From a virus, in the IMG/VR virus record IMGVR_UViG_3300046337_000216, positions 1 to 33,734 of that record: a DNA stretch of 33,734 nucleotides. One strand, given 5' to 3'. A model generated the notes under the pieces. It worked only from the letters and a program-made list of their open reading frames with translations. It was not told the origin of the DNA and ran no database searches. A program made the position numbers and the translations under genes. Position 1 is the first letter of the stretch, and every line of letters starts with the position of its first letter. Below, piece after piece: positions 1-33,734 of the stretch.

Positions 1-114
1 ACTTCCATCAGGATTGCAGCAGTTATATTTGGACAGTAACCAGATAGTTAATTTTAACCCAACAGTAGCACTTCCATCAGGATTGCAGCAGTTATATTTG
101 GGCAGTAACCAGAT
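1..114 (+). repeat. 69-bp tandem repeat encoding LRR units
   Basis: Bases 1-45 and 70-114 are identical except for one base (a versus g in the codon after TATATTTG). The period is 69 bp, or 23 codons, so units can be gained or lost without changing frame. The array probably continues to the left of the window. Confidence 0.85.
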
Positions 115-262
115 GACTATGTTAGGTTATACAAATAGTGAACCTTGGGCTAATGCTTTACTATACTCTATTCAATATATCTATTTTTATAACAATACAG
201 ATAATATATCTGGATCAAATTTAAAAATAATATTAGAGTTAAAAGGTTGTAATATTTATTAA
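1..262 (+). CDS. leucine-rich-repeat protein, C-terminal part (5' end outside window)
   Basis: The reading frame is open from the first complete codon (base 2) to the stop at 260-262, so the N-terminus lies outside the window. The visible 86 residues hold two 23-residue leucine-rich repeats of the form LPSGLQQLYLxSNQ, followed by a non-repeat tail rich in Tyr, Asn and Ile. LRR modules are protein-binding surfaces. In a phage structural region, a receptor-binding or host-adhesion role is possible, but this is inference. The gene lies 10 bases before the next gene, in the late region. An internal TTG at 14 is not a credible start because the repeat runs upstream of it. Confidence 0.75.
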   Translation, partial: LPSGLQQLYLDSNQIVNFNPTVALPSGLQQLYLGSNQMTMLGYTNSEPWANALLYSIQYIYFYNNTDNISGSNLKIILELKGCNIY

Positions 263-272
263 AAAAATTAAT

Positions 273-776
273 ATGAAAAAACTAGAAAATGAAGAAATTG
301 AATTTCTTAAAATAATAAAAGAAAAAAACGCCGCTGAGTTAATGCATGGCCACGACATATCTAACACTCCCTATCTGAAAAGTATGTTCAAACTATACCA
401 AAAGATTTATGGAGAAGTATGCACAAACTGTCCAAATAAAATAATGGGCTACATTTTAAAATTAAAAAATTTTAATAGCATGGAAAATCTAAATCTGAAC
501 TCTAAAATAAAGTTAAAACCAGGAGTGGTTATACCAGTGGCTGGGACATCGCTAGCTTATAGTGAACATAATATGACTGATGAGGTAGCTATTAGACTAA
601 TAGCCTCTAATTCAAATAACAAAGTTCTTTTTATGAGCCTTCCTACTAACATAGATGAGTTGGTAGAAAAAAGTAAAGAAACAGAAACAGAAACAGAAAC
701 AGAAACAGAAACAGAAACAGAAACAGAAACAGAAGCCTTACTTGAAGCAAAAAAAGATTTTAAGAAAAAAGCTTAA
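273..776 (+). CDS. unknown phage protein with CxxC motif and (TE)9 tract
   Basis: This protein has 167 residues and no family I recognise. Residues about 50-53 form CTNC, a possible metal-binding or structural pair near an amphipathic stretch. The middle region is mixed alpha/beta. Residues about 136-154 are nine Thr-Glu dipeptides encoded by a perfect hexanucleotide array, followed by a Lys/Ala-rich end. It sits between the LRR gene and the probable portal gene (7 bases upstream), so a virion or assembly role is plausible but not shown. The ATG at 273 follows an AT-rich leader with no Shine-Dalgarno sequence, as elsewhere in the window. Confidence 0.7.
   Translation: MKKLENEEIEFLKIIKEKNAAELMHGHDISNTPYLKSMFKLYQKIYGEVCTNCPNKIMGYILKLKNFNSMENLNLNSKIKLKPGVVIPVAGTSLAYSEHNMTDEVAIRLIASNSNNKVLFMSLPTNIDELVEKSKETETETETETETETETETEALLEAKKDFKKKA
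681..734 (+). repeat. hexanucleotide microsatellite (ACAGAA)9
   Basis: Nine perfect copies of ACAGAA lie in frame inside the gene at 273-776 and encode alternating Thr-Glu. Because the unit is six bases, slippage would change linker length rather than switch the gene off. Confidence 0.95.
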
Positions 777-783
777 ATAGATC

Positions 784-2202
784 ATGAAATCACAACTTGT
801 AAAAGCTTACAAAGAAGAAAATAGAGAGATCTACAATAAAAGGCTAGGAGTTATTTTCAATGGCGAAGATAACCTTAAGCCACTTATTGTGGAGAATCTT
901 ATTGATGCTTCTCCTACAGCATTCCAATGCGCTTGGCTTTACGAAAGCTTTATTGGTGGCGGTGGATTTGAAGTTGATTTGTCTGAGATCAATTTGTCTG
1001 AAGACGAATTTAAAAAAATCAATCCAAATGATTTGCTTTTTGATGCTTGTGAAGTTATATCTAGACATCAAGGATGTTTCATTCACGTTGGCTATAATGC
1101 CAATTTTGAAAAAGACAGTTTCCAAATTGTTCCTTATTCTTTATGTAGAGTTGGTAAAAAAGACAGCGAACAATTTTCTGGAAAAGTAGTTGTTTCACAT
1201 TTAGGTTGGGGCAAGTTTTTGAAAAAAGAAAATATCGATGTTATCGATGTTTACAACCCAAGGCCAGAAGTTATTGCTGCACAGGTAGAAGCTGCTGGAG
1301 GTTGGGAAAATTACAAAGGTCAAATTTTATTTTTCAGGTTGTCAAATAAATATACTTACCCAAAATCTTTGATTGAATCAGCTTATGCTTTTGCAGATGT
1401 TGAAAATCAAATTGGATTATATTTCAATTCTACAACTAAAAGAAGTTTTGAAGATACACAATACATTCGCCATAGAGAATTTCCAAATAAGACCGACGAG
1501 GATGACTTTTACAAAAATGTAGAAGAACTATCAGGATTCGAAAATGCGTCCTCTAAATTGATTATAAAGGATAACTGGGATGACGAAGGCAAATCTGTTG
1601 GGAACTTTAAATTTGATACAATCAAAAATGAAGTAAAAGCTGAAAAATACGCACATTTTCAAACATCTTCAGCAAATTATATTAGAAAAGCTTTTAAGAA
1701 CATTCCACCGCAATTAGTTGACTACGTAGCTGGAAAGCTCGGCAACACTTCTGGTGAAGATCTTTTGAAAGCGCAATCAATCTATAATTCGCTTATTTCT
1801 AAAGATCAAGAAAAGATTGAAATGCTTTTCAGAGAATTGTTCAGAAATTATAAGGTTGAAATTAATCCAAGCAATAATTGGACAATCAAACAATATAGCT
1901 TACTAGATGACGGAACTGTAAACTATGCTAATTATGCAACTAAGGCTCCTGTTCAAAAAACAAATGAACAATTAGACTTAGAAGCTATTAGAGCCGCACA
2001 AGCTACTTTAAGAGGATCTGTTGGTGGAGTTACATCAATCTTAGCAATACAAGCTTCAGTTGTTGCTAAAACGACAACACTTGATTCTGGAGTTGCTATG
2101 CTTGTAAATATCTTCGGCTATTCTGAAGAAATATCTAGACAAATCTTAGGAAATCCTGAGCCATATCCAATTGTTCCACCAGCAATACCACCTGTAAAAT
2201 GA
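784..2202 (+). CDS. probable phage portal protein
   Basis: The portal is the dodecameric ring at the capsid vertex through which DNA is packaged. This 472-residue protein has the usual portal length. It resembles portal-like proteins of Bacteroidetes phages: an N-terminal FIGGGGF segment, a central stretch around HVGYN, PYSLCRVG, DVYNPRPEVIAAQVEAAGG and YKGQILFF, then a helical C-terminus (about 410-460) that includes LRGSVGGV and IFGYSEEISRQILGNPE, and a Pro-rich end. I recognise this by overall pattern; there is no single diagnostic motif. Its TGA overlaps the next gene's ATG (ATGA), so the two are translationally coupled. It lies far from the terminase genes in this window, which is unusual. 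Confidence 0.65.
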   Translation: MKSQLVKAYKEENREIYNKRLGVIFNGEDNLKPLIVENLIDASPTAFQCAWLYESFIGGGGFEVDLSEINLSEDEFKKINPNDLLFDACEVISRHQGCFIHVGYNANFEKDSFQIVPYSLCRVGKKDSEQFSGKVVVSHLGWGKFLKKENIDVIDVYNPRPEVIAAQVEAAGGWENYKGQILFFRLSNKYTYPKSLIESAYAFADVENQIGLYFNSTTKRSFEDTQYIRHREFPNKTDEDDFYKNVEELSGFENASSKLIIKDNWDDEGKSVGNFKFDTIKNEVKAEKYAHFQTSSANYIRKAFKNIPPQLVDYVAGKLGNTSGEDLLKAQSIYNSLISKDQEKIEMLFRELFRNYKVEINPSNNWTIKQYSLLDDGTVNYANYATKAPVQKTNEQLDLEAIRAAQATLRGSVGGVTSILAIQASVVAKTTTLDSGVAMLVNIFGYSEEISRQILGNPEPYPIVPPAIPPVK

Positions 2203-2714
2203 TTTTATTAATAGATAAAAACCAAGTTGCTCAAAAATTACAAGTTGCAATAGGCTATGACTTAAGTGAATATAACACCTTTATAAATGAGGCGCAGGAA
2301 TTTGACTTAAAGCCACTTGTTTCAGAAGATTTTTTCTTCGATCTTTTGGCAAATCGTAGCCTACCAACTTGGAAGAAATTAATTGATGGTGGAAATTACG
2401 ATTTTAATGGTAGAACATATCATTTTCAAGGATTGTCTACAGTATTATCTTATTTTAGCTATGCCAGATTTGTAATGAGCTCAAGTGCAATATCAACATC
2501 ACATGGAATGGTTGTAAAAACCACGCCACATTCGGTGCCATTAGATCTTGAAGAACGTAAAAATTTCTATTACAAAAAACGAACTGAAGCAAATATGTTG
2601 TTTCAAGATTGCATAAAGCACATCGAAAGAAATGCTGATCTATTTCCAAGCTTTTATGAGTCTACTTGTGGGTCAAAAAAAATAACTGGGTTCTCAACTA
2701 GGATTATAAAATAA
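2199..2714 (+). CDS. head-tail connector-like protein (DUF6712-like)
   Basis: The gene starts inside the stop codon of the portal gene. The 171-residue product resembles the DUF6712 family of Bacteroidetes phage proteins: an N-terminal helical part with NTFINEAQEFDLKPLVSEDF, a central YFSYARFVMSSS segment and a C-terminal FPSFYES. In size and position (directly after the portal) it matches the small adaptor proteins that sit below the portal ring. The family assignment is from memory of the pattern, and the adaptor role is inferred from position. Confidence 0.55.
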   Translation: MILLIDKNQVAQKLQVAIGYDLSEYNTFINEAQEFDLKPLVSEDFFFDLLANRSLPTWKKLIDGGNYDFNGRTYHFQGLSTVLSYFSYARFVMSSSAISTSHGMVVKTTPHSVPLDLEERKNFYYKKRTEANMLFQDCIKHIERNADLFPSFYESTCGSKKITGFSTRIIK

Positions 2715-2730
2715 AGCCTACATTTGAAGC

Positions 2731-3231
2731 ATGAAAAATACAAACGACAGCATAATTTTATCAATAGCCCATTTAAGAAGCTTAAGAGAAGGAACCTTTA
2801 ATTTGTTTGTAACAATTTTCTCAGCAATTTTAGGATATTTTCAATTTACAGTTCTTGAAAACAAAGATCTATTTATAGCAATTCTAATTGTTGTTGTAGG
2901 TGATTGGATCTTTGGAACAGCTTACGCAATAAAACGAAACATCTGGGAGACCCAGAAGGCAATGAAATTAATTTACTATATATTTGCTTATTCAATAATA
3001 GTTTTTGTCGTACTGGCCATAGAAAAGGCCCATGCTTCAGCATTTTTCTTATCTGATGCAATCATTATGCCAATATTATTGTTTCAAACAATATCAATGT
3101 TAAAAAATGCTAGTTTACTCGGTTGGATCCCTAAAGGCGCTTTATTAGAAGTGTTGAAAAAGATTGACAACTATAAAGCTGCTGGAATAACAAAAGAAGA
3201 AATAGTAGAAGAACCAATTAATCCAACATAG
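2731..3231 (+). CDS. phage holin (toxin secretion/phage lysis holin type)
   Basis: Holins make inner-membrane lesions that time lysis and release endolysin. The 166-residue protein has four hydrophobic segments (about 24-42, 46-66, 80-97 and 105-124). GDWIFGTAYAIKRN after segment two resembles the D-x-x-x-G-x-x-x-A-x-K signature of the Phage_holin_4 family. The C-terminus is charged and cytosolic in character. It is the first gene of a lysis cassette with the nuclease, the M15 peptidase and the membrane-anchored protein that follow. Confidence 0.75.
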   Translation: MKNTNDSIILSIAHLRSLREGTFNLFVTIFSAILGYFQFTVLENKDLFIAILIVVVGDWIFGTAYAIKRNIWETQKAMKLIYYIFAYSIIVFVVLAIEKAHASAFFLSDAIIMPILLFQTISMLKNASLLGWIPKGALLEVLKKIDNYKAAGITKEEIVEEPINPT

Positions 3232-3236
3232 AAACT

Positions 3237-3611
3237 ATGAAAAAGCAAAAATTCGTATATGAAGCAAAAATATTATCTGTCCACGACGGTGATACAATTT
3301 CAGTTGAGGTGGATCTAGGTTTTCAAATAAAATTTACTGACAAAATAAGATTTTACGGGATCAATGCTCCTGAATTAAAAATAAAAGATGTTAACAACAA
3401 GATGCAGATCAATCCAGAAGGAATGAAAACTTTAGCAGTCGTTAATGATTTTATAAAAGCAGGCGATACCATAGTTATTGAAACTATAAAAGATAAAAAA
3501 GAAAAGTTTGGCAGATATTTAGCAAATATTTATGTGACTAAAAATGACGAACAAATATTTTTAAATAAATATCTACTTGACAACAATTTTGCAGTAGAAT
3601 TAAAATACTAA
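3237..3611 (+). CDS. staphylococcal-nuclease-like (SNase) protein
   Basis: This 124-residue single-domain SNase fold has the motifs VHDGDTI (16-21), IRFYGINAPE (37-46) and KFGRYLA (90-96). By alignment to staphylococcal nuclease, R38, E46 and R93 match catalytic Arg35, Glu43 and Arg87. N43 stands where calcium-binding Asp40 is expected, which may weaken or change metal use. No signal peptide is visible. It lies between holin and endolysin, 6 bases after the holin gene, so it could act on DNA at lysis or in the cytoplasm before it. The role is inferred. Confidence 0.8.
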   Translation: MKKQKFVYEAKILSVHDGDTISVEVDLGFQIKFTDKIRFYGINAPELKIKDVNNKMQINPEGMKTLAVVNDFIKAGDTIVIETIKDKKEKFGRYLANIYVTKNDEQIFLNKYLLDNNFAVELKY

Positions 3612-3616
3612 AAATT

Positions 3617-4078
3617 ATGGATCAAGCAACAAAAAATAGGATAGCATTTTTGCATCCTTCAGTTAGATCTGAAATGACAAAAATAGTAGACGAATGCAAT
3701 ATTGCTTTGTCTGGAAGATCACAAGTTAGAATTTCAGAAGGTCTAAGAACGTTTGCTGAACAAAATGCTTTATTTGCAAAAAGGCCAAAAGTAACTAATG
3801 CAAAAGGCGGCCAATCTGTTCATAATTATGGATTTGCCGTAGATATTGTTTTAATCATAGACGGCAAAACTGCTTCTTGGGACACTCATAAGGATTGGGA
3901 TGGTGACAGAGTAGCGGATTGGGACGAATGCGTTAAAATATTTGCAGAATACGGTTGGTCATGGGGTGGAAATTGGACTAGTTTTAAAGACATGCCACAT
4001 TTTGACAAAATAGGATTCAACAATTGGAGAGTTTTAGCAACTAAAAAAAGAGATTCAAACAACTACATAATTATTTAA
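3617..4078 (+). CDS. endolysin, M15 family D-Ala/L-Ala peptidase
   Basis: This 153-residue peptidase of the VanY/L-alanyl-D-glutamate (M15) type should cleave peptidoglycan peptide stems at the end of infection. Zinc ligands are visible as H69 (QSVHNYG), D76 (FAVDIV) and H128 (MPHFD). R44 (EGLRTFAEQ) and the WSWGGNW segment before the last His are typical of phage members. There is no signal peptide, so export probably depends on the upstream holin. It begins 5 bases after the SNase stop and ends 2 bases before the spanin-like gene. Confidence 0.9.
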   Translation: MDQATKNRIAFLHPSVRSEMTKIVDECNIALSGRSQVRISEGLRTFAEQNALFAKRPKVTNAKGGQSVHNYGFAVDIVLIIDGKTASWDTHKDWDGDRVADWDECVKIFAEYGWSWGGNWTSFKDMPHFDKIGFNNWRVLATKKRDSNNYIII

Positions 4079-4080
4079 TC

Positions 4081-4701
4081 ATGATGATAACAACAAAATT
4101 ATTAGCTAATTTAAAAATATTATTTGTGGCTTTTTTAGTTGCTGCAATAATTTGGTTTTATAAAGATTATAGCTACCAAAAAGCTGAGAATATTAGACAA
4201 ACTGAAAATGCTTCTCAATTAAGAAAAGCTGACAGTTTAAAATATGCTTCACAATTACTTGGGCAAAAAGAAATAATTGACTATCTACAGTACCAAAATC
4301 CAGATCTAAAAAAGAAGTTAGAAAAAGACAATATTAACTTAAATAGAATTGCAAGCATTGTTTCTCAAAGCTTAAAATACAAAGATACATCTAGACAAAC
4401 AATTGATATATCAAAAATTGTTGAAGCTATTAAGCAAAAAATACCAACATCAGCAGCTTTTAAAGATAGCACAGCTTGCTTGGTCAACAAAGGATTTGTA
4501 AGATTTGAGAATGATAGCTTAAAAGTAATATTCACAAGCAGAGAATTCAACAACAAATCGGATGCAGTTGCTTATTGGGAGCGTAGGCAATGGAGTTTTT
4601 TAGGAATCAAGTCAAGATTCTTAGGCAAAAAGCAATTCACTGCTAAGAATTACAGCGACTGCGGTGAAACAAAAATAATGAAAATTGAAAAAATAAAGTA
4701 A
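4081..4701 (+). CDS. membrane-anchored coiled-coil protein, possible inner-membrane spanin
   Basis: The 206-residue protein has one N-terminal transmembrane helix (about 9-26), followed by a long charged helical region rich in Gln, Lys and Asp, then a compact C-terminal part with WERRQWSFLGIKSRFLGKKQ. This layout and its place after the endolysin fit an i-spanin-like protein that links the inner membrane to the outer envelope during lysis. It also resembles an uncharacterised Bacteroidetes phage family (DUF6549-like). I cannot confirm either by motif. An ATGATG start leaves residue 1 or 2 as the initiator. Confidence 0.5.
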   Translation: MMITTKLLANLKILFVAFLVAAIIWFYKDYSYQKAENIRQTENASQLRKADSLKYASQLLGQKEIIDYLQYQNPDLKKKLEKDNINLNRIASIVSQSLKYKDTSRQTIDISKIVEAIKQKIPTSAAFKDSTACLVNKGFVRFENDSLKVIFTSREFNNKSDAVAYWERRQWSFLGIKSRFLGKKQFTAKNYSDCGETKIMKIEKIK

Positions 4702-4710
4702 AATTGTTTT

Positions 4711-4737
4711 TTTTTTGTAGAAAATAATCTACATTAG
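4711..4737 (+). promoter_or_regulatory. promoter for the small secreted protein gene
   Basis: TTTTTTG (4711-4717) and TACATTAG (4730-4737) match the Bacteroidetes -33/-7 pattern with a slightly short spacer. The ATG follows 5 bases after the -7 box, so the transcript would be leaderless or nearly so. Confidence 0.5.
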
Positions 4738-4741
4738 CAAA

Positions 4742-5104
4742 ATGAAAAATATTTTCAAGTTCATTTTAATGCTCATCTGTATGGTGAGTTTTACAGCCTC
4801 GGCAACCACTGTCAAGCTGGAACAAAAAGCAAAAACCGAAATTGTCAAAGGATTTGAAATCCAGAAAACACAAGTAGGAGTGGTTACAGATCTAAATTTT
4901 GACTTTGTAAAAGTCAGGGATTTTAAAATGTTAAAAACAAAATTATTTTATTTTGAAAGCAAGCAACTAACTGGAAACCAAAAAGCTATTTTAGATGTTG
5001 GTTGTAATTTACAAAGGAAAATAAATTATAAGAATCTAAAAAGTCCCACCAGTAATTGCAATTTAGAATTTGTACATCCTCTAATACGAGACCCATCAAA
5101 TTAA
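4742..5104 (+). CDS. small secreted protein
   Basis: This 120-residue protein has a clear Sec signal peptide: MKNIFK, a hydrophobic core to about residue 19, and a probable cut after TASA near residue 21. The mature part is basic, with two cysteines (CNLQRK and SNCNLEF) that could form a disulphide. It has its own promoter directly upstream and the terminator directly downstream, so it is a monocistronic unit at the end of the lysis region. I recognise no family. It could act in the host envelope, for example in lysis or superinfection exclusion, but nothing shows this. Confidence 0.65.
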   Translation: MKNIFKFILMLICMVSFTASATTVKLEQKAKTEIVKGFEIQKTQVGVVTDLNFDFVKVRDFKMLKTKLFYFESKQLTGNQKAILDVGCNLQRKINYKNLKSPTSNCNLEFVHPLIRDPSN

Positions 5105-5123
5105 GCAGTCAATTCAATATATT

Positions 5124-5154
5124 AAAAACCGTTCATATTCTGAACGGTTTTTTT
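5124..5154 (+). terminator. intrinsic terminator
   Basis: A 12-bp stem (AAAAACCGTTCA / TGAACGGTTTTT, loop TATTC) runs into a T tract. It lies 20 bases after the secreted-protein stop and separates the lysis genes from repeat block A. The stem is nearly symmetrical, but the opposite strand carries no genes here. Confidence 0.9.
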
Positions 5155-5163
5155 AATGAGCTA

Positions 5164-5438
5164 GAAACAATAATAAACAATCGTAAACAATGATTGTTTA
5201 CGCAATTTCTTCTTTGTTTATAAGATCTAAGGTACAGTGTAAACAATGTAAACAATAATATTATAAAACCTTTTAATTGGAATATATTATAGAAATAATA
5301 TACTTATAAAATGGATATATTAACCCTAGAACTTTATAGAATTATTGTTTCTTTGTTTACGTGCCCCAAAAACACAGCCTAAGTAATTGATATGCAACAT
5401 TTTAGATGAGAAACAATGATTTTATTTATTGTTTCTCA
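5164..5438. repeat. repeat block A: GTAAACAAT motifs, 62-bp long repeat, palindromes
   Basis: This block holds four exact GTAAACAAT copies: + at 5183-5191, 5239-5247 and 5248-5256, and reverse at 5193-5201. Near-copies lie at 5173-5181, 5213-5221 and 5352-5360. A perfect palindrome CGTAAACAAT-G-ATTGTTTACG spans 5182-5202. Another, with 11-bp arms TGAGAAACAAT / ATTGTTTCTCA, spans 5407-5438. Bases 5237-5298 are identical to 24290-24351 in block B. The block is non-coding and sits between the lysis terminator and the first early promoter. Origin iterons or operators for a regulator are the main options. Confidence 0.85.
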
Positions 5439-5529
5439 GGAATGTTTAAAATATTTTTAGTTGTAACTACTTGATTTTAAGCTAATTATAATTAAAATAA
5501 AAAATATTTTTAAAATTTATTCAAATTTA

Positions 5530-5561
5530 TTTTTTAGATTAATAAAAACACTCTACTTTAG
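5530..5561 (+). promoter_or_regulatory. early promoter 1
   Basis: TTTTTTAG (5530-5537), 16-base spacer, TACTTTAG (5554-5561). This is the same architecture as the promoters at 5976, 15993, 17968 and 21203. It drives the 18-codon ORF and the lipoprotein gene. Confidence 0.75.
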
Positions 5562-5593
5562 CCCCATCAAACAACAATAAATATTTAAAAATC

Positions 5594-5650
5594 ATGACAA
5601 TCTCACAAAATATAAACTTATTGCTTTTAAAAATAAATCTTTATAAATAA
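5594..5650 (+). CDS. possible 18-residue leader peptide
   Basis: This is a short ORF with an ATG 33 bases after the promoter's -7 box, encoding MTISQNINLLLLKINLYK. Its stop lies 4 bases before the GTG start of the lipoprotein gene. It could be a leader that couples or tunes translation of the lipoprotein. It could also be a chance ORF in AT-rich DNA; there is no homology evidence. Confidence 0.35.
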   Translation: MTISQNINLLLLKINLYK

Positions 5651-5654
5651 AACC

Positions 5655-5951
5655 GTGAAAAAAATTACTTTATTAGCAGCATTACTAATTATAAGCTGCA
5701 CAAAACCAGAAATTCCTACTCAACCAAATCCAACACCAGTAGTTTGTAATGTGCAAAGATATACAGAAGTGCGTACAATTACATTCAACAATTCTGGATC
5801 TATAATTTCAGATACTGGATTTGTGGAGAATGGTGCCAAAAGTTTTTATTCAAACAACTGCAATGATTGTGGTAAAATATTGCCAGGTGGTTACTCAGGA
5901 ACAACTTTAAATATCTACGCCGAAATAAGATATGTTGCAAAGTGTAAATAA
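5655..5951 (+). CDS. small lipoprotein
   Basis: This 98-residue protein starts at GTG. The signal sequence MKKITLLAALLIISC ends in a lipobox-like LIISC with Cys15 as the lipidated residue, so it should be anchored in the envelope. A Pro-rich linker (TKPEIPTQPNPTP) follows, then a small beta-rich domain with four more cysteines, including SNNCNDCG. As the first early gene after block A, it may alter the host surface soon after infection, for example by blocking other phages. That role is inference from class and timing only. Confidence 0.7.
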   Translation: MKKITLLAALLIISCTKPEIPTQPNPTPVVCNVQRYTEVRTITFNNSGSIISDTGFVENGAKSFYSNNCNDCGKILPGGYSGTTLNIYAEIRYVAKCK

Positions 5952-5975
5952 AATTTTAAAGAATATTGAAAATTA

Positions 5976-6007
5976 TTTTTTAGATTAAAAAATATGTAGT
6001 ACCTTAG
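5976..6007 (+). promoter_or_regulatory. early promoter 2
   Basis: TTTTTTAG (5976-5983), 16-base spacer, TACCTTAG (6000-6007), then GCAAAA. It lies 25 bases before the ATG of the HTH gene and probably starts the replication operon. Confidence 0.8.
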
Positions 6008-6031
6008 CAAAAATAAAAATCATTAAAGACA

Positions 6032-6433
6032 ATGAAAACAATTAATCTTAAAGAAATAATCGAAAAACAAAATCTAGACACTAAGGAGGTAGCTGAGCAA
6101 TTGTTTCCAAATAATAAATACCCAAAATTAGCTTTAGACAGAGTATTATCTGGAAAAGCATTTCTAGATACTAATCAAATGAGCAAACTATCTATGCTCA
6201 CCGGAATCCCAATTGAGAAGCTTTATTCTGGATCAGAATGGAAGCCTTCAAATCAAAAAGGAATCCATAAATTTACAAATGGAGAATATGTAGCTGAACT
6301 TGATACCAAAACATGGATCACAAAAATCTACAAAAATGATTCTCTATTTCATGAAGCTATAATTTCAGATGGAAGTATCGCTTTAAGTGTTTATTTAAGT
6401 GAATTAACAAGTATTATTAATAAAAACAAGTAA
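6032..6433 (+). CDS. helix-turn-helix DNA-binding regulator
   Basis: This 133-residue protein has an N-terminal helical domain (about 5-65: LKEIIEKQNLDTKEVAEQLF, then ALDRVLSGKAFLDTNQMSKL and LTGIPIEKLYSG) with the five-helix pattern of XRE-type domains: a DTKEVAEQLF turn, a recognition-helix region, and the TGIPIEKLYSG ending common to this class. The C-terminal half is beta-rich (ITKIYKNDSLFHEAIIS) and may be a dimer or ligand part. It is the first gene of the replication operon and a natural candidate to bind the repeated motifs in blocks A and B. That link is inferred. Confidence 0.6.
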   Translation: MKTINLKEIIEKQNLDTKEVAEQLFPNNKYPKLALDRVLSGKAFLDTNQMSKLSMLTGIPIEKLYSGSEWKPSNQKGIHKFTNGEYVAELDTKTWITKIYKNDSLFHEAIISDGSIALSVYLSELTSIINKNK

Positions 6434-6438
6434 AAAAA

Positions 6439-6837
6439 ATGAGTCAAATTAAATTAGAAGTAGCAATTGATGTTACTAACCCGGTTCAAGTAGAAGCTTT
6501 AAGCATCTTCTTAAAAGTTTTAGGAAACAATGCACAAACTGCAGATGTTCCAGTGAAAACAATTCCAGCTTCAAAAACTGCTGCTAAAAAAGTAGAAGAT
6601 ATTAAAGTAGAAGCTACTGAAGTTGTTACACCAGCAGCTGAAGCAGCAAAAGAAGAAGCTTCTAAAGAAGAATCTGCGATTAAAATCGAAGATGTAAGAG
6701 CTTTATTGTCCAAAAAAGTAGCAAATCACAGAGATGCTATAAAAGAGAAGTTAACATCGCTTGATGCTAATAATGTGACTTCACTTGATAAAAAGCACTA
6801 CCAAGCTTTTACTGACTTCTTAAATTCATTAAGCTAA
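6439..6837 (+). CDS. Lys/Glu/Ala-rich protein with conserved phage C-terminal helical domain
   Basis: This 132-residue protein has three parts: a short N-terminal beta-alpha segment (1-35), a charged low-complexity linker rich in Lys, Glu and Ala (about 40-88), and a C-terminal helical domain (about 88-132: IKIEDVRALLSKKVANHRDA, then LDKKHYQAFTDFLNSL). That C-terminal domain pattern occurs in small phage proteins near recombination or replication genes; its function is unknown. Its linker resembles that of the protein at 18030. It starts 5 bases after the HTH gene, and its stop is directly followed by the next ATG. Confidence 0.65.
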   Translation: MSQIKLEVAIDVTNPVQVEALSIFLKVLGNNAQTADVPVKTIPASKTAAKKVEDIKVEATEVVTPAAEAAKEEASKEESAIKIEDVRALLSKKVANHRDAIKEKLTSLDANNVTSLDKKHYQAFTDFLNSLS

Positions 6838-8037
6838 ATGGCTAAGAAGATAGATCATAGCGCCAGAAAACATGCTTTGTTGTCTGCTTCTGGCGCTTCT
6901 AAATGGATCAATTGTACACCTAGTCCTAGATTAGAAGAACAATTTGAAGAATCAACATCTTCTTATGCTGCTGAAGGTACACTTGCACATGAATTCGCTG
7001 AGATCAATCTTAAAAGAGATCTAAAAATAATATCTAATAACGAATGGGCAACTACTTCTATAGCTTTTGTAGCAGATCCACTCTATTCAGATGATATGGA
7101 GGACGAAGTTCAAAAGCATGTTGATTATGTAATTCAACAATTTACTGAAGCTAAAAGAAAAACCAAATATGCTTTGCTTTTAATTGAAGAAAAAATTGAT
7201 TTGACTTTTTTCATAGAAGATGGATTTGGAACATGTGACGTTGTCATAATAGCTGATGGTGTTTTAGAAGTCATCGACTTAAAATATGGCAAAGGTGTAA
7301 GAGTTTCTGCAGAAGATAATTCTCAATTGAAATTATATGGTTTAGGCGCGCTCAGAGCTCACGAATTGATGTATGATATACATACTGTCAGATTGACGAT
7401 AACACAACCTAGAATGGATTCTATTTCGTCTTGGGAAGTATCAGCAAAAGATCTTAATTCATGGGGCGAAGAAGTTGTAATTCCAAAAGCAAAAGAAGCT
7501 TTTGCTGGAGATGGTAAACAAAAAACTGGAACATGGTGTAGATTTTGTAAAGCAAAAGCAAAATGTAAAGCCTTAGCAAATCAAAATATGGAAATAGCAA
7601 AACATGAGTTCGCAGATCCAAACCTGTTAACTGACGAAGAACTAATTGCGATATATAAAATATCTTCACAAGTTCAAGATTGGCTTAATGGTGTATCTGA
7701 GCACATTTTAAGTGAAGCTTTAAAAGGTAAAAATTGGCCTGATCATAAATTAGTCGAAGGTAGAAGCAATAGAATGCTTATTAATTTAGATAAAATTGAA
7801 GCTATATTGCTTGAAAATGATTTTGACAAAGAAGCATTCACAGTTTCCAAAATGGCAGGTCTAGGCATATTAGAAAAATTAGTTGGAAAATCTAACTTTG
7901 ATGAGCTTTTAGGTGAACACGTTATAAAACCACCGGGAAAACCAACATTAGTGCCAGAAACTGACAAGCGTCCAGAATTTGGATTGAATAAAGCTAAAGA
8001 AGAATTTGGATCTGTAGCAGACGAAAATGATCTTTAG
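6838..8037 (+). CDS. DUF2800 protein, PD-(D/E)XK nuclease-like
   Basis: The 399-residue protein matches DUF2800, a phage family related to Cas4/RecB-type nucleases. Visible features are N-terminal SASGASKWINCTPSPRLEE (about 17-35), AEGTLAHEFAE (about 46-56), the nuclease core GFGTCDVVII then LEVIDLKYGKG with the D...E/D-x-K arrangement (about 129-151), and a Cys cluster (WCRFCKAKAKCKAL, about 225-238) that could hold an Fe-S cluster. In many phages DUF2800 precedes DUF2815 and a family-A polymerase, exactly as here. It probably processes DNA in replication or recombination. Confidence 0.85.
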   Translation: MAKKIDHSARKHALLSASGASKWINCTPSPRLEEQFEESTSSYAAEGTLAHEFAEINLKRDLKIISNNEWATTSIAFVADPLYSDDMEDEVQKHVDYVIQQFTEAKRKTKYALLLIEEKIDLTFFIEDGFGTCDVVIIADGVLEVIDLKYGKGVRVSAEDNSQLKLYGLGALRAHELMYDIHTVRLTITQPRMDSISSWEVSAKDLNSWGEEVVIPKAKEAFAGDGKQKTGTWCRFCKAKAKCKALANQNMEIAKHEFADPNLLTDEELIAIYKISSQVQDWLNGVSEHILSEALKGKNWPDHKLVEGRSNRMLINLDKIEAILLENDFDKEAFTVSKMAGLGILEKLVGKSNFDELLGEHVIKPPGKPTLVPETDKRPEFGLNKAKEEFGSVADENDL

Positions 8038-8068
8038 AAAAAAAAACTTTCATTTTTTATTAAAAATA

Positions 8069-8100
8069 TTTTTTTATTAAAAATAAAGTATTTACATTAG
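8069..8100 (+). promoter_or_regulatory. promoter for the DUF2815 gene
   Basis: A T-rich -33 region (TTTTTTATT, around 8069-8078) is followed by TACATTAG (8093-8100) and GCAAA, matching the other promoters at the -7 box. The -33 box lacks the AG. Confidence 0.6.
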
Positions 8101-8136
8101 CAAACGAAATTAATATTAATTTAAAATTTTAAAAGA

Positions 8137-8673
8137 ATGTCAACAACAAAAGTAATTACAGGAAAAGCAAGAATGAGCTATGTTCATGTTTTCGAACCTG
8201 CTGCTATGGTAGAAGGTCAAGAAAAAAAGTACTCAGTTTCATTAATCATTCCTAAGAGTGATACAAAAACTCTTGAAAAAGTAAGAGCTGCTATTGCTTT
8301 AGCAACTGAAGAAGGAAAAGCAAAATTTGGTGGATCAATTCCTAAGAACTTGAAAACCCCATTGAGAGATGGTGACGAAGAGCGCGAAGATGATGAGAAT
8401 TACAAAGATGCTTATTTCATTAATGCAAATTCTGCAAGAAAACCAGGATTGGTTGATGAGAATTTAGATCCAATTTTGGACAAAGAAGAATTCTACAGTG
8501 GCTGCTTCGGTAGAGCATCTTTAAATTTCTATGCTTACAATGCATCTGGAAGCAAAGGAATTGCTTGTGGCTTAAATAATCTTCAAAAATTAGCTGATGG
8601 TGAAAAATTAGGTGGAGGCGGATCTTCTGCTGAAGATGATTTTGGATCAGATGCTAATGACGATTTGAACTAG
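8137..8673 (+). CDS. DUF2815 single-stranded DNA-binding protein (Enc34-like)
   Basis: The 178-residue protein matches DUF2815, whose studied members bind ssDNA with an OB-type fold. The start MSTTKVITGKARMSYVHVFEP, the KYSVSLIIPKSD strand, GCFGRASLNFYAYN and the GIACGLNNLQKL segment are typical. The C-terminus is Gly-rich and then acidic (DDFGSDANDDLN), like the partner-binding tails of SSB proteins. It has its own promoter, as expected for a highly expressed binding protein, and lies upstream of the polymerase. Confidence 0.85.
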   Translation: MSTTKVITGKARMSYVHVFEPAAMVEGQEKKYSVSLIIPKSDTKTLEKVRAAIALATEEGKAKFGGSIPKNLKTPLRDGDEEREDDENYKDAYFINANSARKPGLVDENLDPILDKEEFYSGCFGRASLNFYAYNASGSKGIACGLNNLQKLADGEKLGGGGSSAEDDFGSDANDDLN

Positions 8674-8690
8674 TCAAAAGTAATTCCAAA

Positions 8691-8716
8691 TAAGAACTTC
8701 AGCAATGAAGTTCTTA
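8691..8716 (+). other. GNRA-capped hairpin just before a tRNA-like element
   Basis: An 11-bp perfect stem TAAGAACTTCA / TGAAGTTCTTA is capped by GCAA. It begins 17 bases after the DUF2815 stop and ends one base before the tRNA-like element. There is no T tract, so it is more likely an mRNA 3'-end stabiliser or processing structure than a terminator. Confidence 0.75.
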
Positions 8717-8717
8717 T

Positions 8718-8812
8718 AGAGAGGTAGCTCAGTGGTAGAGCACTTAATTATCAATAATGCCTGCGTAAAATTGATATTTTAAGAGACCTTGGTTCGAATC
8801 CAAGTCTCTCAC
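8718..8812 (+). tRNA. tRNA-like element with enlarged anticodon arm
   Basis: Acceptor: AGAGAGG pairs with TCTCTCA at 8805-8811 at six of seven positions (A-A at the first pair, G-T at the last). D arm: GCTC (8727-8730) and GAGC (8738-8741) around AGTGGTA. T arm: CTTGG-TTCGAAT-CCAAG (8788-8804) is perfect. Anticodon stem CTTAA (8743-8747) / TTAAG (8779-8783) is present, but the loop is 31 bases instead of 7 and holds an inner helix TATCAAT / ATTGATA. If only TTATCAA were the loop, the anticodon would be the unlikely ATC. It may be a degenerate tRNA, an interrupted tRNA, or a tRNA mimic in the operon mRNA. Confidence 0.6.
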
Positions 8813-8844
8813 AAATTAACAAGCAAAACACCTACTACAAAATA

Positions 8845-10806
8845 ATGGCAAAAAAGTTACACGTCGATATTGAAACTTTTAGCTCAGTAGATATAATGTC
8901 ATCAGGTGCTTACAAATATATGGAGTCAATAGATTTTGAAATCCTTATTGTGGCATTCGCTTTTGACAATGATCCTATCGAGATAATAGATTTGGCTCAA
9001 GGAGAAGTTTTACCTGAGCATTTTATACAAGCGCTTCTAGATCCAACAATTGAAAAGCATGCTCATAATGCTAATTTTGAGCGACAAGCTTTTAAGCAAA
9101 TAGGATATGATGTTCCAGCATCTGAATGGCACTGTTCAGCGGTTAAAGCAGCTTATTCAGGTTTGCCACTTTCACTTGAAGCAGTTTCAAAAGCAATGGC
9201 TTTAGAAGAAAAAGCAAAATCAGCTACAGGAAAAGCATTAATAAAATTCTTTTCATGCCCAATTAAGCCTACAAAAGTAAATGGAATGCGTGAACGTAAT
9301 TTTCCAAAACATGATCTAATTAAATGGGAGCAATATAAGCTTTATTGTATGCAGGACGTTGAAGCAGAACGCGAAATTGACAATAGACTTATTTCGCATA
9401 AAATTCCAGAATTTGAAAGGTTGAACTACATACTTGATCAGAAAATAAATGACAAAGGAATTCTTATAGATTTGATCATGGCAAAAAATGCTTATGAAAT
9501 CGACGAAAGATTTTCTTTAGAACTTGAAAATAAAGTTAAAGATCTAACTGAAATTGATAATCCTAACAGTGCCGCCCAACTCAAAGTATGGCTAAGTAGC
9601 GCCATGCAAAAAGAAATCAAAACATTAGCAAAAGGTGATATTCCATTGCTCATACAAGAGGCTGGGCCTGGCATTGTTTCTGATGTCCTAGGATTAAGAA
9701 AAAAACTTTCGAAATCATCTACTAAGAAATATACAGCAATGTTGAACTGTGCATGCGAGGATGAGCGAGCACATGGTTTGTTTCAATTTTATGGTGCAAA
9801 TCGTACAGGAAGATGGGCAGGTCGATTAGTACAGTTGCAAAATCTACCACAAAATCATATAAGTGATTTGCAAGAAGCTAGAAATGTTATTGCTTCAGGT
9901 GATTATGATCATGCAACAATGCTTTACGACGACGTTTCGTCTATACTTTCACAATTAATAAGAACTACTTTTATTGCAAAACCAGGATTTACTTTTGCAG
10001 TAGCGGATTTTAGTGCAATTGAGGCTCGAGTTATTGCTTGGTTAGCTAATGAAAAATGGCGATTAGATGTTTTCAATACTCACGGTAAAATTTACGAAGC
10101 ATCAGCATCAATGATGTTCAATGTTCCAATTGAAAGTGTGACAAAAGGATCTGATCTTAGAGACAAAGGTAAAATTGCCGAATTGGCTTTAGGTTACCAA
10201 GGTGCTTTAGGTGCACTTACAAAAATGGGCGGTGAAAAAATGGGATTGTCAGATATGGAAATGACTGCTATTGTAAAAAAATGGCGAAAAGCAAATCTAT
10301 CAATAGTTGATCTTTGGAAGGATGTAGAAACTTGTGCAATAAGAGCTATTGAAAAAAAATCTACAATCATATCTAAATATAGAAATCTAGAATTCAGTTG
10401 TGATGGTGAAGTTTTTACAATCAAACTGCCATCAGGAAGAAAATTATACTACCAAAAGCCTTCTTTTTCAACAAACAAATGGGATCAAAAAAGTATCAAA
10501 TATAAGGGCATGGATCAAGTTACCAAACAATGGATCTATGTTGATACTTATGGTGGAAAATTAGTTGAAAATATAGTTCAAGCAATTGCTAGGGATTTGC
10601 TAGCTTATTCAATGTTAAAAATTGACAGAGCAGGATTCGAAATAGTGATGCATGTACACGACGAAGTTGTTTGCGAAATACCTGAAGAAAATCAGGAAAC
10701 TCATTTAGAAAAAATGTGTTATATTATGGGCCAAGAAGTTCCTTGGGCTTTAGGACTACCAAACAGAGCTGATGGATATTTAACTGAATTTTATAAAAAA
10801 GACTAA
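8845..10806 (+). CDS. family-A DNA polymerase with 3'-5' exonuclease domain
   Basis: This is the 653-residue replicative polymerase of the phage. The N-terminal DEDD exonuclease shows HVDIETFSS (D8, E10), HNANFERQAF (about 74-83) and YCMQDVEAE (about 169-177). The polymerase domain shows motif A DFSAIEARVIAWLA (about 387-400), motif B-type RDKGKIAELALGYQGALG (about 439-456) and motif C HVHDEVV (about 604-610). There is no 5'-3' exonuclease domain, as usual for phage enzymes. It follows DUF2815 and is 4 bases before the primase-helicase gene. The leader AATTAACAAGCAAAA before it is shared with the promoters at 15993 and 21203. Confidence 0.95.
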   Translation: MAKKLHVDIETFSSVDIMSSGAYKYMESIDFEILIVAFAFDNDPIEIIDLAQGEVLPEHFIQALLDPTIEKHAHNANFERQAFKQIGYDVPASEWHCSAVKAAYSGLPLSLEAVSKAMALEEKAKSATGKALIKFFSCPIKPTKVNGMRERNFPKHDLIKWEQYKLYCMQDVEAEREIDNRLISHKIPEFERLNYILDQKINDKGILIDLIMAKNAYEIDERFSLELENKVKDLTEIDNPNSAAQLKVWLSSAMQKEIKTLAKGDIPLLIQEAGPGIVSDVLGLRKKLSKSSTKKYTAMLNCACEDERAHGLFQFYGANRTGRWAGRLVQLQNLPQNHISDLQEARNVIASGDYDHATMLYDDVSSILSQLIRTTFIAKPGFTFAVADFSAIEARVIAWLANEKWRLDVFNTHGKIYEASASMMFNVPIESVTKGSDLRDKGKIAELALGYQGALGALTKMGGEKMGLSDMEMTAIVKKWRKANLSIVDLWKDVETCAIRAIEKKSTIISKYRNLEFSCDGEVFTIKLPSGRKLYYQKPSFSTNKWDQKSIKYKGMDQVTKQWIYVDTYGGKLVENIVQAIARDLLAYSMLKIDRAGFEIVMHVHDEVVCEIPEENQETHLEKMCYIMGQEVPWALGLPNRADGYLTEFYKKD

Positions 10807-10810
10807 GCTT

Positions 10811-13189
10811 ATGAAATTCGACGGAACAATAAACCTTGCAACAGGTATGAGCGCCAAATCAAAGATTTGGAAAAATAAAAAAATGCTTTGGTCTGATTAT
10901 GTTGCCAGACTTTTAGAAGAAAATAAAACAAATGAAACATACAAGGAATTTATATCAGCTACTAAAGAAGAACAATCAAAAATAAAAGATGTTGGCGGTT
11001 ATGTCGGTGGATATTTAAGAGGTGGAAAACGAAATCCAGAAAATGTTGTCCATAGACAAATCATGACTCTAGATATAGATTTTGCTCACCTTGATTTTTG
11101 GGACGATTTTTGCATGCAGTTTGAAAATGCTGCAGTAATTCATGGAACTCATAAGCATTCTGATGCTTCGCCTAGATATAGATTGATAATGCCATTATCA
11201 AGAGAAGCTACGCCAGACGAATATGTTGCAGTTTCAAGACAAGTTGCAGGGATTTTAGGAATTGATCTTTTTGACAACACAACATTTGAAACCAATAGAC
11301 TTATGTTTTGGCCATCCAATCCAAAAGATGTTGAGTATTATGCAAAGTTTCAAGATGGCCCATGGGTAGATGTTGATGCAACATTAGCAACATATATTGA
11401 TTGGAAAGACACTAGTTTATGGCCAACAGCAGATAAAAAATATCGCGAGATCGGAGACGCTTCTAAAAAGCAAGAAGATCCTGAAAATAAAAAAGGTATT
11501 GTTGGAGCATTTTGCAGAACTTATGGGATCAATGAAGTTCTTGAAACTTTTTTAGCTGATGTTTATATTCCTACAGCAGATGACAATCGCTATACTTATA
11601 CAAAAGGAACTACAGCAGCTGGATTAATGTTGTATGATAATAAATTTGCATATTCACACCATGGAACCGATCCATGCGGTGGCAAACTATCAAATGCTTT
11701 TGATCTTGTTCGTATACATTTGTTTGGTCATCTTGATAACAATGAAGATTTGCTTAATGTAGCTAAATCTAAGAGCTTTGCTGCAATGGAAGAATTTGCA
11801 AGAAAAGATTCAAATGTTAAAAAGACAATAGCAACCGAAAATATAGCAAGCTCTAAATATGATTTTGCTGAAGAACCAGATGACGAAGTTGAAGAAGCAA
11901 GCATCGATTGGATGACTGAACTTGAAGCAGATTCTAAAGGAAACTATTTTTCTTCAGCAACCAATATTAATATCATATTAGCAAATGATAGTAGGCTAAA
12001 AGATATTTTTAGACAAAACGATTTTGATGGCAAAAGATATGTTTTTGGAAATCTACCTTGGCGAAAAGTTCCAAAACCTGAGTCAGTTAAAAATGTTGAC
12101 TATTCAGGTGTTAGAAACTATATTGAAAGTATTTATGGAATTGCCGGAACTTTAAAAATAGATGACTCGTTAGCTTTGGAATTTGAAAAAAGATCATTCC
12201 ATCCAATTAAAGAATATTTAAGCAACTTAGTTTGGGACGAAGAAAAAAGAATAGATAATTTGCTTATTGATTATTTTGGTGCTGATGACAACATCTATTC
12301 AAGAGAAGCTATAAGAAAAATGCTGGTTGCAGCAGTTGCTCGTGTATTTAAACCTGGTTGCAAATTCGATCTAGTGCTTACTTTAATAGGTGATCAAGGA
12401 ACAAAGAAAAGTAGTTTCATTAAAAAGCTAGGCAAAGAATGGTTTTCAGATACATTTATGACAGTTCAAGGAAAAGAAGCTTTGGAACAAATACAAGGAG
12501 CTTGGTTGATTGAAATGGCAGAACTTTCAGGATTAAGAAAAGCTGAAGTTGAAGCAATCAAGCATTTTATATCTAAGCAAGAAGATTCATTTAGACCTGC
12601 TTATGCTCGAACATCTGAAACTTTTCACAGACAATGTGTATTTTTTGGAACAACAAACAAAAAAGACTTTTTAACAGACCCATCAGGAAACCGTAGATTC
12701 ATGCCTATTGATGTAAAACCTGAAAAGGTAGTGAAGGATGTATGGATTAATTTAGATTCAGAGATTGATCAGATATGGGCCGAGGCAATGTACTTATTCA
12801 AACAAGGTGAAAAAATATTTTTAAGTGAAGAAGCTGAAAAGATTGCTAAGAATGAACAGGCTCAACATTGTGAAACTGACGATCGAAAAGGATTGCTCGA
12901 ACAATATTTAGACAAGACTTTGCCAGAAGATTGGAAATCAAAAGATGTTTTTGAAAGACGACTATATTTAGAAGATCCATTGGCTGCTGGAACTATTCAA
13001 CGCGATTATGTTTGCATGGCTGAGATATGGTGCGAATGCTTAGGCAAAAATAAAGAAGATATGAGCCGCTACAATACTCGCGATATGAATGATATTATGA
13101 AGTCGCTTGAAGATTGGGAGTATCATGCATCAACTAGGAATTTTGAATTATACGGAAAACAAAAATATTATTCTAGAAAATTATATTAA
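10811..13189 (+). CDS. VirE-type primase-helicase
   Basis: This 792-residue protein combines an N-terminal primase-like region with a C-terminal VirE/D5-like ATPase (PF05272 type). The N-terminal part includes MTLDIDFAHLDFWDDF (about 84-99) and HKHSDASPRYRLIMPLSREA (about 114-133), reminiscent of archaeo-eukaryotic primases. The ATPase has Walker A GDQGTKKSS (about 527-535), Walker B-like AWLIEMAELSG, and FFGTTNKKDFLTDPSGNRRF with sensor and arginine-finger residues. It should unwind DNA and lay primers for the adjacent polymerase. The order polymerase, VirE protein, VRR-NUC, SNF2 helicase is a known phage replication cassette. Confidence 0.9.
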   Translation: MKFDGTINLATGMSAKSKIWKNKKMLWSDYVARLLEENKTNETYKEFISATKEEQSKIKDVGGYVGGYLRGGKRNPENVVHRQIMTLDIDFAHLDFWDDFCMQFENAAVIHGTHKHSDASPRYRLIMPLSREATPDEYVAVSRQVAGILGIDLFDNTTFETNRLMFWPSNPKDVEYYAKFQDGPWVDVDATLATYIDWKDTSLWPTADKKYREIGDASKKQEDPENKKGIVGAFCRTYGINEVLETFLADVYIPTADDNRYTYTKGTTAAGLMLYDNKFAYSHHGTDPCGGKLSNAFDLVRIHLFGHLDNNEDLLNVAKSKSFAAMEEFARKDSNVKKTIATENIASSKYDFAEEPDDEVEEASIDWMTELEADSKGNYFSSATNINIILANDSRLKDIFRQNDFDGKRYVFGNLPWRKVPKPESVKNVDYSGVRNYIESIYGIAGTLKIDDSLALEFEKRSFHPIKEYLSNLVWDEEKRIDNLLIDYFGADDNIYSREAIRKMLVAAVARVFKPGCKFDLVLTLIGDQGTKKSSFIKKLGKEWFSDTFMTVQGKEALEQIQGAWLIEMAELSGLRKAEVEAIKHFISKQEDSFRPAYARTSETFHRQCVFFGTTNKKDFLTDPSGNRRFMPIDVKPEKVVKDVWINLDSEIDQIWAEAMYLFKQGEKIFLSEEAEKIAKNEQAQHCETDDRKGLLEQYLDKTLPEDWKSKDVFERRLYLEDPLAAGTIQRDYVCMAEIWCECLGKNKEDMSRYNTRDMNDIMKSLEDWEYHASTRNFELYGKQKYYSRKLY

Positions 13190-13191
13190 CT

Positions 13192-13578
13192 ATGGAATTT
13201 GATTTTAACAAAAAATTGACTAAAGGTCGCAAAACTGATTTTGCGAATTTAATGAAACAACTTTCAAACAAAATTGGTTTTAAAGTTTCTTCACGTGGTT
13301 GGGGATATATTATGGAACAAGCTGGCTACATAAACAAAGATCAATTTGACAAAGTTGCCAATGCAATTAATGATTGTAGAAAAGAAGGATTCTTGCCAAA
13401 GGTTGCCAAAAAGTTAGTTACTGAGATTATTGAAAAATATCTTGGTAAAGATTCACTTGATCGCTTTGAAGCTAAAAGACAAGAAATAGATGCTAAATAC
13501 GAAATTATTTTAGATGACTTAGAAATTAGACAACCTATTATGAAAGTCATTAAAATAGTTGAAGATTCTGAAGAATAA
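13192..13578 (+). CDS. unknown basic helical protein of the replication cassette
   Basis: This 128-residue protein starts 2 bases after the primase-helicase stop. The first third is basic (KKLTKGRKTDFANLMKQLSN), the middle holds SSRGWGYIMEQAGYINKDQF and AINDCRKEGFLP, and the C-terminus is a charged helix (RFEAKRQEIDAKYEIILDDLE). The middle segment looks like a small winged-helix or DNA-binding unit. I cannot name a family. Its stop overlaps the start of the startless ORF at 13575. Confidence 0.7.
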   Translation: MEFDFNKKLTKGRKTDFANLMKQLSNKIGFKVSSRGWGYIMEQAGYINKDQFDKVANAINDCRKEGFLPKVAKKLVTEIIEKYLGKDSLDRFEAKRQEIDAKYEIILDDLEIRQPIMKVIKIVEDSEE

Positions 13579-13754
13579 ACACGTTAGTAGCTAGCTCATA
13601 CTCTGAAGATAACACTTGGCATATTTTCAGAGAGGATGGAAAAGAAGTTAAATTCACAATAATAAATGGAATTATAAAATCTTACTATTATAGATTGACA
13701 GATCTTGAGCTAGATTATATTAAAAATAATTTAGTTCATGGAGATCGAAAGTGA
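13575..13754 (+). CDS. 59-codon ORF without a standard start codon
   Basis: The frame is open from 13572 to the TGA at 13752-13754 and encodes a protein-like sequence including SYSEDNTWHIFREDGKEVKF, NGIIKSYYYRL and TDLELDYIKNN. There is no ATG or GTG, and the only TTG (about 13695) is too late. The first plausible codon is ATA at 13575, overlapping the previous stop (ATAA). A -1 shift near the end of the upstream gene could also enter this frame, but no classic slippery heptamer is present. It overlaps the VRR-NUC start by 17 bases. It may be a gene with a rare start, a frameshift extension, or a decayed gene. Confidence 0.45.
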   Translation: MNTLVASSYSEDNTWHIFREDGKEVKFTIINGIIKSYYYRLTDLELDYIKNNLVHGDRK

Positions 13755-14022
13755 AAAATATCTTGAGAGAAAACTCTCAGAAGAAGTTAAAAAAATAGGC
13801 GGATGGTCAATCAAATTATTATCGACTCATTTGACTGGCTTACCTGACAGGCTTTGCTTGTTGCCTAAAGGCCGCCTTTTTTTTATCGAATTAAAAACAA
13901 CAAATCAGAAACCAAAGAAGATTCAAATTCTAATACATAAGAAACTCACAGATATAGGGTTTTTGGTATTAGTGATTGATACCTCAGAAAAAATAAAAGA
14001 ATTTATTAAAGATCATGAATAG
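13738..14022 (+). CDS. VRR-NUC domain nuclease
   Basis: This 94-residue stand-alone VRR-NUC protein belongs to the PD-(D/E)XK nuclease superfamily. It shows an N-terminal LERKLSEEVKKIGGWSIKL helix with the conserved Glu, GLPDRLCLLPKGRLFFIELKT with catalytic D (PDR), E and K (IELK), and a C-terminal helix typical of the family (IHKKLTDIGF). Phage members act on branched DNA such as Holliday-type junctions or flaps and usually lie beside an SNF2 helicase. Here an HNH gene separates them. The ATG lies inside the end of the preceding startless ORF. Confidence 0.9.
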   Translation: MEIESEKYLERKLSEEVKKIGGWSIKLLSTHLTGLPDRLCLLPKGRLFFIELKTTNQKPKKIQILIHKKLTDIGFLVLVIDTSEKIKEFIKDHE

Positions 14023-14067
14023 AAAAAAAAAGAACAATCTTTTTATATGGGATTAGGAATTTAGTAT

Positions 14068-14075
14068 TATATTTG
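14068..14075 (+). promoter_or_regulatory. putative -7 box for the HNH gene
   Basis: TATATTTG is a perfect Bacteroidetes -7 box, 12 bases before the HNH ATG. No clear -33 box is found at the spacing used elsewhere, so this is weaker than the other promoters. It would give the HNH gene expression independent of the replication operon. Confidence 0.4.
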
Positions 14076-14087
14076 CCAAAAAAAAAT

Positions 14088-14600
14088 ATGCAAAAAACCT
14101 GTAAAAAATGTGGAAATGTCTTTAAAGTTAAACCTAGCAAAGCTGATAAAACCAACTTCTGTAATAAAATATGTGCTTCAAGAAAATTAAAAATACCTTG
14201 TAAAGAGTGTAGCCTATTAGTAGAACGGGTTCCAAGTCAAATATTAAAAGACGTTTATTGCGGAAAAGAGTGTGCTAAAATAGGTAAAAGTAAAAAATTT
14301 ACAGCCATGAATATTAAACTTAATCCAACTAGAATGACAGTAAAAACAAGAACTAAGATACGTAATGCTCATTTAGGAAAAGGAGAATGCAAAGGATATG
14401 AGAAGACTTTTGGCGTCCACACCCATAGAATAGTAGCTGCAGAAAAATTAGGTAGACCTTTAAAAAAGGGTGAAATTGTCCACCATATTGACGAAGTAAA
14501 AAGAAACAATAGCCCAGAAAATCTAGAGGTATTTGCCTCACAAGCTGAACATGCTAAGCTTCACTTTTTAAAAAATAATCCAAATGCTAAAAAAAGATAG
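14088..14600 (+). CDS. HNH endonuclease with zinc-finger N-terminus (homing type)
   Basis: The product has 170 residues from the ATG at 14088; an upstream TTG at 14073 lies in the promoter box and is rejected. The N-terminus has two Cys-pair zinc knuckles (CKKCGNVFK...FCNKICASRK and CKECS...YCGKECAKIG). A middle region with RTKIRNAHLGKG may bind DNA. The C-terminal HNH nuclease shows HTHRIVAAEKLGRPLKKGE and VHHIDEVKRNNSPENLEVF. Free-standing HNH genes in phages are usually selfish homing elements. It lies between VRR-NUC and SNF2 genes that are normally neighbours, and its 3' end overlaps the helicase start by 17 bases. Confidence 0.85.
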   Translation: MQKTCKKCGNVFKVKPSKADKTNFCNKICASRKLKIPCKECSLLVERVPSQILKDVYCGKECAKIGKSKKFTAMNIKLNPTRMTVKTRTKIRNAHLGKGECKGYEKTFGVHTHRIVAAEKLGRPLKKGEIVHHIDEVKRNNSPENLEVFASQAEHAKLHFLKNNPNAKKR

Positions 14601-15976
14601 TTTACATAATTATCAGCTTAACGCTATCAATCAAATTATATCCAGCCCCTATTCAGGATTGTTTCTTGATATGGGGTTGGGCTGAAGGCAAAACTGTTTC
14701 AACATTGACTGCTATAAATGAATTAATTTATGAGGAGCTTGATGTTTCTAAGGTTTTAATAATTGGCCCAAAACGTGTTGCCGAAAGTGTATGGACTGCT
14801 GAAGCTAAAAAATGGGATCACTTAAAACATTTGAAAATTGCTAAAGTTATTGGATCTGAAAAGCAACGTAAAGCAGCTTTAAGAGAAAAAGCAGATATTT
14901 ATATGATCGGCCGAGATAACATTGTTTGGCTATGTGGCCAATTCGGTGGATCAATGTTACCATTCGATATGCTCGTAATTGACGAAAGCAGTAGTTTTAA
15001 GTCGCCAAAATCATTACGCTTCAAAGCATTGAAATTAGCACAACCGTCATTTAAAAGAGTAGTTATACTTACTGGAACACCAGCGCCAAATGGATTGATT
15101 GATATTTGGAGCCAAGTCTACTTATTAGATCGCGGAAAAAGATTGGGTAAAACAATAACAGCTTACCGTGAAATCTATTTTAAGCCAGGCAAAAGGAATG
15201 GTGCTATTATTTACAATTATGATTTGCAGCAAGATGGTGAAAGTAGGATTCATGATAAAATTTCAGATATATGCATGAGCATGAAAGCAAAAGATTATCT
15301 AGACTTGCCAAAACGAATTGACAACTATATTGAGATCCAATTTCCAGCAGGTCTACAACAAAAATATGATGACTTTGAAAGGGATCAAGTTTTAGAAATG
15401 TTTTCAGATGCTGAAGATATTTCGGCAATAAATGCAGCAGCATTATCAAATAAGCTTTTACAGTTTGCAAATGGTGCCGTATATGATAACAAAAAGAACT
15501 ACCACATAATTCATGATCTAAAATTAGAAGCTGCTGAAGAAATAGTTGAAAATGCAAATGGGAAACCTGTTCTAATAGCTTATACTTATAAACACGATTT
15601 GGAACGACTTCTTGAGAAGTTAAAAAAATATAAACCAAAACAATTAAAAACTGATCAAGATATAAATGATTGGAATGCTGGCAAAATTCAAGTTATGATT
15701 ATGCATCCAGCTTCTGGTGGCCACGGTTTAAATTTACAAGCTGGCGGAAATATAATTGTTTGGTTTGGGCAAACATGGTCACTTGAGCTTTATATGCAAT
15801 TCAATGCTCGTCTAGATCGTCAAGGGCAAACTGAATCAGTTATTGTGAATCACTTAGTTGCAAGCAAAACAATTGATCAAGATGTTATAAAAGCTTTGGC
15901 AAATAAGAACACTAGACAAGAAGGATTAATGCAAGCTATCAAGTTAAAAATAGACAATTACAAAAAATTATTTTAA
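14584..15976 (+). CDS. SNF2-family helicase interrupted at Walker A (recoding or frameshift)
   Basis: The ATG at 14584 reads MLKKDSLHNYQLNAINQI and on to GLFLDMGLG, then TGA at 14683. The rest of the helicase continues in the +1 frame (from about 14681) to 15976. It contains motif II VIDESSSFKS, motif III LTGTPAPNGL, and motifs V-VI GGHGLNLQAGG and QFNARLDRQGQ. The junction reads GGG TTG GGC TGA A GGC AAA ACT. A hop from the first GGC to the second gives DMGLGKTVSTL, the exact family Walker A; a +1 shift at GGC gives DMGLGEGKT. Otherwise it is a pseudogene or sequencing error. With the join the protein has about 460 residues, normal for phage SNF2 helicases. A TTG restart at 14666 would lack the Q motif and is unlikely. 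Confidence 0.85.
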
Positions 15977-16047
15977 AAAATATTGAAAATAATTTTTTAG
16001 TTTAAAAATAAGTTGTATCTTAGCAAAACAATTAACAAGCAAAATTT
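15971..16047 (+). repeat. promoter-leader repeat, copy 1 (copy 2 at 21181-21257)
   Basis: These 77 bases differ from 21181-21257 at only four positions, all in the promoter spacer or -7 box. The 5' leader (GCAAAACAATTAACAAGCAAAATTT) is fully conserved; its core AATTAACAAGCAAAA also occurs at 8815-8829 before the polymerase gene. The conservation extends beyond the promoter boxes, so the leader itself may act in translation. Confidence 0.85.
15993..16023 (+). promoter_or_regulatory. promoter for the dCMP deaminase operon
   Basis: TTTTTTAG (15993-16000), 15-base spacer, TATCTTAG (16016-16023), then GCAAAACAATTAACAAGCAAAA. Promoter and leader are almost the same as at 21203-21257. Confidence 0.85.
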
Positions 16048-16054
16048 TAAGATC

Positions 16055-16258
16055 ATGACAGCAAATAAATTTTATATAGTAAAAGAAGGAAAAGTTTTAA
16101 CTAATCACGGAATGAAAAATTTTTGGTTTACAAACAATGAGAATTTTGCATACCCAATAGATTCTGAAATAGAAGCTAATAAAATTGCTTCTCAATACGA
16201 AGCAGATGTTGTAGAAGGATTTTCAAATTTAGCTAAATATATTTTAGAAAATGAATAA
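16055..16258 (+). CDS. small unknown early protein
   Basis: This protein has 67 residues from the ATG at 16055, which lies 31 bases after the promoter's -7 box. An upstream ATG-like extension to 16013 would start before the transcription start and is rejected. The sequence (FYIVKEGKVLTNHGMKNFWF...EIEANKIASQYEADVVEGF) suggests a small alpha/beta protein with no known motif. Its end overlaps the dCMP deaminase start by 8 bases. Confidence 0.6.
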   Translation: MTANKFYIVKEGKVLTNHGMKNFWFTNNENFAYPIDSEIEANKIASQYEADVVEGFSNLAKYILENE

Positions 16259-16667
16259 GCAAAACTTTTTAGATAGTCAATATTTGAGAATGGCAAAAAT
16301 CTGGTCCGAGAATTCTCATTGCGAGCGGCTTAAAGTTGCTGCTTTTATTGTTAAAAATGGAATGATCATTTCAGATGGTTACAATGGAACTCCTAAAGGT
16401 TTTGACAACCAATGTGAAAATAAAGATGGATCAACCAAAAATTATGTTTTACATGCTGAAGCAAATGCTCTTACAAAGATAGCCAAATCAAATAACAGTA
16501 GCGAAGGTGCAACAATCTATACCTTAGTTTCACCGTGCATCGAGTGTGCCAAGCTTATGATTCAATCAGGAATTATAAAAGTAGTTTATTCAGAAGACTA
16601 CAGACTTAGAGAAGGTATTGAATTGTTAAAACAAGCTAAAATTAAAGTTGTAAAGCTAAATGTTTAA
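16251..16667 (+). CDS. dCMP deaminase
   Basis: This 138-residue zinc deaminase converts dCMP to dUMP, the precursor for dTMP. Zinc and catalytic residues are visible: H68-A-E70 (YVLHAEANAL) and C96-x-x-C99 (SPCIECAKL). CERLKVAAFIVKNG and SDGYNGTPKGFDNQCE are typical of the ComEB/phage dCMP deaminase group. It works with the dUTPase and thymidylate-synthase-family genes downstream. If the latter uses dCMP, as its sequence suggests, the two enzymes would compete for the same pool. Confidence 0.9.
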   Translation: MNKQNFLDSQYLRMAKIWSENSHCERLKVAAFIVKNGMIISDGYNGTPKGFDNQCENKDGSTKNYVLHAEANALTKIAKSNNSSEGATIYTLVSPCIECAKLMIQSGIIKVVYSEDYRLREGIELLKQAKIKVVKLNV

Positions 16668-16684
16668 GAGCACTTTATTTTCCT

Positions 16685-16780
16685 GCTAAGGTTTATGCTT
16701 AGCTATTTATTTGCTGGCCAATCAAAGTTAATCATTGGCTAAAATCTTTTTGAGATAACTTTTGTAGATTAAACAAAAGT
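16685..16780 (+). ncRNA. three consecutive hairpins in the leader region of a tRNA-like element
   Basis: There are three hairpins: GCTAAG / CTTAGC with a 7-base loop (16685-16703), GCCAAT / ATTGGC with an 11-base loop (16717-16739), and ACTTTTGT / ACAAAAGT with a 7-base loop (16758-16780). None has a T tract. They occupy the gap between the deaminase gene and the tRNA-like element at 16810, so a structured non-coding RNA of about 200 bases ending in the tRNA-like part is possible. Whether it is a separate RNA or part of the operon mRNA cannot be seen. Confidence 0.45.
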
Positions 16781-16809
16781 CTACTTGGAAACAGAAGTAT
16801 CTGAATGGG

Positions 16810-16877
16810 TACCGGATAGCTCAACGGTAGAGCCTAAGCCTAGCCTAATGATATTGGTTCGAATCCAATTCCGGTAA
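16810..16877 (+). tRNA. tRNA-like element with collapsed anticodon arm
   Basis: The acceptor stem TACCGGA / TCCGGTA (16810-16816, 16870-16876) has seven perfect pairs. The D stem is GCTC / GAGC (16819-16822, 16830-16833), and the T arm ATTGG-TTCGAAT-CCAAT (16853-16869) is perfect. Only 19 bases lie between D and T stems, against the usual 22-23. They form no 5-bp anticodon stem; at best TAAG / CTAA with a mismatch. It should not decode normally. It shares its design with the element at 8718: strong acceptor and T arms, an abnormal anticodon region, and a position between co-directional genes. Confidence 0.6.
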
Positions 16878-16908
16878 CAAAATAACAAAATAATAAAAAC
16901 TAAATACG

Positions 16909-17187
16909 ATGGCTAATATTTTAGAAGCAGCAGATCAAATCGTGAATCATAGATCAGAAGAAAAAAATAGACAATACGGTCCATTTGAAGATTCTATGGA
17001 GAGAATGAAAACAATATTTAATGCAATGACTGGATTGGAACTTGAAACTAAGCACATGTATGTTGCTATGGTTGCATTGAAATTCTCAAGAGAAGCATAC
17101 AATCACAAAGAAGACAATCTTTTAGATGCAGTTGCATATATTGGAGCAATGAATAACTACATTGAAAATCAAGAGCTTACAAAATAA
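16909..17187 (+). CDS. small phage protein of the DUF6378 type
   Basis: This 92-residue helical protein has ILEAADQIVNHRSEEKNRQYGPFED, MYVAMVALKFSREAYNHKEDNLLDA and VAYIGAMNNYIE. This pattern (R-x(6)-YG near the start, K-x-SR in the middle, DN-x-x-D-x-x-AY at the end) is common in phages and resembles DUF6378. All-helical shape and Asp/Glu/Lys positions recall MazG-like nucleotide pyrophosphohydrolases, but I cannot confirm activity. It lies between the tRNA-like element and the adenine methyltransferase, among nucleotide genes. Confidence 0.6.
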   Translation: MANILEAADQIVNHRSEEKNRQYGPFEDSMERMKTIFNAMTGLELETKHMYVAMVALKFSREAYNHKEDNLLDAVAYIGAMNNYIENQELTK

Positions 17188-17188
17188 T

Positions 17189-17938
17189 ATGGAATCACAA
17201 GTAATATTTGGAGAGTGTTTACAGGAGATGGCAAAATTGCCTAGCAAATCAATTGATATGATATTGTGCGACCTACCTTATGGAACTACTGCTTGTAAAT
17301 GGGATCAGATAATTCCATTTGATAAAATGTGGTCACAATACAATAGATTAATAAAAGACGGTGGAGCTATAGTTTTAACAGCTTGTCAGCCTTTCACTAC
17401 TGCTTTAGTAGCTAGCAATATTAAAAATTACAGGCATTCTTGGCAATGGATTAAAAATATGCCAACAGGTGCTTTTATGGCAAAATATATGCCTATGAAA
17501 AGCAACGAGGATGTCTTAGTGTTTGGAAATAGTAAAGTAAACTACTATCCAAAAATGGTAAAAAGAACAGAAGAAGAATATAAACTAGCTTTTAGAAAAA
17601 ACGACAGTAAAAGCTGGGGAAACAATATACAAGGTCAAACATCAAACATTATAAAAAGAAAATCAGCAGAAGAGCAGTGGTATAAAATGCCAACCAATAT
17701 ATTAAACTTTCCAAAGGAGTCAATAAGAGATGGATCTAAACATCCGACTCAAAAACCTGTTGCGCTCTTTCAATATTTAATAGAAACGTATACGCTGCCT
17801 GGTCAAATAGTTTTAGATAATTGTGCGGGGTCTGGAACAACGGCTATTGCTTGCATAACTACAAGCAGAAAATATATATTAATAGAGAACAATGAAGACT
17901 ATATAGATATGATTAACAAAAGATTAGAAATATTTTAA
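17189..17938 (+). CDS. DNA N6-adenine or N4-cytosine methyltransferase
   Basis: This 249-residue SAM-dependent DNA amino-methyltransferase starts at the ATG at 17189; an upstream TTG at 17162 would overlap the previous gene. Catalytic motif IV DLPYGTTACKWD (28-39, DPPY type) comes first and the SAM-binding motif LDNCAGSGTTAIA (about 207-219) near the end, which is the beta-class order. HPTQKPVALFQYLIETYT precedes motif I, as usual. It probably protects phage DNA from host restriction. No partner endonuclease is present, and the target cannot be read from sequence. Confidence 0.9.
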   Translation: MESQVIFGECLQEMAKLPSKSIDMILCDLPYGTTACKWDQIIPFDKMWSQYNRLIKDGGAIVLTACQPFTTALVASNIKNYRHSWQWIKNMPTGAFMAKYMPMKSNEDVLVFGNSKVNYYPKMVKRTEEEYKLAFRKNDSKSWGNNIQGQTSNIIKRKSAEEQWYKMPTNILNFPKESIRDGSKHPTQKPVALFQYLIETYTLPGQIVLDNCAGSGTTAIACITTSRKYILIENNEDYIDMINKRLEIF

Positions 17939-17967
17939 AAAATATTTTTAAAATAAGTTAAAAATAA

Positions 17968-17998
17968 TTTTTTAGTTTGAAATTAAGTAGTACATTAG
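17968..17998 (+). promoter_or_regulatory. promoter for the gene at 18030
   Basis: TTTTTTAG (17968-17975), 15-base spacer, TACATTAG (17991-17998), then GCAAAATAAATAATCATT. The architecture is the same as that of the other early promoters. Confidence 0.8.
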
Positions 17999-18029
17999 CA
18001 AAATAAATAATCATTTAAAAAATATCAAA

Positions 18030-18749
18030 ATGAAAGCAAAACTTTATGTTTTAGGAAAAGAGCAAGAAATTAGATTAGCTGACGGCAAACAATTTTTTGC
18101 AACTGAAAACGAATCAAATGAAGAATTCGTTGCAAGAGTAGTTACATTAGTAAAAGAAGAATATTTAGAGGATGTTGAAATCCACGAAGTATTGTTTGCA
18201 AACTTAAACAAGTATGCTACTGATCAATTAAAAACCGCTTATGAAAAAGCTATTGGAGTTCATGCTCAGATGTTGAAACAAATTCTTGAATCTAGAGGTG
18301 TAGAACTTGAAGCAAAACCATTGCCTGAAGCAGTTGTAAAAGCTTCTAAAACTGCTGCTAAAGTAGTAGAAGAAATTAAAGAAAAAGCTCCTAAAGGAAA
18401 AGCTTGGTCAAAATCAGGAACTGTTGAAGAATCAGCTGAAGCTTCTGAAACACCTAAAGCTGAAAAAGCTCCTAAAGCTGAAAAAGCTCCTAAGGTTAAA
18501 AAAGAAAAAGTTGCATTCAAAGGATATACCGCTGAACAACTTGCTGATGCAAAATCTAAAGTTGGTCTAGATATATCTTTTACATCATTCAAAAATGAAA
18601 TCAATTTGCCTGGCAAAATCACTTCGATAATTGTTGACAAAAGAACTGGAAGAACTTATTTCAGAATCAGAGTAACAAGAGAAGATGGAAGCAACAAAGA
18701 ACTTATGCATGTTTTAATCACGAATCCTTCAATTAAAATTGCAAAGTAA
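18030..18749 (+). CDS. Lys/Ala-rich protein with PKAEKA linker, possible nucleic-acid-binding
   Basis: The 239-residue protein has an N-terminal acidic domain (1-90), a low-complexity linker rich in Lys, Ala, Glu and Pro (about 95-165) with two tandem PKAEKA units, and a basic beta-rich C-terminal domain (about 170-239: INLPGKITSIIVDKRTGRTY and FRIRVTREDGSNKELMHV). The linker resembles histone H1-like tails and the linker of the protein at 6439. A DNA or RNA-binding role is plausible. It has its own promoter and terminator, so it is a separate, possibly abundant, transcript. Confidence 0.6.
   Translation: MKAKLYVLGKEQEIRLADGKQFFATENESNEEFVARVVTLVKEEYLEDVEIHEVLFANLNKYATDQLKTAYEKAIGVHAQMLKQILESRGVELEAKPLPEAVVKASKTAAKVVEEIKEKAPKGKAWSKSGTVEESAEASETPKAEKAPKAEKAPKVKKEKVAFKGYTAEQLADAKSKVGLDISFTSFKNEINLPGKITSIIVDKRTGRTYFRIRVTREDGSNKELMHVLITNPSIKIAK
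18453..18488 (+). repeat. 18-bp tandem repeat in the linker of the gene at 18030
   Basis: Two exact copies of CCTAAAGCTGAAAAAGCT encode PKAEKA twice. The copy number could vary in frame. Confidence 0.85.
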
Positions 18750-18758
18750 ATTTACAAT

Positions 18759-18790
18759 AGTGCCTCTACTAACATAGAGGCACTTATTTT
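18759..18790 (+). terminator. intrinsic terminator
   Basis: A 10-bp stem AGTGCCTCTA / TAGAGGCACT with loop CTAACA is followed by TATTTTC. It begins 9 bases after the stop of the gene at 18030. The T run is short, so partial read-through into the methyltransferase gene is likely. Confidence 0.75.
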
Positions 18791-18816
18791 CAATCAAAAT
18801 TTAAAAACAAGTAAAT

Positions 18817-19596
18817 ATGTCAAAAGAAAAAAAAGTGTACAACACAACTGATCTAAGTCCAGATACAGCATTTGAGCGCCATGTATTTCATAGAGATCAA
18901 TTTGCCCATTACTTAAGATGGACTCACATTTTAAAAGAAGCAAAGATTGGTGAAAAAGTAGTAGATTTTGGAAGCGGATCTGGAAATCTTGCTGAAGTCT
19001 TATATCGCAATAAATTCAAACAAGCAAGTTATGTTGGGATCGATATTCGTGAAAAAACAATTGCTGCTGCTAATCAAAAATTTGCCAATGTAGATTGGAT
19101 TGATTTTAAAGCAGCAGATTTATGTATGAATGATTTTCCATATCATGAATTGCAAGGTGACAAAGTTTGTTCATTTGAAGTGCTTGAGCATGTTGGTAAG
19201 CAAAATGCTAATGTTTTCATGGAGAACTTTAAAGCATGTGGAAATGAAAATGCTTTATATTATATTTCAACACCAAACCACGATGCTCATGTTGGTGCTG
19301 CTGGAAATCATACCTATGATTCTGGTGATGGTAGAGGAGTTGCCGTACAAGAGTTTACTCATGAAGAACTTCAAAAACTTTTTGAAGAACATTTTGAAGT
19401 TGTTCGCAAATTTGGAACATTCGCTTCAATTAGAGACTATAAGCCTCTAATGAATGATTGGCAAAAAGAAATGTTTCAAGCGTTAAGTGCTTATTATGAT
19501 TCGAATTTGTTATCAAATATGATGGCACCTTTATTTCCTGAAAATTCTCGCAATACTTTATGGGTGTTGAAAAGAAAAGACGACGATTTATTTTAA
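18817..19596 (+). CDS. class I SAM-dependent methyltransferase
   Basis: The 259-residue protein has a Rossmann methyltransferase core: motif I VVDFGSGSGNLAE (48-60), acidic post-I YVGIDIRE, and motif IV-like VCSFEVLEHVG. A C-terminal extension with DYKPLMNDWQKEMFQALSAY follows. The substrate is not evident. It belongs to the UbiE/methyltransferase-11 group, which includes small-molecule, lipid and sugar enzymes. Its place next to dUTPase and a thymidylate-synthase-family enzyme allows a role in DNA base modification, but that is only inference. No promoter is seen; it may be read through the terminator at 18759. Confidence 0.8.
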   Translation: MSKEKKVYNTTDLSPDTAFERHVFHRDQFAHYLRWTHILKEAKIGEKVVDFGSGSGNLAEVLYRNKFKQASYVGIDIREKTIAAANQKFANVDWIDFKAADLCMNDFPYHELQGDKVCSFEVLEHVGKQNANVFMENFKACGNENALYYISTPNHDAHVGAAGNHTYDSGDGRGVAVQEFTHEELQKLFEEHFEVVRKFGTFASIRDYKPLMNDWQKEMFQALSAYYDSNLLSNMMAPLFPENSRNTLWVLKRKDDDLF

Positions 19597-19613
19597 ACAA
19601 ATTATTTTTAAAT

Positions 19614-20054
19614 ATGAAAATAGCAGTAATTAGAGATGTAAAAGTGCCGGTAAGAGGCACTGACAAATCAGCTGGAATTGATTTTTTCGTTCCAAATGAT
19701 TATAAAGGTAAAACCAAATTGACACCAGGTGAAAGCGTTTTAATTCCATCAGGAATCAGAGCAAATGTACCGGCTGGATTTATGTTGACAGCATTTAACA
19801 AATCTGGAGTTGCAACCAAAAAATCATTGATTGTTGGTGCAGCAGTTGTTGACGAAGACTACCAAGGTGAAATTCATATTCACCTATTGAATGCTGGTGA
19901 AGATGTTGCAACATTTGAAACCGGAGATAAAATTGTCCAATTCATTTTAGTTCCTGTGAGTTACTTAAATGTTGAAGTTGTTGACAATACAATTTTGTTT
20001 GCTGAAGCTTCTCAACGTGGTGAAGGTGGATTTGGATCAACTGGAACAAAATAA
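19614..20054 (+). CDS. dut: dUTPase
   Basis: This 146-residue trimeric-type dUTP pyrophosphatase hydrolyses dUTP to dUMP, keeps uracil out of phage DNA and supplies dUMP. All five motifs are present: DKSAGIDFF (17-25), FNKSGVA (61-67), GAAVVDEDYQGEIHIHLLN (75-93), GDKIVQFILVPV (104-115) and the C-terminal RGEGGFGSTG (135-144). The ATG at 19614 was chosen because it opens directly on the first strand; a GTG start at 19560 would overlap the methyltransferase gene. Confidence 0.95.
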   Translation: MKIAVIRDVKVPVRGTDKSAGIDFFVPNDYKGKTKLTPGESVLIPSGIRANVPAGFMLTAFNKSGVATKKSLIVGAAVVDEDYQGEIHIHLLNAGEDVATFETGDKIVQFILVPVSYLNVEVVDNTILFAEASQRGEGGFGSTGTK

Positions 20055-20058
20055 AGCT

Positions 20059-20703
20059 ATGAATTTAAACTTCAAAAATGCTGATCAAGCATTTGCTTTT
20101 ATGTATGATCACATAAATACAATGGGCTCTGAGTGCGGTAACGGCACTCGGAGAATGTTGAATATTGGATTCTATATTCTTGAGCCATCTGACAATCTTA
20201 TTTCAACTGACTTTAGAAATTGGAATAAAAAATATGCTGATCGAGAATTGGAATGGTATTTGTCTGAAAACCGAAGCGTCGAAGAACTTAAAAAGTTTGC
20301 GCCTATTTGGGGCACTATGCATAACGGTGATAACATTGTCAACAGTAATTATGGATTTGCTTGGAATGAAAATAGCCAACTTGAAAAAGTAGTTGAACAA
20401 TTAAAGCAAAATACAAACAATCGCCAAGCTTGGATCACTATATTCGATGGCAAAAGAAAAGATCAATACCAGAATGATACTCCGTGCACTCTGAACATAG
20501 GATTTATTGTTGATCAAGGAAAGTTATGTATGATGATTTTGATGCGCTCTAATGATCTGTGGTATGGTTTTTGCAATGATCAATATTGCTTTTCATATCT
20601 TCAAAAGCAGGTTGCTGAAAAATTAGAACTTGAAATCGGTTGGTATTATCATTATGCTGCTGATCTTCATATTTACGAGAAACATTATAATCTAAATGAG
20701 TAG
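20059..20703 (+). CDS. thymidylate-synthase-family enzyme, possible dCMP hydroxymethylase
   Basis: The 214-residue protein has the thymidylate synthase fold, shorter than ThyA (264 in E. coli). Motifs are GNGTRRML (N-terminal phosphate loop), catalytic Cys143 (DTPCTLNIGF) and MRSNDLWYGFCNDQYCFSYL (162-181). In ThyA this last motif reads S-x-D-x3-G-x-x-x-N, and that Asn reads dUMP. Here Asp174 replaces it, the change known from dCMP hydroxymethylases such as T4 gp42. The substrate may therefore be dCMP. It follows dUTPase by 4 bases. The ATG at 20059 is preferred to an upstream in-frame start inside the dUTPase gene. Confidence 0.8.
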   Translation: MNLNFKNADQAFAFMYDHINTMGSECGNGTRRMLNIGFYILEPSDNLISTDFRNWNKKYADRELEWYLSENRSVEELKKFAPIWGTMHNGDNIVNSNYGFAWNENSQLEKVVEQLKQNTNNRQAWITIFDGKRKDQYQNDTPCTLNIGFIVDQGKLCMMILMRSNDLWYGFCNDQYCFSYLQKQVAEKLELEIGWYYHYAADLHIYEKHYNLNE

Positions 20704-20705
20704 TT

Positions 20706-21029
20706 ATGAAAACACAAGAAGAAATTTATTTGGATCTTAAAAAGGTAGCAGAAGACGAAGAACAAAATGTGTCAGCTAAAAATAAAAGCTTGACTTCAGC
20801 AGGAAGAAAATATTTTTTATTTCCGCAATTGAAATTAGCTGGATTCGATACTTTTGAAAAAGTAGTCGCTGAATATGAAAAGATTACTAATAAACAATCA
20901 ACTTGCTCAAAGTCAATTAGAGAATCTATTGCAACACTTTGCCAATACGTTCTTGAAGAATTTGACAACCAAAAAGTGGAAGAAGTTAAACCTAAAAAAC
21001 CAAGAAAAAATGCAAAAGCAAAGTCCTAG
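20706..21029 (+). CDS. unknown helical basic-tailed protein
   Basis: The 107-residue protein starts 2 bases after the thymidylate-synthase-family gene. It is largely helical (EEIYLDLKKVAEDEEQNVSA, then FDTFEKVVAEYEKI) with a strongly basic C-terminus (KPKKPRKNAKAKS) that could bind nucleic acid. I recognise no family. It overlaps the next small gene by 20 bases. Confidence 0.6.
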   Translation: MKTQEEIYLDLKKVAEDEEQNVSAKNKSLTSAGRKYFLFPQLKLAGFDTFEKVVAEYEKITNKQSTCSKSIRESIATLCQYVLEEFDNQKVEEVKPKKPRKNAKAKS

Positions 21030-21111
21030 ATGCAATCATACTTTTGTTGTTCAAGATCCACAGTGGCAAAAATGTTCAACTTGTGGATTAATTAAACCAA
21101 ATTTAGCTTAA
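21010..21111 (+). CDS. 33-residue zinc-ribbon-like mini-protein
   Basis: This short ORF begins inside the end of the previous gene and encodes a sequence with CNHTF and CSTCGLIKP, that is C-x-H...C-x-x-C spaced like half a zinc ribbon, with a central Trp (QWQKC). The regular metal-ligand pattern argues that it is real despite its size. It is the last gene before the terminator at 21135. Similar mini zinc ribbons occur in phages; the function is unknown. Confidence 0.6.
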   Translation: MQKQSPRCNHTFVVQDPQWQKCSTCGLIKPNLA

Positions 21112-21134
21112 AATTTTTTAAATTGTAATTATTT

Positions 21135-21165
21135 AAAAGCCAGCAATTTAGCTGGCTTTTTTATT
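21135..21165 (+). terminator. intrinsic terminator
   Basis: A 10-bp stem AAAAGCCAGC / GCTGGCTTTT with loop AATTTA is followed by a T run (TTATTTT). It ends the nucleotide-metabolism transcript 24 bases after the zinc mini-protein stop. Confidence 0.9.
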
Positions 21166-21202
21166 TTAAATGAAAATTATTTTTAAAAAATATTGAAAAT
21201 AA

Positions 21203-21233
21203 TTTTTTAGTTTAAGAAACAGTTGTATATTAG
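21203..21233 (+). promoter_or_regulatory. promoter of the distal early operon
   Basis: TTTTTTAG (21203-21210), 15-base spacer, TATATTAG (21226-21233). The surrounding 77 bases (21181-21257) repeat the promoter-leader at 15971-16047. It follows the terminator at 21135. Confidence 0.85.
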
Positions 21234-21264
21234 CAAAACAATTAACAAGCAAAATTTAATTATT

Positions 21265-21579
21265 ATGAAAACATTTAGCATTCTACCTTTAGGAAAAATT
21301 AATTTAGAAACAGGAAAATCAAAATATTTTAATGTTTACGAAACTTGGGAAGAAGATACAACTTATGAGATTTATGAAGTATCTGAAAACAACTTTAAAA
21401 TAGTTGCAACATCTGGAAAAGAGCCACTTAATAAGTTAGGTGAATTTAGAGATTTTAAACATGATCAAAATTTTAGATACTTGTTTTCTGGAAAAATGAT
21501 TGCTTTCGCAGTTGGATCAGATCTTAAAAAAGTAGCATCTAAATATGGAAAATCAATAGCTGGTTACACTTATAAATAA
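21265..21579 (+). CDS. unknown early protein
   Basis: This protein has 104 residues from the ATG at 21265, 31 bases after the -7 box, the same leader length as the gene at 16055. The extension to 21223 would start before transcription and is rejected. The sequence is beta-rich at first (FSILPLGKINLETGKSKYFNVY), then FRYLFSGKMIAFAVGSDLKK and a C-terminal IAGYTYK. Sharing a duplicated promoter-leader with the gene at 16055 suggests co-regulation. I recognise no family. Confidence 0.55.
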   Translation: MKTFSILPLGKINLETGKSKYFNVYETWEEDTTYEIYEVSENNFKIVATSGKEPLNKLGEFRDFKHDQNFRYLFSGKMIAFAVGSDLKKVASKYGKSIAGYTYK

Positions 21580-21588
21580 TCTACTAAT

Positions 21589-21658
21589 AAAGCTTCAAAA
21601 AATTACGCAATTAGATTTGGTATAAGGCGCGAATTAATAGGTCTGCTTTTGAAGCTTT
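21589..21658 (+). other. long-range hairpin upstream of the gene at 21673
   Basis: A 12-bp perfect stem AAAGCTTCAAAA (21589-21600) / TTTTGAAGCTTT (21647-21658) encloses 46 bases that are richer in GC than their surroundings (GGTATAAGGCGCG). It lies in the 93-base gap between two early genes and ends 14 bases before the next ATG, followed by a short T run. It could be a terminator with a large loop, an attenuator, or a structured RNA element controlling the downstream genes. Confidence 0.6.
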
Positions 21659-21672
21659 TTAAAATAATAACC

Positions 21673-21849
21673 ATGAAAACAACAACTTATATTTTAGCAT
21701 TAAAAGAAAATAAACACAGATGGGAGCATCTTTGGGGTCCCAATGGAGAGTACCCTAAAGAACCTTTGCCTAGAGATTTTGCAAATCAAGTTAATACTTG
21801 GTTAAGAGGATATGAATTTGCTTTATTAATCCACAATATAAAATCATGA
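21673..21849 (+). CDS. small unknown early protein
   Basis: This protein has 58 residues from the ATG at 21673; a possible ATG at 21649 lies inside the hairpin stem and is less likely. The sequence has several Trp and Pro residues (HRWEHLWGPNGEYPKEPLPR, then TWLRGYEFALLIH) and no known motif. Its stop overlaps the next start (ATGA), so it is translationally coupled to the following small gene. Confidence 0.55.
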   Translation: MKTTTYILALKENKHRWEHLWGPNGEYPKEPLPRDFANQVNTWLRGYEFALLIHNIKS

Positions 21850-21974
21850 AAATAATAATTTCACTTGAAGAAGGAAAATGGCTTGTAAATGGCAAGCCAT
21901 TTAGTAAACTAGAAGAACAGGAGAAAATCCACCTGAATAACTTTTTTAAACAAATGAAGAAAAATGGGAAATAA
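21846..21974 (+). CDS. small unknown early protein (42 residues)
   Basis: This ORF is coupled by ATGA to the gene upstream and overlaps the gene at 21964 by 11 bases. It encodes MKIIISLEEGKWLVNGKPFS followed by a charged helix (KLEEQEKIHLNNFFKQMKKN). The tight overlaps on both sides support it as real. Function unknown. Confidence 0.55.
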   Translation: MKIIISLEEGKWLVNGKPFSKLEEQEKIHLNNFFKQMKKNGK

Positions 21975-22266
21975 TTATGATTATGATGTTCTTGGGACAG
22001 GAAATCCCGATCATCCAGCAAACAGAGAAGAAGCCTCTGAGTTTCAATCTGAAGATCTTAAAGAATGCTTAGATCATTTCTACGAAACAGGTGATAGTGA
22101 GCCATTAGCTGAAGCTATCCACGAGACTTATAACAGTCTTGCATCTGTTCACTCAGATCTTGTTGAGTGCATTAATTTTGCAAGATCTTCTGACAATGCT
22201 TTTTTAGCAAATAAGTTGGCAACCATAAGAACTAAAATCGATCAATATGGAAACAAAAATCCTTGA
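21964..22266 (+). CDS. unknown acidic early protein
   Basis: The 100-residue protein is acidic and mostly helical after a Gly/Asn/Pro-rich start (MGNNYDYDVLGTGNPDHPAN). Helices include SEDLKECLDHFYETG and LAEAIHETYNSLASVHSDLV. It overlaps genes on both sides. I recognise no family. Small acidic early proteins in phages often bind and inhibit host proteins, but nothing here shows a target. Confidence 0.6.
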   Translation: MGNNYDYDVLGTGNPDHPANREEASEFQSEDLKECLDHFYETGDSEPLAEAIHETYNSLASVHSDLVECINFARSSDNAFLANKLATIRTKIDQYGNKNP

Positions 22267-22516
22267 AGCCGATACTATTTCAAAAGAATTAAAGATTGGT
22301 CAGAAGTACCATGTTAGTTGGGCAGCCAAAGGATGTGTATGGGTTTTAAAAGGTTTTGTAAATAATAACCAAGTTGAACTTGAAACACCTAAAACAAAAA
22401 GGAAGATCTACACTAATGTAAATACGTTGCGACTTTTGAATGCCGATGCTTTAAATGCTGCTCATGAAAGGATTCGAAAACTACAATCAAAACAAATAGC
22501 ATTAGACTTATTTTAA
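22247..22516 (+). CDS. unknown early protein, possible SH3-like fold
   Basis: The 89-residue protein overlaps the previous gene by 20 bases and ends 1 base before the exonuclease gene. The middle is beta-rich (KIGQKYHVSWAAKGCVWVLK, then VELETPKTKRKIYTNVNTL), suggesting a small SH3/KOW-like barrel. A basic C-terminal helix (ERIRKLQSKQIALDLF) follows. No family recognised. Confidence 0.6.
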   Translation: METKILEADTISKELKIGQKYHVSWAAKGCVWVLKGFVNNNQVELETPKTKRKIYTNVNTLRLLNADALNAAHERIRKLQSKQIALDLF

Positions 22517-22517
22517 A

Positions 22518-23294
22518 ATGGATATAAGATTAGATCACAGCAAAAGCTATTCAAGAAAAAGCAATATCGTTTACGAAAATGGAATCCCTATATTCAAACA
22601 TACAGGCAGCAAATTTATTGATGTTGAAAAGTTTAATGATTTAACGATCAATTATACCAATAGATACATAGAAATTAACCCAGGATTAATCGAAATACTA
22701 AAACCAATGAAACGTATTGTAAAATTATTTTATGATCTAGAAACAACAGGAACTGATGAGCGCAAGCATGGCATTCACCAAATTTCTGGAATCATAGAAG
22801 TTGATGGCGAAATCGCTGAAAAATTCAACTTCAAAGTTGCACCCAATCCAAAAGCCCAGATCGAACCTGAAGCTTTAACTGTTGGAGGAGTTACCGAAGA
22901 ACAAATCAGAGCTTACACGGAAATGCGAAAAGTTTATTTTGCTATCTTGAAAATACTTGGAAAGTATTGCGACCGCTTTAATGCCAAAGATAAAATTTGG
23001 TTGGTCGGTTTTAACAACCGAAAATTTGACGACGTATTTTTTAGATGCTGGTTCGAACAAAATGGAGATACATTTTTTGGATCTTGGTTTTGGTCGGATT
23101 CATTAGATGTTTTAGTTTTTGCTTCTCAATATTTAATTGATCGCAGACGAGATATGCCTTCTTTTAAATTAAAAAGAGTTGCCAAAGAACTTGGAATAGA
23201 TGTTGACGAAACAAAGTTACATGATGCCGAATATGATATTATGTTGACTAGAGAAGTGTACAGAATAGCCATTGGACTTGAAATCGAAATATAG
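22518..23294 (+). CDS. DnaQ-like 3'-5' exonuclease (DEDDh)
   Basis: This 258-residue protein carries a DEDDh exonuclease domain in its second half: FYDLETTGTD (about 73-82, catalytic Asp and Glu), FNNRKFDDVFF (about 167-177, Asp) and KLHDAEYDIMLT (about 235-246, His and Asp). The first 65 residues are an extra N-terminal part without a known motif. Since the polymerase has its own exonuclease, this enzyme may serve in repair, end processing or degradation of host DNA. Its TAG overlaps the GTG start of the next gene. Confidence 0.85.
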   Translation: MDIRLDHSKSYSRKSNIVYENGIPIFKHTGSKFIDVEKFNDLTINYTNRYIEINPGLIEILKPMKRIVKLFYDLETTGTDERKHGIHQISGIIEVDGEIAEKFNFKVAPNPKAQIEPEALTVGGVTEEQIRAYTEMRKVYFAILKILGKYCDRFNAKDKIWLVGFNNRKFDDVFFRCWFEQNGDTFFGSWFWSDSLDVLVFASQYLIDRRRDMPSFKLKRVAKELGIDVDETKLHDAEYDIMLTREVYRIAIGLEIEI

Positions 23295-23662
23295 TGAAAA
23301 CACTAAATAATAGACCTACATGTGAATTTGAACAAAAGGACAGGTGCCCATCATGTGGATCATTTTGTAATATATTTGAAGATCTAGATGAGAAGGATTA
23401 TTGTAATGACTGTAGACCTAAAAAGCTAAAAAATAATCTTTTAAAGTTTATGGGAAAAGAATTTAAAATAGATTTTAGTAGGCAAAATTTAAAATCTAAT
23501 GACTTTAAATCTAAACACAGTTGGAATAACATAATAAAAATACGGGTTTATAAAATTGATTTTATAAAATTAAAAGCTGAAATTTACAGTATTGAAAAAC
23601 CAGAACAAAGATTAATAGTTCCAACATATTTTTTAGAAAAATTAATAATTGAGCAGCCATGA
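23294..23662 (+). CDS. unknown zinc-finger protein
   Basis: The 122-residue protein starts at GTG 23294, overlapping the exonuclease stop by one base. The N-terminus holds two CxxC pairs (RCPSCGSFC...DYCNDCRPKK, about 17-41) that form a treble-clef or ribbon-like zinc site. A basic stretch rich in Lys and Asn follows, then a beta-rich end (KIDFIKLKAEIYSIEKPEQR). Probably nucleic-acid or protein binding. It overlaps the next gene by 4 bases. Confidence 0.6.
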   Translation: MKTLNNRPTCEFEQKDRCPSCGSFCNIFEDLDEKDYCNDCRPKKLKNNLLKFMGKEFKIDFSRQNLKSNDFKSKHSWNNIIKIRVYKIDFIKLKAEIYSIEKPEQRLIVPTYFLEKLIIEQP

Positions 23663-23964
23663 AAGGAAAATATTTAATAACTACGGATGCTTGGTTTTAT
23701 GGCCAAGATGGTCAACAGTACAAATCTGTTTGGGGTGAAGTTGAAATTCTAAACGATTCTATTTTGGGAATCAAAACAAATGCTAGAAGCTCAAATTGGT
23801 TTGCAAAAGTCGGAACTGAATCAAATCATTTAATAATTGCCGGCTGCCAAATCCATTACAGTTTGAAGTGTGAAAAACCAAATACTGATATGACTGAAGA
23901 ATTTTGCGGCACCTCTAAAAATGAGTTGGTAAAAGTTAATAATAGAATTTTAATCTTGGAATAA
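23659..23964 (+). CDS. unknown beta-rich early protein
   Basis: The 101-residue protein overlaps its upstream neighbour (ATGA). The sequence is beta-rich with ITTDAWFYGQDGQQYKSVWG at the start and SNHLIIAGCQIHYSLKCEKP in the middle. This YGxDGxQYxxxWG pattern recurs in small phage proteins, but I know no function for it. One base separates it from the next ORF. Confidence 0.6.
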   Translation: MKGKYLITTDAWFYGQDGQQYKSVWGEVEILNDSILGIKTNARSSNWFAKVGTESNHLIIAGCQIHYSLKCEKPNTDMTEEFCGTSKNELVKVNNRILILE

Positions 23965-23965
23965 A

Positions 23966-24118
23966 ATGGGAAAATATAAAACATTAACTAAGCAAGAAAA
24001 AGCTCAAAAGGCTTTGGAGTTGGCAAAAAAGCAAGAAGCTGACAAAGGTAAAAAACCAACATTCCTTAAAAATGGGATCACCGGTGAAAATCTTACGGGA
24101 CAAAAAAGATGGAATTAA
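23966..24118 (+). CDS. small Lys-rich protein (50 residues)
   Basis: This ORF begins one base after the previous stop. It is a lysine- and glutamine-rich helix (MGKYKTLTKQEKAQKALELA) followed by KKPTFLKNGITGENLTGQKR. Strong basic character and tight spacing support it as the last regular gene of the early operon. Function unknown. Confidence 0.55.
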   Translation: MGKYKTLTKQEKAQKALELAKKQEADKGKKPTFLKNGITGENLTGQKRWN

Positions 24119-24120
24119 TC

Positions 24121-24154
24121 AATGGAAACTATTTTGAGTGAAATAGTTTCCATT
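24121..24154 (+). terminator. 14-bp inverted repeat at the end of the early operon
   Basis: AATGGAAACTATTT / AAATAGTTTCCATT with loop TGAGTG is a perfect 14-bp stem 2 bases after the last early stop. It is followed by TTGGTCAATTTTATT, with no immediate T tract, so termination may be weak or Rho-like. It lies inside a possible mini-gene (24122-24205). Confidence 0.6.
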
Positions 24155-24205
24155 TTGGTCAATTTTATTGTTTACGGATTAATGTATTGGTTATCAACAA
24201 TCTAA
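24122..24205 (+). CDS. possible 27-residue membrane mini-protein
   Basis: An ATG in the left arm of the inverted repeat opens a 27-codon frame with a hydrophobic run (ILSEIVSILVNFIVYGLMYW), long enough for one membrane span. It ends in TAA just before the iterons of block B and contains one of them (24167-24175). The overlap with a strong hairpin means it may be chance. If real, its translation would unfold the hairpin. Confidence 0.3.
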   Translation: METILSEIVSILVNFIVYGLMYWLSTI

Positions 24206-24508
24206 GTGAAAAGCGCGTAAACAATGTAAACAATCGTAAACAATAATTGTTTATGCGGTTTTTTCTTGCTAGGTCATACTTCAGGTACTGTGTAAACAAT
24301 GTAAACAATAATATTATAAAACCTTTTAATTGGAATATATTATAGAAATAAGTATATTGTCCCACTATACCCCTTAACACGCGGTGATATAGAATTAGAG
24401 TTTTGTCACTTTTATTGTTTACATTGTTTACGTTTGAAAAAAGTGAGCGTAAATGGTTGATTTTTAGACAGGTGCGAAATTAAAAAGCGTAAACAATCAT
24501 TGTTTACG
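24167..24508. repeat. repeat block B: ten GTAAACAAT motifs, 62-bp long repeat, palindromes
   Basis: This block holds ten exact GTAAACAAT copies. Direct copies are at 24217, 24226, 24236, 24292, 24301 and 24489; reverse copies start at 24167, 24414, 24423 and 24499. Bases 24290-24351 equal 5237-5298 exactly. Palindrome CGTAAACAAT-C-ATTGTTTACG (24488-24508) is the exact reverse complement of 5182-5202, and a second with one mismatch lies at 24235-24255. Two direct copies face two reverse copies across about 105 bases. The gap 24206-24592 holds no gene apart from this block and the terminase promoter. Confidence 0.9.
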
Positions 24509-24539
24509 ATTGTTTCTCATTGTTTCTCATGGTCAAAGG

Positions 24540-24570
24540 TTTTTAGTTATGAAATTAATTCGTACTTTTG
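24540..24570 (+). promoter_or_regulatory. promoter of the terminase/tail operon
   Basis: TTTTTAG (24540-24546), 16-base spacer, TACTTTTG (24563-24570). It uses TTTG at -7 instead of TTAG. It lies 32 bases after the last palindrome of block B and 22 bases before the terminase small-subunit ATG, so proteins bound to block B could control it. Confidence 0.7.
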
Positions 24571-24592
24571 CCATGTACCAAATTAATTTGAC

Positions 24593-25066
24593 ATGAGATC
24601 ACCAGAAGAAAAAGAAGGCATCTTTAATGATATTTTAGACGAGATCACCGAAGGTAGAGCTTTGACTAATATTTTAAAAGATCCTGGGATGTTCAGCCCA
24701 AATATATTTTTTAAATACCTTGTCGACAACCCAGACAAACAGAAGTTGTATGCGCGCGCGTGCGAAGTTAGACACGAGCTACTTTTTGATCGAATGCTGA
24801 ATATTGCTGAAACACCTGAAGAAGGTGACGAAACAACATTAGATCATAATGGAATTAAAATTGTTACCAAAGATATGTTGGGCCATAGACGATTGAAGAT
24901 TGACACCATTAAATGGCAACTAGGCAAATTGAATCCAAAGAAATTTGGCGACAAATTAGATCTAACTTCTGAAAGTAAAATAACTTTTGCAGCTGAAAAC
25001 TTGACAGAAGAAGAACAAGCTACCTTATTTGAACTTTCATTAAAATTAAAGCAAAATGATAAGTAA
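24593..25066 (+). CDS. terminase small subunit
   Basis: This 157-residue protein lies directly upstream of the large terminase and overlaps it by 11 bases. The N-terminal half is helical (EEKEGIFNDILDEITEGRAL, FKYLVDNPDKQKLYARACEV), like the DNA-binding region that recognises the packaging site. The middle holds DTIKWQLGKLNPKKFGDKLD, a segment common in small terminases. An acidic C-terminus (LTEEEQATLFELSLKL) is likely to contact the large subunit. Its role follows from both sequence type and position. Confidence 0.8.
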   Translation: MRSPEEKEGIFNDILDEITEGRALTNILKDPGMFSPNIFFKYLVDNPDKQKLYARACEVRHELLFDRMLNIAETPEEGDETTLDHNGIKIVTKDMLGHRRLKIDTIKWQLGKLNPKKFGDKLDLTSESKITFAAENLTEEEQATLFELSLKLKQNDK

Positions 25067-26486
25067 TGAAGTTTTGCTTGGCATCCAAAAAAAGAGGTCT
25101 ACAGAATCATTTTATGATTTTATGCGGCTATTTTGGGATGTTGTCATAAAAGAAAAGCCAGTTTATAATTGGCATATAAAATACTTGTGTGATCAACTTC
25201 AGATCTTAGCACCTTATATTGTTGAGCGAAAAGCTAAGCCTTATGATGTGGTCATAAATATTCCACCTGGGACATCAAAATCAACAATATGTACAATTAT
25301 GTTTCCAGTATGGCTTTGGACTCAAGATCCAACTATTAGAATCATTACAAATTCATATTCAAGTGATCTGTCAACTGAGCATGCAATCAAATCCAGGGAT
25401 GTTTTATTGAGTGACAAATTCAAAGTATTATTTCCAAACATCGTTTTAAGGGCAGACAAGTCAGCTAAGCAAAATTATGAAAATGTTTCAGGTGGTGCTA
25501 GGTATACGACATCAACTGGTGGAACAATTACAGGTAAACATGCCCACATTATTATAAATGATGATCCACTTAACCCATCACAAGCTGCTTCTGAAGCTGA
25601 TCGTAAAAGTGCCAATGAGCATACCAAAACATTGTCATCAAGAAAAGTCGACAAAGAAAATACACCAACAATAACAGTAATGCAAAGGCTACATGAAGAA
25701 GATGTAACAGGCTACTTGCTTACAAAGAAAAGCGACAGTATCAAACATATTTGCTTACCAGCTGAATTGTCACCTAAGGTTAAACCTGATGAGCTAAAAG
25801 AATTATATGTAGATGGATTGCTAGATCCACAACGTATGCCAATGCGAGTTCTTACTGAAGCCAAAGTTGACTTAGGTAGTTATGGCTATGCAAATCAATA
25901 TGGCCAAGAAGAAGCACCACCTGAGGGCGGAATCTTAAAAGCCAAATGGTTTGAAATAGTTGATTGGAACGAAGACTACAATAATATTGTTTGGAACACA
26001 GCAGTCGATTCAGCTTATTCAGAATCTACCAAGAATGACGAAAGTGGCTACATGCAATTTGGAACCTTGAACAACAACATGTACATTAGACATGCAATTG
26101 GGGTTTTTAAAGAATTTCCTGAATTAGTCAAACATACTATTTCATATTCGTCATTGCATGGATATTCAAATAAATCTATTATATTTGTCGAACCAAAAGC
26201 GAGTGGAAAATCATTGGTACAACAAATCAAACGAACAACTTTGATTAACATCAAAGAAGATGCTGCACCAATCAAGGACAAAGTTGCAAGAGCCACTGAT
26301 ATTTCGCCAATATGCGAATCCAAACGAGTGAAGCTTATCAGAGGTAACTGGAATGATGCTTTTCTTGCTCAGGTGAAAACGTTTCCAAATACAAAACAAA
26401 AAGGATTAATTGACTGCCTATACATAGCAGTTAGCAATTCACTTAAAAAATCAAATACAGGATGGGGATCGAGTCGTACAGCTTAA
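25056..26486 (+). CDS. terminase large subunit
   Basis: This 476-residue DNA-packaging motor has an N-terminal ATPase with the Walker A variant NIPPGTSKST (68-77), Walker B HIIINDDPL (about 168-176) and a coupling region around TVMQRLHEEDVTGYL. The C-terminal RNase H-like nuclease shows VDSAYSES (about 312-319) and a final acidic site GLIDCLYIAVSN (about 450-461). The sequence ends shortly after, with normal length for the family. No portal gene follows, unlike the usual phage order. Confidence 0.95.
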   Translation: MISNEVLLGIQKKRSTESFYDFMRLFWDVVIKEKPVYNWHIKYLCDQLQILAPYIVERKAKPYDVVINIPPGTSKSTICTIMFPVWLWTQDPTIRIITNSYSSDLSTEHAIKSRDVLLSDKFKVLFPNIVLRADKSAKQNYENVSGGARYTTSTGGTITGKHAHIIINDDPLNPSQAASEADRKSANEHTKTLSSRKVDKENTPTITVMQRLHEEDVTGYLLTKKSDSIKHICLPAELSPKVKPDELKELYVDGLLDPQRMPMRVLTEAKVDLGSYGYANQYGQEEAPPEGGILKAKWFEIVDWNEDYNNIVWNTAVDSAYSESTKNDESGYMQFGTLNNNMYIRHAIGVFKEFPELVKHTISYSSLHGYSNKSIIFVEPKASGKSLVQQIKRTTLINIKEDAAPIKDKVARATDISPICESKRVKLIRGNWNDAFLAQVKTFPNTKQKGLIDCLYIAVSNSLKKSNTGWGSSRTA

Positions 26487-26509
26487 AAAATCTATTTGTA
26501 ACCAAAATA

Positions 26510-27070
26510 ATGTTGGTTGAATATCCTTTGCTACCCCAAGAAGCAAAAGAGGTTGCTGATTATACCATACGAGAAACACTCAGAGGTAACCCAGAATTGA
26601 GAATAAAAGGAAAAGTGATAAAACCTAAGCAAATGAATTTTTGGTCCCTTACATGGTCAGATATAATCTTGCTTAGATTAGCTATCACTGATCAAAATAT
26701 GTTAGACGTGCTTAGCATTGTATTTCAAATAGGTGAAAAAGAATTTATGAAGCTTGAGTTATTTAATGCTTACGCTGCTTATACATGGGTAGTCAATCGA
26801 TTTAAAACCATCATTGATTCTGAAATTGAGCAGTTAGCATCTGAATTGTCAGACGAAGAAAAAGATGCAGGAGCTGAAGACTTACAAGAATTTGGATATA
26901 CTGTTGCGCTTGATGGATTGACAAAAGGTGATCTATTAAAATATGATGACTACTTAATGTTGCCATATTCAAAGGTGTTTCGAAAAATGTGCTTAGACAA
27001 AACAAAATACGATATTAACAAACAACTTCAAGAAAATGCTAGTAGAAAATCTCAAGCTCTTAATCAGTAG
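26510..27070 (+). CDS. unknown structural-region protein
   Basis: This protein has 186 residues from the ATG at 26510; a longer form from 26462 would overlap the terminase end. The sequence MLVEYPLLPQEAKEVADYTI and NFWSLTWSDIILLRLAITDQ is helical, then an acidic stretch (SDEEKDAGAEDLQEFG) and a basic end (NKQLQENASRKSQALNQ). Position after terminase suggests a head or neck role. It overlaps the next gene by 35 bases in another frame. I do not recognise the family. Confidence 0.55.
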   Translation: MLVEYPLLPQEAKEVADYTIRETLRGNPELRIKGKVIKPKQMNFWSLTWSDIILLRLAITDQNMLDVLSIVFQIGEKEFMKLELFNAYAAYTWVVNRFKTIIDSEIEQLASELSDEEKDAGAEDLQEFGYTVALDGLTKGDLLKYDDYLMLPYSKVFRKMCLDKTKYDINKQLQENASRKSQALNQ

Positions 27071-27497
27071 CTTAAATCAAAACATACCGAGTTCCACACC
27101 TTTGAAATGGAACTTTAATTACGGCAAAGAACATTGGCAAAACTTAGGCGACTATGTTAACGACGTTCACATGGATTTTATTGACAGGCAAAAATATTTA
27201 CTTTTATTGTGGAAAGATCGATCTTTTGTACTAAATTCGCAAGGTGGGATTCAAGGTTACAGTTATGATGGTGAAATGGTTTTGCTTGTAAGATCCAAAA
27301 TTTCAGATCCAACCTATGATTATAAGTACGAAACCCATATCAAAAATTTAGAAGGTCAAACTGAAAGGCTATTTAACGGATTTTCAGATTGTGAAGGTTG
27401 GACAATCAAATCTTGGAAAGAAGTTGAAGTTTCAAATGAGTTTGATACCAATCTAGATGGATTGAAAATACGATTCACAATTGAATTTGAAGAATAG
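27036..27497 (+). CDS. small structural protein, possible tail terminator or connector
   Basis: The 153-residue protein has an N-terminal helix (MLVENLKLLISSLNQ) and a beta-rich body (YLLLLWKDRSFVLNSQGGIQ, GEMVLLVRSKISDPTYD, LDGLKIRFTIEFEE). Size, beta content and place before a gp10-like neck protein fit a tail-terminator or connector protein, but no motif proves it. Start chosen at ATG 27036; the long overlap with the upstream gene is odd, yet the N-terminal helix looks genuine. Confidence 0.5.
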   Translation: MLVENLKLLISSLNQNIPSSTPLKWNFNYGKEHWQNLGDYVNDVHMDFIDRQKYLLLLWKDRSFVLNSQGGIQGYSYDGEMVLLVRSKISDPTYDYKYETHIKNLEGQTERLFNGFSDCEGWTIKSWKEVEVSNEFDTNLDGLKIRFTIEFEE

Positions 27498-27995
27498 ATG
27501 GATGCTAAAGAGCAAATATATTTGAAGTACCTGGAAATTCTTAGAATCAAGCTGATCAAAAAATATGATGAGCTCGGTTTGAGAGCTTCAGGCAAATATG
27601 CAGATGCTTTAGAAGCCAAAGTTGAGCCAAACAAATTAATAATGTTTGGATCACCACATTCAGGAGTTATGGAACATGGTCGTAGAGCTGGAAAATTTCC
27701 ACCATACAATCCAGAAACTGGAACTTTTGACGAAATAGCTGAATGGATTGAAACAAAACAAGGTCTGCCAGCTATTTTTAAGGAGAAAAAGAAACAATTT
27801 GCCTTCTTAATAGCTAGGAAATTAGCCAGAGAAGGCATAAAAGTTCCAAATAGCTTCAATAAAGGACAAGTAATTAGTGCAGTTGTTGACGATTTTCTTG
27901 CAAATGACATCAGTTTGATGCTTGAAGAACTAGGCGACATATTTTTAGCAAGAATAAAATCAGATGTTTTAGACATTTTTAAACAATTAACATGA
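27498..27995 (+). CDS. HK97 gp10-like neck/tail-completion protein
   Basis: The 165-residue protein shows HSGVMEHGRRAGKFPPYNPE (about 55-74), IAEWIETKQGLP (about 80-91) and FLIARKLAREGIKVPNSF (about 102-119). This is the recognisable pattern of HK97-gp10-like and virion-morphogenesis proteins: [Y/M]-x-E-x-GR-x-PGK-x-PP, then a helix with A-x-x-I-A-x-x-I-x-x-x-G. These join head and tail. It starts directly at the previous stop and its TGA overlaps the next mini-gene (ATGA). Confidence 0.7.
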   Translation: MDAKEQIYLKYLEILRIKLIKKYDELGLRASGKYADALEAKVEPNKLIMFGSPHSGVMEHGRRAGKFPPYNPETGTFDEIAEWIETKQGLPAIFKEKKKQFAFLIARKLAREGIKVPNSFNKGQVISAVVDDFLANDISLMLEELGDIFLARIKSDVLDIFKQLT

Positions 27996-28096
27996 TTTAC
28001 CAAAGAATAAAGATCAGAAAAAGGTTAATTAAGCTTATAATTTTAGGCTTTATTGTTTTGTGGCTTGCTTTTGTATTTATTCACTTTATAAACTAA
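27992..28096 (+). CDS. 34-residue single-span membrane mini-protein
   Basis: This short ORF is coupled by ATGA to the gp10-like gene. A very basic start (MIYQRIKIRKRLIKL) is followed by one hydrophobic helix (IILGFIVLWLAFVFIHFI), so it should sit in the inner membrane with the N-terminus inside. The tight coupling on the left and the 4-base gap to the next ATG support it as real. Placement in the tail operon is unexpected; function unknown. Confidence 0.55.
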   Translation: MIYQRIKIRKRLIKLIILGFIVLWLAFVFIHFIN

Positions 28097-28100
28097 TAAG

Positions 28101-29252
28101 ATGGCAATAGTTTTTACAAAAGACATACGTGAAGATTTTTTATTATTAGCTTACAACAATAATGTTATAAGATTCAACTCTGACACTGCTTTAATTCCTA
28201 AGACTGCTCAAATAACAGGCTTAGGAATTGATGTTTTATTATATCCGCATCCAAATGGCAGCTTCTATTTTAATTTCAAAGAGTACATAGAATCATCTAT
28301 AAACACTAAAAATTTTATAGATGACTTTCCATATACTTTAGACCCATTTGATCCAGATACGTTTGCCTATGATGTTTCAGATGGTGCATTCTTAGAAGGT
28401 ATTGTAACATTTAAAATAAACTTTACAAATAATACAAATGAAACGATTACAAAATCATTAACTTTTATTTCAGCAGTTGAGCAGCTTGATACTTTCAAAG
28501 GAAACGAAATAGTAATTCAAACAACTTTTGGTCAACTTGAAATCTTGTCACCAGTTAAACAAAGAGGCGATGTTGCATTCTTGAAATATTGGAAAGGTTA
28601 CCCATTTGAATTTTCATTTTATAAAAGTGTTTTAGCTCATGATGTTTATGTTTATAATACAACATCAATATCAGGTTTTCAGTTGTTACCGCTACCAAAC
28701 TATGTAACATCTTTGTTTATAACTGATGGCCAAACTACAAGCCCATTTATTTCAATGCAGACAGGAATGAATCATTTTGAATTTGAAGTTAATGGCAACG
28801 TTTCAAATTCTCAATTAGATGTAATGGCAGTTGACAATGAATGTGGAGTGTATGTAAAATTTTTAAATAAATATGGTAGGTACAACTACTGGCTATTTTC
28901 AAAATTCTATTTCAAAAATAGATCTTCAAAATATATGGGTGAGCTAAATAGTGATTTTGAAAATTTAGAAGATACAGTTTCGCCAACATTGCAGATTGGT
29001 AAGTTGTCTGACAGCACATTAAAGTGTATTGCTAAAAAATTAAATGAAAATGAGAAAATGATTCTTGAAGGAATCATTGACAGTCCAAAAATATTATTGT
29101 TCAAAGGAACACCCGGAACAATTTCAACCCACAAAGATTGGATTGAGGTAAAACTTAAAACAACATCTTTTCAAGTTGAGTCACCAAATAAGCAACTGCA
29201 TACTTTTCAAATGGAGTTAGATTTACCAAATAGAAATACAATCACGTTATGA
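28101..29252 (+). CDS. beta-rich tail structural protein
   Basis: The 383-residue protein is beta-rich with many aromatic and Asn residues (LLYPHPNGSFYFNFKEYIES; FEFEVNGNVSNSQLDVMAV; YNYWLFSKFYFKNRSSKYMG) and ends in LHTFQMELDLPNRNTITL. I know no named family; its look and place before a larger tail protein suggest a tail-tube or baseplate component. Its stop overlaps the next start by 4 bases (ATGA), so the two are probably made in fixed ratio. Confidence 0.6.
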   Translation: MAIVFTKDIREDFLLLAYNNNVIRFNSDTALIPKTAQITGLGIDVLLYPHPNGSFYFNFKEYIESSINTKNFIDDFPYTLDPFDPDTFAYDVSDGAFLEGIVTFKINFTNNTNETITKSLTFISAVEQLDTFKGNEIVIQTTFGQLEILSPVKQRGDVAFLKYWKGYPFEFSFYKSVLAHDVYVYNTTSISGFQLLPLPNYVTSLFITDGQTTSPFISMQTGMNHFEFEVNGNVSNSQLDVMAVDNECGVYVKFLNKYGRYNYWLFSKFYFKNRSSKYMGELNSDFENLEDTVSPTLQIGKLSDSTLKCIAKKLNENEKMILEGIIDSPKILLFKGTPGTISTHKDWIEVKLKTTSFQVESPNKQLHTFQMELDLPNRNTITL

Positions 29253-31819
29253 GTTGGATAGCTTACATAAACGGCAACCAATTAGAACTTTCAGAATCTA
29301 AGCCTATTGCTCAAACTAAGCAAGTAAATGATCTTGCAAAACTTGACAATAGGCAGACTAATTTTACAAATAGATTCATTGCACCACTTACAGCTAATAA
29401 TGTAAAAGCAATGGACAAAGTCTATTTAGTAGGCAACCAATCAAATTTGCCTTATGAAAAAAACCTATTTGATCTATTTGATTCTGAAAGTGGTGAATGT
29501 TTGATCTACAAAGGTTGGGCAAATGTTTCAAAAACAACTGACAAAGGTTACGAGATCTACATATATGATGGCTATATTGATTTTTACAGATCGATTGAAA
29601 ATAAATCTTTGACTGATATTGGAATCGCCGGACTGAATCATGCAAAAAGTTTAACTAATATAACTACTAGTTGGAACAACACTTTGCCGTATATGTATGC
29701 TATATCTGACTACAATGGTAAAAATAAATATACGACAACCGGTGGAACTATTGTTGAAGTAAATACAGACTACCAAATACCGAGCGCAAGAGTAAGCTAT
29801 ATCTGGGATCAAATATTTGCTTATGCTGGTTTTACTTACTCAGGCTCATTCTTTGCAACAGAGGCATTTAAAAATATGTTTATGACGTTTCCTAAGCCAA
29901 TACCAAAATTAGTGCCTCACAGGGTTCTGATTCATACAGGAACATGCTACCCAAAACATTCTACTTATTGGTATTTTACAGAAGGCGGTGCTTATTTTAA
30001 TGCTGAATCTTATTTGCTTACTTTGCCACGTGAAAATTTTACTTCTCCGTATGCTTATGTTAATGATGTTTTTAATTCAACAGCTATAACTGCTGGTGGA
30101 TCAGTATACAACCATAATAGAATTCATATTTCAATAGCTGGTACGTATTCAATAGATGCACCTGCAAACATAAATTTTAACTTTTATAGAAGAAATGCAG
30201 CTAATGCTTTTGTAGAAGGTGGAGTAGTTACATTAGATCCAACTGGAATGTTTAAAACATATCTATTTAACTGCAATGTTGGTGATCAAATTGCCTTTTT
30301 GATCAATGGGCCTGAGTCAGTTTTAGCAACTTTAACTTTTGATTGGTCACTAAATAGAATTGACGGGTATGAAGCTAATTTTGAAGATGCTCTAGTTGAT
30401 TTTAAAGCTATTACTTTCGTAAATGAAATAATGCAGCATGCTGGATTAACTGCTTTTAAAGACAAATATACAAATCATATTGATTTTAAGTCAATCGATG
30501 AGCTTCTAAGAACAACATATATATTAGATTGGTCTAAAAAATACCAAGGAGAAGCATCAGAATCATACAGAGTAGGGAAATACGCTAAGAAAAACAACTT
30601 TAAGTACCGCTACAACGGTGAAAATGAGACATACAATGACGGTGCAATATTAGTTAATGACGAAAATTTAGCCGACGAAGACACAGTAATACAATCAAAG
30701 ATCTATAGTCCTGAACGAGACTCTGTAATTATGGCAGGTAAGTCAGTAAAAGTGTATAAGATATGGGATAAAAATCTAAAAGAAGATGCTACAATAGAAT
30801 ATAAAGATTTGAGCGGAAGATTTTATTTTTTAAGATTTGAAATTGTTCCAGTATCAGTAATGATAGGATCGGAATCATTATCTGATCAACAAGCAGTCAC
30901 CCAAATGGCTATGGCTTCATACACTGGATTAACGTATAGAGAATTGATTTTGGCTAATTATGGTGAAATTTCTAGAATATTAGATAAAGCTAAAATGTTA
31001 GAAGTACCATTTTATTTGACTCCTAAAGACGTTGCCGATTTTGATTTTAAAAGTCTGATCTATATTGAACAATTGTCTAGCTATTACATGATTAACAAGA
31101 TTATAAATTTTGTAAAAAATAAAGCAACCAAATGTGAGATTATAGAAGTTGACTATATAAAAGTTCCAACTATTATAATTCCACCAGGAGATACTGCATC
31201 ATTTATAACAGTTAATAGTATAAACGTTGTTGGATGCGTTGTTACTTTAACTTTTTCAACAGATGCTAATATAGGAGCAACCGTAAATCTAGTTTGTGGA
31301 TTAAATACTTTTGGCTTACCTGTATTTACACCACCTGATCCAATATATGGTTTTAGTGGATCTTATATTGTTACTGGCCCAGTTATGACTGTATCATTTA
31401 CTTTACAAGCTGGAGCTTATTATGATCTATATTTGCAAGTTCAAAACGTTATGCCTCAAGTGAATTCATTACACCAATATTTTGAAAACAATGCTGGTTG
31501 CGTAATATCTTCACCATCAACTCTTACAATAACTAATGTAACTTTGCTATCGCAAGATGCCTTAAATAAAAACTTCAAGATTGATTTTACGAGCGATGCA
31601 GTTCTACCAAGAAATGTTTATGTGCAGAACTATAAAATGCCTGTGCCAATAGATCCAGGTAACCCTTATGCTGGATCATTTGGTGGATGGAGTGGATATA
31701 CAGATAACGGAACCGCAACAATTTTTTCAATTAATCATTCAGTAAGTCGTATATTTGGTGATCCGTTGAAATTACAAATAAGAATAGGAACAAAAGAATC
31801 TAACATCTACAACATATAA
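29249..31819 (+). CDS. large tail/baseplate protein of Bacteroidetes phages
   Basis: The 856-residue protein starts MSWIAYINGNQLELSESKPI and continues with LDNRQTNFTNRFIAPLTANN, a start pattern seen in large tail proteins of Bacteroidetes phages and prophages. The middle (about 150-640) is a mixed beta domain. From about 655 on, after a PPG linker, there are two Ig- or fibronectin-like beta domains (ITVNSINVVGCVVTLTFSTD; LTITNVTLLSQDALNKNFKI), often used for host or glycan contact. It precedes the tape-measure gene by one base. Confidence 0.65.
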   Translation: MSWIAYINGNQLELSESKPIAQTKQVNDLAKLDNRQTNFTNRFIAPLTANNVKAMDKVYLVGNQSNLPYEKNLFDLFDSESGECLIYKGWANVSKTTDKGYEIYIYDGYIDFYRSIENKSLTDIGIAGLNHAKSLTNITTSWNNTLPYMYAISDYNGKNKYTTTGGTIVEVNTDYQIPSARVSYIWDQIFAYAGFTYSGSFFATEAFKNMFMTFPKPIPKLVPHRVLIHTGTCYPKHSTYWYFTEGGAYFNAESYLLTLPRENFTSPYAYVNDVFNSTAITAGGSVYNHNRIHISIAGTYSIDAPANINFNFYRRNAANAFVEGGVVTLDPTGMFKTYLFNCNVGDQIAFLINGPESVLATLTFDWSLNRIDGYEANFEDALVDFKAITFVNEIMQHAGLTAFKDKYTNHIDFKSIDELLRTTYILDWSKKYQGEASESYRVGKYAKKNNFKYRYNGENETYNDGAILVNDENLADEDTVIQSKIYSPERDSVIMAGKSVKVYKIWDKNLKEDATIEYKDLSGRFYFLRFEIVPVSVMIGSESLSDQQAVTQMAMASYTGLTYRELILANYGEISRILDKAKMLEVPFYLTPKDVADFDFKSLIYIEQLSSYYMINKIINFVKNKATKCEIIEVDYIKVPTIIIPPGDTASFITVNSINVVGCVVTLTFSTDANIGATVNLVCGLNTFGLPVFTPPDPIYGFSGSYIVTGPVMTVSFTLQAGAYYDLYLQVQNVMPQVNSLHQYFENNAGCVISSPSTLTITNVTLLSQDALNKNFKIDFTSDAVLPRNVYVQNYKMPVPIDPGNPYAGSFGGWSGYTDNGTATIFSINHSVSRIFGDPLKLQIRIGTKESNIYNI

Positions 31820-31820
31820 A

Positions 31821-33734
31821 ATGGCAGATCAAAGAAAAATATTAGAACTTGACATTGATGTTGAAGCAATCATTGCAAAATCGTCTCAATTAAAAACTGA
31901 GCTTGATACACTACGAGCTACACAAGCTAAATTAAAAGAATCTGGAGATACAAACAGCGAAACTTATGTAAAGTTAGCTGCTCAAATTTCAAAGACATCT
32001 TCTGAATTTAATGTAAACCAAAAGCAACTTGCTAATCTTGCAACTGCAAATGGTAACTATTTGACGATCCAACAAAAAGTAGGATTAGCTTTAGACAAAG
32101 AAGTTGTTTCAATCACTGAAGCCAGAAACAATAATGCTGAGCTTTTAAAAGTAAGAAATGAACTTAACCTTTCAAAAGCGAGTGAAAAAGCTTTAGCTGA
32201 CGAAATCAATGCTAAGCTTGATGCCAACAATGCTTTTATAAAAGAAAACGTTTCACAATACGAAAAGCAAAAAATAGGAATTGGAGACTACAAAACTGCG
32301 ATCACCGAAGCTATTAGTGAAACGGGATTATTTAGTGGTCAACTGTCAGGATTAAAAAATGTTTATGATACAGGATTAAAAGTACTATCACCATTTAAAA
32401 ACGATATTATAGCAACAGCTTCTGGTATGAGAGCCTCAGCAGTTGCAACAGAAGGAGCAACAGCTGCACAAACTGGATTAACTGTTGCTACAAATGTGGG
32501 AACTGGAGCAATGCGTATTTTTGCTTTAGCAGTAGCTGCTACTGGTATTGGTGCAATAATCATAATCATAGCTTTATTGATAGGCTACTTAAAAGGATTA
32601 GATCCAGTAATGGACAAAATCGAACAAGCTTTTGCCGGATTTGGAGGAGTCATAGAATTTCTTGAAAATAAAATTGGATCATTCATTGAAGGAATTACAA
32701 GTGTAGGTGATGCAATGAACAAGCTTGGAAACTTTTTAGCTCACCCAATTGACAGTATGAAATCACTTGGAAAAGAAATGGCTAACGCAGCTAAAGAAGC
32801 AGCTAATCTTAAAGAGCGAGAACAAGACTTAGAAGATCAAATGAATATTAATTCGATCTTAAATAAAAAGCAGGAATCAGAAATTTCAAGATTAATGATT
32901 CAAGCAAAGGACAGAAGTAAAAGTGCAGCAGAACAAAATAAAGCTTTTGCCGATGCTGAAAAATTAAATGCAGATATTTTTGAACGAAATAAAAAAGCAG
33001 CTGACGAAGGTTTAAGCATAGCAATTGAAGAAGCTAAAAAGAAAAAGAAACTAACTGCAGAAGAAATCCAAAGTTTGCAAGAACTAGATATTGCAAGAGC
33101 AACATCATTGTTGAATCAAGGTAAAATTTCAATTGAATCATATAAAAAATTGCAAGATTCTTTTGGTGCAAAAATAGATGTTGAAAACCAATACAATGAA
33201 CAATTAGACAAGATCACAACTAAAAGCAATAATGCTATTGAGAAACAACAAGCAGCAGCTGAAGCAGCTCAAAAGAAATCTGAAGAGAAAAAGCAAAAAA
33301 TTCTAGATGATGCAGCAGCATTAACGAAGGCACGTCTAGACCTGTTTTTATCTGAGCAAGGAACTAAAGCCAAATCATTAGAAGAGGAGCTTAGAATTAA
33401 TGAAACTGTTCTTGCCAAAAAATTAGAAATTGCTAAAAAAGAATTTGAAGCTTCTAAGAAAACTGAAGCCGATAAAATTCAACTATTAGTAAATGAAAAT
33501 AATGCCAAGAACGAATATCTTCAAAAGCAAAATGAGCTTGTTGTAAACAATGCACAACATGAGCTTGAAGTTTATATTGAAACTAATAAGTCAAAAATAG
33601 ATAGCAATAGATTTTTAACTGAACAATTATTGGTTGAAGAAAAAGCTAGACTTGATGCAATTGCTCAAGAGAGATCAGACTATGAAGCTTTAAGATTAGA
33701 AAATGGAATCATAAATGAGCAGGCTTACCAAGAT
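31821..33734 (+). CDS. tape-measure protein (3' end outside window)
   Basis: The frame is open from ATG 31821 to the right edge, 638 codons so far. It begins MADQRKILELDIDVEAIIAK and then forms long charged coiled coils. A hydrophobic segment at about 230-258 (IFALAVAATGIGAIIIIIAL) matches the membrane-active part of tape-measure proteins, and further coiled coil follows (residues about 330-638) rich in Ala, Lys and Glu. Tape-measure proteins set tail length and enter the host membrane during DNA ejection. The gene starts one base after the tail protein's stop. Confidence 0.9.
   Translation, partial: MADQRKILELDIDVEAIIAKSSQLKTELDTLRATQAKLKESGDTNSETYVKLAAQISKTSSEFNVNQKQLANLATANGNYLTIQQKVGLALDKEVVSITEARNNNAELLKVRNELNLSKASEKALADEINAKLDANNAFIKENVSQYEKQKIGIGDYKTAITEAISETGLFSGQLSGLKNVYDTGLKVLSPFKNDIIATASGMRASAVATEGATAAQTGLTVATNVGTGAMRIFALAVAATGIGAIIIIIALLIGYLKGLDPVMDKIEQAFAGFGGVIEFLENKIGSFIEGITSVGDAMNKLGNFLAHPIDSMKSLGKEMANAAKEAANLKEREQDLEDQMNINSILNKKQESEISRLMIQAKDRSKSAAEQNKAFADAEKLNADIFERNKKAADEGLSIAIEEAKKKKKLTAEEIQSLQELDIARATSLLNQGKISIESYKKLQDSFGAKIDVENQYNEQLDKITTKSNNAIEKQQAAAEAAQKKSEEKKQKILDDAAALTKARLDLFLSEQGTKAKSLEEELRINETVLAKKLEIAKKEFEASKKTEADKIQLLVNENNAKNEYLQKQNELVVNNAQHELEVYIETNKSKIDSNRFLTEQLLVEEKARLDAIAQERSDYEALRLENGIINEQAYQD

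Follow-up and report, generated by a model that had tools for sequence, protein, structure and literature searches.

A stop-led gap in the Walker A motif of phage SNF2-type helicases: probably a widespread family of short programmed translational bypasses linked to homing

The SNF2-type helicase gene of a 33,734-base virus record, a single contig that we refer to in its whole length as the window, is interrupted within the Walker A motif by seven nucleotides that begin with a stop codon. We propose, with a probability of roughly 0.78, that the helicase is made as one protein through a short programmed translational bypass, a reading drawn from comparison of sequences. A short insert at this exact codon boundary is present in at least 117 dereplicated SNF2-type helicases of phages and prophages, and together these genes probably make up a widely distributed family with short programmed bypasses of translation and a likely link to homing. 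As judged from its sequences, the family works like bypassing and is not a proven member of that class.

All features of the helicase region of the window described here lie on the + strand. The N-terminal reading frame of the helicase (14584 to 14682, 33 codons) runs from ATG 14584 through MLKKDSLHNYQLNAINQIISSPYSGLFLDMGLG, with DMGLG as its last residues, and is closed by TGA at 14683 to 14685. The stop is followed by A at 14686, GGC at 14687 to 14689 and AAA ACT at 14690 to 14695, which encode KT. The main part of the helicase (KTVSTL..., 14690 to 15976) is in frame +1 with respect to the N-terminal part and remains open until the stop at 15974 to 15976; it matches phrog_62 DNA helicase (4e-146) and contains SNF2-rel_dom (PF00176) together with a weak Helicase_C match. 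The TGA thus opens a 7-nt gap, TGAAGGC (14683 to 14689), removal of which yields DMGLGKTVSTL. The original prediction had described this order of DMGLG, TGA, A, a second GGC and KT in another frame, as well as the seven-base skip that restores DMGLGKTVSTL, and the window sequence confirms both. The proposed take-off codon is the Gly codon GGC at 14680 to 14682, a position held by GGT or GGC in 115 of the 117 interrupted relatives, and the proposed landing codon is the identical GGC at 14687 to 14689, where relatives have GGN or a near-Gly triplet. The insert of every interrupted relative is likewise led by a stop.

Upstream of the helicase lies a VRR-NUC-type endonuclease gene (ORF at 13738 to 14022; phrog_93 endonuclease, 1.2e-21), which is the usual direct upstream neighbor of the helicase in relatives; the same gene order is found in Croceibacter phage P2559Y. 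A free-standing HNH endonuclease gene (14088 to 14600; PF13392 HNH_3, 2.4e-12, and several HNH phrogs) stands between the two. It starts with ATG 14088, although TTG 14073 upstream also opens the same frame, and its 3′ end overlaps the helicase start by 17 nt. In an alignment with the intact locus L001, which is without this segment, the HNH gene is an insertion between the VRR-NUC-type and helicase genes. Elsewhere in the window, an intergenic AT-rich repeat of about 30 to 39 nt, 85 to 97% alike among copies, occurs at 5953–5983, 15962–16000, 17937–17975 and 21173–21210 and is possibly a shared promoter, and the ORF at 273–776 has a C-terminal (ET)n repeat run.

Among 80 homologues fetched with the downstream protein alone, most are uninterrupted and carry DMGLGKT or a close variant. 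Inserts at the same site were found in L026 (TAGCGCCCTGGT), L049 (TAAGGA), L061 (TGAGTTAGA) and L069 (TGAGGC), and no stop-free insertion at this site was seen among the homologues fetched in this way. Scanning viral contigs and bacterial genomes with sequence patterns brought the total to 169 interrupted loci, which dereplication reduced to 117. Most loci came from a pattern requiring the stop, K and T, and the database patterns were MGLG-type motifs; because such patterns bias the counts of stop, K and T, our tests rest on other positions or on pattern-free loci, and codons 3 and later after the break were used in place of the pattern-fixed K and T. The inserts are mostly 4 to 12 nt long, fall in all three frames, and begin with TGA, TAG or TAA (58, 44 and 9 of 111 interrupted genes, respectively). 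The pattern occurred exactly once in each of two genome assemblies of prophage hosts, with a reversed control giving 0. Three deposited phages, Javan422 (TGAGGGC), NatCom_38182 (TGAAAAGGC) and phi1605 (TAGGA), are interrupted and have been annotated with a truncated helicase. No published report of this interruption was found in the open-licence literature. The names Bacteroidota-type and Firmicutes-type used below are working names taken from the sequences and a few named hosts, not formal host assignments.

Several loci differ from the common arrangement. In L031 and L032, one extra T between GLG and KT creates a TAA (GGG TAA GAC), with a local fold z of about −3; the extra base may represent a hop of 1 nt or an error in the sequence. 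L219 and L712, both on the reverse strand, belong to another phage helicase subfamily (Y-D-MGLG / KTF-GSEKM) and carry the inserts TAGC and TGACGC; L219 also shows a helix of 12 bp and, at its start, the element GGAGGTGATGCC-ATG. Near position 3001 of L676, a typical intein C-terminal end (FIVTHN) directly precedes TLTTLTA, which suggests a putative intein in the same Walker A motif, that is, another mobile element at this site.

Coding is under strong purifying selection on either side of the break. In 55 independent pairs of interrupted genes, 19 of which differ in insert frame, dN/dS was 0.095 before the break, 0.070 over codons 3 to 12 after it, and 0.053 beyond. It is by selection, then, that coding is seen to resume 3′ of the gap in any frame. 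These values bear on the account that the helicase gene is dead or that the break is a sequencing or assembly error. The window is a single virus contig, as that account would have it, and the original prediction had allowed for a mutated or misread gene, a lone mutant among intact relatives. However, the same break recurs at the same boundary in more than 100 independent loci, including assemblies with named hosts and deposited phages, and the ratio stays between 0.05 and 0.1 on both sides. We consider a dead gene or an error very improbable, and for the family it is largely refuted.

Another account is a split gene, with the N-terminal peptide and the downstream part made separately and then assembled, like phage Aeh1 nrdA. 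Phage genes are known to be split by homing endonucleases (PMC2988022), the frame between the parts would then be irrelevant, and the window does have a KT-frame TTG at 14666. However, 97 of 132 interrupted genes contain no KT-frame ATG, GTG or TTG between the preceding stop and K, and the first downstream start codons are scattered in position. Even so, purifying selection acts on the codons that immediately follow the break. Selection after the stop, combined with the usual lack of a KT-frame start, indicates that the frame is usually entered by ribosomes coming from the N-terminal part. A conserved downstream start was not found in these genes, and separate initiation was rejected as a general account. 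A split gene seems to us improbable.

One could instead envision recoding specific to the frame of each gene, an ordinary +1 or −1 frameshift or stop readthrough as the case requires, which in the window would produce DMGLGEGKT. A stop codon in the A site stalls the ribosome and favors +1 shifts, as in prfB, and the window gap is +1. This is the shift that the original prediction had offered as an alternative, but one fixed +1 shift is at odds with insert lengths of 4, 5, 6, 7 nt and above. All three frames would be required to cover gaps from 4 to 12 nt, the frame flips repeatedly between relatives, and inserts of 6 nt would require TGA, TAA and TAG to be read through. Mapped onto a tree of 111 interrupted genes, the insert shows no fewer than 45 changes in length and 30 in stop identity, so that no single frameshift or readthrough event explains the inserts. 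Furthermore, frame-specific products would carry extra residues in the P-loop (GLGSKT, GLGDKT). A reassigned stop or alternative code was rejected, all three stops being in use. Frame-specific recoding is unlikely, although less so than a split gene.

Skipping the whole insert restores the exact Walker A motif in every insert class, whereas the other recodings add P-loop residues. In the bypass that we propose, ribosomes would translate to the Gly codon GGC at 14680 in the Walker A motif, bringing TGA into the A site. The peptidyl-tRNA-Gly would release, the mRNA would move by 7 nt, and the tRNA would re-pair at GGC 14687, from where decoding would restart at AAA to give the exact DMGLGKT. An RNA helix 5′ of the stop, either the hairpin of the window or the gene-start helix of the Firmicutes-type genes (see below), would be unwound on arrival of the ribosome; on re-forming at the mRNA exit, the helix might exert a pull that carries the mRNA forward, the role proposed for the 5′ stem-loop in T4 gene 60. 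We infer the hop, its efficiency and the pulling role of the helix. The candidate short bypass of the original prediction thereby gains support from the sequences of more than 100 helicases, from the use of all three frames and from selection on both sides of the stop.

The landing triplets fit this proposal unevenly. Where the stop leaves room, the triplet before AAR is mostly GGN. In the 4-nt inserts (TAGC, TGAC), in which a stop and GGN cannot coexist, it is AGC, GAC or GAT. The take-off and landing pair is GGC/GGC in the window, while in the family GGY is paired with GGN, AGY, GAC or others. Hence the matched Gly codons of the original prediction stand for the window and are not general, the 4-nt class having AGC or GAC. 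A presumed landing on AGC or GAC is a mismatch for tRNA-Gly and counts against bypassing. In part, the landing triplet could be the ancestral Gly codon.

Synonymous choice is frozen just before the stop. The Gly codon GGC is used in 89% (intact genes, 23%) and the Gly codon GGT in 79% (intact genes, 25%), and the Leu codon is TTA, TTG or CTC in 93% of interrupted genes; the codons after the insert are free in their synonymous choice. In the 55 interrupted pairs, pS was 0.24 for the three take-off codons compared with about 0.65 around them. The three frozen codons also make up the 3′ side of an RNA helix that shows covariation and that differs between the two types of gene.

In the window, a hairpin at 14641 to 14681, which the original prediction had overlooked together with the upstream HNH gene and the recombination evidence, has 15 pairs and a folding energy of −24.5 kcal/mol (z −3.5). 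Its outer stem consists of a 5′ arm at 14641 to 14649 (UCCAGCCCC) and a 3′ arm at 14673 to 14681 (GGGGUUGGG) that ends within the take-off codon, and it encloses an inner stem-loop at 14653 to 14669, in which 14653–14658 pairs with 14664–14669. The hairpin emerged from a pairing search over 300 nt on either side. Four interrupted Bacteroidota-type relatives have the same type of hairpin (z −4.0 to −5.2), and the intact L001 lacks it. Across these five sequences, the only ones from which the window-type hairpin is known, 93% of cells are paired, 6 of the 15 pairs have two-sided changes, and the covariation of 0.400 (0.179 when shuffled) was reached by 0 of 500 shuffles. A scan with GGGGTTRGGY for further window-type genes yielded the Firmicutes-like L708 and L712, from the other helicase subfamily, and no new Bacteroidota-type gene.

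Firmicutes-type genes have a second frozen stretch, GGAGGTGATGCC-NN-ATGAAGTTCATACC, at the gene start, which nearly all intact relatives are without. There AAGUUCAUN pairs with N′AUGGGCUU, and GCC pairs with the take-off GGU. In 98 sequences, 94% of cells are paired, as opposed to at most 47.5% when the strands are slid; two-sided changes occur at three pairs, and the end pair is found as A-U, C-G, G-C and U-A. Tree-aware covariation tests all pointed in the same direction, with a median p of 0.016 to 0.06 where sampling allows. Of the 117 interrupted genes, 94 share one register of the helix, whereas the registers of intact genes are scattered. Run unaided on the Firmicutes-type alignment, RNAalifold predicted only a 3-bp hairpin and not the long-range helix, which therefore rests on covariation and register; the folding energy of these genes is not unusual. 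In the window, a Firmicutes-type helix joining the gene start to Walker A paired no better than shuffled sequences did and was rejected. Two unlike RNA structures that end at the same codon point to one putative function.

Genes ending no more than 60 codons upstream of the helicase start and encoding an HNH motif accompany 19 of 104 interrupted and 1 of 62 intact helicases, an enrichment (p 0.0009) between groups that also differ in phylogeny. Most interrupted genes have no recognizable HNH gene alongside. As an exception to the association, the intact helicase of L079 is immediately preceded by an HNH gene. In L049, a DNA methyltransferase gene (2156–2881) takes the position that the HNH gene holds in the window and L061.

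On well-supported branches, the tree calls for 14 or more changes between the intact and interrupted states, and such changes go together with recombination at the break site. The interrupted L444, with an upstream HNH gene, and the intact L640 share 97% of the downstream protein and about 90% of the downstream DNA; their N-terminal segments are about 60% alike, and nothing recognizable is shared above. The pair L049/L041 shows the same drop in identity. In both pairs the breakpoints lie at Walker A; this evidence comes from relatives and is weaker for the window. For pairs with 80 to 90% downstream identity, the N-terminal part is 0.62 identical between interrupted and intact genes as compared with 0.78 to 0.79 between genes of like state. 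L411 and L652 differ by a replaced patch around the break site, and the intact helicase of L652 (near 3001) retains the Firmicutes-type start element and ATGGGCTTGGGA; as far as these sequences tell, local gene conversion seems to have switched the state of L652. Cutting at the Walker A site followed by co-conversion would leave just such an identity pattern.

The gap of T4 gene 60 has a protective role. By analogy with T4 gene 60 and mobA, we infer that the insert may have arisen, or may persist, by making the gene resistant to an HNH enzyme that targets the intact Walker A. We tentatively put forward, at somewhat less than an even chance for the whole of it, a mobile bypass module: the HNH enzyme would target the intact P-loop, the stop-led insert and the helix would immunize the gene, translation would erase the insert, any frame would be tolerated, and co-conversion would have spread the module over a hundred and more phages.

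The conserved RNA helix abutting the insert, and recombination that resembles intron homing, might also suit removal of the insert at the RNA level by a processing or editing step. On the other hand, the inserts are of 4 to 12 nt without a conserved interior, their first codon is a stop, which is a specifically translational feature, and we know of no RNA-excision system of this size. RNA-level removal is the most improbable of the explanations considered here.

In T4 gene 60, 50 nt are bypassed from a GGA-UAG take-off with the help of the nascent peptide and stem-loops, and the 5′ stem-loop folds behind the ribosome and promotes directional sliding (PMC11194080, PMC5009743); the gene of the HNH endonuclease MobA adjoins it (PMC2988022). 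The helicase family resembles gene 60 in having a Gly take-off codon with an immediate stop, a 5′ RNA helix and an HNH neighbor. It differs in that gene 60 is one gene with a 50-nt gap, whereas the helicase gaps are variable, short and spread over a large SNF2-type family, with landing codons that are often not identical to the take-off. The N-terminal peptide of the helicase is conserved, yet it is also part of the helicase fold. Other natural cases are few (PMC5009743), namely a likely short bypass in the terminase of Streptomyces phage Hau3 and the mitochondrial inserts of Magnusiomyces. The Hau3 terminase is likewise a phage gene with a short coding gap, but it is a different gene with UUA as the key codon and few cases. 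Magnusiomyces capitatus mitochondria also skip many short inserts in translation, but in 12 genes and seemingly independently of mRNA context (PMC5009743), whereas the helicases have one site and a specific RNA structure. With prfB the family shares the stop in the A site; prfB always shifts by +1 and has an internal Shine-Dalgarno sequence, whereas the helicases use all three frames.

To our knowledge, nearly all work on programmed bypassing has dealt with T4 gene 60, the sole phage gene for which it has been shown in detail. A natural family with many gap lengths and landing codons and with two RNA architectures would make the rules of bypassing comparative and testable. Current annotation would be missing the N-terminus and the P-loop of a common phage helicase, and the HNH link would generalize the case of gene 60 and mobA. 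If the mobile-module reading is true, programmed bypassing would be a common strategy.
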